Source: an uncultured Halomicronema sp. (lineage in GTDB: Bacteria; Cyanobacteriota; Cyanobacteriia; Phormidesmidales; Phormidesmidaceae). From it: a stretch of 64,000 nucleotides of DNA. The stretch's first letter is position 1; each line of letters opens with the position of its first letter. Shown piece after piece: positions 1-64,000 of the stretch. The position numbers were made by a program, and so were the translations under genes. Where the stretch lies: assembly GCA_937899725.1 (NCBI GenBank), contig CALCCA010000088.1:62001-126000 (forward strand), read 5' to 3'. The notes below the pieces were generated by a model, which searched no databases, had not been told where the DNA came from, and saw only the letters and a list, made by a program, of their open reading frames with translations.

Positions 1-584
1 AGTTGGGGCGCGACGGCTGGCAGTATTTTTCGGGAGAGGGGACAAATTGGTCTCAGGGCTTCGCGATCGCTCGGCCAGTGTTAGACGCCGACGCCATTGT
101 GAACGTCTGCTGCTTAAAAACCCATCGCTTTGGCGGTCACTTTACCCTGTCGTTAAAAAATACGATTGGCATGGTGGCTCGTCGCGTGCCCGGTGATGAC
201 CATGACTACATGCGAGAACTACACAGTTCAGCTAATCAGCGGCTGATGATTGCGGAAGTCAATCAGGTCTATCGTCCTTCGCTGATCGTCATTGACGGGG
301 TCGATGCATTTGTGTCCGGTGGCCCCGCCGAAGGCGAAAAAGTGAACGCGGGCGTCATGCTAGCCAGTACCGATCGCGTCGCCATTGATGCGGTTGGCAT
401 TGCCATCTTGCGCCGATTAGGCACCACCCAGGCCGTGTCAGACGGCTCGATCTGGAGCCAAACCCAGATTCGCCGAGCGGCAGATTTAGGCTTAGGTGCC
501 GCCAATGCAGCAGCGGTGGAATTAGTCACTCAGGACAGTGCCAGTGCTGAAATGGCTGACCAGATTCGCCCCTTTTTAACTTAA
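1..584 (+). CDS. DUF362 domain protein, C-terminal part (5' end outside window)
   Basis: The frame is open to the left edge, so this is the last ~193 residues of a longer gene. Near residues 36-55 it shows the DUF362 core, Cys-Cys-Leu-Lys-Thr-His followed by a Thr-x-Ser-Leu-Lys-Asn stretch, and later a VIDGVDAFVSGGP segment and a TDRVAIDAVG segment typical of the family. DUF362 proteins have no settled function; some carry ferredoxin-like 4Fe-4S motifs, but none is visible in this part. The apparent TTG start at base 3 is not credible as the true start. No neighbour suggests a pathway. Confidence 0.8.
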   Translation, partial: LGRDGWQYFSGEGTNWSQGFAIARPVLDADAIVNVCCLKTHRFGGHFTLSLKNTIGMVARRVPGDDHDYMRELHSSANQRLMIAEVNQVYRPSLIVIDGVDAFVSGGPAEGEKVNAGVMLASTDRVAIDAVGIAILRRLGTTQAVSDGSIWSQTQIRRAADLGLGAANAAAVELVTQDSASAEMADQIRPFLT

Positions 585-704
585 TGTCGGGGGGAGTCAG
601 CTGCGGGGAAATGGATGACCGCGTGGAGGGTTATCACATCAATCAGCCCTCAAATGGTCAGGAATTAGCAGTCAGGATTTACCACACACCTTTCACGTCA
701 AGGA

Positions 705-1499
705 TTACAGCCAGCCGCGCAAACGATAAATAGCGAAGCCAATGTATTCCTTAATCGCCCGACTGGTGTTCTCTAGATTTTTGGCATCAGGTAGCGAATT
801 GAGCACAAAAGCCTGGGGAGTGCCGCGTTTTTGACTAAAAAAGCCTTGCACCACTAAAAAGTCAGTGGGCGCGGCAATCGCCTCAATTCCCTGCTTTTGG
901 AAGATCGCCAGCGATCGCGGCATGTGAATCGCCGACGTGACCAGCAAAATTTGACTCAGTCCGGCTTGCCCTAAAATCTCCTTGACATTGACGGCATTTT
1001 GATAGGTGTTGAGTGAGGTCGAGTCCAGCAAAATGTCAGACTCTGGCACCCCCATCGCCATCGCAATTTGGGCCATGTCCTCCGCTTCGGAAGCACCGCC
1101 TTTTTTCCAATTAATGCGACCACCGCTCAAAATAACTTTGGGAGCTTTGCCCGCTTTGTAGAGTTGCGCGCCATGCAGCACGCGATCGCCGGCTTCGTTG
1201 ACATCGACCCAGGGGCGTGGCTCAATCGCCGCCCGAGTACTCCCCCCCAGCACAACAATCGCCTCAGCTAACGGGACTGGCTCTGGGGGCAGATTGCGCC
1301 ATTCCAACGACTGCACCAAGCTCCCCGCGACCCAGGTATTGCTGCTGATCAGCAAAATCCCCAGGGCGATCGCGGTGCTGGCCAAGGCACGGCCCCGCCG
1401 CTTTCGCCAAATCCACCACAGGGTCAACACCAGCAAAAGCGTTGCCAGCCCTACAGGGTAAATCAGCAGTGGCAGCAGTTTCGATAAGAATATGAACAT
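705..1499 (-). CDS. YdcF/ElyC family (DUF218) membrane protein
   Basis: 264 residues. Two hydrophobic segments lie in residues 1-60, then a DUF218 domain from about residue 78 with AIVVLGG, VILSGGR, a TSLNTYQNA box and LLVTSAIHMPRS, the usual block order of the YdcF/SanA/ElyC family. Members act at the cell envelope; ElyC in E. coli affects peptidoglycan and lipid-carrier metabolism, but the biochemical activity is unsettled. It stands alone, convergent with the DUF362 gene. Family assignment is secure; role is not. Confidence 0.85.
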   Translation of the reverse strand: MFIFLSKLLPLLIYPVGLATLLLVLTLWWIWRKRRGRALASTAIALGILLISSNTWVAGSLVQSLEWRNLPPEPVPLAEAIVVLGGSTRAAIEPRPWVDVNEAGDRVLHGAQLYKAGKAPKVILSGGRINWKKGGASEAEDMAQIAMAMGVPESDILLDSTSLNTYQNAVNVKEILGQAGLSQILLVTSAIHMPRSLAIFQKQGIEAIAAPTDFLVVQGFFSQKRGTPQAFVLNSLPDAKNLENTSRAIKEYIGFAIYRLRGWL

Positions 1500-1642
1500 C
1501 TCAACACCTACAGCGGTATTCCAGTGAGTTCAGTACAAACGACTTGAGACGGGGCATCAGGTTCAAGGATACGCTGGGGCTGCTCTACTCATTTGGAATT
1601 TATACCAGTTCTACAAATTACAGCTACACATCCAAGTCGGCT

Positions 1643-1659
1643 GTCTCCCTCGGGGAGAC
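1643..1659. repeat. Perfect 7-bp hairpin GTCTCCC/GGGAGAC
   Basis: GTCTCCC-TCG-GGGAGAC, a 7-bp stem with a 3-base loop, 10 bases before a second hairpin. No T-run follows, so it does not read as a terminator; it looks like part of a composite dispersed repeat. Confidence 0.7.
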
Positions 1660-1669
1660 GCGATGCGAA

Positions 1670-1705
1670 CGACTCCGCTCAGCCGACGTTCCTGGAGCGG
1701 AGTCG
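1670..1705. repeat. Perfect 11-bp inverted repeat
   Basis: CGACTCCGCTC at 1670-1680 pairs with GAGCGGAGTCG at 1695-1705 across a 14-base loop. It lies between the other two hairpins and is noncoding. Confidence 0.75.
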
Positions 1706-1774
1706 CAAGGAAGATCTGTAGTCCAGTTCCAGAGAATTGGTATTAGGGAGTTGCTTGAAAATAACGTCCCGATC

Positions 1775-1803
1775 GTAGGGGCTTGGCACTGCCAAACCCC
1801 TAC
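1775..1803. repeat. Dispersed REP-like palindrome, copy 1
   Basis: GTAGGGG-c-TTGGCA-c-TGCCAA-a-CCCCTAC, a near-perfect hairpin. On the minus strand it is preceded by CGTTTTCTGTA, and a second copy with the almost identical lead-in CGTCTTCTGTA is at 34233-34260. Two copies with shared flanks in one window indicate a dispersed family of palindromic repeats. Confidence 0.75.
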
Positions 1804-1998
1804 AGAAAACGTTTCCATAAATGGGATGTTATTTAAGCGCATATCCCTTAGATATCGACCCCGCTAATATGCCCGACGAGCTTGCAGCCCTCAAAGTTGA
1901 GAGACTTTGAAGCTGGCCTTTCTCAAACTGGGGGATCAAGGGGCCACGGCCAGATTCAACGGCAGCAGTCCGGTTGTCACTTAGTTACAGCGAAAGCA

Positions 1999-2604
1999 TT
2001 ATTCAGACAAAGACTCTTGAGCCCGTCGTCGCCGCTCACGAAAGCGCCGTAGGCGTAGCCAACAGTAGAGCGCCAGACCGATCACAAGACCCAAGGCTAA
2101 AACGGGTGCGAGAATGGCCAAGATCGACAACACCGCCGCCGACAGCAATTCCATGAATCCAAGCACGGGGCTAGCCAGACCAGCCGTGGTGCCTGCTGTC
2201 GCTAATCGAGTCAGGGCAGTTGCCCCTTCGACCAGTTCAGCCGTGCCGCCGCCCGCAATCGCCGCAGTAGTCCACAGCATGATCGGGTTGATATCTCCCA
2301 CCATGGACAGGCTCAAGGCAGTCATTGCCATGCCGGCAATGGGAGCCGCAATCAACTCGACACTATCCAGGGCATTACTCACCCAAGGGGTAAAGTAAGC
2401 GGCCACTTCGATCAGCGTTGCCATGCCCAGCGTAATGACAGTAATGGGATTGCCCAACCACTGCCAATCAACGGCTGGGGTCACCACCCCCTGCATCGTT
2501 GCCAAGCTCATAGCAAAGGGGGGAATAAAGACCCGAAATCCGCAGGCCGCACTCAAGCCCAGGCCCAAACAAAGAGCCAGCACAATGTTTGCAGTATCCA
2601 TCAC
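1999..2604 (-). CDS. DUF4126 family membrane protein
   Basis: 201 residues, almost wholly hydrophobic, with about five or six predicted membrane helices and a basic C-terminal tail (RLRRFRERRRRAQ). The N-terminal LCLGLGLSAACGFRVFIPP block and the GGGTAELVEGATALTR block around residues 117-133 match DUF4126, a bacterial inner-membrane family without a known function. The gene is isolated; the next gene on its strand starts at 3269. Start at the first Met of an ATG pair. Confidence 0.8.
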   Translation of the reverse strand: MMDTANIVLALCLGLGLSAACGFRVFIPPFAMSLATMQGVVTPAVDWQWLGNPITVITLGMATLIEVAAYFTPWVSNALDSVELIAAPIAGMAMTALSLSMVGDINPIMLWTTAAIAGGGTAELVEGATALTRLATAGTTAGLASPVLGFMELLSAAVLSILAILAPVLALGLVIGLALYCWLRLRRFRERRRRAQESLSE

Positions 2605-2740
2605 AAGCGTTAAATCAAAAAGACGCCAACCTAGAGACTAGATTGGCAAAACTTGAACGATTGACCCCGCTGGTTGCCGTCGCGTTCCATCCAGATAGAA
2701 CCAACCTCTCATCCAGCTTAAGCGTTTGGCTTGATTTAGG

Positions 2741-2761
2741 CGGCATGACCGGCTCATGCCG
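2741..2761. repeat. Perfect 8-bp hairpin upstream of the DUF4126 gene
   Basis: CGGCATGA-CCGGC-TCATGCCG. It lies between the DUF4126 start and the end of the next gene on the minus strand; no T-run directly follows on either strand, so terminator function is uncertain. Confidence 0.5.
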
Positions 2762-2870
2762 ATCCACAAAATCGCGTCTTTTTTAGGCTTTATGACATTG
2801 CCCTAATCAAGACTCCAATCAGGCTTTCAAGGATTTATTGAGTCCTCGCCACTCAGGCTCAAGCGCCCTT

Positions 2871-3269
2871 TTAAGCAACGGTCGAAAAGACGGGCAGCGG
2901 ACAGGTTTTTGGCATCGGCGGAATAGTGCAAGCGGTAGCGGTTTCGGGCACCCGCATCACGACTTCGCGGAAGACAGGAGCCTCAAAATATTGACAGCCG
3001 TGACAGGGGCCAGTGGGATTCATCGCACAGCGGAGGTAGGGCGATCTCGCATTCATTTGGCAGGTAAAGTCGCCAATGACATACCCCAGACCTTCGACGT
3101 AGTTGAGGTCGCGATCACGTTGAATGGCCGCCTTAAATCCACGCTGAGCGGCCACCGCCATCGCCCGCCCAAAATCAGCCTGGACGCGATCACGGGCGCG
3201 CAGACTAATCCAAGCAGAAATGAGCGCCGGGACTAAACTCAGACCAAAAACCAGCAGCACAATCAGCAT
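2871..3269 (-). CDS. Cyanobacterial DUF6464-like small membrane protein
   Basis: 132 residues. A single N-terminal membrane helix (residues 1-22), then a short domain with four closely spaced cysteines in FTCQMNARSPYLRCAMNP and GPCHGCQYFE (about residues 68-96) that could bind a metal or form disulfides. I recall this Cys pattern from cyanobacterial proteins grouped as DUF6464; the number is from memory. No function is known. It is transcribed in the same direction as aspS but separated by a different orientation-neutral gap of about 190 bases. Confidence 0.6.
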   Translation of the reverse strand: MLIVLLVFGLSLVPALISAWISLRARDRVQADFGRAMAVAAQRGFKAAIQRDRDLNYVEGLGYVIGDFTCQMNARSPYLRCAMNPTGPCHGCQYFEAPVFREVVMRVPETATACTIPPMPKTCPLPVFSTVA

Positions 3270-3455
3270 AAAGACCCTATAAATTTCATCTCGGTTGTTG
3301 ATTGGTAAATCCTATCGTGACGACGAAAGGTTCTGGTCTCACCTTTATGTATTTGTAGTAATCTGCATGGATTTGCATGAAGTTATGAAAACATAACCCC
3401 GAGCCGCCCTGGCTCTCGCTGCTGCCATAGTTCTCTACACCCCAACAGGCACACC

Positions 3456-5258
3456 CTATTGAGCTTCGTCTTGAAGCTTAGGCTGATAGGTCGACGCCAC
3501 GTGAAGTTCTTTTAACTGCTTTTTGTCCACACTGGCGGGTGCCGACGTCAGCAAGCAACGTGCCTGCTGAGTTTTGGGAAAGGCGATCGCAGCGCGAATC
3601 GACTCTTCACCGGCCATCAGCATGACCCAGCGATCGAGCCCATAGGCAATACCGCCGTGGGGGGGCGTGCCGTACTCAAACGCTTCCAGTAAAAAGCCAA
3701 ACTTGTCCTGCGCTTCTGCCTCTGACAAACCGATGGTCTCAAATACCTGTCGCTGCACCTCAGGCTGATAGATGCGCAAGCTACCGCCGCCAATCTCATA
3801 CCCGTTGAGCACTAAATCATAGGCCTGCGCGCGCGCCGTTTTAAGATCGTGCGCTTCTTCCGGACGGGGCGCGGTAAAGGGATGATGCAGCGCTTCAAGG
3901 CGCTGTTCATCCGCATTCCACTCAAACATGGGGAAGTCAGTCACCCACAACAGATTGAGCGCATCGTCGGGAATCAGGTTCATCTCTTTGGCGATCGCCT
4001 GCCGCACTCGATCCAGCGTGGCATTGACCACGGCACTTGGGCCAGCCCCAAATAGCAGCAGCGTACCGGGCTGGGCACCGGTTCTTTCCAGCAGCTCTTG
4101 GGTTTGCTCCGGCGTCAAATTGTCCTTAATGGCGCCAATCGTATCGATGCCGCCGTTCTCCCGCACGCGGATGTAGGCTAAGCCCTTGGCCCCGGCCGCC
4201 GCCGCCACCTTAAACAGGTCTCCTCCCGGCTTAATGCGCACGTTTGAGATGACGTCGTTGCCATCGGGAATCGGCAACACCTTCACCATGCCCCCCGATT
4301 TCACCGCGCCAGAAAACACCTTAAAGCCCGAGTCGGCCACTAAGTCAGACACCTCAACCAGCTCTAAGCCATAGCGCGTGTCGGGTTTATCGCTACCATA
4401 GCGATCCATCGCTTCGGCATAGGTGAGGCGAGCAAAGGGCCGCGATACCTCGATACCTTTCACCGTTTTGAAGACGTGACAGACCAAGCGCTCGTTCAAA
4501 TCAAGAATTTCTTCTTGACTGAGAAAACTCATCTCCATATCGAGTTGAGTGAACTCTGGCTGGCGATCGGCCCGCAGATCTTCATCCCGAAAACAGCGAG
4601 CGATTTGATAATAGCGATCGACGCCGGCAACCATCAGCAACTGTTTGAACAGCTGCGGCGACTGGGGCAACGCAAACCATTCTCCGGGGTTAACCCGGGA
4701 AGGCAAAATGAAATCTCGTGCCCCTTCTGGCGTGGAGCGAGTCAAAATTGGCGTTTCCACTTCCATAAAGCTTTCGGCATCTTCCAGGAAGCGGCGAATC
4801 GCCTTGATGACGGCGTGGCGAGTCTGCAAATTTTGGGCCATGCGATCGCGGCGCAGGTCTAAATAGCGATAGCGGAGCCGCAGTTCTTCTCGTACCGACT
4901 CGGACTCTGCCGTCGACACCTGAAACGGCAGCTGTTTGCGAACGGCATTGAGCAGTTCAATTTCGTCAGCGTAAATTTCCACTTGGCCAGTCGGCAGCTT
5001 CTCGTTGAGCGACGCCGCGGGCCGCTGGCTGACAGTGCCGCAAATACGCACAACGTATTCATTGCGCAGGTCATTGGCCGTGCCAAACGATTCAGGCGTC
5101 CGCTCAGGGTCGCTGACAATTTGCACCACGCCGGTGCGATCGCGCAAATCCACAAAAATCACGCCCCCATGGTCGCGACGGCGATCGACCCAACCAAATA
5201 GGGTGACCGTTTCTCCGATATCGGTGGCTCTGAGGTGGCCGCAGTAATGGGTACGCAT
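3456..5258 (-). CDS. aspS: Aspartyl-tRNA synthetase
   Basis: 600 residues, the normal bacterial-type length. It charges tRNA-Asp (and in many cyanobacteria tRNA-Asn for the amidotransferase route) with aspartate. Visible parts in order: OB-fold anticodon-binding domain (residues 1-110, [20 protein letters not shown]), class II core with [20 protein letters not shown] (motif 2, about 220), the bacterial GAD insertion (about 290-410), and motif 3 [16 protein letters not shown] near 535. The ATG at 5258 gives the standard MRTHYCG start. Cytoplasmic, translation. It stands alone on the minus strand. Confidence 0.97.
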
Positions 5259-5465
5259 GGGTTCGCTGGGTGCTTGATAAACGCGAGAAGTCGGTACAAA
5301 ACCTTCTTATTATCTAGGATTGTGCAACCAGTGGCACAGGTTGATAGCAGCTCTTTGTGACGGCTGCCATCAAGTCAGCCCGGTTGGGTGACCAGTCAGA
5401 TTCTGGTTTTTGGCAAAAAGGTCGGCTAACTTGTCATCTCACCGACGCTCATCACTCGTAGCCAT

Positions 5466-6530
5466 CTATATTGAGGCGGTTGGCTCAGCGGCATCATTAA
5501 CCATCAAGTTGTTGAGCTGCTCACGCAGCATGTCGTTGATCATCGAGCCCGGCGGCCGCTCGTGGGGCCAAGCAAAGGCATGGCGAAACGCCGCCGCTTG
5601 ACAAGCCTGCAATCCTTCAAACCCAATCACATCCTGAGTCAGCAAGTTCTCGTATTCAAAGGGCAGACGGACGTTGTGCAGGCCCGCATTGTCGGTACAG
5701 ATGGCAATATCGACCCCAGCGTCAAAGCAGCGATCAAACACCGGCTTCAGGTCACGAATCTCATCTAGCGTGCCCGTTTGCAAATAAGTGGTTGGACATA
5801 CTTCCAAACACTGTCTCCGGTCAGCCACGGACTTCAACAAATCAGGTCGCTGCAGGGGAATCTGAATGCCGTGGCCAATCCGCATCAGATAGGGCAACAG
5901 CTCGGGGTAGCAGCCATCCCGCGTTTCAAACACGTGCCCGGTCGTGCTAACGCCCAGCTGTCTGGCATAGGCATACAACCCGACAAACTCGTCTAGCCGT
6001 TCGCCATACTGGGCGTCACCGCCCGCCAAATCAATGGCACAGACAAACTCAGGATATTGGGCCGCCAGATCAACGATGGCCCGATTCACCTCGTAGGGCA
6101 ATCGCGAGTGCATGCAGAGAATTTGCCGCGTCACCACCGGATACTCCGTTTGTTGGCTAGCGCGCCCTACTACCTCAACGATCTGGGTCATCTTGTCGAT
6201 GCGATCGCTTTGCGCAAGATATTCTGGCGTTCTTAAGTAAGGCGTATAGCGCAGCTCTAGGTACGCCAGATTCTCAAAGATATAAGCCCCGCGAATCAGG
6301 CGCGACACAAAGTAGGGCAGGGCTTCTTGAGTCTGCACGCTTTCTACCAGGGTGTGCAGTTCTAGATACTCCGCCAAGGTGTTATGAGGTCGGGTGTAGA
6401 AATCTTCAAAGGCAGGATAACCTTCAAAGCGATCGGCCACATCGGAGCGATTGCGTTGAAAATAACGCCACAAAATTCTGGGGACAACAGAACCGCCCAG
6501 GTGGCGGTGCAGCTCAGCATACAAACTCAT
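5466..6530 (-). CDS. Adenosine deaminase family protein
   Basis: 354 residues. The N-terminal AELHRHLGGS carries the HxH metal-ligand pair of the amidohydrolase superfamily; GHVFE near residue 200 supplies the His/Glu pair, and ICTDNAG near 290 the metal-binding Asp. Family members hydrolyse adenosine (or related 6-aminopurines) to inosine and ammonia in purine salvage. It is divergent from purA, which makes AMP from IMP, so both sides of the 6.5-6.9 kb spacer concern adenine nucleotides. Exact substrate cannot be read from sequence. Confidence 0.85.
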   Translation of the reverse strand: MSLYAELHRHLGGSVVPRILWRYFQRNRSDVADRFEGYPAFEDFYTRPHNTLAEYLELHTLVESVQTQEALPYFVSRLIRGAYIFENLAYLELRYTPYLRTPEYLAQSDRIDKMTQIVEVVGRASQQTEYPVVTRQILCMHSRLPYEVNRAIVDLAAQYPEFVCAIDLAGGDAQYGERLDEFVGLYAYARQLGVSTTGHVFETRDGCYPELLPYLMRIGHGIQIPLQRPDLLKSVADRRQCLEVCPTTYLQTGTLDEIRDLKPVFDRCFDAGVDIAICTDNAGLHNVRLPFEYENLLTQDVIGFEGLQACQAAAFRHAFAWPHERPPGSMINDMLREQLNNLMVNDAAEPTASI

Positions 6531-8193
<1,663 letters not shown>

Positions 8194-8243
8194 TTGTCTG
8201 TTTGTTTGCCTGCCCAAATTATTCTGAATTGTCAGTGAGTCCT

Positions 8244-8864
8244 ATGGAACTATCGATTGAATGTAACAAGCGCGACACCGGCATCAACCCCAGAGCCCTG
8301 CGTCGTGATGGCCGCGTGCCCGCCGTCCTCTACGGTCATGATGGCGCCGAGTCCGTCTCGCTGACGGTGGCCCAGCGAGATGCCGAAAAGCTCGTGCGTT
8401 ATGCGTCAGAGAACAATACCCTAATCACGGTCAATGTGCCTGACATGCCCTGGAGCGGTCAGGCCCTACTGCGTGAGGTGCAAACCCACCCATGGAAGGA
8501 CATGCTGTATCACCTCAGCTTTTTCTCGATCGCCAGTCAGTCCAGCGTGGAAGTGGTCGTCCCCCTGCACTATGTCGGCACGGCCAGTGGCGTCAAAGAT
8601 GAAGGCGGCACTTTAGACATCATGGTGTCAGAACTGGCCATTCGCTGTGCCCCCAATGCGATTCCGGAAACGCTAGACGTTGATGTGACAGCGCTCGCCG
8701 TGGGTGAGAACCTCCACATCACCGACCTAAAGCTACCGGCTGGCGTCGAGGCGATCGCCGATACTGACAAAACCCTGGTCAACGTAGCAGCCCCGAGAAC
8801 TGTCGCTGCTGAAGGCAGTGACGACGGTGCGGTGGCGGTGGCAGAAACCGCTTCTGAAGCGTAG
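8244..8864 (+). CDS. rplY: 50S ribosomal protein L25 (CTC/TL5 form)
   Basis: 206 residues from the ATG at 8244; the longer open frame from 8190 overlaps the purA stop and adds non-conserved residues. Residues 1-95 are the L25 5S-rRNA-binding domain (RRDGRVPAVLYGHDG), residues 100-185 the C-terminal beta domain of the CTC/TL5 type, then an Ala/Glu/Val-rich tail. It binds 5S rRNA in the large subunit. Downstream of purA by 50 bases and followed by a strong terminator. Confidence 0.95.
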   Translation: MELSIECNKRDTGINPRALRRDGRVPAVLYGHDGAESVSLTVAQRDAEKLVRYASENNTLITVNVPDMPWSGQALLREVQTHPWKDMLYHLSFFSIASQSSVEVVVPLHYVGTASGVKDEGGTLDIMVSELAIRCAPNAIPETLDVDVTALAVGENLHITDLKLPAGVEAIADTDKTLVNVAAPRTVAAEGSDDGAVAVAETASEA

Positions 8865-8882
8865 ATTACCGTTGATGTCGTG

Positions 8883-8911
8883 AAACCAGGGAAAATTTTC
8901 CCTGGTTTTTT
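8883..8911 (+). terminator. Intrinsic terminator after rplY
   Basis: AAACCAGGGAAAA pairs perfectly with TTTTCCCTGGTTT and is followed by a T-run (TTTTTT in all). It ends the purA-rplY unit 22 bases before the next start codon. Confidence 0.9.
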
Positions 8912-8932
8912 AGTGTCTTTTTACAGGTTGTT

Positions 8933-10465
8933 ATGGTTGATATCTCGCTGCCACCACTGATTCAGCAAATGCTCCAGCCGGAGTTTTATCCCCATCCCGT
9001 GCAAGATTCGATCCAGCTGATTCAGACGCATGGTTCCTACGTCATGCTGACGGGAGACTTTGCCTACAAAGTCAAAAAGCCGGTCGATTTTGGGTTTCTC
9101 AACTACTCCACCCTGGAGCTGCGAAAACACTTCTGTGCGGCAGAACTACAGCTCAACCAGCGCGCCGCCGCGCCCATCTATGTCGCCGCTCTGCCAATTA
9201 GCCAGCAGGGCGATCGCTACGAGCTCGACACCCCCGAAAACGTGGTGGAATACACTGTCAAAATGCGGCAGTTTCCCCAGTCCACGCTGCTGAGTCATCT
9301 CTTTGAACAGGGCGACCTGACAGAAGACCTGCTGCGCCAGCTGGCTGAGGCGATCGCGGCCTTTCACCTGCAGGCGGCAACCAACGACTACATCCAGACC
9401 TTTGGCACGGTCGAGAAGATTCGCCAGTCGATCGACGAAAATTACGACCAGACTGTGGGCTTTATCGGCGGGCCGCAAACCCAGCAGCAGTTTGACGAGA
9501 CCAAAGCCTACACCGACCAGTTTTTTGCCACCCAACAGGAGCTGCTACAGCAGCGCGTTGACCAGGGCAAAATCCGAGCTTGCCACGGCGACCTGCATCT
9601 CAACAACATCTGCTACTGGCAAGACGAGCTGCTGTTGTTTGACTGCATCGAGTTCAACGAGCCGTTTCGCTTCGTTGACGTGATGTTCGACATCGCCTAC
9701 ATCATCATGGATCTCACCGTGCAAGGGCGAGCCGACTTGGCCGCCTCGTTTCTCAGCCACTATGTTGAGCACACAGGCGATTGGGCCGGCTTACAGGTAC
9801 TGCCTCTCTACGTCAGTCGGCAGTCCTATGTCAGAGCCAAAGTGATCTCCTTTTTATTGGGCGATCCCACCGTTGACGACGCGGCGAAGCAAGCCGCCGC
9901 CGACAAAGCGGCGAAATATTACACGCTGGCGTGGTCTTACATTCAGCCCCAGTCAGGCCAACTTTTTGCCATGGCAGGACTATCTGGGGCCGGTAAAAGC
10001 ACCGTAGCTCAAGAACTGGCGCGGCGGCTGCCTGGCGTCTATGTGCGCTCGGATGCGGTGCGCAAGCACTTAGCGGGAATGCCCATACAGCAGCGGGGGG
10101 CCGATAGCCTATACACTCCAGAAATGACGCAAAAGACCTACGAGCGCTTGGTACAGTTAGGCAGCGAGCTGGCTAGCCAAGGTTACAGCATCATTTTGGA
10201 TGCAAAGTTTGATCGGGTTGCAACCCGACAGCTGGCGATCGCCCAGGCAGCAGCCCACCAGCTGCCGCTGATCATTGTGCACTGTGAGGCCCCGCTCGCA
10301 ACGCTTCAACAACGGGTCAAAGAACGGTCGGGCGACATTGCCGATGCTACTTTGGCCATTTTAGAAAAGCAGCATCTAGAGCCCTTTACTTCCGCCGAGC
10401 AACCCTCTGTCACGACGATTGATACGACCCAACCACTATCTCCTCAATTGGCGACTATAGTGTAA
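8933..10465 (+). CDS. Fused aminoglycoside-phosphotransferase-like / P-loop kinase protein
   Basis: 510 residues in two parts. Residues about 30-300 resemble the APH/choline kinase fold: ACHGDLHLNNICY near 217 has the catalytic loop (HGDLHxxN) and LLFDCIEF near 235 the metal-binding Asp. Residues about 345-500 form a small P-loop kinase of the gluconate/chloramphenicol kinase type, with AGLSGAGKST (about 349-357) and a SDAVRKHLAG lid region. This two-domain arrangement is found in many bacteria, but its substrate is unknown. The ATG at 8933 sits just after the rplY terminator, so it needs its own promoter or read-through. Confidence 0.85.
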   Translation: MVDISLPPLIQQMLQPEFYPHPVQDSIQLIQTHGSYVMLTGDFAYKVKKPVDFGFLNYSTLELRKHFCAAELQLNQRAAAPIYVAALPISQQGDRYELDTPENVVEYTVKMRQFPQSTLLSHLFEQGDLTEDLLRQLAEAIAAFHLQAATNDYIQTFGTVEKIRQSIDENYDQTVGFIGGPQTQQQFDETKAYTDQFFATQQELLQQRVDQGKIRACHGDLHLNNICYWQDELLLFDCIEFNEPFRFVDVMFDIAYIIMDLTVQGRADLAASFLSHYVEHTGDWAGLQVLPLYVSRQSYVRAKVISFLLGDPTVDDAAKQAAADKAAKYYTLAWSYIQPQSGQLFAMAGLSGAGKSTVAQELARRLPGVYVRSDAVRKHLAGMPIQQRGADSLYTPEMTQKTYERLVQLGSELASQGYSIILDAKFDRVATRQLAIAQAAAHQLPLIIVHCEAPLATLQQRVKERSGDIADATLAILEKQHLEPFTSAEQPSVTTIDTTQPLSPQLATIV

Positions 10466-10550
10466 GCGAGCAAGGCTGTCACAAGTCCAAGTGGAGCAGT
10501 GGCAGCCCAACCTATCCTCAACGTTGGGGGGATGATCCCCGCTATCCATC

Positions 10551-10853
10551 GTGACTGACAAGATTTTTCCCGTTGCGCTGCGGCTGTGGCTATTTTTTTT
10601 GCTGACGTTTTTGGTGCTGGGCTACGAGATTGGCCCAAGCATTATTTTTGGGGCGATCGCCGGGTTTGCGGGCGGTACCCTGGCCGCTTGGTGGCAAACT
10701 CCGGGTGGTAAACCGAAGGCAGTAGACGCCGGGCCGAACGCCCTTGGCAAGCTGGGAGAACGGTTTAAACCACGCCAGGTGCAAAATCGCTTACCCTTCC
10801 TCAAATTGTTCACCCGCCGCGATCGCCGCCATCCCGGCTCCCGTCGTTTGTAA
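10551..10853 (+). CDS. Small membrane protein, unknown
   Basis: 100 residues from a GTG start. Two hydrophobic segments (about residues 9-27 and 30-48, the second with a Gly/Ala-rich SIIFGAIAGFAGGTLAAWW), then a basic tail of about 50 residues rich in Arg and Lys. I do not recognise a named family. It is 9 bases upstream of the GNAT gene on the same strand, so the two are probably co-transcribed. No strong ribosome-binding site is seen. Confidence 0.6.
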   Translation: MTDKIFPVALRLWLFFLLTFLVLGYEIGPSIIFGAIAGFAGGTLAAWWQTPGGKPKAVDAGPNALGKLGERFKPRQVQNRLPFLKLFTRRDRRHPGSRRL

Positions 10854-10862
10854 AAGACTGTT

Positions 10863-11363
10863 ATGTCCTTCGTCATTCGAGAAATTCAACCTGAGGACAA
10901 CCCGCAGATTGCGGCCATCATTCGTCAGGTACTCACCGAGTTTGGTGCCAATCGCCCTGGTTTTGCCTGGGCAGATCCAGAACTTGATCAGCTCTCCCAA
11001 GCCTACCAGGACAGCGAGGGCAGTTACTACGTGGTCACTGCCGCAGACCAGATCATTGGCGGCGGGGGTATTGCACCATTTCCCTGCGACTTTCCCGATA
11101 TCTGTGAACTGCAAAAGATGTATCTTGTGCCCGCTTATCGCGGCCAAGGCATCGGCCAAGCCCTGATGGAAAAATTGCTCACAATGGCTCAAGGGCAGGG
11201 TTATCAAGGCTGCTATTTAGAGACCTTTGGCACCATGGCAGCCGCGATTCATCTCTACCAAAAATTTGGCTTCCACCCCGTGGAGCATCCCATTGGCAAC
11301 TCGGGTCACCGCAGTTGCAACCTATTTTTCATGCGACACTTTGAATCACCAGAGGTGAGTTGA
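10863..11363 (+). CDS. GNAT family N-acetyltransferase
   Basis: 166 residues. Motif A with the acetyl-CoA pyrophosphate loop is YLVPAYRGQGIGQALM (about residues 91-106), followed by motif B LYQKFGFHPVE near 139. Members transfer acetyl from acetyl-CoA to amines or peptides; the acceptor cannot be predicted. Probably co-transcribed with the small membrane protein 9 bases upstream. This is the last gene before the AT-rich island. Confidence 0.88.
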   Translation: MSFVIREIQPEDNPQIAAIIRQVLTEFGANRPGFAWADPELDQLSQAYQDSEGSYYVVTAADQIIGGGGIAPFPCDFPDICELQKMYLVPAYRGQGIGQALMEKLLTMAQGQGYQGCYLETFGTMAAAIHLYQKFGFHPVEHPIGNSGHRSCNLFFMRHFESPEVS

Positions 11364-11450
11364 CGACCCAGCGAACGCCGAGGCTGTTGACCTAGCGTCA
11401 GAGCCTCTAACGTCTCCACAATTGTAGAATGCTGCTCATGCCAAACCAGC

Positions 11451-11693
11451 TCATACGCGAGCTAGGGTCACCTGTTCAGGCTGGTCTTGATATTTACCGC
11501 GACGGGTTTCGTAGCTAACTTCACACTGCTCACCTTCAAAAAAGAGGAGCTGCACAACGCCTTCGTTTGCATAAATGCGGCAGTCGGCACTCGATGAGTT
11601 AGAGAACTCTAGCGTCAGATGACCACGCCAACTCGCTTCGGTAGGCATCACGTTGGCGATGATGTCGACCGAAGCGGGTTGGTTTACCGACAA
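11451..11693 (-). pseudogene. Truncated dCTP deaminase (C-terminal remnant)
   Basis: The last 70 codons (from Ile-Ile-Ala-Asn) align without gaps to residues 124-193 of the intact Dcd encoded at 12754-13335; by my count 52 of 70 residues are identical. The N-terminal two thirds, with the catalytic GKSTxAR segment, is missing; the ten residues before the homology are unrelated. Nucleotide divergence is large, with more G/C-rich codons than the intact copy, so this looks like the stump of the resident gene, not a recent duplicate. Probably not functional. Confidence 0.8.
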
Positions 11694-11968
11694 TGATGTC
11701 TATGACATGAGCGAGAAAACCTTACTCACAAACAACGAAAGATCGTGGAAGTCAGATGTGCCTTGAAAAAGTTCTCAGAACACAGATCATCTAAAAACTT
11801 GAGTACAATTCAGAAAAATTGTATCAAGGTAGAACAAGAGACAGCCGTAGAGAGTAAGAGCTAAAGAATGCCCATTCTTTAGGATCAGGGTCAATCTTAG
11901 CTTTCGAAGTTTCAATTCACGAAATCGTCTTTAGCATAGTAGTACTTGTTTTTTTCTCATGAATCATT

Positions 11969-12724
11969 ATGACAGTCATTCCATTTGTGATAGACGGTAA
12001 TAATAAGACGGTCGTAGAAACCAAAGAAGATTTCGATACAGCAGGTGGACTGTATGGAAATGTAATCCTCATCAGAAACATCGACAGGAATCAGGTTGAT
12101 AAGGCAAAGATTACTGAAGATAAATCTAGCAATGTCAGCTATGACTTAAGAGTTGGCAACGAATACCGAGATCATAGAGATCTGGGAAAGACTGATTTGC
12201 CAGATGGCGGCATGATACATCTTCCTCCAGGGACAGCCGTGATCATAGAAACTTATGAGGAAGTACACTTTCCCAGATCTCGTTTCGGCCATATTGTGCC
12301 TAAAGTTAAACTTTTAATGGATGGCATTTCCAATACTTCTTCGAAGATAGATCCTGGCTTTGATGGGAAGCTGTTGATCACAGTTTTTAATCTAGGCAAC
12401 AAAAAAATAACTTTGAAGAAGCATGATAAGTTTTGCACTCTATACACTTTGAATGTTCAAGAAGAAGGATTGATTTCAAGAGACAAAGAAAGACCAAGAA
12501 TGCCTGGGTCACAAGGGTCACGATTTCTCACGGGTTTAAGAAGTTATGTGGAAAAGAATCAAGCTCTTCTTTCAGGAATAAACATCTTCGCCACAATCAT
12601 CCTTGCATTTGCAACAACAGCATTGTTAGTTATACAAATCAGACAAGAAACAAATTCTGATAATTCTAGGGGTGAAACCAAACCACTGTCTCTGAAATCA
12701 GAAGCTTCTTCATATTATTTCTAG
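11969..12724 (+). CDS. Membrane-anchored dCTP deaminase/dUTPase-fold protein
   Basis: 251 residues. Residues about 28-165 resemble the trimeric dUTPase/dCTP deaminase fold: VSYDLRVGNEYR (57-67), LPPGTAVIIETYEEVHFP (85-102) and KIDPGFDGKLLITVFN (126-141). The Dcd catalytic GKSxxAR segment is replaced by PKVKLLMDG, and the Glu expected after the DPGFxG block is Thr, so deaminase activity is unlikely. A membrane helix at about 203-224 is followed by a 27-residue tail. The gene is AT-rich (20 of 60 bases G/C at 12301-12360), lies between two dcd copies, and ends 29 bases from the end of the convergent intact dcd. Function unknown; nucleotide sensing is a guess. Confidence 0.65.
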   Translation: MTVIPFVIDGNNKTVVETKEDFDTAGGLYGNVILIRNIDRNQVDKAKITEDKSSNVSYDLRVGNEYRDHRDLGKTDLPDGGMIHLPPGTAVIIETYEEVHFPRSRFGHIVPKVKLLMDGISNTSSKIDPGFDGKLLITVFNLGNKKITLKKHDKFCTLYTLNVQEEGLISRDKERPRMPGSQGSRFLTGLRSYVEKNQALLSGINIFATIILAFATTALLVIQIRQETNSDNSRGETKPLSLKSEASSYYF

Positions 12725-12753
12725 TTAGCTTTTTTAGAGTGGTTAGAGACCAT

Positions 12754-13335
12754 CTACACCCTAGCAAGGGTTACAGCTTGAGGTTGATTCTGGTACTTGC
12801 CGAATCGATCTGCGTAAGTTGTTTGGCAAGGCTCACCCTCTAAGAAAAGCAACTGAAGCACTCCTTCATTTGCATAAATTCTGCAATCAGCGCTTGATGC
12901 ATTACTGAACTCAAGGGTAAGGTAGCCTTCCCAAGAAGCCTCAGCCGGAGTGATGTTCGCAATAATTCCACAGCGTGCCATTGTAGATTTCCCAATGCAC
13001 AGAACCGTAATATTGGAGGGTATTTTTAATCTCTCTAGAGAAACACCAAGTGCATAAGAATTAGCCGGAATAATAAAAAAAGAGCCATCTTCATCTTCCT
13101 GCAAAGGCACCGCCTCCAAGTTGTCAGAATTAAATCTCTTGGGATTTACAACCGTTCCAGGGATGTGTTTAAAGACTCTGAAATCTGCTGGTGCAAGCCT
13201 CAAGTCATATCCATAGCTTGACAAGCCATAGCTTATAACTTTTCTGTCTTCAACGTGTCGAACTAATGTACTCTCAAACGGCTCGATCATGCCGTTATGG
13301 GCCTGTTCAATAATCCATTTATCATTTTGAAGCAT
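12754..13335 (-). CDS. dcd: dCTP deaminase, intact divergent copy
   Basis: 193 residues, the length of E. coli Dcd. It converts dCTP to dUTP for dTMP synthesis. Visible: SSYGYDLRLAP (39-49), the catalytic GKSTMAR (115-121, Ser and Arg) and Glu142 in TLEFSN. ATG at 13335. The gene is AT-rich and free of HIP1 sites, unlike most of the window, and a 3' remnant of another dcd lies about 1.1 kb away on the same strand, which points to replacement of the resident gene by transfer. Convergent with the membrane-anchored relative. Confidence 0.93.
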   Translation of the reverse strand: MLQNDKWIIEQAHNGMIEPFESTLVRHVEDRKVISYGLSSYGYDLRLAPADFRVFKHIPGTVVNPKRFNSDNLEAVPLQEDEDGSFFIIPANSYALGVSLERLKIPSNITVLCIGKSTMARCGIIANITPAEASWEGYLTLEFSNASSADCRIYANEGVLQLLFLEGEPCQTTYADRFGKYQNQPQAVTLARV

Positions 13336-13650
13336 TGATTATGAATCCTCAAAGAAGTATTTTGCTAAGTCATAAGACTATATCAACTCTTGAATCTAAA
13401 AAGTGCTGAGTGAGTCTTGCTTCTTATTAAAAACTTTTGGGAAAGTCATTATGATGTAACAAAGCTTCTGGTTAACTACGTTTTCAATTCATCCTCGAAA
13501 TTTCAGATGGATATTTCTATGGATTTTCTTAAGATATGCACTGTGGTTCTCCCTGGATTCGTATGAACTTGTGCTGAACTGAAACGTAAAATTCAGGTCT
13601 TACCCTTTATCTAGCCCTGTTTCATACTAAGCTAAAGAGCTTGCACTGTT
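13336..13650. other. AT-rich spacer at the right edge of the dcd island
   Basis: 315 bases without a gene; 19 of 60 bases are G/C at 13381-13440, against 35 of 60 at 13681-13740. It holds the upstream region of dcd; I see no direct repeat, tRNA or integrase marking a boundary. Confidence 0.55.
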
Positions 13651-14214
13651 TTAAGGCATGAAATGACGGCGAAATTCGGTGACCTGATCGGCGATCGCCA
13701 GCAATGACGCAGGCATCTCTGGCCCCGTCATAATCACATCGACCTGGGAGGGGCGCTGCTGCAGAAACGTCAGCACATCCGCCTCTGCAATCAGGCCAAA
13801 CCGAATCGCTAAACTCAACTCATCCAACACCACTAAGGAGTAGCGGCCCTGCCGGGCCATCGTTTCAGCGTGTTGCCACAGGAGAGCGATCGCAGCGCGT
13901 TCGCCCTCGGTGGTCTCATCAGACGCGATGGCCCGCTGAATATCGGGACGCATCCATTCCAGCCCTTGGCCAAACTGCATCGACTGGTCTACCCCCTGAC
14001 GAATCCCCCCTTTGAGAAACTGGGCAATCAAAACAGCGTGACCTTGACCCGCGACTCGCATGGCTTGCACCATGACATTCGTAAAAAAGCTGCGGTGAGG
14101 TGAGGTGAAAACTTGTACCGTACCTTCGACAGCATGCAGCCAAGGATGTGCCTTGGCACGAGCGGCAGGATCAGGAGCGGAAAGGGGTAGCGAAGCCCGG
14201 AGCTGTGAAACCAT
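13651..14214 (-). CDS. CobA/CobO-like P-loop protein with degenerate Walker A
   Basis: 187 residues. Overall resembles cob(I)yrinic acid a,c-diamide adenosyltransferase (CobO/BtuR): VQVFT at 33-37, AGQGHAVLIAQFLKGG at 55-70, VVLDELSLAI (Walker B region) at 128-137. But the nucleotide loop GNGKGKTT of true enzymes is here SPHRSFFTN (38-46), with no Gly-Lys-Thr. It is therefore probably not an ATP-dependent adenosyltransferase of the standard kind. I believe similar variants occur in other cyanobacteria, where a separate role is likely. Isolated on the minus strand beside the AT-rich island. Confidence 0.7.
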   Translation of the reverse strand: MVSQLRASLPLSAPDPAARAKAHPWLHAVEGTVQVFTSPHRSFFTNVMVQAMRVAGQGHAVLIAQFLKGGIRQGVDQSMQFGQGLEWMRPDIQRAIASDETTEGERAAIALLWQHAETMARQGRYSLVVLDELSLAIRFGLIAEADVLTFLQQRPSQVDVIMTGPEMPASLLAIADQVTEFRRHFMP

Positions 14215-14804
14215 ATTTGGGGGCGTTTCGATTTCGGTAGGCTAAATATAGCGCAATTTCTCTCAGAGAATTACTTAAAAACTCTATATATATCGTTTAG
14301 TTCAAAAACACTACCCAGAATCATATCACCCGTTTCAAGATTGGGAGCACGAATCATCCGTTTTACTGGCGATCGCGGCGAGATCGCCTCAGCGGCAGGG
14401 TACGGATGAATGATAGCGACATTACCGCCGCTTCATGGCGAATTCACGCCAAAAAAAATTGATCGCAACAATCCTCATGTCGCAATCAAGCAAGGAGATA
14501 TTGAAAAACCACCACTTAGATCAGGTCGAGCAGTCGCCCACGGAATGATTTGGCGATGCCCCCTGCCATTCTTTTAGCGTGATTGGGCCGTCTACCAGTG
14601 AATCACACGCTAGACGACCAACCGGATCGCCGCTTGGAAAACAGGAAGTTGGAAAACAGGAAGATAGAAAACTCGCTCATTCACTATGAAACGTCGCGAA
14701 GTTTGCTCATCGACCACTGCCGTCCGCCCAAGCTCTCAAACTAACCAGCGTGATTGAGCCACACAAGCAACTCTCATTCAGTGAATGTCTGATAGAAACG
14801 TTGC
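14215..14804. other. Intergenic region, 590 bases
   Basis: No gene found. It contains a 15-base tandem repeat (TTGGAAAACAGGAAG twice, 14634-14663) followed by a partial third unit (ATAGAAAAC). Nothing else recognised. Confidence 0.6.
14634..14663. repeat. Two exact tandem copies of a 15-base unit
   Basis: TTGGAAAACAGGAAG at 14634-14648 and again at 14649-14663, then a degenerate third copy. Likely replication slippage. Confidence 0.7.
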
Positions 14805-15365
14805 TTACAGACCGAGGGTGGTGTCAGAGTTAGGGAGCAGGCTGTCACTCGGAGCGATCGCAGGTTTTGGAATGGCGATCGGGGGTTGATCTAAGGCAAT
14901 TTCTAAATTGTCTGTCATCTCCGATGTGGCTGTACGAACTGAGCCTAGGCGCTCAAGCGGATATAGCGCTCCGGAAAAGATGCCCACCACGACAACCGCA
15001 GCAGCGGTCATGCCAGCCATCCAAGTTCTTCGAAACCGTTGATTCAGCTTGAAGACGACTCGATTAGCCGTGTAGAGATGATCTTGGGATTTTGCAGTCT
15101 CGTGACCGAGCCCTTGAAAACCTTGACGCAGCTGGAGTAGCCGGCGATATAGACACTGAGCCTCGGCATCATGGTCGAGCCAGGTCGCTACGAGCCGTCG
15201 CTCAGCCGGAGAAACTTCACCATCAAGGTAAGCACTCAACAACTCAAAGCGATCACGTTTAGTAGCATCGATTTCTCTATGTTGACTCATCGTGCTGTGC
15301 TCTGAACAGGACAAGGCGCTGGGGAGGCCGCCTGACGAATCTAAAGGTTGATAGCGTTCGCTCAT
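14805..15365 (-). CDS. Putative anti-sigma factor for SigG
   Basis: 186 residues from ATG 15365; an internal ATG at 15290 (MSQHREIDATKRD) is an equally good start and would remove a poorly conserved-looking 25 residues. The cytoplasmic N-terminal part has FELLSAYLDGEVSPAERRLVATWL, the helix typical of RseA/ZAS-type anti-sigma domains, but no HxxxCxxC zinc motif. A single membrane helix (about residues 115-136) separates it from a Pro-rich external tail. It lies downstream of sigG on the same strand, 272 bases away, the usual sigma/anti-sigma order. Function is inferred from this. Confidence 0.75.
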   Translation of the reverse strand: MSERYQPLDSSGGLPSALSCSEHSTMSQHREIDATKRDRFELLSAYLDGEVSPAERRLVATWLDHDAEAQCLYRRLLQLRQGFQGLGHETAKSQDHLYTANRVVFKLNQRFRRTWMAGMTAAAVVVVGIFSGALYPLERLGSVRTATSEMTDNLEIALDQPPIAIPKPAIAPSDSLLPNSDTTLGL

Positions 15366-15637
15366 AGTTTAGGAATCAACTTTTGAATCTAAGCCAATAC
15401 GATCACAGACGCTGTACAAAGGGACTGAAGTTCCAGCGAGTAAAGGGACTATCTTAAAACAATTACCCAATCAATCGCTGTTTGCCAACAGTAGTTTTTG
15501 CACAGAACGAAAAGCTGACCCTGCCAAACTATATTTTGGCATGAGCCGCTTTTCATCATAATGGCAACGCTTATCAGAGTCAGCACTCAGACGATAAGAA
15601 TTTATGTTCAATACGGCTGATACCCGATGAGTTGAGT

Positions 15638-16315
15638 CTATGTCTCAGGCTTGAGATAAAGATCGAGTTCCTTCTGCAACCGATGGCGGGCGCGAGCAAT
15701 GCGCGATTTGACAGTACCCAGAGAGGTGCCCGTAATGTCAGCAATTTCTTCGTAGCTCAAGCCTTGAATTTCGCGCAAGACAATGGTGGTACGAAAAACT
15801 TCGGGCAAGCCGGAGATCGCTTGCTCTAGCTGAGCATAAAACTCTTGCGTCATCAGCGTATCAACCGGATTGGGTGCGTCAGAAGCGACTTCCCACTCCA
15901 TTTCGCCGTCCGACAACATTTTTGGCGCATCCAAAGACAACGGCGATTGATGCCGTTTGCGTTTGCGCAGTTCATCGTAGAACAAGTTGGTGGTGATGCG
16001 GCCCAACCAGCTCTTAAAGCGTTCAACCGTTTGCAGCTTATGAAGATTGCGATAGACCCGAATCCACACTTCTTGAGCCAGATCAGCACGATCCGACCAA
16101 TCTGGCGCGAGATGATAGAGCAAGCGCTCTACATAGCTTTGATATCGCGTCACGAGTTCAGCAAAGGCAGCTTTATCAGGGCGACGCTGTAAACAACAGC
16201 GCTCAATTAATTCATAGTTTGATAGTTGAGCCGGTAAGTCGTGGCGCAGGGCCGATAGGGCAGAGCGAGCAGACGTCCAAGGTGTAGAAAATGAATAACT
16301 CATAGATTCAGACAC
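15638..16315 (-). CDS. sigG: ECF-type RNA polymerase sigma factor, SigG-like
   Basis: 225 residues. Region 2 includes DLAQEVWIRVYRNL (about residues 79-92) and FKSWLGRITTNLFYDELRKRKR; region 4 is LSYEEIADITGTSLGTVKSRIARARHRL near the C-terminus, a helix-turn-helix for the -35 element. Length and layout fit the cyanobacterial SigG/ECF group, which responds to envelope or stress signals and is held by a membrane anti-sigma factor; the next gene fits that partner. Starts at ATG 16315 or 16303 are both possible. Confidence 0.85.
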   Translation of the reverse strand: MSESMSYSFSTPWTSARSALSALRHDLPAQLSNYELIERCCLQRRPDKAAFAELVTRYQSYVERLLYHLAPDWSDRADLAQEVWIRVYRNLHKLQTVERFKSWLGRITTNLFYDELRKRKRHQSPLSLDAPKMLSDGEMEWEVASDAPNPVDTLMTQEFYAQLEQAISGLPEVFRTTIVLREIQGLSYEEIADITGTSLGTVKSRIARARHRLQKELDLYLKPET

Positions 16316-16560
16316 GGCTGTGGTGTGAGTGAGCAGAACGTTTAGTAGCTGACCCTTGTGATAAGCAGGATCCCTGTCGGGAAAAGCTAAAAAAGCGACT
16401 CGCGAATTCCCTTGTGTTGTACAGCGATCGCGTTAGCTTCATGTTTAGATTGTGTGCCTATCGTTTTTGTGTCACAGTCATCTCTAATGAGGCTGGCGGC
16501 GAAAGTCTCTTCGCCTCAGTGGTCAGGGTATACTCAACCCATTAGAACGATTTCCAGCCT

Positions 16561-17028
16561 ATGCGTTATCTGGCAAAGGTAGAGCGGGCTTCTTTCCTCG
16601 GAAACGCCGTCTTGCAACTCCTGGCACGACAAGTTGATGACTATCTCTGGGAAAGGCTGTCTCAGGAAAAATCAGTCGAAACCAGTATTGCCCTAGGCGT
16701 TGGCGATGGGGCCATCGTCTTAGTGGATATGGAGCCTGAGGCGGACAAGATCTTGGCCGTTGAGGATGTCGTACCCTGGTTACTTACGATCGTTGAACAG
16801 TTTCTTGCTCAAGGAGTGACACCCGAGTTTTTGACCCAAGAAGCCGAACGAGCCGAACAGTGGCGGCAGTCTTTAACGTTGGAAAGCCAAGAAGTTGAAC
16901 GCCGCGCCCTCGAGACTGCGGCCCGTCGCGATGAAATCCAAGAACTTGAGCGCAACTTAAAGACGGCACGCGAAGATCTAGACCAGCGCGAAGCCGAATT
17001 TTTGACCCGTCAGCAAAACCAAGAATAA
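16561..17028 (+). CDS. Conserved cyanobacterial protein with coiled-coil C-terminus, unknown
   Basis: 155 residues. The N-terminal half (MRYLAKVERASFLGNAVLQLLA…) is a small globular domain, the second half (about 90-155) is charged and heptad-like, with many Glu, Arg and Gln, consistent with a coiled coil. I recall similar proteins in cyanobacteria but no function. Divergent from sigG across 245 bases. No signal peptide or membrane segment. Confidence 0.65.
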   Translation: MRYLAKVERASFLGNAVLQLLARQVDDYLWERLSQEKSVETSIALGVGDGAIVLVDMEPEADKILAVEDVVPWLLTIVEQFLAQGVTPEFLTQEAERAEQWRQSLTLESQEVERRALETAARRDEIQELERNLKTAREDLDQREAEFLTRQQNQE

Positions 17029-17277
17029 CGCCGTATTTTGAACCTGAATAGTCAGGCAAAACGATACACTGCGGTCAGATGAGCCACTCCGGCCTGAATG
17101 CTTACCAAAGGTATGCGGTGCAGCGGAATTATTCTGCCGGATAATATAAGTAGGGTGTTCAGCAGCATTCACCGACCGGTGCAGGTCTCAGGTGCCGACT
17201 AATGCTGAACAGGTGGCTAGTGATATCACTAGCAGCACGGCTTATCCCAAAATTCTTGTTCCTTAGTCCTAGCGTCT

Positions 17278-17709
17278 GTGGTTTCAACAAATGCGTGTTC
17301 TCAGCCCGTTATTTTGGGATTTGACCCCGGACGGCAAAAATGTGGCTTAGCCGTCATGGGGTTAGACCGAGTTCTCATGCATCGGGCCGTCGTCGCGGCA
17401 GGGGCCGTGCTGACCACCATCGAACAGCTGCAGCAGCAATATCCCATCTCACTCATTGTGATGGGTGATCAGACCTCGGCCAAAGACTGGAAAACCCAGC
17501 TCACTCAACTGAGTCAGCCTTTGCGAGTGGTTTTAATCGATGAGCGCTACTCGTCGCTAGAAGCCCGCGATCGCTACTGGCAAATGTATCCGCCAGCCGG
17601 GTGGCAGCGATTATTACCGCAGGGATTTCGCCAACCGACTGTGCCAATTGATGACATTGTCGCCATGCTGTTGATTGAACGCTACCTCAATCGTCTTACC
17701 GAGGGGTAG
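17278..17709 (+). CDS. YqgF/RuvX-like RNase H-fold protein
   Basis: 143 residues from GTG 17278. The N-terminal ILGFDPGRQKCGLAVMG has the first acidic residue of the RNase H-like fold, and VVLIDERYSSLEARDRYW (about 89-106) carries the second acidic residues; PIDDIVAMLLIERYL near the end is the third helix. Related to YqgF, which processes pre-16S rRNA, and to Holliday junction resolvases. Cyanobacteria usually have this variant in addition to a standard YqgF, so the exact role is unclear. Confidence 0.75.
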   Translation: MVSTNACSQPVILGFDPGRQKCGLAVMGLDRVLMHRAVVAAGAVLTTIEQLQQQYPISLIVMGDQTSAKDWKTQLTQLSQPLRVVLIDERYSSLEARDRYWQMYPPAGWQRLLPQGFRQPTVPIDDIVAMLLIERYLNRLTEG

Positions 17710-17743
17710 CTCGTAATCATTCCTAGGCGATGCGCAGATAACT

Positions 17744-18010
17744 CTACAGCTTGGCACGAATGGTGAAGGAATAATCGCCCCCGGCTTCGAGCTGATAGTC
17801 GAACTGCTCTAAAAACCGACCCAGCGGTTCGCGAATCAATGCGCGCCCCAAAGACGGTTCAATTGTCAGTCCCCCTTTTGAAAACTGCCACTGAAACTGC
17901 CATTCATAATCGTTAGCGCTCACCTCACCTTCCAGTCGCCCCAAATGCCAAGACTGGTACGTAATGCGGACGTGGGCAGTGGTTTCTGGCAGAGATCGGT
18001 TACGGGTCAC
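17744..18010 (-). CDS. DUF3146 family protein
   Basis: 88 residues from GTG 18010 (MTRNRSLPETTAHVR); a TTG at 18034 would add 8 residues. The LPETTAHVRITYQSWHLG start, EWQFQWQFSKG and the C-terminal LEAGGDYSFTIRAKL match DUF3146, a small family confined to cyanobacteria, with no known function. Convergent with the YqgF-like gene 34 bases away. Confidence 0.8.
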   Translation of the reverse strand: MTRNRSLPETTAHVRITYQSWHLGRLEGEVSANDYEWQFQWQFSKGGLTIEPSLGRALIREPLGRFLEQFDYQLEAGGDYSFTIRAKL

Positions 18011-18034
18011 AGGAGCAATACGAAATCTCAACAA

Positions 18035-18460
18035 TTAGTCATGGGTCGTGCGGGAGGCCGCGATCGCGGATTTAGCTTTGACCTTAACAGCTAACATAGC
18101 CGTGTTGCCCCTTAGAGATCTACTCCTCAAAGAGATTTATTTTCAAGATTTGCCAATATTTCAAACTGCTTTTTGTTGATGGCAGCCTTCGCTTGGCGCT
18201 CTCATATCGGCAGTAAAGAGCCAGGGAAAGAGGGCAAGAGACGGTTGTATGCAGTGGGCTTGATGACCATACCGCCCGACAAATCGCACAGCCGCCGCTG
18301 CCGGGAAGATATCGCCAGCCGCAGTTTGATCCAGTCCCTCCAGACAACTGAAATCACCCTCTGGTGAGATTTTTAACGCCGACTTCCGTCGGGCCTGGCA
18401 CTTCTCGAAGGGTATTCTGCATTCCGAATTCTGCAATAGGTGGAACATCACAGCCAAATC
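18035..18460. other. Intergenic region, 426 bases
   Basis: No gene I can support. Open frames on both strands have no recognisable family or ribosome-binding site. The right side has a repeated TTCTGCA-type sequence (ATTCTGCATTCCGAATTCTGCA, near 18413-18434). Confidence 0.5.
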
Positions 18461-19129
18461 TCACGAGCTTTGCCATCGCTGCCAATCTTGGGGGGTGTTA
18501 CAGTTTGCCAGCATGTCTACTGGCACATCGACAATGGGCCTGACTGACTGCGGCCCCCCTGACAACTGATCAAGCCAGCCCTGAAACGATCGCCGCCCCG
18601 TGGTGAGATATTGCTGCAAGCTAGATAAGCAGACCGAGCGATAAAAACCACACAGCGGTTCCCAACCTTGAGGACGACGGGGCAAATAGGCGATCGCAGT
18701 CGGGGGCAGTTGCGGTAATGCTCGCTGCCATTGCTGCAGCACACTGCCTTGTAAATTGGGCAAATCACAGGCTAGCAGCAGCGTCCATTCGGTCTCTACC
18801 GTCTCCAGAGCGCGGGTAAAGGCGATCAGTGGCCCGGCAGCCGGGGCTCCAGCCAGTGGGGCGGGTTCGATTACCCACTGGGCCGTGGGTGGCAAGAGCG
18901 GTTGGTAGCGATCGCGCCGTGGTGTCACCACCCGCACATCAGCCGTAACAGTTTGCGCCACGTCCCATGTATGGCGTAGCAGAGAGATGCCCTTGCGCAG
19001 CAGCAGGGCCTTGTCCTGTCCCATGCGCTGACTCGCCCCCCCGGCCAAAATGAGGCTGTCAGTGCCATCGCCAATCGCCTTCCATGTCAACCAGATGGCC
19101 CCAGCGACAACAAGCCAGTGGCATGGCAA
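18461..19129 (-). CDS. mobA: Molybdenum cofactor guanylyltransferase
   Basis: 222 residues as an open frame. Transfers GMP from GTP to molybdopterin to form the bis-MGD precursor used by nitrate reductase and related enzymes. The signature SLILAGGASQRMGQDKALL (about 25-43) is the nucleotide-binding loop of the family; ACDLPNL near 115 holds the metal-binding Asp. Start is uncertain: TTG 19129 gives extra residues before the conserved region, and TTG 19090 would start with about 12 residues before the loop. It ends the run after the membrane-protein gene 10 bases upstream, so the two may be one unit. Confidence 0.9.
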   Translation of the reverse strand: MPCHWLVVAGAIWLTWKAIGDGTDSLILAGGASQRMGQDKALLLRKGISLLRHTWDVAQTVTADVRVVTPRRDRYQPLLPPTAQWVIEPAPLAGAPAAGPLIAFTRALETVETEWTLLLACDLPNLQGSVLQQWQRALPQLPPTAIAYLPRRPQGWEPLCGFYRSVCLSSLQQYLTTGRRSFQGWLDQLSGGPQSVRPIVDVPVDMLANCNTPQDWQRWQSS

Positions 19130-19138
19130 CTGACTTGA

Positions 19139-19867
19139 TCACCGTTGCGGTTGGCGATGGCGATTGGCCCACACCAGGCCTTTGGTGAAATAAAGGCTTG
19201 CTGTAATGACCGCTAGTAATGTGTAAAACAGGCGAATGCCCCACCCAGTCAGCATAAAGATGCGAGTAAATAGTCCGGGCTCTAGGCCGCTAAAGCGCGT
19301 CAGCTCAGAGCGAAACCATTTATCGTCTTGGTCAATATTTTGCAGCGCTCTGAGGTTGGTCGGCAAGATGGGTACCTGCACGGTGTAGCGAAAAAAGCCA
19401 ATCAAGCCGCCATTGCCCGTAGCTTGCTTGAGCAACGTATCGGTCACCTGTTCAGCTTGAGTAGGCAGCAACTCCGACTCTACAGCGACTTCTTGCATCC
19501 AGAGGTGATACCGCATGGCATAACCACTCATAAAGACCAGCGGCACCGCCACTAACAGTGATAGCAGTTTTGGCCAAAAGCTCCAATGTCGGGGCAGCCA
19601 TAGTGTAAAAGCCCCTAAGCTGACTCCCAAGATGGCAAACACGATCACGTTTGTCACTTCCATCAGCTCTAAACTTTTGAGCAGCCCACCCATGAGGGGA
19701 AGGTCGTAGACCACGGCTTCCGAAGCCCAAGCGATCGCAGCCTTTAAGGCCATCATGCCGACCACGAGCAGTACCGTGGCACAAACATACCGCAATAGTT
19801 TAGATGACTTGGCGGCGGTTTTGGCACGCGCCTTAGGTTTCCGGTTTGATGAAAGTCTTGTCGTCAT
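19139..19867 (-). CDS. Multi-helix membrane protein, unknown
   Basis: 242 residues from ATG 19867 (a GTG 9 bases upstream is possible). Basic N-terminus (KPKARAKTAAKSSK), then about five hydrophobic segments (about 27-45, 71-92, 100-117, 205-225), with a mainly soluble stretch between about 120 and 195. I do not recognise the family. The mobA-like gene follows after 9 bases, suggesting co-transcription, but gives no clue to function. Confidence 0.6.
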   Translation of the reverse strand: MTTRLSSNRKPKARAKTAAKSSKLLRYVCATVLLVVGMMALKAAIAWASEAVVYDLPLMGGLLKSLELMEVTNVIVFAILGVSLGAFTLWLPRHWSFWPKLLSLLVAVPLVFMSGYAMRYHLWMQEVAVESELLPTQAEQVTDTLLKQATGNGGLIGFFRYTVQVPILPTNLRALQNIDQDDKWFRSELTRFSGLEPGLFTRIFMLTGWGIRLFYTLLAVITASLYFTKGLVWANRHRQPQR

Positions 19868-19876
19868 GCGAACCAC

Positions 19877-20523
19877 AGGCTAAAGACAGGCGGGTATTAA
19901 ACAAATCGGCTCAGCAAAATCTTGGAAAGGAGGGTATGAGCCAGGCAACCCGACGCGCCCTCAAGATAACATCCACAGGCTAACGTAGGCGGCGACAGCG
20001 ATCGCCCGCAAGGTTAAACGTTTAGGGGGTGTCAAAAAACCTAAAACCGGGAGCAGCCATTTTCCCCAGGATGGACTTGAGCAATGAGACGCGATCGCCC
20101 CTGATTGCTTATGAGGATAGTTGAGAATATTGGAAATAGCCGCAGATTTCACCCAAATTCGTCAGTATTTTTACATCTCCGCTAGGGCACGTCTTCAATC
20201 AGACTCGAAAGCCTTACGGTATGAGCATCATCGTGCCCGCTCCATAAACCTAGCGAGAGGCTGAACCGCTTTCAGCATAAGGACTCAGCCATTAAATGAT
20301 GGCCGCCTCTAGAGACATCCGCCTCCATTCAAATATTTTGGCTATTAAACAGCAAATCCCGGCGAACTGAAGCGGGTTTACCCTTCATTCACCGGGATTG
20401 CGTAGAAGCAGTTGCATCGCCATCGAGTGCCCAGCTCAGCAGCTTGCTACTCACTCGCATCTGGAACGTTAGCGTTCGTCAGCTTGATTGAAAGACGGCG
20501 ATCGCCGCCTGCCAGTTCAGAGT
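19877..20523. other. Intergenic region, 647 bases
   Basis: No secure gene. A 63-codon minus-strand frame at 19961-20152 ends in a hydrophobic segment but has no family or good start. An inverted repeat AATCCCGG/CCGGGATT spans 20355-20399. Confidence 0.5.
20355..20399. repeat. 8-bp inverted repeat with 29-base loop
   Basis: AATCCCGG at 20355-20362 and CCGGGATT at 20392-20399. It lies 3' of the YHS gene (minus strand) but no T-run follows, so terminator status is doubtful. Confidence 0.45.
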
Positions 20524-21375
20524 CTACTCAGCCCAAGACACCTGGTTTTCATAGAACGTCTTCTCCGTCAGCACGCTGGGCCACATTGCATCGGCTTTCT
20601 CAATATTGCCAGGGATATCTTGTACCCACTGCTCTTGCACTTCTTGGCTGTAGTTGAGATAAAGCTTGCCATCAACGATCTTCCAAGCGCGGGGGTCAAC
20701 CGAAGCCACGTTACCTTCGCTCATAGCTTTGGCACAATAGCCGCCGTAGGCAGGAGCAAAAGCTTCAGGCTCAGCCTTAAACGCTTCCTTATTGGCAGCG
20801 CTGCTAAAGCGCCAGGTCGCACCATTCCACTCGTACTCATATTGCGGCAGACCAGCCACTGCTTCGCCCATCGTGAAGTAAGCCACCGGGTCAGCGCCGC
20901 GAATAGCCAAATCACTTGAACCTTCAATGTAAACCTCAGGGTGGGGCGGCTCAGCTGCCGACACCACATCCGCAGCCGCACAGGGATTCGCCGCGCAAGG
21001 GTCTGCCGCACAAGGATTCGCTGCGCAAGGGTCTGCGGCACAGGGGTCAGCGGCACAAGGGTCTGCCGCGCAGGGATTCGCGGCACAAGGATCAACTGCC
21101 GCGCAAGGATCAGCCGCACAAGGATCAACTGCCGCGCAAGGATCAGCCGCACAAGGATCAACTGCTGCACAAGGCTTCGCTGCACAAGGATCAACTGCTG
21201 CGCAAGGATTCGCCGCACAGGGATCAACTGCCGCACAAGGGTCAATTGCTGCACAAGGATCGACCTCGGCAGCACAGGGGTTGGCCTGCGCTGGGCTAAA
21301 GATGGTGGGCAGAGAAGCTACCCCAACGGATAAAACAGCCGAGGCAACAAATGCGGTCAAATACTTAATCTTCAT
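20524..21375 (-). CDS. Secreted YHS-domain protein with Cys-rich PCAA repeats
   Basis: 283 residues from ATG 21375 (MKIKYL). A signal peptide (about 1-31, ending SPAQA) is followed by 19 repeats of PCAA with short acidic or Asn spacers (32-134), so 19 cysteines about every five to seven residues. A spacer leads to a YHS domain from about residue 150, with GADPVAYF, AAYF-like TMG, WRFSSAANKEAFKAEPEAFAP and GGYCAKAM. YHS domains are small, often metal-linked modules. The repeats could bind metal or form disulfides in the periplasm; function is unknown. The longer TTG-started frame from 21399 lacks support. Confidence 0.85.
   Translation of the reverse strand: MKIKYLTAFVASAVLSVGVASLPTIFSPAQANPCAAEVDPCAAIDPCAAVDPCAANPCAAVDPCAAKPCAAVDPCAADPCAAVDPCAADPCAAVDPCAANPCAADPCAADPCAADPCAANPCAADPCAANPCAAADVVSAAEPPHPEVYIEGSSDLAIRGADPVAYFTMGEAVAGLPQYEYEWNGATWRFSSAANKEAFKAEPEAFAPAYGGYCAKAMSEGNVASVDPRAWKIVDGKLYLNYSQEVQEQWVQDIPGNIEKADAMWPSVLTEKTFYENQVSWAE
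20974..21282 (-). repeat. Coding minisatellite: 19 PCAA-type repeat units
   Basis: Encodes residues 32-134 of the YHS protein. Units of 15-21 bases such as GATCCTTGTGCGGCA, with alternating Asp, Asn and Val-Asp spacers, mostly in a pattern of D/N-PCAA and VD-PCAA. The length is likely to vary between strains. Confidence 0.9.
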
Positions 21376-21861
21376 CGGGCAACATCCAAAAAACGGCAAT
21401 TGTCAGTCAAAATCTGTCGTCAAACAGCACAAATCTATTGACAGGGTGTATTTTCTCTTGCTTGCTGTCAGTGAAGTTCGATACCTCACGACCTAGGCTC
21501 ACAGTCAACCCCGCTCTTACTAAACGGCATCTCGATGAAGTGCGTCTGAGGAAGATCTGAGAAAACGTTGAGAATTGCCATGCAAAACGAATTAGAGGGA
21601 ACATCAAAACCCTCATCCGTGCTTTTTTGGCTGAGCCGCAGTCGATTGATGGCGTCGGGCTGGTTCTCGGGAATCTGTCGCCATTGAAATCGCGTATACC
21701 TAGCAGACAATCGCTTCCAGCCCCTCGCGATTGACGTTAAAGATCTCCACAGAGGCAGATTTTGTGGATGCCCTGTGGCAATGAAATCCCGGTTTCTCGC
21801 TAAACCTATTCCCGACAGTGACGATATATCTTTTTTCGGAAATCTCCTGAGAGCCAGATAT
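21376..21861. other. Intergenic region between ispH and the YHS gene
   Basis: 486 bases without a supported gene. A 154-codon minus-strand open frame spans most of it and overlaps the ispH 3' end; it matches no family I know and I reject it. No clear promoter identified. Confidence 0.5.
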
Positions 21862-23103
21862 TTAGTCAGCCATGACGAGGGCCGCCTGCTGTTTGAGCTG
21901 AAAAATGCGCTCAATGGATGCTTCGACGGCGCGATCGGGGGTCGAAGCACCCGAGGTCACACCGACTGTAATCGGGCCTGCAGGCAACCAATCTTCAGTG
22001 ACCGTGAGCTCACCGTGTAGCGGCTTATGTTCAATACGGTTGTCTGGCCCAATTCGCTCAGGAGCATCGATGTGATAAGAGGGAATGTTGCGCTCGATCG
22101 CGATTTCTTGCAAATGCGTAGTGTTTGAAGAGTTATAGCCACCAATCACGAGCATCACGTCCACAGTCTCATCGACGAGCTCAAACATGGCATCCTGACG
22201 TTCTTGGGTGGCGTCACAGATGGTGTTGAAGGCTAAGAAGTGATCATTCAGCGATTGCGGCCCATATTTTTGCAGCATGGTGTGCTCAAACAGCTTACCG
22301 ATCGCCTCGGTTTCTCCCTTCAACATAGTGGTTTGGTTGGCTACACCGATCCGTTCGAGATCTTGATCCGGATCAAACCCTTCAGAATAGGCCTGTTCGA
22401 ACTTGGTGAGAAACTCATCGCGACGTCGCTGCTGCGCCTCGGGAAACTCAGCTTTGTGGAGAATATAGTCGGCCACATACTGGGCTTCATCCAGATTCAG
22501 TACCACTAAGTAAGTCTGGGCAAAAGAACTGGTAGCGACCGTTTCTTCGTGCTGATACTTGCCATGAATAATCGAAGTGTGGGCTTTTTTCTTATGCTTT
22601 TCGACCGTATTCCAAACTTTCGACACCCAGGGGCAGGTCGTATCAACGATGGTGCAGCCTTTATCGTTGAGTAGCTTCATTTCTTGCACGCTAGCGCCAA
22701 AGGCGGGCAAAATCACGACGTCTCCTTCACCAACCACGGCAAAGTTCTTCTCGCCGTCGACCACTTCGATAAAATGCACGTTCATGTCCCGCAGACGCTG
22801 ATTGACGCCGGGGTTATGAATGATTTCGTTCGTGATCCAAATGCGCTCAGTGGGAAAATGCTGGCGCGTTTCGTAGGCCATCGCGACCGCCCGCTCGACG
22901 CCCCAGCAAAAGCCAAAGGATTTGGCCAGGCTGATGGTGACCTCGCCTTCGGTCAACACATAATTGTTGTCACGGATTTTTTGAATCAGACTGCTCTGAT
23001 ATTCCGTTTGCATTTGTTCGGCGACGTCTTTGCCGTGCCCCAAACTGTTGCGAAAATATTTATCAGAGTGATTCAGTGATCGCTTAAAGGCTTTGGTATC
23101 CAT
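21862..23103 (-). CDS. ispH: 4-hydroxy-3-methylbut-2-enyl diphosphate reductase
   Basis: 413 residues from ATG 23103 ([10 protein letters not shown], the usual cyanobacterial start; a longer frame adds five residues). The last enzyme of the MEP pathway, an oxygen-sensitive 4Fe-4S protein that makes IPP and DMAPP. Visible: [19 protein letters not shown] (first Cys ligand near 70), [13 protein letters not shown] (second Cys), [12 protein letters not shown] (third Cys), plus [10 protein letters not shown]. It sits far from the other carotenoid genes (crtB, pds) but feeds the same route. Isolated. Confidence 0.97.
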
Positions 23104-23290
23104 GACGCTCCCGGTCACCAGCTGCTTGTTATCTAGGATAGCGGTTTGCTGCCTTCCTACTCAGAAACTCACCGTTGAAAGAATCAATCATGACGCTAGA
23201 TCAGCTCACTAACCGGGCGACGCGATCAGCCCATGCGCCTTGACCGATCATCCTGCCCTGTGCGGAGAAAACCCATCCCAGCCGGAGAGT

Positions 23291-24133
23291 TTACTCATCG
23301 AGCTCAGTGCTGAGCAGGAGCGCGATCGCCGTGCGCCAGACCAAATAGCCGCGATCGTTTAAGTGCAGACCATCCGTGGTGAGATCGGGCCGCAGCGCCC
23401 CTTCGCCATTGGCAAACAGCGGGTACAAATCGAGATAGTCGACATCATGCTCTTGGGCAATATCAGCGAGGACGCTGTTGACGGCCTGAATGCGATCGTT
23501 CGGCAGCAGCAACAGACGTTCCCGGCCTTCCCAGGTGGCATTGGCGGCCCCGTGAGGCAAAATTGACTGCACCACAATATCCGCCTCAGGGTGTTTACGC
23601 TTTAGATATTGCACCGCCTGGCGGATATGATCGGTCACCTGACTCTCAGGCTCTCCAGCAATCAGGTCATTGATGCCAATCATCAAGAAGATCGTCTCGA
23701 CCTTGGCCTCATCCAGCGCATTCAGCCGCTTCAGCATCATGTCAGAGCCTTCGCCCGAAATCGCCTGGTTCAGCCAGGTGCGCTGTCCGGGCAGCAGATC
23801 CTGCGGAAACCAGAGAGAAATTGAGTCGCCCAGCAGCACTGTCAATCGGGGCACTGACTCATGGGCTTTGGCTTCTTGCCGTAGCAGCTCGACCCATTGC
23901 TGATATTGCAGGTATTGGCGATCGCCAAGTTGCGGGCTGAAATTATCGACGGCGGCGGGATTATCGGCCACAGAAGCACTGGCTTGCGGCAACACCGAGG
24001 CATTAGGCGCTGTCGCTGTCGCCGGTTGGCGATCGCGCAGACCCATGATGACCGCCATGAAGAGCAGGACATTCATGGCCAGCGATAGCATCATCCAATT
24101 GGGAACTGTGCGAAAGCGTTCCAGCGTTTTCAT
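23291..24133 (-). CDS. SGNH/GDSL-type hydrolase, membrane-anchored
   Basis: 280 residues. A single membrane helix at about residues 15-33 anchors an outward domain. Blocks: VLLGDSISLWFP (about 100-111, nucleophile Ser in GDS), a Gly-rich block II (NQAISGEGSDMM), GINDLI (block III, about 153-158) and DGLHLNDRGY (block V, catalytic Asp/His). The family includes lipases, acyl and carbohydrate esterases; the substrate is not readable. Cyanobacteria often have such proteins in polysaccharide or envelope work. Isolated. Confidence 0.85.
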   Translation of the reverse strand: MKTLERFRTVPNWMMLSLAMNVLLFMAVIMGLRDRQPATATAPNASVLPQASASVADNPAAVDNFSPQLGDRQYLQYQQWVELLRQEAKAHESVPRLTVLLGDSISLWFPQDLLPGQRTWLNQAISGEGSDMMLKRLNALDEAKVETIFLMIGINDLIAGEPESQVTDHIRQAVQYLKRKHPEADIVVQSILPHGAANATWEGRERLLLLPNDRIQAVNSVLADIAQEHDVDYLDLYPLFANGEGALRPDLTTDGLHLNDRGYLVWRTAIALLLSTELDE

Positions 24134-24386
24134 GAAAAGAGACGCATGCAGAATGGCTCAAATTGTATCAAGCAGTTCGAGACTGTGTTGCATTCCCACA
24201 TAAATCCTACAAATGATTGAGGTCGAATCTCATCAAGCGTCACAGACGAGTAGACGTCACACGAGTTTCCATCAACGACATAGCAGGTAATACGGCTGGC
24301 TGACAGTACCAGTCAGCCGTGGAGTCATGGGCGAGATCGGGCCGAATCACAAAGGATATAAAGTGCTGAAGTCGCTGCGCTTGTCC

Positions 24387-25478
24387 CTAGACGTTAAAGC
24401 GAAACAGCATCACGTCGCCTTCCTGCACGGTATATTCCTTGCCTTCACTGCGCACCAGACCTTTTTCCTTCGCGCCATTCATTGAGCCCAGATCGACTAA
24501 AGCCTGATAGGCCACCGTTTCAGCGCGAATAAAGCCTCGTTCAAAGTCAGTGTGAATCACGCCTGCCGCTTGAGGGGCCAGCATGCCCGCCGTAATCGTC
24601 CAAGCGCGGGTCTCTTTGGGGCCAGTGGTGAAATAGGTGCGCAGGCCCAATAAATCATAAGTGGCCCGAATTAAGGACTGTAAGCCCCCCTCGGTGACGC
24701 CCAAAGCTTCGAGGAAGTCCACTCGATCTTCAGTAGATAGTTCCACCAGCTCAGCTTCCACCTGGGCCGAAATAATCACCACCTCTGCGCCTTCAGTCGC
24801 GGCGATCGCCCTCACCTTTTCCACATAGTCATTGCCCGTGGCCAAGTCGTCTTCGTTGACATTGGCAGCATAGATCACGGGTTTACGCGTCAGCAGCCCC
24901 AGGGGTTTGATCAAGAGTTCTTCATCAGGCGTCAGGTCAACGGTGCGGGCCGTTTTGCCCTCGTTGAGCACCGGCATCAGCTTATCTAGCACATCGACTT
25001 CCGCCTGAATGTCTTTCTCTTTGCGCGCCTGTTTGCGCGCCCGATCGAGGCGCTTCTCAACCTGTGAGAGATCCGACAGCGTCAGTTCAAGGTTGATAAT
25101 TTCGGCATCGCGCGCCGGATCAATCGAACCTGAGACATGAATAATGTCGTCATTTTCAAAGCAGCGGACGACATGGACGATCGCGTCCACTTCGCGAATA
25201 TTGGCGAGAAACTGATTGCCTAACCCTTCGCCTTTACTGGCTCCGGCCACTAATCCGGCAATGTCAACAAATTCCACTCGCGCCGGGACGATCTCCTGGG
25301 ACTCCGAAATTTCGGCGAGTACGGCGAGGCGAGTATCAGGCACCGCCACGACCCCCACATTGGGCTCAATGGTGCAAAACGGAAAATTCGCTGCCTGTGC
25401 TTTGGCGTTGGCCACCACGGCGTTGAACAACGTTGATTTGCCCACGTTGGGTAGCCCGACAATTCCGGCTCTCAGCAT
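24387..25478 (-). CDS. ychF: YchF/OLA1 family nucleotide-binding GTPase/ATPase
   Basis: 363 residues, the family length. G1 GIVGLPNVGKSTLFNAVV (about 5-22), G3 VDIAGLVAGASKGEGLGNQFL, G4-like YAANVNEDDL replacing NKxD (the Asn-x-x-Glu variant explains ATP preference of the family), a coiled-coil insert (about 125-170) and a C-terminal TGS domain (GLRTYFTTGPKETRAWTI). Ribosome-associated; redox and stress links have been reported. It is followed by the xse genes in the same direction but 88 bases away. Confidence 0.95.
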   Translation of the reverse strand: MLRAGIVGLPNVGKSTLFNAVVANAKAQAANFPFCTIEPNVGVVAVPDTRLAVLAEISESQEIVPARVEFVDIAGLVAGASKGEGLGNQFLANIREVDAIVHVVRCFENDDIIHVSGSIDPARDAEIINLELTLSDLSQVEKRLDRARKQARKEKDIQAEVDVLDKLMPVLNEGKTARTVDLTPDEELLIKPLGLLTRKPVIYAANVNEDDLATGNDYVEKVRAIAATEGAEVVIISAQVEAELVELSTEDRVDFLEALGVTEGGLQSLIRATYDLLGLRTYFTTGPKETRAWTITAGMLAPQAAGVIHTDFERGFIRAETVAYQALVDLGSMNGAKEKGLVRSEGKEYTVQEGDVMLFRFNV

Positions 25479-25565
25479 AGCGATCGCACTGACACAGTAA
25501 ATAAACCTTTACCAGCATAGTGGATGTTCGCAGCGAGGATGCGCCCGCGCAGACATCCGCCTGGG

Positions 25566-25823
25566 TCAGCCATCCCCCAGGGTTTCGATCAGCAGATCAA
25601 CCTGCTCTTGCCGCGCTTGCAAGAAGCTTTCACACTGCTGCAGATCGACTACGGCCTGCTCAAACTCTTCGAAGACAGCGGCGAGCGGTAGTTCTCCCTG
25701 CTCTAGCCGAGTGACCGTCGCTTCGATTTTGGCCACTGTCGCTTCGTAAGACCAGGTGACATCAGTTTCTGGCGAGGACGTCTCAAGGGAAGTAGTCTTT
25801 GGGGTTTTGGCGGCTTTGGTCAT
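25566..25823 (-). CDS. xseB: Exodeoxyribonuclease VII small subunit
   Basis: 85 residues from ATG 25823 (MTKAAKTPK); the longer open frame upstream adds 14 residues. The conserved core [29 protein letters not shown] (about 28-56) is the XseB helical hairpin; the N-terminal Thr/Ser-rich tail is family-variable. It assembles in several copies on XseA to form the enzyme that degrades single-stranded DNA. Immediately 3' of xseA, in the same orientation, so co-transcribed. Confidence 0.93.
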
Positions 25824-25900
25824 TGTTAGTTTTTTAGTTGAGGGCAAGGTTGGGCGGAAACGCAAATATTAGGCGATCGCAATTAAGGAACGGGGCTGAC

Positions 25901-27175
25901 TCAAACTGAAGCGGGGGGCGACTCCGGGCGGGACTCAGGTGGCGCCACAACTGCTTTGACCTCGGCCTGCAGCGCTCCCTGAGCCAGCTGCACCTGCACG
26001 GTATCGCCCACTTGCACGCCAGCCGTCGTCTCTAAAACGCGATCGCGTTCGGTTCGCACGATCGCATACCCCCGTTTCAACACCGCCGCCGGATCAAGAC
26101 TCTGCAGCGTTTGCGAGAGATAGCGGCAATGTTGTTGAGCCGTTTGCAAACGGTTTGGTATCCCCTGCCGCAGCCGGTGACGATACCAATTCAAACGCTG
26201 TTGCTCTTGCTGCAAAGTTTGATCAAGGTGCAGCTGCTCGAGGCGGCGACGCAGGTCAGCCACCTGTTCATAATGCATCTGCACCGCCGACTGCAGAGCC
26301 GCTTTCACGATTTGCCGCCGACTATCGTGGGCAGCCCAGAGCTCCGCCAGGTGAGGTACGGCCTGCTCCGCCGCGGCGGTAGGCGTGTGAGCGCACAGGT
26401 CAGCCGCCAAATCCGCTAGGGTTTCATCCCGTTCGTGTCCAATCCCCGTGATCACCGGGACCGGATGGAGGGAGATCGCCCGCACCACACGCTCGTCGTC
26501 AAATGCATCTAAATCTTCCCGCGCACCGCCCCCTCGCGCCACCATCACCAGCTCAGCGCGGCGGTCAGCGGCCACCCGTGTCAGCGCTGCCGCGATCGAC
26601 TCCGGCGCTTGCGACCCCTGCACGATTGCGGGTGACAACAGCACGCTCAAGCCAGGCTGTCGCTGCTTCAGAGTCTTTTGAATATCGCCCCAAGCCGCTG
26701 CCTGGGGCGAAGTCACCACCGCCACACAGCGAGGATAAGTGGGCAAGGGTCGTTTCAGCTCATCGTCAAACACCCCTTCAGCCGCCAGCCGCTCATAGAG
26801 TTGACGGCGGCGCAGCGCCTGCAGCCCCGCGCCCGCCGGGAGGATCTGTAGGGTATTGAGCTGATACTGGCCGCGGGCCGCGTACACCCGCACCTGCCCG
26901 AGCAGAAACACCTGCTCGCCCGCCACCGGGGGCGTCACCAACTTAGCGCGCTGTGATCGCCACACCACCGCCTGGATCGACGCCGTCGTCTCGGTGTCTT
27001 GCAGGGTCAAAAAGAGATGCCCATTGCGATCGTGGGCACTGGAAATCTCACCGACCACCCATACCTGATGCAGCTGCGGATTCTGCTCTAGCAGCGCTTG
27101 AATATAGGCCGTCACGCCCGCCACACTCACGGCCGCTTCGGGCACTTTCACTGAAATTTGCGACACAGTCATCAT
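25901..27175 (-). CDS. xseA: Exodeoxyribonuclease VII large subunit
   Basis: 424 residues. An N-terminal OB-fold (about 10-110, LHQVWVVGEISS), then the nuclease domain with CVAVVTSPQAAAWGDI, LVMVARGGGAREDLDAF and VITGIGHERDETLADLAAD, and a long helical region (about 275-370) before a small C-terminal beta segment. It processes ssDNA ends in repair and recombination. Divergent from recA (178-base spacer with a LexA-like box), an arrangement that suits joint DNA-damage control. Start at one of two adjacent ATGs. Confidence 0.95.
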   Translation of the reverse strand: MMTVSQISVKVPEAAVSVAGVTAYIQALLEQNPQLHQVWVVGEISSAHDRNGHLFLTLQDTETTASIQAVVWRSQRAKLVTPPVAGEQVFLLGQVRVYAARGQYQLNTLQILPAGAGLQALRRRQLYERLAAEGVFDDELKRPLPTYPRCVAVVTSPQAAAWGDIQKTLKQRQPGLSVLLSPAIVQGSQAPESIAAALTRVAADRRAELVMVARGGGAREDLDAFDDERVVRAISLHPVPVITGIGHERDETLADLAADLCAHTPTAAAEQAVPHLAELWAAHDSRRQIVKAALQSAVQMHYEQVADLRRRLEQLHLDQTLQQEQQRLNWYRHRLRQGIPNRLQTAQQHCRYLSQTLQSLDPAAVLKRGYAIVRTERDRVLETTAGVQVGDTVQVQLAQGALQAEVKAVVAPPESRPESPPASV

Positions 27176-27232
27176 GCTTACTGAAATTGATCGCGATGCT
27201 CATGCCATCGCCTAGAACCGCCCTAGAATTTT

Positions 27233-27246
27233 AGTACACTTGTATG
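27233..27246. promoter_or_regulatory. LexA-box-like site between xseA and recA
   Basis: AGTACACTTGTATG fits the described cyanobacterial SOS motif RGTACNNNDGTWCB with one mismatch (T for C in the right half). It lies in the divergent spacer, closer to xseA than to recA. Cyanobacterial LexA does not always regulate repair genes, so function is uncertain. Confidence 0.45.
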
Positions 27247-27273
27247 TATGATGAGAAGGTAAAAAAATCAGGT

Positions 27274-27295
27274 TTATCGTTAGACTAAACGATAA
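27274..27295. promoter_or_regulatory. Perfect inverted repeat upstream of recA
   Basis: TTATCGTT-agacta-AACGATAA, two perfect 8-base arms around a 6-base centre, 58 bases before the recA start. Could be an operator. The right arm includes GATAAC, which resembles a -10 element. Confidence 0.45.
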
Positions 27296-27353
27296 CTTTG
27301 CATCAGCCTCATCGCTGACCGCGTAACCAGCACTCTGCGACCTAAGGGAAAGT

Positions 27354-28424
27354 ATGGCTAAGACGACCACTGGCAACCCTGATAAAGATAAGGCGTTGAG
27401 CATGGTGCTCAACCAGATTGAGCGCAACTTTGGCAAAGGCTCAATCATGAAGCTCGGCGACGCCAGCCGGATGAAGGTCGCTACCGTTTCGACCGGAGCG
27501 CTGACCCTGGATATGGCCTTGGGGGGCGGCTTGCCCAAAGGGCGAGTCATCGAGATTTATGGCCCCGAAAGTTCGGGTAAAACGACGCTGGCGCTCCACG
27601 CTTTGGCCGAAGTGCAAAAGCAGGGGGGCACTGCCGCCTTTGTGGACGCTGAACATGCCCTTGATCCGATTTATGCGCGGGCTCTGGGCGTCAATATCGA
27701 TGAGCTGTTTGTCTCGCAGCCGGACACCGGCGAAGCGGCGCTAGAAATTGTCGACCAGCTGGTGCGATCATCCGCGATCGATCTGGTCGTCGTCGATTCG
27801 GTCGCGGCCCTAGTGCCCCGGGCAGAAATTGAAGGGGAAATGGGCGATGCTCACGTCGGCCTGCAGGCGCGACTGATGAGCCAAGCCCTCAGAAAAATCA
27901 CCGGCAACATCGGCAAGTCCGGCTGCACCGTCATTTTTCTCAACCAGCTCCGTCTCAAAATCGGCGTCGTTTACGGCAATCCAGAAACCACCACTGGCGG
28001 CAATGCGCTGAAGTTTTACGCCTCTGTCAGGCTCGATATTCGCAGAATTCAGACGCTGAAAAAGGGGACGGAAGAATACGGCATCCGGGCCAAGGTCAAG
28101 GTCGCCAAGAATAAGGTCGCGCCGCCGTTCCGCATTGCCGAATTTGACATTATTTTTGGTCAAGGCATCTCCACTCTCGGCTGCATCGTCGATTTGGCCG
28201 AGAAGCACGACATCATTATCCGCAAAGGGGCTTGGTACAGCTATAACGGCGAAAATATTAGTCAGGGTCGCGATAACGCCATCAAGTTACTCGACGAAAA
28301 GCCCGAACTGGCTCAAGAAATTGAGGCCAAAGTCAAGCAAAAGCTGGAAATCGGCGGTGCCCCAGAAACCAACGGCAAGGGGGCGACCGATGACCTTGAC
28401 GATATGCCTGACGATGATGATTAA
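27354..28424 (+). CDS. recA: RecA recombinase
   Basis: 356 residues. Mediates strand exchange and LexA/UmuD self-cleavage. Visible: [14 protein letters not shown] (Walker A, about 66-79), [15 protein letters not shown] (Walker B), [28 protein letters not shown] (loop 2 region) and an acidic C-terminal tail ([11 protein letters not shown]). ATG 27354 with AAGGGA 5 bases upstream. The loop NQLRLK lacks the usual second Arg/Ile spacing (NQIRMK) but is within normal variation. Divergent from xseA. Confidence 0.98.
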
Positions 28425-28567
28425 GCCATCAACTCTGAAGTCGCTCAGCGACTGAGCGTTCATCGCCTAGTGAAGCGGCTAGGAATCCTGGAGAAACCGG
28501 CACTGGCAGCAATCGGCCGAATCGCGGGTTTTTCAACACTATCAATCGTTGCCGCCAATCACTGACC

Positions 28568-29635
28568 TTACTTAGCTGCGGTCTGTAGAGAGGGGGCGAT
28601 CGCGGTGGCCAGTTTTCTCAGCATTTCAGCAGTCTTGTCAAAATTGACGCAGGCATCCGTAATGCTCTGTCCGTATTTGAGCTGAGTCAAATCGTCGGGA
28701 ATTGGCTGCTTACCTTCCACCAGATGACTCTCCACCATCACCCCGAGAATATGCCGGGCTCCCGACACCATCTGCTGGGCGATGTTATCTAACACCACAA
28801 TTTGCTGGTTGTGGTCTTTTTGGGAGTTCGCGTGGCTGCAGTCCACCATCATGCGGGGATTGAGTCCCAGTCCTGACAGTTCTGCTGCGGCCTGCTGCAC
28901 AGAAGCCTCATCATAGTTCGGCCCGTGCTTCCCACCGCGTAGCACCAGATGCCCATCCGGATTACCCGTCGTGGTCACAATGCTGGCCAAACCGTGATGG
29001 TTGATGCCCAAAAAGTGATGGGGGCGGCTGGCGGCCACCATGGCATTCATCGCCGCTAACAGACTGCCATCAGTATTGTTCTTAAACCCAATCGGCATCG
29101 ACAGACCAGAGGCCATCTCGCGGTGCGTTTGGCTCTCGGTCGTGCGTGCACCAATCGCCGTCCAGGCGATCACATCCGCAATGTATTGCGGCGTGATGGG
29201 ATCTAACAGTTCTGTCGCTGCTGGCAACCCCATATGAGCGAGATCTAGCAGCAGTCGTCGAGCTAATCGCAAGCCCGTATTAATGTCATAGCTACCGTCT
29301 AGATGCGGATCGTTGATCAGTCCCTTCCAGCCCACATTGGTGCGAGGCTTCTCAAAGTAAACCCGCATCACGATCTCTAACGAACCAGACAGCTCGGCTC
29401 GGAGGGCAGTCAGCTTTTGACCGTATTCCAACGCGGCGTCCACATCATGTACTGAGCACGGGCCGACAATCACCAGCAACCGCTGATCTTCGTTGTACAG
29501 AATATTGCGAATGCGATCGCGGGTCTTCGTCACCAACGCCGCTGCAGTTTCAGTCAGGGGCAGTTCGTGGTGAATTAGTGCCGGACTGGCCAACGGGCGG
29601 GTTTCAACAACATGAAGATCCTGAGTCTTGTGCAT
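28568..29635 (-). CDS. 3-deoxy-7-phosphoheptulonate synthase (class I)
   Basis: 355 residues. Condenses phosphoenolpyruvate and erythrose 4-phosphate, first step of the shikimate pathway. Conserved blocks: LLVIVGPCSVHDVDAALEYG (about 54-73), MRVYFEKPRTNVGWKG (91-106), GARTTESQTHREMASGLSMPIGFKN, LRGGKHGPNY and MVDCSHANSQKDH (metal site). This is the AroF/AroG/AroH class; feedback by a particular aromatic amino acid cannot be decided, so no gene symbol is given. It is isolated, with a 503-base spacer before cdsA. Confidence 0.95.
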   Translation of the reverse strand: MHKTQDLHVVETRPLASPALIHHELPLTETAAALVTKTRDRIRNILYNEDQRLLVIVGPCSVHDVDAALEYGQKLTALRAELSGSLEIVMRVYFEKPRTNVGWKGLINDPHLDGSYDINTGLRLARRLLLDLAHMGLPAATELLDPITPQYIADVIAWTAIGARTTESQTHREMASGLSMPIGFKNNTDGSLLAAMNAMVAASRPHHFLGINHHGLASIVTTTGNPDGHLVLRGGKHGPNYDEASVQQAAAELSGLGLNPRMMVDCSHANSQKDHNQQIVVLDNIAQQMVSGARHILGVMVESHLVEGKQPIPDDLTQLKYGQSITDACVNFDKTAEMLRKLATAIAPSLQTAAK

Positions 29636-30138
29636 GAACTTTGATAATTGCGAGCGGTGTTTTAAGTATCTCTCATCATTGTCGTGGTTTCCGCGTCGGT
29701 TGTGAGCGCTTTCTTAGCAAAATATTGTCTGTAGAATTGTCCAGCCCATTCGGTTTGCCCTGAGTTGTCTCCCCAGGATCGCCGCCGGTGAAATGGCCCG
29801 CCCCCTCCAGAGCGTTCCTATCGCTACATTCAGAGAGAAATATATCGTGAGAACATTACTTCCACTGACTACTTAGCGGGTCTATTCAGTCTCTGAGCTG
29901 GACGCAAAAGACTGCTGCCAGGGAACGCCGCCAAGCGCTGCTCATCAAGCTCGAATACCCTTGAGCCCCCATGGCAGCCCGCAAAAACCGCAATCTCCGT
30001 CTTTGTGCAGTGGTACAGCCCTGACTAGCAGCCTAGTATCATTAGCGTCAAGATAAATTATCAGCTTCACTAATGTGAGCTGCCCCGTTTGTTTAGGGCC
30101 AATTTTTTGTCTTTTAACCGGCCCTGCCACCCTTTAAG
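29636..30138. other. Intergenic region upstream of cdsA
   Basis: 503 bases between divergent genes. No gene, tRNA or known RNA recognised. Near its right end there is an imperfect hairpin AGGGCC…GGCCCT (about 30094-30126) with a long T-rich loop, which may affect cdsA expression. Confidence 0.5.
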
Positions 30139-31002
30139 ATGCCTTTGACCAGAACCGTCAGTGCCCTCGTCGCACTCTTGTTTGCTTTTATGATCGTCGT
30201 CCTGGGTGGATGGTACTTCACCCTGGCGTTTGGCGTGATTGTCTTTTTGGGGCAGCGAGAGATCTTTCAACTTGTGCAGGCAAAGGGGATCTTACCCGCT
30301 GCAAAAATCACCCTGTGCGTCAGCCAACTCCTCATCATATTTGCCCATATTTCGCCCGATTGGGCTAATGCCGTCTTGCCTTTGGGCGGTACCTTCATCT
30401 GTTTTTATTTACTCTTTCAGCCCAAGTTTGCTTCTATTGCCGATGTGGCCGCTTCCATTTTGGGTTTGTTTTACGGCGGCTATTTGCCCAGCTATTGGAT
30501 TCGACTTCGAGATTTAGGAGCCTTTGGCTCGTTACCTCTGGGCGGATTTTGGCCCCAATTGCCGCTGGAGGGGCAATCTCTGCCGGTCGGCCTCACGGCG
30601 ACGCTGCTCGCGTTTGCTTGCATTTGCGCCGCCGATATCGGGGCATACCTGATCGGGCGGTCTTTTGGCAAAACACCGCTGTCGGGAATCAGCCCTAAAA
30701 AAACTGTCGAAGGAGCCGTCTTTGGCATGTTTGCCAGCATTTCTGTCGGTATAACCGGGGCCGTGCTGCTGGCTTGGCCCCTATGGCCTCTATCCGGAGG
30801 AGCACTCGGGGCGCTGATCGGCATCAGTAGTTTATTGGGCGACCTCACTGAGTCACTGATGAAACGGGATGCCGGGGTGAAAGACTCAGGGCAGCTGATT
30901 CCCGGGCATGGCGGCATTTTGGATCGCACCGACAGCTATGTCTTTACGGCCCCCATCGTCTACTATTTCGTCACTTGGCTATTGCCCAGCTTGCCGGGTT
31001 AA
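30139..31002 (+). CDS. cdsA: Phosphatidate cytidylyltransferase
   Basis: 287 residues, seven or eight predicted membrane helices. Makes CDP-diacylglycerol from CTP and phosphatidate, the precursor of phosphatidylglycerol, which photosystems need. The signature near the C-terminus, SLMKRDAGVKDSG…LIPGHGGILDRTDS, is complete. GxFGKTPLSGISPKKTVEGA (about 176-194) is also conserved. Isolated. Confidence 0.95.
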   Translation: MPLTRTVSALVALLFAFMIVVLGGWYFTLAFGVIVFLGQREIFQLVQAKGILPAAKITLCVSQLLIIFAHISPDWANAVLPLGGTFICFYLLFQPKFASIADVAASILGLFYGGYLPSYWIRLRDLGAFGSLPLGGFWPQLPLEGQSLPVGLTATLLAFACICAADIGAYLIGRSFGKTPLSGISPKKTVEGAVFGMFASISVGITGAVLLAWPLWPLSGGALGALIGISSLLGDLTESLMKRDAGVKDSGQLIPGHGGILDRTDSYVFTAPIVYYFVTWLLPSLPG

Positions 31003-31474
31003 CCCTCGCTAGCAGCGATGCATTACCAGCGTAGGAAAGATCGCCCGCCACCGCCCCTCAACAGTGAGAATGTGCATGGGGTGGGTGATCGCACTGCCGC
31101 AAAAATCAGCCCATTCAGCCCTGCAGCGGAGCCATAATCTCACTGTCAGCCCGACTGTTTCTCGTCAGCTCAGCCTGGGCGCGACAGACAAAACTGCCAT
31201 CACTCAAATCCCACCCTTGATGTCTGGATCACGCTGATCAGCGATGTCATGAATGGCCCTGATCGGCCGTTTTTTTCTACCAGCTATAAAGGTGGTTCCA
31301 GGCCGTCTGGCCAGGTGCGATCGCCGCCGTTCTGCCCCCATCTATCGCCAGATCGCTTGATCCCGTCTCTCGTCACGGCCTACTATCCGCCATTCCCCTC
31401 CTCTGATAGACTGAATGACTGAGGTTGGATCTGGTCAGACCCATGAGAAACGGCAGTTTTGGAGGATATGAGCC
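31003..31474. other. Intergenic region with a terminator-like hairpin
   Basis: 472 bases without a protein gene. It contains a 12-base palindrome CGCTGATCAGCG and, 11 bases later, a GGCC-stem hairpin followed by seven T residues (31253-31276). The terminator is 250 bases after cdsA, so a short noncoding RNA or a long cdsA 3' UTR ends there. No other feature recognised. Confidence 0.5.
31253..31276 (+). terminator. Possible intrinsic terminator
   Basis: TGGCC-CTGAT-CGGCCG followed by TTTTTTT (31270-31276). Short stem with strong T-run; downstream of cdsA on its strand. Confidence 0.5.
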
Positions 31475-32515
31475 TTGTTAGAAACGACACTTGGTTTAGA
31501 GATTATTGAAGTTGTTGAGAAGGCAGCGATCGCATCGGCTCGCTGGATGGGTAAGGGCGAAAAAGACACTGCTGACCTTGTCGCCGTCGAAGCCATGCGG
31601 GAACGCATGAACGAGATTCACATGCGGGGTCGCATTGTGATTGGTGAGGGCGAACGTGATGATGCCCCCATGCTCTACATTGGTGAAGAAGTCGGTATTT
31701 GCACCCGCGAAGACGCTAAAGACTACTGCAACCCCGACGAACTTATTGAAATTGACATTGCGGTTGATCCTTGTGAGGGCACCAACCTCTGTGCCTATGG
31801 TCAGCCAGGCTCGATGGCCGTGCTCGCCATCTCCGAGAAGGGTGGTCTGTTTCACGCCCCCGACTTTTATATGAAAAAACTGGCGGCACCCTCTGCGGCC
31901 AAAGGCAAAGTTGACATTCGCAAGTCGGCCACTGAAAACCTCAAGATTCTGGGCGAATGCCTCGACCGCGCCATTGATGAGCTAGTGGTCGTTGTGATGA
32001 AGCGCGATCGCCACACTGAGCTGATTCAAGAGATTCGCGATGCCGGTGCTCGGGTGCGCTTGATTAGCGATGGCGACGTCTCAGCGGCAATTTCCTGTGG
32101 CTTTTCAGGGACGAATACCCACGCGTTAATGGGTATTGGTGCCGCTCCCGAAGGAGTCATTTCAGCGGCCGCCATGCGCTGCTTGGGTGGACACTTCCAG
32201 GGCCAGCTCATCTATGATCCGGCTATTGTGAAAACGGGACTGATTGGTGAGAGCCGCGAGTCGAACCTTGCCCGCCTCAAGGAAATGGGCATTGATGATG
32301 CCGATAAGGTCTACGAAGCTGAAGAGCTGGCTTCTGGTGAAACCGTCTTATTCGCCGCTTGCGGCATCACCTCCGGCACCCTGATGGAAGGCGTCCGCTT
32401 CTTCCATCAGGGTGCCCGGACGCAGAGCCTGGTTATTTCCAGTCAGTCACAAACTGCTCGCTTTGTTGACACCATCCACATGCCTGAGAAGCCGAAGCTG
32501 ATTCAACTCAAATGA
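31475..32515 (+). CDS. glpX: Class II fructose-1,6-bisphosphatase / sedoheptulose-1,7-bisphosphatase
   Basis: 346 residues from TTG 31475; GGAGG lies 9 bases upstream, and the ATG at 31468 is out of frame and stops early. Dephosphorylates FBP and SBP in the Calvin cycle and gluconeogenesis; in cyanobacteria this one enzyme serves both. Visible: [20 protein letters not shown] (about 50-69) and [22 protein letters not shown] (metal-binding acidic residues, about 96-117). A strong terminator follows 115 bases downstream. Often called fbp/sbp; the symbol is that of the family. Confidence 0.95.
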
Positions 32516-32871
32516 TCCTCAGGCAATCAACTCAACCCTTGGGCTAACACCGCCCTTGCTCCGGGTCTAGGGGCAGTGGCTCGGTTATCAGCTAACAGCT
32601 GCTCATTGAATCATGGCTCCAACTAACTTCGTCAGAGATGCGATACCGTGTCTCTGACGTTTTAGTTTGTCCCCAGCCGCGACCAGACTGGCATCGAGTC
32701 AAGTTTGGATTTTGATGGATTTTTGTTGAGTTTCCTTGAGTCAGCCTACCGTTGGTCTTTACTTTCAGAAATGCTGTTAATTAAGCCAACCGCTTTTGCG
32801 CCTTACGTTTGCGGATAAAAGCACAATTTCAATCTAGGCAGATAACAAAATTTATTTCGTTGGGAGGACGC
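32516..32871. other. Intergenic region: glpX terminator and hemA leader
   Basis: 356 bases. The left half holds the glpX terminator (32630-32668). The right half is the hemA upstream region with a GGGAGGACG ribosome site at its end. No clear -35/-10 pair for hemA was found. Confidence 0.6.
32630..32668 (+). terminator. Intrinsic terminator after the FBPase/SBPase gene
   Basis: CGTCAGAGA and TCTCTGACG form a perfect 9-bp stem around a 12-base loop, followed by TTTTAGTTT. Confidence 0.85.
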
Positions 32872-34167
32872 ATGAACATTGCTGTTGTGGGCCTGAGTCA
32901 CAAAACTGCGCCGGTAGAAGTCAGAGAAAAACTAAGTATCCCTACGCCGCAGACTGCCGAGGCGATCGCTCAGCTCCTCAGTTATCCTCATATTGACGAA
33001 GTTTCGATTCTCAGTACTTGCAACCGCCTCGAAATTCACATCGTTACGGAACAAGCCGATCAAGGCGTGCGAGAGGTGATTCAGTTTTTGTCCGACCACG
33101 GTAAAGTCGCGCTGCCAGAACTGCGTGAGCACCTGTTTATCTTGCTACATCAGGATGCGGTGATCCATCTCTTTCGCGTCGCCGCTGGGTTAGACAGCTT
33201 GGTCCTCGGAGAGGGGCAAATTCTTGCTCAGGTCAAGCATGCTCACAAACTGGGCCAACAGCACAAAGGCGTGGGGCGAGTGCTCAACCGTTTGTTGAAG
33301 CAAGCCATCACCACCGGTAAGCGCGTCCGCACAGAAACCAGCATTGGCACCGGGGCCGTCTCGATTAGCTCCGCCGCTGCCGAACTCGCCAAGCTCAAGA
33401 AGCCCGACCTCGAAGCGTGTCGCATCAGTATTTTGGGAGCGGGCAAGATGGCGCGCCTGCTAGTGCAGCATTTGCTGTCTAAAGATTCCTGCCAGATCAC
33501 GATTCTCAATCGGTCGATCGCCCGAGCCGACGAATTGGCCGCGCAGTTTAACGGGGCTGGCATTCAGACCGGCACGCTAGACCTGATGATGGAAACCGTC
33601 TGTGCCTCAGATGTAGTCTTTACCTGTACATCAGCAACGGAACCGATTCTCGACAAAGCTCGGTTAGAAGCGGCCTTGGTGCCTAGCCAAGCGCTCATGC
33701 TGTTTGATATCTCAGTGCCGCGCAACGTGCATACCGACGTCAATGCGCTCGATAATGTCCAAGCTTTTAATGTGGACGACTTGAAGGCCGTCGTGGCACA
33801 AAACCAAGAGAGTCGTCGGCAAATGGCGATGGAAGCAGAAGTGCTGCTGGAAGAAGAACTCGATGCCTTTATGGACTGGTGGCGATCGCTGGATACCGTT
33901 TTCACCATCAGCAGTCTACGCAGCAAGGTGGAATCAATTCGAGAGCAAGAGCTGGAAAAAGCCTTGTCTCGACTGGGTGAAGAGTTTGGCAGCAAAAAAC
34001 AGCGAGACGTCATTGAGGCGTTGACACGCGGCATTGTCAACAAAATTCTCCATGACCCGATGGTACAGCTACGGGCTCAGCGCGATATCGACACGCGCAA
34101 ACAAGCGATGACAACCCTGCACACGCTCTTTGACCTCGAACCGCTGCCCAACGAAAAGTTTGGTTGA
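32872..34167 (+). CDS. hemA: Glutamyl-tRNA reductase
   Basis: 431 residues from ATG 32872, which has GGGAGG at the right spacing; an upstream in-frame start (32809) adds 21 unconserved residues. Reduces glutamyl-tRNA(Glu) to glutamate-1-semialdehyde, first step of tetrapyrrole (chlorophyll, heme, bilin) synthesis. Visible: [17 protein letters not shown] (5-21), [10 protein letters not shown] with the catalytic Cys near residue 48, and the NADPH-binding [13 protein letters not shown] near 187. The C-terminal helices support dimerisation. Confidence 0.97.
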
Positions 34168-34232
34168 GCTGAACACTCTTAATTTCGAGGGGACTCGCAA
34201 ATAAAGACCGTCCCAGGACAGAACCGTCTTCT

Positions 34233-34260
34233 GTAAGGGGTTGGCAGTGCCAAACCCCAG
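34233..34260. repeat. Dispersed REP-like palindrome, copy 2
   Basis: GTAAGGGGTTGGCAGTGCCAAACCCCAG, preceded by CGTCTTCT. It matches the minus-strand reading of 1775-1803 (CGTTTTCTGTAGGGGTTTGGCAGTGCCAAGCCCC) at most positions, including the lead-in. Confidence 0.75.
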
Positions 34261-34261
34261 G

Positions 34262-34688
34262 GGCGAAGCCCGGCTCGATGATTGCCACCAACACCCGGAT
34301 CGGCTGACGCTGTTGGACGAGAAACAACAAGCCTGGCTTTGGCATGGTCGCAAAGTGGCCGATGGGATAAGCCAGTGCTTAGAACACCCCATCAATCGCC
34401 AACGAGATTGGGAGTATCTCAAGGCCATGGCATATCCCCTGCGGGTGCCTCACCCCCACAATTCCGACACCGATGCACAGCACCCCGTGGCGTGGGAAAA
34501 AGTTGCATCAGGAGTTTGAATGGTTTTGGCTTGACGGCTTTGGGTGTCTGCAGACGGGGCAAACCGACTGGTGGCTGATACCGCGAGTGAAGACCGAGAG
34601 CGGCAGCCGAGTCCTGCCGGATTTTGCCCCACCTTTTGGAGTGCGTACCAAGCAGCAGCTTGTGTGGGTGCTGGAGCAAGCCCGATGA
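34262..34688 (+). pseudogene. Possible frameshifted ORF, unrecognised
   Basis: Two overlapping reading frames give one plausible protein: a first part with LLDEKQQAWLWHGRKVADGIS and DWEYLKAMAYPLRVPHP, then after a run of five A (near 34498-34501) a second part with EWFWLDGFGCLQTGQTDWWL and RTKQQLVWVLEQ, ending at 34688. One base gained or lost at that run would join them into about 140 residues. I do not recognise a family. Lies directly after a palindromic repeat. Either a real frameshift (pseudogene), or a sequencing error, or no gene at all. Confidence 0.3.
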
Positions 34689-35275
34689 CACCCGACTCAA
34701 ACGCTCGTCCTTCCCGAGGGGAGGCACCGGGTCTTTCGACCGCCCGATTCGCCGGCGTGGTAACCAGCCAAAAGATAATGGCCATTGATCCACAAAGCGA
34801 TCTCTCCCCAGTCTTGCGAAACCATCGAGAGCGGGGCAGCAGCCCTCTGCTATCGCTGTCAGGACTGTTGAAGCGCCCCGACTTAATTCGAGGGCTGACT
34901 CTAGTGGCAGTGATCACCTACCGTCTCTCCTATTTAAGTGTGCCTCTACATCCGGACTTGATATGCGATCCAATGACCGGGTGATTTACCTCGCTATCCT
35001 CAGCTAGCGATGAGGTATCGATTGCGATGGGCAGCAAGCTGAGATTAAGAAACACTGATTCGTTATTCAGCGTCATGTAGTAAGTCAAATACGATACCTG
35101 CTACCTATTCTGCTGGGTGACTGTCCATTTTCTAAATTACCTGGAACTGATTGCCCTGGCCGCAACCAACCAATCATCCCCGCCCTGGCCCCCGACTGTC
35201 GCGCCACAGCCGTAGTAGCATCACTACGTCGTGATTGACTCAGTTCTTCTCCCCTAAAGTCTAGATTTAATTCCT

Positions 35276-36643
35276 ATGAAATTTCGTACTGCGTTTGCCC
35301 TTAGCCTCGCTGGCTTGATGCTGGCGATCGCCTTTTCCGCTCTCCTACCGCCCTTGCCAGCCTGGCAAGCGCTAGCGGCTCAAGTGCGCACCTACGGCCG
35401 CGATGGCCGCGATGGGATCAATGGTCGCGATGGTCGCGATGGCCGTGATGGCGATCAACAGAGCATTTTTATTGACGGCGCTCCTCGCCGGGTAAGTACC
35501 ATCGGGGCCTTAGGGCGTGATGGCGAAGAGGGCGGTGATGCTGATCGCCCCACCTGTTCAGCGCAACCCCACGATGTGCGTTATGACCTACAGGCACCCG
35601 ATGGCGGCGATGGCGGTGACGGTGGTGAGGGCGGTCGGGGCGGGCAAGGTGGTGCAGTCACCCTCTATTACACTGACCCAACTCAGCTGCGCCAGGTGTT
35701 AGTCAATGCGGCTGGGGGCGATGCGGGACGCGGCGGTCGGGGGGGGCGCGGCAGCGGCGGCTGTCGCTGTGATGACCGCAGCTGGCGGGTCGAGGTGTGT
35801 CAAGACGGCAACTGCCATGAAGAACGCTATGACTGCCGTGATGGCGACTCAGGACGGTATGGCCGCGATGGCCGTGACGGCGCTACCGGCTCACCGGGTC
35901 AGGTTTGGTTGATTGACCAAGTCGAGTTGCTACCACCCGAGCGACCGACCCTGACCGAGCCGCTATCCACCTGGTTGAGCCAGCCCGCTACTCTATCCAA
36001 GCATCGATGGGAAGCGCGGTCAGGCATCGGGGCTTTATTAGCCAGCGGCTCCGTGGTCGCGGATACGTACAACCAGTATTTGGGGCAAGTAGAGGCCCAG
36101 GTGCAACTCCTGTGGCAAGCGCCGCGATCGCCCACGCAGTTTTTAGGCTTGAGCCCCACGGCGACCTTGGCAGATTCGGGGGACGTACAGATTCAATTTC
36201 CCGATCGCTATTGGATCGACGGTCGTTTTGATCGCAACAGTGCGACGACCACTTACACCATTGACCAGATTGTTCGAGCCGACCGAGTGACCGATTTAGC
36301 GTGGGGCAACCCCAGTGGCTCTGGGCAAGATTGGACGCTCACGGTGATTGATTTAGGTCGCGAGTCGGCAGCCGTCACGACTCGATTTGAGCTGGTTTAT
36401 CGCACGACCGATGACGACCCGCGCAGCCGTCGCCGAGCCCGCTATCAAGAACGCTTTGCTGGCGTGCTCCCCCCGCCGGTCGTGACGCAAGACCAGAATC
36501 GGTTTGTGCTAGCTCTAGGGCAACTTGATATTCGCGATCGCGATCTGCGACAGGGCACTTTTGCTCAAGTGGAATTACGCATCCAGCGATCACTCGGCGA
36601 ACACTCAGCGGAGCAACGATTAACCTGGACCGGGCAACTGTAG
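35276..36643 (+). CDS. Secreted collagen-like Gly-rich protein
   Basis: 455 residues. A signal peptide (about 1-35) is followed by GRDGRDGINGRDGRDGRDGD (41-60), Gly at every third place as in collagen. A second Gly-rich run at about 108-175 (GGDGGDGGEGGRGGQGG) and a third at about 190-210 (GRYGRDGRDGATGSPG) are separated by short inserts, with six or so Cys in a small segment near 165-190 (GCRCDDRSW…CQDGNCHEER). The C-terminal 240 residues look like beta-rich globular domain. I know no named family for the whole; it is probably surface or sheath material. The expected triplet periodicity suggests triple-helix formation. Confidence 0.7.
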   Translation: MKFRTAFALSLAGLMLAIAFSALLPPLPAWQALAAQVRTYGRDGRDGINGRDGRDGRDGDQQSIFIDGAPRRVSTIGALGRDGEEGGDADRPTCSAQPHDVRYDLQAPDGGDGGDGGEGGRGGQGGAVTLYYTDPTQLRQVLVNAAGGDAGRGGRGGRGSGGCRCDDRSWRVEVCQDGNCHEERYDCRDGDSGRYGRDGRDGATGSPGQVWLIDQVELLPPERPTLTEPLSTWLSQPATLSKHRWEARSGIGALLASGSVVADTYNQYLGQVEAQVQLLWQAPRSPTQFLGLSPTATLADSGDVQIQFPDRYWIDGRFDRNSATTTYTIDQIVRADRVTDLAWGNPSGSGQDWTLTVIDLGRESAAVTTRFELVYRTTDDDPRSRRRARYQERFAGVLPPPVVTQDQNRFVLALGQLDIRDRDLRQGTFAQVELRIQRSLGEHSAEQRLTWTGQL

Positions 36644-36965
36644 TTGCGTAACATGGCAAGCTGCAGTTGGTTGAGGTTACCCCAGATGGCTGCAATTACC
36701 AGCCGGCAGCCCTTTCAAGTCTGCATTCTGACTTCTGCATGCCGTAGGGCTTTGCCCTTCCCGTAGGGTATTCGGCTATTGGTCAACTGCTGCAGTCTCG
36801 AATTAGCCCCAAGGCTCAGCCTCTGGAGGGTCACTGTTTGTCGGCTCGGCAGTCTTTGTCAGGATTGCAAGACCATTCCTCAGTTACTAAGCTGGCCAAT
36901 CAAAAAGGCACGATTGAGCTCGCTCAATCGTGCCTGGCAATGCGTGAGCAAAAAAGTTGATGCAG
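36644..36965. other. Intergenic region with ndhH terminator
   Basis: 322 bases. The left part has the short repeat CCGTAGGGCTTTGCCCTTCC near 36739-36758, of the type scattered in cyanobacterial genomes. The right part holds the ndhH terminator (36895-36934). No gene. Confidence 0.6.
36895..36934 (-). terminator. Intrinsic terminator of ndhH
   Basis: GGCACGATTGAG-CTCG-CTCAATCGTGCC (36907-36934), a perfect 12-bp stem; on the minus strand it is followed by TTTTTGATTGG. It lies 31 bases after the ndhH stop. Confidence 0.9.
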
Positions 36966-38153
36966 CTAGCGATCAACCGACCCCATAATGATGTCAATGC
37001 TGCCCAAAATTGCCATGATGTCGGCAACCTTCATGCCCTTCAGCAGATGTGGCAAAATTTGCAGGTTGTTGAAGTCAGCGGCGCGAATCTTAAATCGCCA
37101 GGGAAAGACATTGTCATCTCCCATGATAAAGACGCCCAACTCACCTTTGCCGCTTTCGAGACGTACGTAGTGCTCACCCGCCGGAATTTTGAAGGTGGGC
37201 GGAATCTTTTTGCCCGCGAACTGATAGTCAAATCCATTCCATTCAGATTTGGGGCCTTCAGCCATGCGCTTGGCTTCTAAATTTTCATAAGGTCCACCGG
37301 GTAGCTGCTTGCAGGCTTGACGGATGATCTTGATAGATTCCCGCATTTCCGCTACGCGCACCACATAGCGAGCCATACAGTCCCCTTCGGTGGCATACTG
37401 CACGTCCCAATCGAGTTCGTCGTAGCATTCGTAATGGTCAACTTTGCGCAGATCCCATTTCACACCAGAGCCGCGTAGCATGGGGCCAGACAGCCCCCAA
37501 GAGAGCGCCTCATCCCGAGAGATGACACCAATGCCTTCAATTCGGCGCCGAAAGATGGGGTTGTTGGTGATCAGCTTCTCGTACTCATCCACTTTGGGCA
37601 AAAAGTAATCGCAGAAGTCCAGACACTTATTAATCCAACCGTAGGGCAGATCAGCCGCCACCCCCCCAATGCGGAAATAGTTATTGTTAACCATGCGTTG
37701 ACCAGTGGCCGCTTCCCACAAGTCATAGATCAGCTCTCGCTCCCGAAAAATGTAGAAGAAGGGAGTTTGAGCCCCGACGTCAGCCAAAAACGGCCCTAAC
37801 CACAACAAGTGGTTCGCAACGCGGTTGAGCTCCAACATGATGACGCGAATATAGCTGGCCCGCTTGGGTACATCAATATCCGCGAGCTGTTCGGGCGCAT
37901 TAACGGTAATTGCCTCGTTAAACATGCCAGCAGCATAGTCCCAACGACTCACGTAGGGCACAAACTGGACGTTGGTACGGCTTTCAGCAATTTTCTCCAT
38001 GCCGCGATGCAGGTAGCCAATCACGGGCTCACAATCCACTACATCTTCGCCGTCTAAGGTCACGATGAGGCGCAGCACTCCATGCATAGAAGGATGATGC
38101 GGCCCCATGTTGATGACCATGGGTTCAGTTTTAGTCTCAATGCGTGTCGTCAT
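36966..38153 (-). CDS. ndhH: NDH-1 subunit H
   Basis: 395 residues from ATG 38153 ([20 protein letters not shown]); the longer frame upstream adds 17 unconserved residues. This is the 49-kDa subunit of the NAD(P)H dehydrogenase-like complex in thylakoids, which takes electrons from ferredoxin to plastoquinone in respiration and cyclic flow. Conserved parts: [15 protein letters not shown] near 15-29, [12 protein letters not shown] near 50, and a C-terminal [11 protein letters not shown]…[11 protein letters not shown](I)MGSVDR. ndh genes are often scattered singly in cyanobacteria, as here. Confidence 0.97.
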
Positions 38154-38419
38154 GAATACGCCTGGGATGATGTCAACGAGTGCGATCGCCCCCAACAGGG
38201 ACAAGCTACGGTAGTCAGCTGTCTAAGCTCAATTAGGTTCGACAGTCTAACTGTCCGCTCTCTTATTAATATAAAAGGTCAGACCCCGAAGATCTACGCA
38301 TTTTCATACCGTAAGCTTTGGGAAGCAATTGTAATCGCTAATAGCGCGGCACCCCACCGCCCAATCAGGCGAGAGCGAGAGCGGCAGCGGCGATCGCCGA
38401 CGATTTATCTAGAGCTTGA

Positions 38420-39319
38420 ATGACAGACGAAACGGCTTTCTTTCACCATGTGCCCGTCATGCCTCAGCCGGTATTAACGGGGTTAGGGGCAGCCGCCTCA
38501 TCAGCGCCCCGGCGCTACCTAGACGCCACGGTGGGCGGCGGGGGCCACAGTGTGCTGCTGTTGCAGGCCAGTGCGACCCTGCAGCTCGTTGCCTTAGACC
38601 AAGATACGACGGCCCTTCAGGCGGCTCAAGTGCGACTGTCGGAATATCGCGATCGCGTCACCTTTTGGCACACCAATTTCAGCAATTTTGAGCCGGGCAC
38701 CGACCGCTTTGACGGCATTCTGGCTGACATTGGTGTCAGTTCAGCCCAGCTCGATACGCCAGAGCGCGGCTTTAGCTTCCGCAAAGCCGCCCCCTTAGAT
38801 ATGCGCATGAACTCGCATCAAGACCTCAGTGCCGCCGATATTGTCAATCATTGGGATGAAACAGAGTTGGCTAATACCATCTATACCTATGGCGAAGAGC
38901 GGTTGTCGCGACGCATCGCCCGCCAGATTGTGGAAAAACGCCCCTTTCAAACCACCACTGAACTGGCAGCGGCGATCGCTGACTGTGTACCGAAAAAGTA
39001 TCGCTATGGTCGGATTCACCCGGCGACCCGCACCTTTCAAGCCCTGCGCATTGCCGTCAATGCTGAACTGGAAGTGCTGCAGACCTTTTTAGAAAAAGCG
39101 CCCGACTGGCTCTTGCCCGGCGGCCGTTTGGTCATCATCAGCTTTCACAGTTTGGAAGATCGCATCGTCAAATGGGCATTTCGTCAAGATGAACGCCTGC
39201 AAATCATCACCAAAAAGCCCCTCGTCGCTACCGCCGCAGAAATTGCAGACAATCCCCGAGCGCGATCGGCCAAGCTCCGAATAGCCGAGCGCAAGCGACC
39301 ATCACCCAGCAAGGGATAA
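38420..39319 (+). CDS. rsmH: 16S rRNA (cytosine(1402)-N4)-methyltransferase
   Basis: 299 residues. Uses S-adenosylmethionine to methylate C1402 in the ribosomal P site. Visible: HHVPVMPQPVL (9-19), YLDATVGGGGHS (SAM-binding motif I, about 33-44), GILADIGVSSAQLDTPERGFS (near 94-114), and GGRLVIISFHSLEDRIVKWAF near 232-252. In many bacteria rsmH opens the dcw cluster; here no cell-wall genes follow, as usual for cyanobacteria. Divergent from ndhH over a 266-base spacer. Confidence 0.95.
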   Translation: MTDETAFFHHVPVMPQPVLTGLGAAASSAPRRYLDATVGGGGHSVLLLQASATLQLVALDQDTTALQAAQVRLSEYRDRVTFWHTNFSNFEPGTDRFDGILADIGVSSAQLDTPERGFSFRKAAPLDMRMNSHQDLSAADIVNHWDETELANTIYTYGEERLSRRIARQIVEKRPFQTTTELAAAIADCVPKKYRYGRIHPATRTFQALRIAVNAELEVLQTFLEKAPDWLLPGGRLVIISFHSLEDRIVKWAFRQDERLQIITKKPLVATAAEIADNPRARSAKLRIAERKRPSPSKG

Positions 39320-39687
39320 GCCGTCAATCATCTGGGCCACCTCGCTGCTGACAGCATCACGCGCGCTCCCCATCAGTTGCCGCAACTCATCATCTCGCGC
39401 GACAACCAGTCATTCATGCGAAAATCAGCGTCAGCCTTGACTCAATTCTCTGACCGCAGAGAAGATACGGTAAGTATGGGTTTAAGGTGGGAACGCTAGA
39501 GCAGATTCAATCAACAGTATCTCAGAGGCAATGGCAGCGCTCACGAGCTGAGCGCTGGCCTCCAACTCAACCGACTGCCCCTGCAGCCACAGAACTCGCC
39601 CCTTTGCCGACCGTTAAGCTCACGCTGGCGGCAATCCCAACTGCATCCCACTGACTCCTGCAATCGTTCCCTATGAGGACTTTCCCG
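39320..39687. other. Intergenic region upstream of the response regulator gene
   Basis: 368 bases. A 55-codon frame (GTG 39487 to stop 39654) in front of the phosphatase gene has a plausible composition (Pro/Ala-rich) but no family or clear ribosome site. I do not annotate it. No promoter recognised. Confidence 0.5.
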
Positions 39688-41352
39688 ATGGCCTGGGAAG
39701 ATGACAACCTCCTAAAACTCATGGTCGTAGATGACGAGCCAGACAACCTGGACTTGTTGTATCGCACCTTTCGACGGGAGTTTGAAGTTTATAAAGCGGA
39801 GGATGGCTTTAAGGCCCTGCAGGTTTTGGCTGAGGTGGGTGAAATGGCGGTGATCATTTCTGATCAGCGCATGCCCCGCATGAATGGCACTGAGTTTCTA
39901 AGCCGCACCGTTGAACAGTTTCCAGACACCATCCGCATTGTCTTAACGGGCTATACCGATGTTGAAGACTTGGTCGAGGCGATCAATTCCGGCAAAGTTT
40001 TCAAATATATTACGAAGCCCTGGAAACCAGCTGACCTGAAGTTAGTGGTGATGCAAGCGGCAGAGACGTTTCGGGTCGTCAAACAGCGCACCCGAGCCTT
40101 GACTCAAGCGCTATCGCGAGAGTCGTTTTTTAACGAAGTGATGAGCGCCATTCGCGAGTCGCTGGATTACAACAGCATGTTGCAGACGATCGCCATCACC
40201 TTAGGCAAAACCTCTGAGGCCTCCCATGTCGTGCTCTATGTAGTCAACGCGGATGAGACGTCAGCGGAGTTAGATAAGTCACTCAGTTTTAGCTTCACGA
40301 CGTTAAGCGCGGCAGCGGCCACGAGTCTCAAAGGTCATAGCCTGTCAATGAGTGAGTGGACGCTGCAAACGGGACAGCGCCAGCTAGACACGATAGAGCA
40401 GTCCACACCTCTGACGGCGTTGACGCTACCGCTGCGATATCAGCAAACGACGTTGGCGATCGTCACGCTTTACCACTCGGCCTTAGTCGCTGACTGGGCC
40501 GAAGCCACGACCCAGTTGCTGGACAGTGTCGCCGAGCAAATTGCCCTAGCCATTTCCCAGGCCAAACTGTATCAACGCATTCAAATGCAGACACAGCAGA
40601 TGCGGGCAGAACTAGAGGTCGCTCGGCAAATTCAAACCAACTTGCTGCGTCAAAGTCTGCCCACCATTGAAAACGTCCGCATTCAAGCTCGGTGCCTACC
40701 AGCCCGTGAAGTCGGCGGCGATTTCTATGAAATCTTTTCTCACCCGCAGGGCGATGTTTGGCTCGCGGTGGGCGATGTCTCGGGCAAGGGGGTGCCAGCG
40801 GCACTGTTTATGGCGAGTGCGATCTCTGTGTTGCGCCGCGAATTGTCTCAAGAGCGTTCTCCCTCACCTGAAAAGGTGATGCAAAATTTAAACCGGAGCC
40901 TTTGGGATGACTTAGTCAGCAGCAACTGCTTTGTCACGCTGGTGCTGATCTGCTACAACCCAATAACGCACAAGCTGCGGTATGCCAATGCCGGCCACAT
41001 CTACCCGTTAGTGTGGACAGTCCAAACCCTTGCTGAACCCGCAGGTGAACCGCTTTATCTCAAAACTCGGGGTGTCCCCCTCGGAATTTTGCCGGATTGG
41101 ACGGCGCAAGCTGGTGAGACTGAACTGGCTCCTGGCAAAACGCTACTCCTCACGAGTGACGGGCTCACTGAGGCCACGGTAGCCGCTGAGGCCTCCGAAG
41201 GAGCCGCCATGTTGCATCAGACGGGGCTATGGAAACTCCTCAAAACCCAACCACTCCCCTTAGATTTGGATCAGCTCTTAGCGTCAATTCAGTGGGGCAG
41301 CACTGAACAGGAAGATGACCAAACGGTGTTGTCGCTGGAGGTGTTGAAGTGA
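39688..41352 (+). CDS. Response regulator with GAF-like and PP2C/SpoIIE phosphatase domain
   Basis: 554 residues from ATG 39688 (MAWEDDNLL; a start 15 bases earlier is possible). A receiver domain at about 10-130 has the acidic pair in VVDDEPDN and the phospho-acceptor Asp in IISDQRMPRMNG. Residues about 150-300 look like a GAF-type sensor. A short coiled coil leads to a PP2C-like domain from about 325 with REVGGDFYEIF, WLAVGDVSGKGVPAALFM and DGLTEA. Such proteins dephosphorylate an anti-sigma antagonist. It overlaps the next gene, an anti-sigma-type kinase, so they act together. Confidence 0.9.
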   Translation: MAWEDDNLLKLMVVDDEPDNLDLLYRTFRREFEVYKAEDGFKALQVLAEVGEMAVIISDQRMPRMNGTEFLSRTVEQFPDTIRIVLTGYTDVEDLVEAINSGKVFKYITKPWKPADLKLVVMQAAETFRVVKQRTRALTQALSRESFFNEVMSAIRESLDYNSMLQTIAITLGKTSEASHVVLYVVNADETSAELDKSLSFSFTTLSAAAATSLKGHSLSMSEWTLQTGQRQLDTIEQSTPLTALTLPLRYQQTTLAIVTLYHSALVADWAEATTQLLDSVAEQIALAISQAKLYQRIQMQTQQMRAELEVARQIQTNLLRQSLPTIENVRIQARCLPAREVGGDFYEIFSHPQGDVWLAVGDVSGKGVPAALFMASAISVLRRELSQERSPSPEKVMQNLNRSLWDDLVSSNCFVTLVLICYNPITHKLRYANAGHIYPLVWTVQTLAEPAGEPLYLKTRGVPLGILPDWTAQAGETELAPGKTLLLTSDGLTEATVAAEASEGAAMLHQTGLWKLLKTQPLPLDLDQLLASIQWGSTEQEDDQTVLSLEVLK

Positions 41353-41804
41353 TGAAAACTGAACTCCGCATTCCCAGCGATCTCAGATTTTTAGTCGTCA
41401 TTGAAGCTTGGCTGTTGGGCACTTTGCAGCTAGAGCTAGGCGACTGGCCAGATTGGCCGAAATGGGAAAACCGCTTGCGCTTAGTGATTGTAGAAGCTTA
41501 TTCCAACGTCGTCCGCCATGCTCACCACGAACAACCCCAGTTGCCGGTCTTGCTGAAATTGGAGGTGCAGGCTGACGTCCTATTTTTAGAGGTTTGGGAT
41601 CAAGGAGAAGGCTTTGATCTCAGCACCTATTTGCCACCAGCGCCAGATACTCACCAAGAAGGGGGCTACGGCTGGTTGATCTTAAATCGGCTGATGGACA
41701 AGGTGGAATATCAGGTGAGAGTTCAAGGACAAAGCAACTGTTTAAGGCTACAGGCAGAACTGCCCACGGAGAGTCCGCTCTCTCCACTGCCTCAGCAGCG
41801 TTAG
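41352..41804 (+). CDS. RsbW/SpoIIAB-like anti-sigma regulatory ATPase
   Basis: 150 residues from ATG 41352, with the overlap TGATG to the previous gene (GTG 41349 also possible). GHKL-type ATPase: N box LRLVIVEAYSNVVRHAH (about 36-52, Glu and Asn), G1 box LEVWDQGEGFDL (about 76-87), and GGYGWLILNRLMDKVEY (about 101-117). Anti-sigma kinases of this type phosphorylate an STAS antagonist or hold sigma factor. The target is not evident; no STAS gene is next to it. Co-transcribed with the phosphatase. Confidence 0.85.
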   Translation: MKTELRIPSDLRFLVVIEAWLLGTLQLELGDWPDWPKWENRLRLVIVEAYSNVVRHAHHEQPQLPVLLKLEVQADVLFLEVWDQGEGFDLSTYLPPAPDTHQEGGYGWLILNRLMDKVEYQVRVQGQSNCLRLQAELPTESPLSPLPQQR

Positions 41805-41814
41805 CACAAATACT

Positions 41815-42534
41815 TCATGCCGAACGGAGCGATGATTCAGCACAGCCATAGCGGGCCACCGTAAACTGGCCAGTTTGTTGGGTCGTGAGCCAAGCCCACA
41901 GTTGGTCGCCGTTCGAGAAATGCCACCATTCGGCAGGATGTTGTTGAAAACCAGCCGCTGTCATCAGCTGCCGGAGCAGGCATCGATGGACATGAAATTG
42001 CGAATGCTCCGCAGCCGCTGCCTGAAAATAATCGGGATGCGATCGCGCTGAGACCTCATCGATTGGCGACCCCATCGCGACGGGCAACCCTTGAGCATCC
42101 ATCAGGGTGAGGTCAATCGCCGCCCCCGTACTGTGGGGCGGGGGCGTTTTCGGGTCAGGGCTCGGCAAGGCCCAAAACTGATACACCGTTTCGAGCAGCG
42201 CTTGCTGTTGAGCTGCGGCCATCTGCGACCAGTCGAGCCCCTGTTGGTGAGCCAGGTCTTGAGTGGTATAGTCCACCATAAATTGCTGCACCGGAATCGG
42301 GCGATAGGCATCAAACACTTGCAAACGCCAGCCCGGTTGCTCGGCTTGCAGAGCGACTTGAACCCGACGCAAGGCCTCGACCACGGTCTGGCGCAGCCAA
42401 TAGGGCGAGCGATCGCCATAGGGCGCGCCTAAGGCCACATAGGGATGCGGCGTGACCACGGCCAACTCTGGGAGGGGAAGGGGAACCAGAGGTTCGTGAC
42501 ACTCATGAATCGGCACGTGGTGGTACGGTTTCAT
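41815..42534 (-). CDS. VanX-like D-alanyl-D-alanine dipeptidase (peptidase M15)
   Basis: 239 residues from ATG 42534 (MKPYHHVPIHECHE); the longer frame adds 26 residues from a non-conserved region. Cleaves D-Ala-D-Ala to free D-Ala. Zn ligands and catalytic residues visible: FDAYRPI (about 91-97), HSTGAAIDLTLMDAQG (first His and Asp, about 146-161), and AEWWHFSNGDQ (catalytic Glu and second His, about 210-220). The family includes DdpX for peptidoglycan turnover; vancomycin resistance is not implied. Convergent with the anti-sigma gene 10 bases away. Confidence 0.9.
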   Translation of the reverse strand: MKPYHHVPIHECHEPLVPLPLPELAVVTPHPYVALGAPYGDRSPYWLRQTVVEALRRVQVALQAEQPGWRLQVFDAYRPIPVQQFMVDYTTQDLAHQQGLDWSQMAAAQQQALLETVYQFWALPSPDPKTPPPHSTGAAIDLTLMDAQGLPVAMGSPIDEVSARSHPDYFQAAAAEHSQFHVHRCLLRQLMTAAGFQQHPAEWWHFSNGDQLWAWLTTQQTGQFTVARYGCAESSLRSA

Positions 42535-42631
42535 CCCAGCTTCCAGATTGCGGATATATGTGCGCCGGCCTGAGCGACAGCGATCACAGCTGACAGCAGC
42601 CCAACCAATCACAGGTTGAATTTAGCGAACC

Positions 42632-43564
42632 CTAAAGCATCCGCGATCGCACCAAGGTCCCCGGCAGACACATGATCTTCTGTAGCCTCGGGACGTAAGC
42701 CCGCTTAGTAAAAACGTCGTAGCCATTTTGCTCAATGACCGTCAGAATCTTGCTGTACAGCACTTGAGCCGCCCAGACGGGCCAGCGAGCATCAGGACTC
42801 AAGCGACTGATACCCTGCTCAGCTTCTTGATAAAATTTGCGGGCGCGTTGAATCTCAAACTGCATCAAGGCCCGCCAGCGATCGTCAATCACACCGTTCA
42901 TCAAATCCGCTTCGGTGTAATCAAAGAGGGCTAAATCTTCAAGGGGTAAATAAATGCGCCCTCGCCGCGCATCTTCACCGACGTCACGCAAAATATTCGT
43001 CAGCTGATTAGCAATGCCCAGAGCGACGGCTTCTTTCATCGGGTTGGGTGAAGGCTCATACCGCTGCCAAGGGGCGGTTTGCTGCTCAGAATCAATGCCC
43101 ATAACCGCAGTTGACATCAAACCAACGGTGCCCGCGACCCGATAGCAGTAAAGTTCCAGCTCTTCAAAGGTGTGATAGCGCGATCGATCCAAATCCATCC
43201 GCTGCCCTTCAATCATGTCTTTAAAGGGTTGAATCTCTAACGGAAACCGCTGCAGGGTATCTACCAGCGCCACATCAGTATTTTCAACGGGCTGACCTTG
43301 AAAGATTGAAGTGAGTTGTTTCTCCCAGCGGTCTAACGTCTCTTCGGTCGTGAGTGCAGCCTGCGGTCCATCGACCAATTCATCAGTGCGACGACACCAA
43401 ACGTAGATAGCCCAAATTGCCCGACGCTTTTCGGGCGTCATCAGCAAAGTTCCGAGATAAAACGTTTTGGAATATTCCGCTGTAACCTGGCGGCAGGCCT
43501 CATAGGCATCCTCCTTGGGAACAAATTCCTTAGACCGCAGCGAGTGGGACAATTGCAGCATCAA
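42632..43564 (-). CDS. crtB: Phytoene synthase
   Basis: 310 residues. Condenses two geranylgeranyl diphosphates to phytoene, first committed carotenoid step. Asp-rich motifs: VWCRRTDELVDGPQA (about 55-69) and NILRDVGEDARRGRIYLP (about 190-207). Also SKTFYLGT near the N-terminus. Membrane-associated. Adjacent to and downstream of pds on the same strand, 129 bases away, the common cyanobacterial pds-crtB operon. Confidence 0.97.
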   Translation of the reverse strand: MMLQLSHSLRSKEFVPKEDAYEACRQVTAEYSKTFYLGTLLMTPEKRRAIWAIYVWCRRTDELVDGPQAALTTEETLDRWEKQLTSIFQGQPVENTDVALVDTLQRFPLEIQPFKDMIEGQRMDLDRSRYHTFEELELYCYRVAGTVGLMSTAVMGIDSEQQTAPWQRYEPSPNPMKEAVALGIANQLTNILRDVGEDARRGRIYLPLEDLALFDYTEADLMNGVIDDRWRALMQFEIQRARKFYQEAEQGISRLSPDARWPVWAAQVLYSKILTVIEQNGYDVFTKRAYVPRLQKIMCLPGTLVRSRML

Positions 43565-43692
43565 TCTTTATAGCTGGAAACTCGAAACATATTTAAGATT
43601 ACAGCGCTCAGAGCCCGCTAGCAGCGGACTGGCTTCCTATCACAGAATACGTTAAAGCCAGCCCGATTTAACCGCTGTTTGCGGGATTTTGC

Positions 43693-45476
<1,784 letters not shown>

Positions 45477-46760
45477 GTGACGCAATCAATTTTGGAAATT
45501 CTTCAGGACAGTGATCCGTTAGTGGCAGATATCGTGCAGCGCGAGCTGCAGCGCCAGCGCGATCACCTGGAGCTAATCGCGAGTGAAAATTTTGCCTCGT
45601 CGGCCGTGATGGCGGCCCAAGGCTCAGCCTTGACGAATAAGTATGCGGAAGGGCTACCGGGCAAGCGGTATTACGGCGGCTGTGAATTCGTCGATCAGGT
45701 GGAGTCTTTGGCGATTGAGCGCATCAAAAAGCTGTTTGGTGCCGCCCATGCGAACGTCCAACCGCATTCCGGCGCTCAGGCCAACTTCGCTGTGTTTTTA
45801 GCGCTCCTCCAGCCTGGTGACACCATTATGGGGATGGACCTGTCCCATGGTGGGCATTTGACCCACGGGTCACCGGTGAACGTGTCCGGCAAATGGTTCA
45901 ACGTCGTGCAGTATGGCGTTAACGCTGACACCGAGACCCTTGATTTTGATCAGATTCGGGCTCTGGCTTTAGAGCATCGCCCAAAGCTCATCATTTGTGG
46001 CTATTCAGCCTACCCGCGCGTGATTCCCTTTGAACAGTTCCGGGCGATCGCCGATGAAGTGGGAGCCTATTTGCTGGCTGACATTGCCCACATCGCGGGG
46101 CTAGTCGCGGCGGGCGGGCATCCCAATCCGGTGCCGCACTGTGATGTGGTGACCACGACGACCCACAAAACACTGCGGGGACCACGCGGAGGGCTGATTT
46201 TGACCCGCGATGCCGACCTGGGCAAAAAGTTCGATAAGGCGGTTTTTCCCGGCTCTCAGGGGGGGCCGTTAGAGCACGTGATTGCCGCGAAGGCAGTGGC
46301 TTTTGGCGAAGCGCTGCGCCCCGAGTTCAAGACCTACTCGCAGCAGGTGATCAAAAACGCGCAAGCCATGGGCGATCGCCTGCAGGCGAGAGGACTCAAG
46401 TTGGTTTCTAACGGCACTGACAATCATTTGATCTTGGTCGATCTGCGCTCAGTTAGCCTGACGGGTAAGCAAGCCGACCAGCTAGTGAGTGAAGTCAACA
46501 TCACGGCAAACAAAAACACCGTTCCTTTTGACCCCGAATCGCCCTTTGTCACCAGTGGTTTACGGCTCGGTTCGCCGGCGATGACCACTCGCGGTATGGG
46601 GATTGCCGAGTTTACCGAGATTGCCGATATTGTGGCAGATCGATTGACCCAGCCGGAAGATGAGGGGGTGCGCGACAATTGTCTGCGGCGGGTCGCAGCG
46701 CTGTGCGATCGCTTTCCGCTTTATCCTTACCTCAGCCTGCCCAAGCCCGTTATGGCTTAG
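45477..46760 (+). CDS. glyA: Serine hydroxymethyltransferase
   Basis: 427 residues from GTG 45477 ([12 protein letters not shown]), the normal family length; an upstream TTG (45462) adds five residues. PLP enzyme, serine plus tetrahydrofolate to glycine and methylene-THF, one-carbon metabolism and photorespiratory flux. Visible: [12 protein letters not shown] (about 30-41), [15 protein letters not shown], and [18 protein letters not shown] with the PLP Lys near residue 228. A stem-loop follows at 46811. Confidence 0.97.
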
Positions 46761-46810
46761 TCTCAGCAGATCCGCTCAAACTCATTCGCAGCTTGATCCC
46801 AGCTCTATGG

Positions 46811-46849
46811 GGATATGACAGTAGACAACCGGTTTGATCTGTCATATCC
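46811..46849. repeat. 11-bp stem-loop after glyA
   Basis: GGATATGACAG (46811-46821) pairs with CTGTCATATCC (46839-46849). 50 bases after the glyA stop. Only a weak T tract follows, so this may or may not terminate transcription. Confidence 0.55.
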
Positions 46850-47009
46850 TTCATGGAGCTTTATAGTAGTGGCTAGATTCTAAAGATTATTAAGAGAATC
46901 AACTATCTTCGACAAGTAAGTTTGAACTTGCTTGGCCGGCTTTAGTATTAATCCCGAATCTTTTCATCTCAGCTGATTGCTAAACTTCAACGCTGTTGAA
47001 GCCCTCTCT

Positions 47010-48068
47010 ATGCCTTTTCAGCTCTATCATCTATTAGCCTTTGTGATTTCTGGCGCAGTTGTGCTGGTATCGACTCCCATCGTGCGACAAATCGGCTTGC
47101 GATCCGGGCGGGTCGACCAGCCCGGTGGGCGCAAAGTCCACACTCAACCAATGGTGCGCCTCGGAGGGATTTCGATTTTTCTGGGTACGCTGATTTCCCT
47201 CTTGTTTGTCTGGTGGTCAGGCGGTTTTATCGACGCTTCGGGCACTCACCTCAGCCCCACCGACGAATATGAAATCTGGGGCGTCACACTGGGGGGATTC
47301 GCCTTCTTCTTAATCGGTCTGCTAGATGACCTCTTTGGCTTGTCGGCCTCTAGTCGCTTGCTCATGCAGGCGCTGATTGCGGGAATTGCCTGGCATGTGG
47401 GGGTCAGCATCGATTTTTTGAGTATTCCTTTCGTCGGGCTGGTGTCACTGCCCATCTGGATTAGTCTGCCAGTTACCATCATTTGGCTAGTGGGCATGAC
47501 CAACGCCATCAACTGGATTGATGGATTGGATGGACTCGCCGCCGGGGTCTGTGGCATTGCCGCGCTGATTATGCTGGTGGTGAGCTTGTTTATGGCTCAA
47601 CCCGCGGCGGCGCTCATCGCCGCCGCATTGGCGGGCGGCTCTCTGTGTTTTTTGCGGTATAACTTCAATCCGGCAAAAATCTTTATGGGCGATGGCGGCT
47701 CCTACTTTATTGGGTTTACCCTAGCCGGAGTCGGCGTGATTGGCCTGATTAAGAGTGTGACCACGGTCGCCGTGCTGCTGCCCTATCTGATTCTGGCTGT
47801 GCCGATCTTAGATATGTCTGCCGTCATTCTGGATCGCATTCGCTGTGGCAGTTCGCCCTTTGTCGCTGACAAACGACACCTGCATCACCGTTTGCTAAAG
47901 GCAGGCTTGTCGCATCGCTGGGCAGTTTTATTTATCTATGCTTTAACCCTATGGGCAGGCAGCTTGGCCATCGCGTTTGCGGGCATTCCCAGTGGCTTTG
48001 TCTACGCCGCAGGGGCCACTGGCTTGCTCACCTATGCCGGTTGGCGCGTCAAGCAACTGTCTCGATAG
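47010..48068 (+). CDS. WecA/TagO-type undecaprenyl-phosphate sugar-1-phosphate transferase
   Basis: 352 residues from ATG 47010 (MPFQL); a TTG start at 46977 gives 11 more. About ten membrane helices. Family features: VRLGGIS near 40-50, LLDDLFGL (Asp pair, near residue 104), NAINWIDGLDGLAAG near 165-179, GDGGSYFIGF near 225-234, and the basic loop DKRHLHHRLL near 284-293. It moves GlcNAc-1-phosphate (or a similar sugar phosphate) from UDP to undecaprenyl phosphate for wall-linked glycans. It is not MraY by the HHRLL loop type. Confidence 0.88.
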   Translation: MPFQLYHLLAFVISGAVVLVSTPIVRQIGLRSGRVDQPGGRKVHTQPMVRLGGISIFLGTLISLLFVWWSGGFIDASGTHLSPTDEYEIWGVTLGGFAFFLIGLLDDLFGLSASSRLLMQALIAGIAWHVGVSIDFLSIPFVGLVSLPIWISLPVTIIWLVGMTNAINWIDGLDGLAAGVCGIAALIMLVVSLFMAQPAAALIAAALAGGSLCFLRYNFNPAKIFMGDGGSYFIGFTLAGVGVIGLIKSVTTVAVLLPYLILAVPILDMSAVILDRIRCGSSPFVADKRHLHHRLLKAGLSHRWAVLFIYALTLWAGSLAIAFAGIPSGFVYAAGATGLLTYAGWRVKQLSR

Positions 48069-48145
48069 GCAGTCCGCCGAAGCGTCTGAGCATTGAAAAG
48101 CAGCTCACTTTTTAATGCCAACCCAACGAGTTTTCAAACATAAAA

Positions 48146-48228
48146 TGCGGATGAAAGGACTTGAACCTTCACGTCGCGAGGACACTAGAACCTAAATCTA
48201 GCGCGTCTACCAATTCCGCCACATCCGC
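48146..48228 (-). tRNA. tRNA-Leu (anticodon UAG)
   Basis: 83 bases. Acceptor GCGGATG pairs with CATCCGC at the far end with discriminator A; the anticodon arm is CTAGA-TTTAGGT-TCTAG, anticodon TAG; the long variable arm (about 10 or more bases) is of the class II type proper to tRNA-Leu; the T arm is GAAGG-TTCAAGT-CCTTT. CCA is not encoded. Decodes CUA and, by wobble, other CUN codons. Confidence 0.97.
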
Positions 48229-48385
48229 GTGCTTATTTATAGTATCTGACAGCGATCCGATTGGATAGCCCTAAACGGTAGGGGCCAATATTGGCTCATT
48301 ATTGGCCAAAATATGGGCTCAGCGATCGCTCTCCTCAGTTCAATAGCAACCGTCCATCTTCTGAGTGCGGTTGACGCCAATAGCC

Positions 48386-48592
48386 CTACATATTAGCTCG
48401 GGCATCTCGCACCGCCGCGTAAAAGAACACCCCGACCAGCGGCACCGCCACCCCAATCAAGAGGCTCGTCGGCCCAGTGCCCCAATCGGGCTGCCCAGTG
48501 GAAAGTTCAAAAATCGCCGCCACTGCCGAGATCGCAGCGAGACAAGAACATAACAACAGCAAGCCACTCTTTGGCGTCCACACAGTACTCAA
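48386..48592 (-). CDS. Small two-helix membrane protein, unknown
   Basis: 68 residues from a TTG start (a GTG three codons in is possible). Two hydrophobic segments (about 9-28 and 41-60) and no other feature. Known small cyanobacterial membrane proteins look like this, but I cannot name the family. The next gene on the strand (def, 49216) is upstream, with the stop to start distance of 57 bases, so it could be an extra cistron after def. Confidence 0.4.
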   Translation of the reverse strand: MSTVWTPKSGLLLLCSCLAAISAVAAIFELSTGQPDWGTGPTSLLIGVAVPLVGVFFYAAVRDARANM

Positions 48593-48649
48593 GCCTCACA
48601 ACATCAAAGTGTCTTTTATCTAACGCAGACTGAGGACGCAGCGCAAGGG

Positions 48650-49216
48650 CTAACCGGTGATCGCCTTCACGTCTCCGGCCGAAAAGCCATTCTTCTGCAG
48701 CTCTTGAGTCAGCGCCAACTGATTATTGACACGGTCAACAAACATCACGCCCGTCAAGTGATCCATTTCGTGCAAAATGCAGCGAGCCAGCAGATCAGCG
48801 GCCTGCATCTTTTGGGGACGACCGTTTTCGTCTTTAAAGCTGACTTCGATCGCCGTCGGGCGTACGACATCCAGATAAACGCCCGGAATGCTCAGACAGC
48901 CCTCTTGATCAGTGCACTGCTCTTTACTCGTGCGAATCACTTTGGGATTCACCAAGATCAGGGGAGGAGCCGCCGCATTTTCGGGGTCAGTGTCCACAAC
49001 GATTAGCTGCTTATTCACCGCCACTTGAGGCGCGGCCAACCCAATACCATCGGAGCTATACATGGTTTTGAGCATGTCATAGGCCAAATCGCGCAGCGCA
49101 TTATCCACTTTGGCGACGCGCTTGGCGGGCTGGCGCAAGACGCGATCGCCCAGCGTATGGATGTCTAGCGGCGGATTCTTGAGCTTCGTTTTTTCGACCT
49201 GAATAGTAGCAGCCAT
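48650..49216 (-). CDS. def: Peptide deformylase
   Basis: 188 residues from ATG 49216 (MAATIQVEKTK); the longer frame adds 61 unrelated residues. Removes the formyl group from nascent N-termini. The three signature motifs are complete: GIGLAAPQV (about 57-65), EGCLSIPG (about 104-111) and HEMDH (about 146-150); the Cys and both His are metal ligands. Cytoplasmic, ribosome-linked. Confidence 0.97.
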   Translation of the reverse strand: MAATIQVEKTKLKNPPLDIHTLGDRVLRQPAKRVAKVDNALRDLAYDMLKTMYSSDGIGLAAPQVAVNKQLIVVDTDPENAAAPPLILVNPKVIRTSKEQCTDQEGCLSIPGVYLDVVRPTAIEVSFKDENGRPQKMQAADLLARCILHEMDHLTGVMFVDRVNNQLALTQELQKNGFSAGDVKAITG

Positions 49217-49431
49217 AAATTCTGAAATTGAAGAATGTCGTTTTGAAAGATCTTGATAATAAAGTCGTTTGAGTCGGCTCAAGAGGCTGCCCCTAAAAGA
49301 AAAAGCCGTTGCCTTTTCCCTGCCTGTGCAACCCATAGAAAGGACTGTAGAGCCACACCAAATGGGCAAAACCGACCATCTGGCTGAGCTCGCAGCCAAG
49401 AATGATCACCCCAACTTGTCAACCCAAAGCC

Positions 49432-50322
49432 TCAGACTAGACCTAAATCCATCCTAGCAAGGGGATCGCCTATCGTTGTAGCCGGATTGGACAACATTGG
49501 GGCGTCGGCGATCGCTGCGGTCCGCTTGATATCAGCGACCGCCGGACGGCAAGCCGCGAGCAAGGGACGCATGTTAACCACAGCACCAATGACGGCAATG
49601 GCCGGGGCCGCAAACCCCGTCGCCTGCATCTCCGCTTCTATGGTCGCCAGGGTGGCGATCAGCTCATCTTGCTCAGGGCGCGTGCCCCAGCGAATCAGCG
49701 CTACGGGGGTTTCACAGCTCAACCCAGCCTTGGTCAGCGCCTTCACAATGTTGGGCAGGTTATGCACCCCCATATAAATGACAATGGTTTCTGAGCCTTG
49801 GGCGATCGCTCGCCAGTCTACCTCAGGGCGATATTTGCCCGCCGCCTCATGCCCAGTCACAAAGGTCACGCTAGAACTGAGGCGGCGGTGAGTCACCGGA
49901 ATGCCCGCATAGGCTGGCACCGCGACGCCAGCTGTGATACCGGGCACAACTTCCACGTCAATCCCCGCTTCAATGAGGTAAGCCATTTCTTCACCGCCTC
50001 GACCAAAGACGAAGGGATCGCCGCCTTTGAGCCGCACGACAACAGCATATTGTTGAGCTAACTCATGCAGTAGCTGAGTGATTTCTGGTTGCGAGAGAGA
50101 ATGATAGCCCCGGCGTTTGCCCGCAGGTAGCAGCTGGGCCTGAGGATTCACCATGCCGAGAATCGGCGGACTGACCAGCGCATCATAAACCACGACATCA
50201 GCGGCTTCTAACAAGGCCTTGCCTTTGAGGGTAAAGAGTCCCGGATCGCCTGGCCCTGCCCCAACTAAATAAACCTTGCCCAAGGGGCGATCGCTCTCAC
50301 TGTGTGCATCAGCGTTTGTCAC
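49432..50322 (-). CDS. cobA: Uroporphyrinogen-III C-methyltransferase
   Basis: 296 residues. Adds two methyl groups from SAM to uroporphyrinogen III, giving precorrin-2 for siroheme and cobalamin. Visible: VYLVGAGPGDPGLFTLKG (about 17-34), VVRLKGGDPFVFGRGGEEM (about 94-112) and VVPGITAGVAVPAY (about 124-137). It has no fused uroporphyrinogen synthase domain. The next gene on the strand, sirohydrochlorin chelatase, catalyses a later step, so this pair supplies siroheme or B12. Confidence 0.95.
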   Translation of the reverse strand: MTNADAHSESDRPLGKVYLVGAGPGDPGLFTLKGKALLEAADVVVYDALVSPPILGMVNPQAQLLPAGKRRGYHSLSQPEITQLLHELAQQYAVVVRLKGGDPFVFGRGGEEMAYLIEAGIDVEVVPGITAGVAVPAYAGIPVTHRRLSSSVTFVTGHEAAGKYRPEVDWRAIAQGSETIVIYMGVHNLPNIVKALTKAGLSCETPVALIRWGTRPEQDELIATLATIEAEMQATGFAAPAIAVIGAVVNMRPLLAACRPAVADIKRTAAIADAPMLSNPATTIGDPLARMDLGLV

Positions 50323-50405
50323 ACCAGCACTCCTTCGTTTCCAACAGACTGTATGCTAGGTCGTCAAATTAGTATGACCTAACTCTCTGAAAGTATGCAG
50401 GAATA

Positions 50406-51335
50406 CTAAGCGGTGATAGTATTTTTGGCTACCGAGTGCGCCGCACCCGGCTGCCATCGGCTCTTTGGGCTACCGAGAGCAGCGCTCAACGCGAGGTCGG
50501 CGACTACTTGACCCAAGTCAGCACTGATTCCCAGGGGACTGAGCAATCGCAAAGAAAGCTTGGGAAAAGCTTCGGCCAGTGCTTCGGTGCGACGCGTGAT
50601 GACATCAGTAATGCTGCCCGGAAAGAGAAAAAACGGCGCGATCGCAATGCGTCGGTAGCCACGCTGCATTGAATTGGCGACTTGCGTTTCGAGATCAGGT
50701 GGCACCGACCAAAACGCCACATCAGTATCGAATATCGCGCCTAACTTTTGAATGGCGCGGTTACCAGCGGGGCGACGGCTGCCATGCGCTAGCAAAATGC
50801 ATTGATCGGCCTCAACCCGAGCGAGGCGCTGGCTAACATAGTGCTTAAAATCGCCCGCCCCCCCCAGATAAGGTGCACAGGTGAGCTGTAGACGAGCGGG
50901 CAGCTGGGCTTCAGCAGCAGCAATTTCCTGCGGCAGATCTTCTTTGACATGAATACCCGCCAGTAAAAATAGCGGCACGATGACGACCTGCCGCATCCCT
51001 TGAGACCAAACGTTTTGGGCAAAGACAGCGATTTGCTGGGCCAGCGACACTTTATGGGCTTCTAAGGTGGCGACGCCAATAATCGGCGCATCTTGAGAGG
51101 ATTCAGTGAACTGTAGAGACGATGACGCCAACGCATCCAGCGGCCATGATGCTGATGGCTGCGGCCAAGTCGAATTCAGGCTCGACTGACCGCGCAAAAT
51201 TGCCGCCACGGACGGTGGCTCGGCTGCGAGGGAACGAGTGAGATACGGTCGTGTCGCTTGGGCTAGACGATTGAGACCCGCCTGGTGACGCGGATCAGAA
51301 CTCCCATGAGACACTAATAAATATGCCGTACGCAT
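50406..51335 (-). CDS. Sirohydrochlorin chelatase (CbiX/SirB family)
   Basis: 309 residues from ATG 51335 (MRTAYLLVSHGSSDPRH). Two homologous halves: the first has the metal-binding His in LLVSHGSSD (residues 6-14) and VPLFLLAGIHVKED (about 123-136), the second LLAHGSRRPAGN (about 180) and APFFLFPG. Inserts Fe or Co into sirohydrochlorin. 83 bases upstream of cobA on the same strand. A long linker with several inserts (about residues 50-90) differs from the short archaeal form; the metal used cannot be read. Confidence 0.9.
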   Translation of the reverse strand: MRTAYLLVSHGSSDPRHQAGLNRLAQATRPYLTRSLAAEPPSVAAILRGQSSLNSTWPQPSASWPLDALASSSLQFTESSQDAPIIGVATLEAHKVSLAQQIAVFAQNVWSQGMRQVVIVPLFLLAGIHVKEDLPQEIAAAEAQLPARLQLTCAPYLGGAGDFKHYVSQRLARVEADQCILLAHGSRRPAGNRAIQKLGAIFDTDVAFWSVPPDLETQVANSMQRGYRRIAIAPFFLFPGSITDVITRRTEALAEAFPKLSLRLLSPLGISADLGQVVADLALSAALGSPKSRWQPGAAHSVAKNTITA

Positions 51336-51697
51336 TTCTTGTAACCCTGTATTCACAACTGATGCCCTGCATTCTCGCGGGTAGGTCAACACTCCTCATG
51401 CGGCGTTTGGTTGCATCGGCTAGAACAATCGACAGCCCACTCATCGTTCAGCCACCCAGCTGAATAGGGACAAAGTAGAGGATGTCTAGACAAAAACGAC
51501 TCAAACGATACTGGGGCAGAGAAGGTAATCCTCTCCGCCCCAGTGGTTATTTCACATTATAAGGGGTTGTTTAGTCCGGCTGTATCAGAGAACGCTTTTG
51601 GCTAAGTTGGGGCGATCGCGCTGATCCTTCTTGCGATCACGATCGTTAGCACTCAGACCCAGCCAACGGCACTCGCTCGCGAATCCGATTCATCCTT
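51336..51697. other. Intergenic region with htpX 3' hairpin
   Basis: 362 bases. Contains a strong hairpin at 51510-51544. No gene found; the short plus-strand open frame at the right edge lies over htpX. Confidence 0.55.
51492..51544 (-). terminator. Possible terminator of htpX
   Basis: ACTGGGGC (51510-51517) pairs with GCCCCAGT (51537-51544), with extra pairing of GAGA/CTCTC inside. On the minus strand, T residues (GTTTTTG) lie 14 bases after the stem, farther than usual. Confidence 0.5.
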
Positions 51698-52573
51698 TCA
51701 CACTGATGACGTTGACGCTAACTGAGCCAGTTCCTGAGCCTGACTTTCTAACGCTTCAATGCGGGCAGCGGTATCAGGATGGGTGGCAAACAAATTGCTC
51801 AATCCCTGCTTCGCAAAGGCGTTGACGATCAGCAGTGGCTCAAAGGCAGGATTGCCAGGCATCGGCGCTGTTTGTGTACGGCCCTCCAGCTTGCGCAGGG
51901 CACTGGCCAAAGCCAGGGGATTTTTCGTCAACTGCCCGGCTCCCGCGTCGGCAGCAAATTCGCGCGTGCGAGAGATACTCATTTGAATCAAGGTAGCGGC
52001 CAAGGGCGCGACAAACACCGCTAGCAACAGACCGATGGGGTTGCTACCGCGACGCCCCTGACCATCGCGATTGCTGTAGCTGGCCCATTGCGCGAAATAG
52101 GCGAGAGAAGAGATTGCTCCGCCAATCGTGGCGGCAACTGCTTGCGTCAGCGTATCGCGATTGAGAATGTGAGACAGCTCGTGGGCCAGCACCCCTTCTA
52201 GTTCTGCCTGAGTCAGGAGGGCCATGATGCCTTCGGTAACGGCGACGGCCGCATGACTAGGATCACGCCCTGTGGCAAAAGCGTTGGCGGCCTGAGTTGG
52301 CATGACATAAACCTGAGGCATCGGCATCTCGGCCTCTTGACTCAGCTTCTCGACGCTGGCGTAGAGCTGAGGGGCGGCTGCGGGCGTGACCGGCTGCGCT
52401 TTGTAGGCTCTTAAAGCAATCTTGTCAGAGAAATACCAGGAGCCGAGGTTACTGACAGCGGCCATCCCCACCCCCACCAAAATGCCGGTGGGGCCACCAA
52501 TCACGAGGTAGCCAATGCCAACTAACAGGCCCGACAACAGGGCTAATAAAGCTAGGGTTTTAAAGTGATTCAT
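51698..52573 (-). CDS. htpX: HtpX-like zinc metalloprotease (M48)
   Basis: 291 residues from ATG 52573 (MNHFKTLALLALLSG); the open frame runs 46 codons further without conservation. Membrane protease for misfolded membrane proteins. Two N-terminal membrane segments (about 4-42), then LEGVLAHELSHILNRDT (about 126-142) with the HExxH zinc site, a second pair of helices (about 145-195), and the third ligand Glu in SISRTREFAADAGAG (about 206-220). Downstream of the unknown 294-residue gene on the same strand, 112 bases away. Confidence 0.94.
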   Translation of the reverse strand: MNHFKTLALLALLSGLLVGIGYLVIGGPTGILVGVGMAAVSNLGSWYFSDKIALRAYKAQPVTPAAAPQLYASVEKLSQEAEMPMPQVYVMPTQAANAFATGRDPSHAAVAVTEGIMALLTQAELEGVLAHELSHILNRDTLTQAVAATIGGAISSLAYFAQWASYSNRDGQGRRGSNPIGLLLAVFVAPLAATLIQMSISRTREFAADAGAGQLTKNPLALASALRKLEGRTQTAPMPGNPAFEPLLIVNAFAKQGLSNLFATHPDTAARIEALESQAQELAQLASTSSV

Positions 52574-52685
52574 AGCGATGTTTGCCTTTGAGAACAACGA
52601 ACACGGGGTTGGGACACAGAAACCTGCAGCGCTGACCTTAAAACTCCTATGCAGCGGCCAGTATAGCTTGAGGATGCGCTGACGC

Positions 52686-53570
52686 TTACAGTTCTGCCAC
52701 CGATCGCTCAATTAGCCGCCGCGCCAGGGTTTGCACACCCGTGTGCTCGTAGTATTTCACCGACACATCGAGAAAAGCTCCCAGATAGTCCAGCTTGCTT
52801 TTCGAGCCTTCCACAAACCCTGACAGGTTATCGACCACATTGCTTTGGGTGATCCCTTTATCGCTGACGAACTTGTCCATCCAGCCCTTCGTGGATTCGA
52901 AGCTTTCGGTCATAAAGGACAACTTGCCCTTCGCATTACCGCCCGGAATCTCTTCTTTAACGCCTTTGAAGGTCGGATTGTTGTCTAAATCAGAAGGCCC
53001 CATGCCCTTAATCAGATTCAGCGCTTTGCCACTAAAGTCAGCGCCGAGGGGAATCACCCCATCAAAGGACACCAGCGCCGCCATCCGCATCAATGACTCG
53101 CCACCGTAATCGCCGAGGGCAGACAAAAAGTCGCCCAGGCTATCGCCCGGAATGCCATTGATGTGGCAGAACGCCACAACTTCAGTGACCAGCTTAACGA
53201 CCAGATCAACTGTCTGGGCTTTTTCTGGTTTAGGCGAGATATTCTTCAAAAAGCCGAGAAAGGTATCCTGACCGATGCGGTTGGCCATGGCCGCTGCGCC
53301 CAGTAAGCCCGAGGCTGAGTCTACCGACTCATACATCCACAGGGCGCGCTGATAGCCCTGCGATTTATCGTTAAACAGAGCGATCGCCCGCTCGGCGATC
53401 GCCTGCACCATGGCTTCATCGGTCTCACCGGTCACCTGCTTAATTGTGTGATCAAACCCGACGAGATTTTCCCACTGTCCCGGCACAAACTTATCCAGGC
53501 TGTTGAGAGCCATGACCGTCAGCCCGCCCTTGGGCAGCTTGTCGACTTTCTCGTAAATTTTCTTGCTCAC
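52686..53570 (-). CDS. Conserved protein of unknown function
   Basis: 294 residues from GTG 53570, preceded by GGAG at the right spacing. Mostly helical by composition, soluble, with no signal peptide and no motif that I know. The chain opens with YEKVDKLPKGGLTVMALNSLD and has repeated AIAERAIALF, Gly-rich SLGDFLSALGDYGGESLMRMAALVSFDG and a C-terminal TLARRLIERSV. It lies second in a row of three minus-strand genes (with a lipoprotein upstream) that may form a unit. Function unknown. Confidence 0.6.
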   Translation of the reverse strand: MSKKIYEKVDKLPKGGLTVMALNSLDKFVPGQWENLVGFDHTIKQVTGETDEAMVQAIAERAIALFNDKSQGYQRALWMYESVDSASGLLGAAAMANRIGQDTFLGFLKNISPKPEKAQTVDLVVKLVTEVVAFCHINGIPGDSLGDFLSALGDYGGESLMRMAALVSFDGVIPLGADFSGKALNLIKGMGPSDLDNNPTFKGVKEEIPGGNAKGKLSFMTESFESTKGWMDKFVSDKGITQSNVVDNLSGFVEGSKSKLDYLGAFLDVSVKYYEHTGVQTLARRLIERSVAEL

Positions 53571-53610
53571 AATGCGCTCCTAACAATAATGACTACTCAA
53601 CCGACTGTTA

Positions 53611-54234
53611 CTAACCCGCTGGCTGGGGTACCAACGTCGGTACTGTCTCGGGTTCAGAGTTTGGGGGGGTAATCCGAATCGCAGGCGCAGCAGTTTTTTG
53701 AGCCTTACGGAAGGCTTTGGTATCGGCCTCCAACTGGGCTAACCCCTGCAGGTCAAATTTCTCTAGCCAAGCCGCTCGATCCGCTTCGGTAAAAGAGGCA
53801 TCCCGAGAGAGCACCTTGACCTGGTAGCGATCGTTGACCAAGAGGCCTGTGGCGGTGCTGCCTTGAACAACAGAAGGAAAACCGGCAACCATCGTCGTGG
53901 CGTTTTCATACTTAGCGGCGGCAGCTGGCAAACTGATGGTGTCGTTGATGCTCAGCATGGCGACGGTTTCGCCATCGCGCTTGAGCTTGTATTCCGCAAA
54001 GCCCTGCTTCTCTTGAGAGGGCACTACAGCATAGTCACCTGCCGCTTCCGGAAAAAATTGATTGAACGTACCGCCTTTTTTCGCCGTCTTGTCTACCGCT
54101 GCCGGGGCTGTAGAGCCGGTGGTGTCGTCTTGAACTTGATCGTACTTAGAGGAAGCTGAGCTACAGGCGGTGAGCGTAATGACGAGGATGAGAACGAGGG
54201 GAACCAGGCGTTTGAGAGAACGAGCCAACTGCAT
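53611..54234 (-). CDS. Putative lipoprotein, unknown
   Basis: 207 residues from ATG 54234 (MQLARSLKRLVPL). A lipoprotein signal with the lipobox LTAC (Cys about residue 24) then a Ser-rich linker and a domain of about 150 residues resembling the PsbP/Mog1 type in size and layout (ENATTMVAGFPSVVQG, YQVKVLSRDASFTEADRAAWLEKFDL): cyanobacterial PsbP-like lipoproteins are similar, but this identification is a guess. Pro-rich C-tail. 40 bases upstream of the unknown gene; the 34-base palindrome lies 72 bases upstream of its start. Confidence 0.55.
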   Translation of the reverse strand: MQLARSLKRLVPLVLILVITLTACSSASSKYDQVQDDTTGSTAPAAVDKTAKKGGTFNQFFPEAAGDYAVVPSQEKQGFAEYKLKRDGETVAMLSINDTISLPAAAAKYENATTMVAGFPSVVQGSTATGLLVNDRYQVKVLSRDASFTEADRAAWLEKFDLQGLAQLEADTKAFRKAQKTAAPAIRITPPNSEPETVPTLVPQPAG

Positions 54235-54305
54235 GATGATGCCTTCTACTGCAAGGTTAAACAAACGTGCGGAGGGGTGAAGCCAATCGGCTGATTTCAC
54301 CAGCT

Positions 54306-54339
54306 TTTGTATAAGTCAGCGATCGCTGACTTATACAAA
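54306..54339. repeat. 34-bp perfect palindrome centred on HIP1
   Basis: TTTGTATAAGTCAGCGA (54306-54322) is the exact reverse complement of TCGCTGACTTATACAAA (54323-54339); the centre is GCGATCGC. It lies between the lipoprotein start (54234) and the end of the next gene upstream (54449). No T-run follows in either direction. Confidence 0.85.
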
Positions 54340-54448
54340 TTTACAGTGCTGCCTGAGGACAGCTTTTTTTGTTTCGACAAGCTTTATTCTCGTCTGCTGT
54401 GGACTGAACAAGTGTGGTTTAAGCAAATCGCTATCCAGGCTGCTCAGG

Positions 54449-54922
54449 CTAGGCTAGGCCAAGAGCCGATTTCAACTTCGCCAAGGTCGCTGCTTCAGCT
54501 TCGCTAACTTTGGCCCCGGTGCCAAACAAGCCGCTGCCGGCAGCGTTCGCCACCGCGTTACCACAGTCATAAACAAACTGCTTATATTCCGCAATTTCGG
54601 CTTCTGTCGCCCGCCCTTGCAGCATCTCAACAACCGCACTGACCTGAGTTACGGCCTGAGCCACGAAAGCCCCTGACTTAATATCTTCGGGTTGAACTTG
54701 AGGTTTTTGAATATCTGCCTTTCTGAGCGATTCAGGTGAAAAAGCGGCCTGAATAACCGAGTTATCAGGATATTTTTTAGCTGCTCCAGCAATTTGGCTG
54801 GTGATAGCAGCGGCTTCGATCGCAGTTGAGATAATGCCCATATCAACCATCGCGACAGCCATGCCCACGTTCATGGGAGCTGACACAATCGATTGGATTT
54901 CGGTTGGCGTATAAACACTCAT
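54449..54922 (-). CDS. Conserved protein of unknown function
   Basis: 157 residues from ATG 54922. Amphipathic helices with many Ala, an internal VAMVDMGIISTAIEAAAITSQIAGAA segment that is mildly hydrophobic (not clearly transmembrane), and a C-terminal SEAEAATLAKLKSALG. No family recognised. Part of the same minus-strand series as the lipoprotein and the 294-residue gene, but separated from them by a 214-base spacer with the palindrome, so co-transcription is uncertain. Confidence 0.5.
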   Translation of the reverse strand: MSVYTPTEIQSIVSAPMNVGMAVAMVDMGIISTAIEAAAITSQIAGAAKKYPDNSVIQAAFSPESLRKADIQKPQVQPEDIKSGAFVAQAVTQVSAVVEMLQGRATEAEIAEYKQFVYDCGNAVANAAGSGLFGTGAKVSEAEAATLAKLKSALGLA

Positions 54923-55487
54923 AAAAACCTGTCAAAAGATATTGTTACTAACCTGCTCTCAGACTCAGACCAGCTTGAAATCATCAAGGCAATCTACCCC
55001 TAGATCCGTCTCAAATCATCGACTATTAACGTTTCAAAAATTGCGATAACGACCAGTCAATGTGACTATCTAACGCCGTAAAAAACAAAAAGCTGCTTTA
55101 GGGAACCCTCTAAGAGCGTCTTGATAATAGGACATGACGAACTCTGGCCCATCCACCATAGGACGTAAATCTTTATGGCAAATTGTCTGGGCTTTCCTCT
55201 ACCTGGGAAGCAGGCTCAATGTCGCAGTGTTGCCTCGTCACCGGTATTAGATCGTCTAGCGAGCAGCACTAAGGTTGAGAGAGAACAATGCTGATCGGAA
55301 CCTTGGCCACTGTCATCAAAGCGTCGCTCTTGGATGCTCAGCAGCTGACCCACCGGCAAGTTCGGACATCTAGAGCCCGAACAGCCAACAATACGGCTTG
55401 TCCCCCTGAACTTGGCTAGTTTTCTACACTGTTGCTAACCAATGACTTTGAGGATAATGAAACCGAAGCTCAGTGGATATCAGCAGC
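54923..55487. other. Intergenic region, 565 bases
   Basis: No secure gene. A 43-codon ORF at 55288-55419 with a GAGAGAGA-like ribosome site is possible but unsupported. No RNA or promoter recognised. Confidence 0.5.
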
Positions 55488-55781
55488 ATGGAAAATTTTG
55501 CTCAGTCTTTTTACACCTGGTACAAGCAAACAATGCGTCATCCTAAATACCGATGGCTGCTGATCGGCGGAACGTTGGTGTACTTGATTTCGCCCATCGA
55601 CATTGCACCAGACTTTATTCCAGTTATTGGTTGGATTGACGACGCTGCGATCGCAACATTATTAGTTGCTGAGCTTTCTCAGGTTTTCTTGGGATATTTG
55701 AATCAGCGAGGAAATCCCGTCAAGAGCGATGTTCAAGATGCCCACAATATCGACGTGAAAACAATTGATGTTGAGTCGTAG
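55488..55781 (+). CDS. YkvA-like (DUF1232) small membrane protein
   Basis: 97 residues from ATG 55488 (MENFAQSFYTWYKQ); a GTG at 55473 would add five. The DUF1232 core YRWLLIGGTLVYLISPIDIAPDFIPVIGWIDDAAIA (about 20-55) is a hydrophobic hairpin with the LISPIDIxPDFIPVIGWIDD signature. The C-terminal tail is acidic. Function unknown in the family. A palindrome or terminator follows at 55815. Confidence 0.85.
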   Translation: MENFAQSFYTWYKQTMRHPKYRWLLIGGTLVYLISPIDIAPDFIPVIGWIDDAAIATLLVAELSQVFLGYLNQRGNPVKSDVQDAHNIDVKTIDVES

Positions 55782-55814
55782 ACTTCGCTAAATCACTAAA
55801 CTTTCAACAAATCA

Positions 55815-55849
55815 AAAGGGGACGTTCAATTAGCTTGAATGTCCCCTTT
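55815..55849. terminator. Stem-loop after the DUF1232 gene
   Basis: AAAGGGGACgTTCAA-TTAGC-TTGAAtGTCCCCTTT (55815-55849): 14 paired of 15 bases. It contains the stop of the minus-strand DUF4160 remnant. No T-run on the plus strand beyond CTTTCAAAT, so it may act in both directions. Confidence 0.6.
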
Positions 55850-56000
55850 CAAATAAAAGCGTAGAACAACTGTCACCAACAAAATTTCGCAGTTCCCACT
55901 CCGGCTTCACGGGACTGGGGTTGACGTGGACGTGCGGTGGTCGATGGTCTCGCGCACATGTCAGATAAATCACGCCGCCTAGCCGAAAAATCGTGACCAT
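55830..56000 (-). pseudogene. DUF4160-like remnant
   Basis: 56 codons from ATG 56000: MVTIFRLGGVIYLTCARDHRPPHVHV resembles the DUF4160 start (MVTI-x-R-x-GG…PPHVHV), usually about 80-90 residues and found beside DUF2442 proteins. The reading ends inside a stem-loop after about 50 residues, and no partner gene is present. Probably degraded, though a short functional form cannot be excluded. Confidence 0.45.
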
Positions 56001-56022
56001 TTTTACCCTGATAGCCAACATT

Positions 56023-56820
56023 TCAGAGGGGCTGTGGGCGATCGCTCCGTTCTTGAATGCGATTAGCCGTCCGCAAAATTTGCCCCGCTAGCATCGCGGC
56101 CCCAAACCCATTGTCAATATTCACCACGCCGATACCAGTCGCACAAGAGTTCAACATCGTTAGCAGCGCCGATACACCGCCAAAGCTCGCCCCATAGCCG
56201 ATGCTAGTGGGCACCGCCACAATCGGACAGTCCGAAAAGCCCGCCACGACACTGGGTAGCGCCCCTTCCATACCCGCCACCACAATCAACACATCGGCCT
56301 GATCGACCACCGCACGATGCCGCAGCAGCCGATGAATGCCCGCGACGCCCACATCCCAGAGCCGCAACACTTGGAATCCTGACAGCTCAGCCGTTACTGC
56401 TGCCTCTTCGGCCACGGGCAAATCTGCTGTGCCCGCCGTCAAAACACCAATCAGACCAGCATGTTGGGGGCGCAAGTTCATCGGCACCAAGGCACAAATG
56501 CGGGCGGGGTCAAAATACATCGCCGCCGGCAAAGCCGCGCGAATCTGCTGAGCGACTTCCGGCTCAATGCGGGTGGCCATGACGACAGGGGTGCGATCGC
56601 GCATGGCCTGCATAATGCTCACGATCTGTTCGACCGTTTTGCCTGGCCCCCAAATCACTTCGGGAAAGCCGGTGCGTAGCGAGCGGTGATGGTCAACTTT
56701 GGCAAAGTCTTCGACCGGCTCATATTCCAAATACTTCAGCTGCTCAAACGCCGATTTGGGACTGACCTGTCCCTGGGCGATCGCCTCTAACAGCTGCCGC
56801 AAAGCCTCTGGCTGTGTCAC
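56023..56820 (-). CDS. larB: Nickel-pincer cofactor biosynthesis protein LarB
   Basis: 265 residues from GTG 56820 with AAGGA upstream. LarB is a PurE-like carboxylase/hydrolase that converts nicotinate adenine dinucleotide to a pyridinium dicarboxylate mononucleotide for the lactate racemase cofactor. Visible: RTGFPEVIWGPGKTVEQI (about 47-64), ADVLIVVAGMEGALPSVVAG (about 175-194) and VGYGASFGGVSALLTMLNSCATGIGVVNIDNGFGAA near the C-terminus (Gly-rich PurE core). larC and larE are not in the window. Many cyanobacteria carry larB. Confidence 0.92.
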   Translation of the reverse strand: MTQPEALRQLLEAIAQGQVSPKSAFEQLKYLEYEPVEDFAKVDHHRSLRTGFPEVIWGPGKTVEQIVSIMQAMRDRTPVVMATRIEPEVAQQIRAALPAAMYFDPARICALVPMNLRPQHAGLIGVLTAGTADLPVAEEAAVTAELSGFQVLRLWDVGVAGIHRLLRHRAVVDQADVLIVVAGMEGALPSVVAGFSDCPIVAVPTSIGYGASFGGVSALLTMLNSCATGIGVVNIDNGFGAAMLAGQILRTANRIQERSDRPQPL

Positions 56821-57014
56821 TCAACGTCCTTAATTGCAACGTTTCTAGGCTACCGTGGCGGAGTTCGGAATGTGGCATGCAGCGTTCTGAAAACAGAGCT
56901 CTGAAAACAGATTTTTGAATGCGGACTGGCATCCGGGCAAGACAAACGTGGCTGAATTTGCGGCTGTTCCCCAGAGACTCCCCAGCGTAGAACCGCGACT
57001 CAGGGGCTGGGCTC

Positions 57015-58637
57015 TTAAACTAAGTCGGCTTCTGCCTCTAAAGATTCCAGTGCGGGTTCCGGGGGGTATTTGGCGGGCGCGTTATCAGGCAAATCGGGAC
57101 TGATCGTTTCTGAGGGTAGGTCGTTCAGCAAATCGTCAGGCAAATTGGGATCTGGTAAGTCCAGCCGAGGAGCATCCTCGGTCAGATCGTCCACTGCCAA
57201 GCCTGAGGGTGAGATGGTTGCCTCCGGGACAGCTTCTACAGAGGCACTCGATTCAGCAGATATTTCGTCGTCTGGTAACGCTGTCGGCTCAGATTCGTCT
57301 ATCGAATCAGTCTCATCGATCAGAGTTTCCCGCTCACCCAAACTGGAGGAGTCTGCTGCTGGGCCAGGCTCATCCGGTTCGATGGGGCGGTCGGCCTCGT
57401 CGAGATCGGCAAATGGTGCGGCTTCAAGGGCGTCATCGCGATCGCTCAGCGGGGCCGGGGCAGTTAATGCTTCATCCGCCTCATCGGCGTCTCCGGCCTC
57501 TATCGTCGGCGCCAGATCGTCTTCTCGTGCGGACTCTTCAGCCGACGGGGCGATCACCTCGCTGGGGGCCGACTCGGGCGCTGTCGGTGGGGCGGCGCTG
57601 TCTGGCAGCGCGACTGGATCAATCGGCTCAGGCTCAGGGGCATTATCAGACTCTGGCGCTGATAGCGCTTCCGGCTGCGGCTCAGGGCGTTCTTTAACCA
57701 TGGGCGTTGGGGGCACATAGTTAGGGTCAACCAGCACTTTGGCTTGTGCCAAAGGAATCTCGCCCCGAATCAGCTGTGATAAGGCGTCTTCACCGCCGGA
57801 GTGGTAGTCGATCACGCGGATACCCGTGTTCAGCGCGTTGTCGATCAGACTGCCGTTTTCATCAATCAGCTCCAGCTTGACCCAGTTTTTGCCAGGGTTG
57901 AAGCCCCTTAAATAGATCGGCTGCCAGCGATCGAACACAAAAGATTCGCCGTTGACCGTACACCGAAGGCGCCAATCACTCATCGATTCGTCGGCTTCAG
58001 CGACCCAATGCAGCGGCGCATTGGTGAGGTAAAAGTCCAGCATGATCGGCTCTGCCCCATAGCTCCCTTGGGGCTGGCCATAGGTCAGCAAAGCCTGGCT
58101 GTCATCTGGGCTGTTTTGGGGAGAAGCGGCAAACACGTCAAAGGTCACCTGATCGTAAGCCCCCTCGTTTTTAAAGCTTTCGTTCCAGGGGCGAACGGCG
58201 AATGCCCGCAGAGTATGGGTGCCTGGGGCTAAATCAGCCAAGGTCAGCGAACTCTCGGCGTCATAAATCGCCTGGTAAGGCTGATCATCAAGGAATAAAT
58301 GCAGGTGAGGCCCCAACCCCAAATCTTGATCTATATATATTGGTAAATCTCTTACCTGCAGCTCAACTGCCACAGTGGTCTCTTGCAGCGTGTCACCGTT
58401 ACGAGGTGAAGTAATGCGAACTTGCGGCTCATAAACGTCGAGGTAGGGCTTGAGCTGCTGAATACTCTCTGGTGGAGAGACTTCAGCGATAGCTCCCACG
58501 AGAGGATTGGTGGCCTGAATGGTCTCGCCATCATCCAAAAGCACGATGGGCACGTCGCGATCGCCCCCGCAGCTCGCCAGTCCCAGGGCTAAGACTATCA
58601 GCCATAGCGCGATTGCCCGTCGCAAGCTCGACACCAT
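57015..58637 (-). CDS. Acidic lipoprotein of unknown function
   Basis: 540 residues from ATG 58637 (MVSSLRRAIALWLIV); the 25-residue extension upstream is not used. Lipobox LASC with Cys at residue 23. Residues about 75-310 are folded: a bacterial-type FHA-free beta-domain with IDQDLGLGPHLHLFLDDQPYQAIYDAE and LYLRGFNPGKNWVKLELID. From about residue 325 to the end the chain is Pro/Ala/Glu/Asp-rich and probably disordered. I do not recognise a named family. Upstream, the gene is divergent from psaA. Confidence 0.65.
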   Translation of the reverse strand: MVSSLRRAIALWLIVLALGLASCGGDRDVPIVLLDDGETIQATNPLVGAIAEVSPPESIQQLKPYLDVYEPQVRITSPRNGDTLQETTVAVELQVRDLPIYIDQDLGLGPHLHLFLDDQPYQAIYDAESSLTLADLAPGTHTLRAFAVRPWNESFKNEGAYDQVTFDVFAASPQNSPDDSQALLTYGQPQGSYGAEPIMLDFYLTNAPLHWVAEADESMSDWRLRCTVNGESFVFDRWQPIYLRGFNPGKNWVKLELIDENGSLIDNALNTGIRVIDYHSGGEDALSQLIRGEIPLAQAKVLVDPNYVPPTPMVKERPEPQPEALSAPESDNAPEPEPIDPVALPDSAAPPTAPESAPSEVIAPSAEESAREDDLAPTIEAGDADEADEALTAPAPLSDRDDALEAAPFADLDEADRPIEPDEPGPAADSSSLGERETLIDETDSIDESEPTALPDDEISAESSASVEAVPEATISPSGLAVDDLTEDAPRLDLPDPNLPDDLLNDLPSETISPDLPDNAPAKYPPEPALESLEAEADLV

Positions 58638-58777
58638 TCCCACACTCCCGTTTCTGTTGTTCCGTTCAGATTTTCCCTCACTGCGGAACCGGGCGAAAGC
58701 CCGATTACCCACATCGCCAAATCACCTAAACGGTTGCAACGTAAATTAAATTTTTCAATCACTGCAATAAGCAGAAG

Positions 58778-58795
58778 ATTACAGACATTTACCAA
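58778..58795 (+). promoter_or_regulatory. HLR1-like RpaB-binding site
   Basis: ATTACAGA-CA-TTTACCAA resembles the HLR1 pattern (two 8-base (G/T)TTACA(A/T)(A/T) repeats separated by 2 bases), with two mismatches in the first and one in the second repeat. HLR1 sites bind RpaB and regulate psa genes by light. It is about 385 bases before the psaA ATG, farther than usual. Confidence 0.35.
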
Positions 58796-59045
58796 AAGCC
58801 GAAAAACCCAGAAATTCGACGCCAGAAAGCCAATTAAATACATCAAAGTTCACATTCTTTAACAAAATGATGCACGAATGGCCTCAACACCAGAGAAAAG
58901 CTAAGGAAGTTGATTGAGAATTATTAATAATGTGCTTTTTGTACAGCTTTCTGATTGCCATTGGCGGCTGAAAGTCAAGCGGGGTGGTTATTTCCCTAGG
59001 TTGAAATATTGTTAACCTCTCGCCAGAGAAGGAAATATAGGCGTC

Positions 59046-59051
59046 TATAAT
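59046..59051 (+). promoter_or_regulatory. Candidate -10 element of psaA
   Basis: TATAAT in GTCTATAATGC, about 130 bases before the psaA ATG. No matching -35 is found at 16-18 bases, so activator-dependent or weak. Confidence 0.4.
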
Positions 59052-59180
59052 GCTCAACAGCAACTGTAATTCGATGCCCCAGGAAATCTAAGGTTTCTTA
59101 ACCTTTAGTTGGCCGGTTCGGCGATCGGTGTACAGTACCAACTTGCAAATGCTCGTTTGTCTAGAGAGAGGAGAGTCTCC

Positions 59181-61445
59181 ATGACAACTACCCCACGCGA
59201 GCGGGAGGCAAGCGTAAAGGTGACTGTTGATAAAGATCCAGTTCCTACTTCTTTCGAGAAGTGGGCCAAACCGGGTCACTTTGACCGCACCCTTGCGCGA
59301 GGTCCCAAAACCACAACTTGGATTTGGAACCTCCATGCTGACGCTCACGATTTTGATAGTCATACCAGTGACTTAGAAGATATTTCGCGCAAAATCTTTA
59401 GTGCACATTTCGGCCATTTGGCTGTTGTGTTCATCTGGCTTAGCGGCATGTATTTTCACGGCGCTAAGTTTTCTAATTACGAAACCTGGATGGCCGATCC
59501 TCTGGCCATCAAGCCCAGTGCTCAGGTCGTTTGGCCCATTTTTGGCCAAGAGATCCTGAATGCTGACGTCGGCGGCGGTTTCCAGGGTATTCAAATTACC
59601 TCTGGTTTCTTCCAGCTGTGGCGAGCTTCCGGCATTACCAACAGCTACCAGCTTTACTGCACCGCGATCGGCGGTCTCGTGATGGCGGGTTTGATGCTGT
59701 TTGCTGGCTGGTTCCACTACCACAAGCGGGCGCCGAAGCTCGAGTGGTTCCAAAATGTGGAATCCATGATGAACCACCACCTAGCAGGTCTGCTGGGTTT
59801 GGGTTGTTTGGGCTGGGCCGGACACCAAATTCACGTGTCGTTGCCGATTAACGCGCTGCTCGATGCTGGCGTCGCCCCGCAGGATATTCCCCTGCCCCAT
59901 GAGTTCATCTTGGATAAGAGCCTGATGGCTGAGCTGTACCCCAGCTTTTCCCAGGGCTTGACCCCGTTCTTCACCCTGAACTGGTCTGCTTATTCTGATT
60001 TCCTAACCTTCAAAGGTGGTTTGAATCCGGTGACTGGCGGCCTTTGGTTGTCTGACACGGCACATCATCACCTCGCTCTGGCTGTCCTCTTTATCGTTGC
60101 GGGCCACATGTATCGCACCAACTGGGGCATCGGTCACAGCATGAAGGAGATCCTGGAAGGTCATAAAGGCGATCCCCTCTTGTTTGGTGGCAAAGGTCAC
60201 GACGGTTTATACGAAAACCTCACGACTTCTTGGCATGCACAGCTCGCTGTGAACCTAGCAATCTTGGGCTCGTTGACCATCATCGTGGCGCATCACATGT
60301 ATGCGATGCCTCCCTATCCGTACATTGCGACGGATTACCCCACACAGCTGTCCCTCTTTACCCACCACATGTGGATTGGCGGCTTCATTATTGTGGGTGC
60401 TGGGGCACACGCCGCCATCTTTATGGTGCGTGACTACGATCCCGAGGTGAACTTTGACAACGCGCTGGATCGGATGCTCCGCTCTCGCGATGCCATCATC
60501 TCCCACTTGAACTGGGTCTGTATTTTCCTCGGCTTCCACAGCTTTGGTTTGTACATTCACAACGACACCATGCGAGCCTTAGGACGTCCTCAAGACATGT
60601 TCTCTGACTCGGCGATTCAGCTTCAGCCGATCTTTGCCCAATGGGTGCAAGGGTTGCATACGGCGGCAGTCGGTTCGACCGCGCCGAATGTGATGGCGAG
60701 CGTGAGCCCCGCCTTTGGTGGTGATGTCGTAGCAGTGGGTGGCAAAGTCGCCATGATGCCCATCACATTGGGTACAGCTGACTTTATGGTTCACCACATT
60801 CACGCGTTCACTATTCACGTGACGGCGTTGATTCTCTTGAAAGGTGTGCTGTACGCCCGCAGCTCGCGTCTGGTTCCTGACAAAGGCGAACTGGGTTTCC
60901 GCTTCCCTTGCGACGGCCCTGGTCGTGGCGGCACCTGCCAGGTGTCTGGTTGGGATCACGTGTTCCTCGGTCTGTTCTGGATGTACAACTCGTTGTCCAT
61001 CGTGATTTTCCACTTCAGTTGGAAGATGCAGTCAGATGTATGGGGCACGGTTTCTGATAACGGAACGGTTTCTCACATTACCGCTGGCAACTTTGCCAAC
61101 AGCGCGATTACCATCAATGGTTGGTTGCGTGACTTCCTGTGGGCGCAAGCTTCTCAGGTCATTGGTTCCTATGGTTCGGCACTCTCGGCTTACGGTTTGC
61201 TGTTCTTAGGGGCTCACTTTGTTTGGGCGTTCAGCCTCATGTTCTTGTTTAGTGGCCGCGGCTACTGGCAAGAGTTGATTGAGTCGATTGTCTGGGCTCA
61301 CAGCAAGCTGAAAGTTGCTCCGGCAATTCAGCCTCGTGCCCTGAGCATTACTCAAGGCCGGGCAGTTGGGGTAGCTCACTACCTCCTCGGGGGAATCGTC
61401 ACCACATGGGCGTTCTTCCTGGCTCGAATTATTGCCGTTGGATAG
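59181..61445 (+). CDS. psaA: Photosystem I core protein PsaA
   Basis: 754 residues from ATG 59181 ([14 protein letters not shown]) with GAGAGGAGAG upstream; the longer frame is not used. Eleven membrane helices; binds P700 chlorophyll, antenna chlorophylls, carotenoids and, together with PsaB, the FX iron-sulfur cluster through [18 protein letters not shown] (about residues 574-591, two Cys). Typical length. First gene of the psaA-psaB operon with 25 bases between. Confidence 0.99.
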
Positions 61446-61470
61446 AGCACGGAGGACTCACTAACCAGCT

Positions 61471-63693
61471 ATGGCGACTAAATTCCCAAAATTTAGCCAA
61501 GCGCTAGCCCAAGATCCGACGACTCGTCGAATCTGGTACGGGATTGCTACGGCTCACGATTTTGAAAGCCACGATGGTATGACGGAGGAAAATCTTTATC
61601 AGAAGATTTTTGCTTCTCACTTTGGCCACCTGGCGATCATCTTTTTGTGGACCTCGGGCAACCTGTTTCACGTTGCTTGGCAAGGTAACTTCGAACAGTG
61701 GATCAAAGATCCGCTCAATATCCGCCCAATCGCCCACGCGATTTGGGACCCTCACTTTGGCCAGCCCGCAGTGGATGCGTTCACTCAGGCTGGTGCTTCT
61801 AGCCCCGTTAACATTGCTTATTCCGGGGTGTATCACTGGTGGTACACCATCGGCATGCGTACGAATACTGACCTGTACACCGGGGCTGTGTTCTTGCTGA
61901 TTTTGTCGGCAGTCTTCTTGTTCGCAGGTTGGTTGCACCTTCAGCCTAAGTTCCGTCCCAGCTTGTCCTGGTTTAAGAATGCTGAATCGCGCCTGAACCA
62001 CCACTTGGCGGCTCTCTTTGGCGTCAGCTCCTTGGCTTGGACTGGTCACTTGGTGCACGTGGCGATTCCCGAATCTCGGGGTCAGCATGTCGGCTGGGGT
62101 AATTTCCTGTCGACGCCGCCTCACCCGGCCGGTTTAATGCCTTTCTTTACTGGCAACTGGGGGGTATATGCCCAGAGTCCTGACACTGCCAGCCATATCT
62201 TTGGCACAGCGGAAGGGTCTGGCACGGCCATTCTGACCTTCTTGGGCGGTTTCCATCCGCAGACAGAGTCACTCTGGCTGACGGATATGGCTCACCACCA
62301 CCTGGCGATCGCGGTGATCTTCATCGTGGCTGGCCATATGTACCGCACCAACTTTGGTATCGGTCACAGCATTAAGGAAATCCTGAATGCTCACACGCCA
62401 CCGTCGGGTACCCCCGGCGACTTGGGTGAGGGCCACAAGGGTCTATATGACACGCTGAACAACTCCCTCCACTTCCAGTTGGCTTTGGCCCTGGCTAGTT
62501 TGGGGGTCGTGACCTCTCTGGTAGCGCAGCACATGTATGCCCTACCGCCCTATGCCTTTATCGCTCGGGATTACACCACTCAGGCAGCGCTTTACACTCA
62601 CCACCAGTACATTGCTGGCTTCATCATGGTGGGGGCGTTTGCTCACGGGAGTATCTTCCTGATTCGGGACTACGATCCCGCTGCCAATAAGAACAACGTT
62701 CTTGACCGCGTTCTTCAGCATAAGGAAGCGATTATCTCGCACCTGAGCTGGGTTTCCCTATTCTTGGGCTTCCACACGTTGGGGCTGTACGTTCACAACG
62801 ATGTCGTGGTGGCATTTGGCACCCCTGAGAAGCAGATTCTGGTTGAGCCGGTCTTTGCTCAATGGGTACAGGCCGCTTCTGGCAAGATGCTTTACGGCTT
62901 CGATAGCTTGCTGTCGAACCCTGACAGCATTGCGTTTACGGCTTGGCCGAATCAAGGCAATGTTTGGCTACCGGGTTGGATGGATGCCATCAACAGTGGC
63001 TCTAACTCATTGTTCTTGACCATTGGCCCTGGCGACTTCCTCGTTCACCATGCGATCGCATTAGGCCTGCACACCACCACTCTGATCTTGGTCAAGGGTG
63101 CTTTGGATGCTCGCGGTTCTAAGCTGATGCCCGACAAAAAGGACTTCGGCTATAGCTTCCCTTGCGATGGCCCAGGTCGTGGCGGTACTTGTGACATCTC
63201 TGCTTGGGATGCCTTTTACCTCGCCATGTTCTGGATGTTGAACACTATCGGCTGGACAACGTTCTACTGGCACTGGAAGCATTTGAGCATCTGGTCCGGT
63301 AATGTGGCTCAGTTCAACGAGAACTCGAACTATCTAATGGGTTGGCTCCGGGATTACCTGTGGCTTAACTCTTCTCAGCTGATTAACGGCTACAACCCCT
63401 ACGGCATGAACAACCTAGCGGTTTGGGCTTGGATGTTCCTCTTTGGACACCTGGTCTGGGCAACTGGATTTATGTTCTTGATCTCTTGGCGGGGTTATTG
63501 GCAAGAGCTGATCGAGACCATCGTTTGGGCGCACGAGCGCACTCCCCTGGCAAACCTGGTTCGCTGGAAGGATAAGCCCGTTGCTCTCTCTATCGTTCAG
63601 GCTCGTGTCGTCGGTCTCGCTCACTTTACGGTGGGATACATTCTGACCTACGCGGCCTTCCTGATAGCCTCGACCTCAAGCCGATTCGGTTAG
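61471..63693 (+). CDS. psaB: Photosystem I core protein PsaB
   Basis: 740 residues. Eleven helices, homologous to PsaA; partner in the P700 heterodimer. FX loop [18 protein letters not shown] (about 560-577) with two Cys. The N-terminal [16 protein letters not shown] and the C-terminal ASTSSRFG ending are usual. Terminator follows at 63725. Confidence 0.99.
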
Positions 63694-63724
63694 CGAGTCT
63701 AGCCGTTAGGTGAATAACTCAAAG

Positions 63725-63758
63725 CTCCTCGGTGCCTCGCGCTGGGGAGTTTTGTTTT
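63725..63758 (+). terminator. Intrinsic terminator of psaA-psaB
   Basis: CTCCTCGGTG-CCTCG-CGCTGGGGAG (63725-63749), ten pairs with three G-T wobbles, then TTTTGTTTT. 32 bases after the psaB stop. Confidence 0.85.
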
Positions 63759-63803
63759 ACATGTTTTAGTTGTGCTTAAGCTTACGAAGCAGACAACGAC
63801 TCA

Positions 63804-64000
63804 ATGCAAGAGATCTCACAAACAGAGGCCCTAAATCATATTTTGGAAGTTAGTGATACAACTGCTGCTGACCTAGTGGGGATGATTGGCTCTGGTGTTG
63901 TCGTCTCAGAAATTCTTGAGGGCAAAAGGCTATTAGTAAGGAACAAACGAAAATTCTTGGGGCTCGCTTCAAAGTGTCACCCACTCTATTTGTCGAGTAG
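63804..64000 (+). CDS. HigA-like antitoxin/HTH protein, N-terminal part (3' end outside window)
   Basis: 65 codons from ATG 63804, open to the right edge. The stretch around residues 19-42 (AADLVGMIGSGVVVSEILEGKR) resembles the helix-turn-helix of the HigA/Xre-type antitoxins seen in cyanobacteria (TQKDLAEIIGSKS.VSEILxGKR), and a later LASKCHPLYL the following helix. These regulators pair with a HigB-like mRNA interferase or act alone. No toxin gene is visible on the left; it could follow. Not well supported. Confidence 0.45.
   Translation, partial: MQEISQTEALNHILEVSDTTAADLVGMIGSGVVVSEILEGKRLLVRNKRKFLGLASKCHPLYLSS

Follow-up and report, generated by a model that had tools for sequence, protein, structure and literature searches.

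The locus studied here raises the question of what a protein built like a dUTPase or a dCTP deaminase (DCD), both of them textbook enzymes, might do when it lacks catalytic residues, ends in a membrane helix and is encoded between the remnant of one dcd gene and a complete copy of another. The gene lies within a stretch of 64,000 nucleotides, hereafter the window, from a 7 Mb cyanobacterial genome (G000, contig C88). Its position between a dcd remnant and a foreign dcd, as an earlier note on this DNA had described it, was confirmed by the boundaries collected in Table 1.

Table 1. Features of the locus (positions in the window).
Feature	Position	Strand	Remarks
3′ remnant of the resident (native) dcd	11451..11664	-	Native dcd homology
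Foreign low-GC segment with two-gene module	11665..13650	.	Right end placed approximately, in the spacer between dcd and cobO
Membrane-tethered protein of predicted DCD/dUTPase fold, probably catalytically dead	11969..12724	+	ATG start, 251 aa
Predicted DCD/dUTPase-fold core, residues 33–162	12065..12454	+	AlphaFold2, and Foldseek to dUTPases/DCDs
Conserved SYDLRVG motif, residues 57–63	12137..12157	+	Y58, D59 and G63 invariant in the 37-member alignment
Degenerate motif II PKVKLLM, residues 111–117	12299..12319	+	GKSTMAR in dcd
Conserved hairpin ISNTSSKIDPG, residues 120–130	12326..12358	+	D128 at the position of the dUTPase catalytic base
C-terminal transmembrane segment, about residues 203–225	12575..12643	+	Hydropathy and AlphaFold2 helix
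Intact foreign dcd of the module	12754..13335	-	Convergent with the membrane-protein gene, stops 29 bp apart
cobO-type corrinoid adenosyltransferase gene, native flank	13651..14214	-	PF02572

Predicted fold and membrane helix

The window protein scored above the cut-offs of two Pfam families, DCD (PF22769, 45.6 bits against a cut-off of 27, residues 38–158) and, more weakly, dUTPase (PF00692, 25 bits against 22), and reached 44.8 bits with the dCTP deaminase equivalog TIGR02274, below the curated cut-off of 92.8. The fold signature pointed out in the earlier note is present, with SYDLRVG at residues 57–63 and IDPGFDG from residue 127. The AlphaFold2 (AF2) model, built on a 37-member family alignment, showed a mean pLDDT of 84.9, mostly above 90 in the core, and its best PDB match with Foldseek was the dUTPase of Thermococcus pacificus (8y1w, E 2e-11, TM-score 0.76 by target length), followed by dUTPase P45 and then by bifunctional DCD:DUT enzymes and the E. 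coli DCD. The dUTPase/dCTP deaminase fold is, in agreement with the note, confidently predicted. Chance similarity or an annotation artefact is ruled out by the profile scores, the structure and the 37 to 55 conserved relatives, and a decaying pseudogene by the purifying selection acting on the membrane-protein gene (dN/dS 0.08–0.43 in nine close pairs). A scan for promoters and terminators at the locus gave a result at chance level.

The C-terminal membrane helix, also claimed in the note, was recovered both as a hydropathy maximum of 2.38 at residues 206–224 and as a long AF2 helix (198–232), and a membrane helix is present in nearly all members of the family. In Nostoc CHAB 5836 (L139:7007-7804), the DCD-like domain is fused in frame to a deoxyribosyltransferase-like (NDT) domain, with the membrane part lost.

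Active-site residues

Where the intact dcd next to it has GKSTMAR, the window protein reads PKVKLLM, and a Thr stands in place of the catalytic Glu (LTLEF). Among the 55 chromosomal members of the family compared, none had the catalytic Ser or Arg of the GKSxxAR motif or the Glu of LEF, whereas all three were intact in the 7 control DCDs aligned. The plasmid relatives lacked the Arg and the Glu in 14 of 14 cases, a single one showing a Ser at the aligned column. The Asp of IDPG (D128), which occupies the position of the catalytic base in dUTPases (motif III), is kept in 50 of the 55 chromosomal members and in the 14 from plasmids, and Y58, D59, G63, E97, D128, P129, N141, and C156 are invariant across the 37-member alignment.

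The earlier note had considered the protein catalytically dead. Judging from these residues, the loss of deamination chemistry is well supported; the loss of dUTP hydrolysis, with the Asp of IDPG still in place, is only inferred from the lost phosphate-binding motif II and the lack of a motif V. By the residues tested, the window protein would belong neither to the dCTP deaminases nor to the dUTPases. With the invariant residues and the Asp kept, the sugar/base side of the site seems to be retained, whereas the phosphate-binding motif is absent.

Acquisition of the two-gene module

A genome of the same genus with an intact native dcd (G002) matches positions 6001–11664 of the window at 92.9% DNA identity, and this match ends inside dcd. 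The listed ORF of the remnant starts at 11693 (TTG), but the true boundary is where native dcd homology stops, at about 11664. Homology to other native genomes of the genus restarts at 13651, in cobO, a gene that adjoins dcd in most relatives. Between about 11700 and 13650, the GC content is 35–45%, versus 50–58% on either side. The dcd of the module (113.9 bits with TIGR02274, cut-off 92.8) shares 84–91% identity with other module dcds and 66–70% with native dcds of the family, and in the dcd tree it clades with those of Nodosilinea, Tildeniella, and Westiellopsis/Fischerella, all of them with the same convergent membrane-protein partner, apart from the native family dcds. Together, these data indicate that the 5′ part of the resident dcd gave way to a segment of about 2 kb carrying a complete foreign dcd and the membrane gene, the 3′ end being left in place. 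A plain tandem duplication as the origin of remnant and foreign dcd was ruled out by the tree and the breakpoints.

The same three-part arrangement, with different breakpoints, was found in two Nodosilinea-type genomes, Nodosilinea nodulosa PCC 7104 (G046) and Leptolyngbya ULC186bin1 (G054). The resident dcd was displaced leaving a 3′ remnant in three genomes, native sequence being retained from about nt 317 (G046), nt 299 (G054), and nt 360–385 (window). Oscillatoria CS-180 (G003) carries the dcd and membrane-gene pair, and a remnant was not found there. The membrane-protein gene and dcd travel together, the membrane protein evolving faster (43–58% identity) than its dcd partner. The genes around the window copy are housekeeping genes, and no credible defence gene was detected at up to 5 kb from it.

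In Westiellopsis and Fischerella (L145:6893-8157 and L146:6893-8157), a second, catalytically intact DCD-like gene follows the membrane gene, with a 4-bp overlap, and precedes the module dcd.

Distribution and gene neighbours in cyanobacteria

The family shows a patchy occurrence, being present in 21 to 30 of 390 cyanobacterial genomes, and a GTDB-wide scan revealed further members, among them one each from Acidobacteria, Alphaproteobacteria, and Bacillota and two from Bathyarchaeota. None of the family searches made use of gene neighbourhood. A dcd, dut, thyA, dCMP deaminase, or NDT-like gene lies at most 3 kb away in 47 of the 49 cyanobacterial loci, one of the 49 being binned as Chloroflexaceae. 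In type A loci, that of the window among them, cobO and dcd are accompanied by the membrane gene, convergent or just downstream. Types B and D are same-strand clusters of thyA(DUF4346), dCMP deaminase, the membrane gene, and NDT; type C consists of the membrane gene and dut, and in type E a helical gene of 170–200 aa precedes the membrane gene. 

This helical gene possibly encodes a partner subunit, and it occurs both in cyanobacteria and on plasmids (L015:8400-9008, L100:8584-9237, L198:5474-5998, L200:5493-5996, L203:5414-5995, and L204:5407-5994). Its product had no Pfam match in the two proteins tested; a MazG-like nature would be a guess.

The choice of partner enzyme follows function, not homology. 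In cyanobacterial genomes, dcd and the zinc dCMP deaminase hardly ever occur together (49 of the 51 with this dCMP deaminase gave no dcd match), and the partner tracks the route of the host: dcd in the dcd-users, dCMP deaminase/thyA in genomes without dcd. Of 271 genomes, four carried the NDT-like gene, each time next to the family gene; these were the only four of the sample with a type B or D member, and none of the other 267 had it. In an Acidobacteriaceae genome, the nearest neighbour of the family gene is a double-domain DCD gene, and in Nostocaceae the family gene adjoins what looks, in the tree, like the lineage's own dcd. By the earlier note, homologues scattered away from dcd and defence genes would have spoken against its reading. 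They are not scattered, and the association extends to other genes of pyrimidine deoxynucleotides; as for defence genes, these lie beside relatives on plasmids (see below) and are missing around the window copy.

In the window's own genome, PF00692 matched only at the window gene, and 42 of the 64 genomes of its taxonomic family, about two thirds, gave no dUTPase-family match at all. The idea that window-type genes act as general suppliers of dUTPase was rejected, as most of the family genomes have neither a canonical dut nor this gene.

Relatives on plasmids and viral contigs

Relatives encoded on plasmids carry C-terminal membrane helices too. A Peribacillus plasmid shows the order SIR2 (PADLOC PDC-S25), family gene, dut, and on a Priestia plasmid the family gene directly precedes dut. 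On a plasmid of Rhizobium beringeri the family gene comes after GajA-GajB (Gabija), and on one of Sinorhizobium meliloti after a patatin/cyclase CBASS pair; in both, MazG and an FMN-oxidoreductase-like gene come next. In addition, alphaproteobacterial plasmids have a cassette that includes, in varying combination, HTH, ImmA/IrrE and C1 peptidases, uracil-DNA glycosylase (UDG), MazG_C, a 5-hmdU-kinase (HMUDK) helical domain, and thymidylate synthase (TS), one copy of which, in Bradyrhizobium, is near Shedu. Cyanobacterial type E groups in the tree with members from this cassette (100*), the type A of the window being a separate subfamily, and a single origin of all subfamilies was neither rejected nor demonstrated (p-AU 0.45). 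The copies in defence islands belong mostly to subfamilies other than the window's, and so function may have diverged.

A cassette of the membrane-anchored DCD gene (DCD-TM), with or without MazG, and the FMN-oxidoreductase-like gene recurs on plasmids of rhizobia and Priestia (L195:5935-8025, L196:5953-7812, and L199:5935-8192), two of the rhizobial copies adjoining Gabija or CBASS.

An IMG/VR contig (L158:1-7747) carries an operon of hsdS, hsdM, FAD oxidoreductase, HD phosphohydrolase, methyltransferase, and a fusion of NMP kinase with DCD-TM, a type I restriction-modification operon that is a candidate defence operon. A phage-borne module was rejected, since the phage collection gave only remote dUTPase/DCD matches and IMG/VR two remote ones.

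Comparison with known systems

The window protein resembles the archaeal-type trimeric dUTPases (8y1w; P45, 9ln0/9ln3) in fold, in the YDLRVG and DPG motifs, and in hairpin length, but it lacks the Ser/Arg of motif II and bears a C-terminal membrane helix. With the bifunctional DCD:DUT (M. tuberculosis 2qlp, B. halodurans 4xjc, and M. jannaschii 1pkj) and the E. coli DCD it shares the fold and the core strands; in contrast to them, none of the 55 family members compared has the catalytic Ser or Arg, or the Glu that is E138 in E. coli DCD, and a membrane tail is present. Nucleotide depletion by AvcID and dCTP deaminases (PMC10511110) likewise involves the step from dC to dU nucleotides, but those are active deaminases, whereas the window protein has no deaminase residues and is membrane-anchored. 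Cam1, a CARF-transmembrane effector of type III CRISPR that has cA4 as ligand and causes membrane depolarization (PMC10808066), has the same molecule plan, a soluble domain of nucleotide-binding type plus a membrane helix. The likeness is one of analogy only, as the folds are unrelated, that of the window protein being of the dUTPase/DCD type with no CARF domain.

None of the PADLOC 2.0 models, AvcID-type included, matched the window protein, with only marginal matches for two relatives, and no description of the family was found in the open-access literature searched. To this extent the system is undescribed, as the earlier note had put it. The word needs tempering because the main text of the DefensePredictor study (PMC13092281) already names dUTPase, together with MazG and MazG-C, among defence domains that are predicted but unvalidated, and gives validation for systems with thymidylate synthase or 5-hmdU kinase. 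The plasmid relatives sit in cassettes of just these domains, which brings those cassettes close to a known idea. A membrane-tethered dead dUTPase is absent from the main text searched, and the window copy has no such cassette.

Possible functions

These sequences are most naturally read as encoding a sensor or regulator of pyrimidine deoxynucleotides. By analogy with the plan of Cam1, an apparently inactive dUTPase-fold domain with a membrane tail and a usual neighbour acting on dC/dU nucleotides suggests a nucleotide-responsive membrane protein. In the explanation that we prefer, with a probability of roughly 0.45, a membrane protein sensing pyrimidine dNTPs is paired with an enzyme of dC/dU nucleotides and probably guards the nucleotide pool against phages. 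The family would be one of pseudoenzymes, in which a DCD/dUTPase-fold domain without deamination chemistry has kept the pyrimidine-side hairpin, with one or two helices at the C-terminus as its membrane anchor. It would work with the enzyme encoded alongside, here the foreign dcd that came with it in replacement of the resident one, and elsewhere the product of dut, dCMP deaminase/thyA, MazG, or a NUDIX-like gene. Such a domain, which like its relatives is probably trimeric, would sense how much of some pyrimidine deoxynucleotide in the dC-to-dU-to-dT branch is present; a phage that takes over or alters the pool would shift its occupancy, the shift may then be signalled to the membrane helix, and the response of the helix could compromise the membrane or halt growth.

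In favour of such a guard are a predicted fold with lost residues, the membrane helix, the purifying selection, and the joint movement of the pair, all of them read from sequence data, as are the linkage in 47 of 49 loci, the partner that follows function, and the NDT-like gene (4/4 vs. 0/267). The patchy occurrence, the non-cyanobacterial neighbourhoods with SIR2, GajAB, CBASS, Shedu, and TS/HMUDK/MazG_C/UDG/ImmA-IrrE, and the fusion in the restriction-modification operon of a viral contig point in the same direction. On the other hand, the window copy has no credible defence gene within 5 kb, the family is matched by none of the PADLOC models, most of the copies in defence islands come from other subfamilies, and the cyanobacterial tie to housekeeping genes of the dTTP pathway suits a metabolic role equally. 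It is a more doubtful proposal that the family forms a new immune sensor-effector class, in which an inactive dUTPase-fold trimer would monitor the host pyrimidine deoxynucleotide pool by way of the dcd, dut, or dCMP deaminase that accompanies it and gate the membrane helices upon phage disturbance, as a module recurring with non-homologous partners from cyanobacteria to rhizobial plasmids and archaea.

The main alternative, in our view somewhat less likely than the guard, is a housekeeping regulator or scaffold with no phage role, which would bind dTTP/dUTP or co-assemble with the neighbouring DCD, DUT, dCMP deaminase, or ThyA to hold or tune dUMP/dTTP synthesis at the membrane. We rate it this high because housekeeping genes surround the cyanobacterial copies, that of the window among them. 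It is also consistent with the way these copies keep strictly to dcd, dut, thyA, and dCMP deaminase, in many cases as compact clusters on one strand, with the switch of partner with the host's route to dUMP, and with the inhibition of bifunctional DCD:DUT by dTTP (PMC5519681). Such a regulator accounts less well for the patchiness within cyanobacteria, the horizontal movement with displacement of alleles, and the defence systems next to plasmid copies of other subfamilies.

It is rather improbable that the protein has remained enzymatically active, as a divergent dUTPase of the membrane or another pyrimidine hydrolase, with Asp128 working in a rebuilt site, and that it could supply the dUTPase activity of this genome. 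The Asp kept at the base position, the lone PF00692 match in the genome, and archaeal dUTPases as the closest solved structures fit this possibility, but the phosphate-binding Ser/Arg of motif II is lost throughout the chromosomal family, the C-terminus is a membrane tail with no glycine-rich arm of motif V, several relatives adjoin a real dut, and about two thirds of the genomes of the taxonomic family have neither a dut match nor this gene. Least probable is a passenger or selfish poison-antidote pair, with a membrane protein that either poisons the cell or inhibits the resident DCD, and a foreign dcd as the tolerated version, spreading by replacement of resident dcd: an intact foreign dcd beside a broken resident one in three genomes and the co-transfer of the pair would agree with it, but the Nostocaceae gene adjoins an apparently own-lineage dcd, and types B to D pair with other enzymes.

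The unexpected aspect is the existence of a widespread membrane-tethered version of these enzymes that has apparently lost its chemistry, is maintained by selection and is transferred along with an active enzyme. If it does guard the pool against phages, it would represent a class of immunity that responds to the state of metabolism and not to a molecule of the phage, and the swap of a housekeeping gene for a foreign copy in some cyanobacteria would find an explanation. As a regulator, it would bring to light a control of dTTP synthesis at the cyanobacterial membrane. Under either reading, the unit, of only two genes, is small and lends itself to direct tests.

Inteins in dcd

Three genomes of the family carry a mini-intein in dcd, between GKSTYAR and CGII (L115:4139-5473, strand +; L116:7775-9064, strand -; and L117:1436-2662, strand -). 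A different intein, of the LAGLIDADG type, interrupts the dcd of another genome (G146) between GK and STYAR (L104:9307-11001, strand -), both insertion sites being at the catalytic motif.
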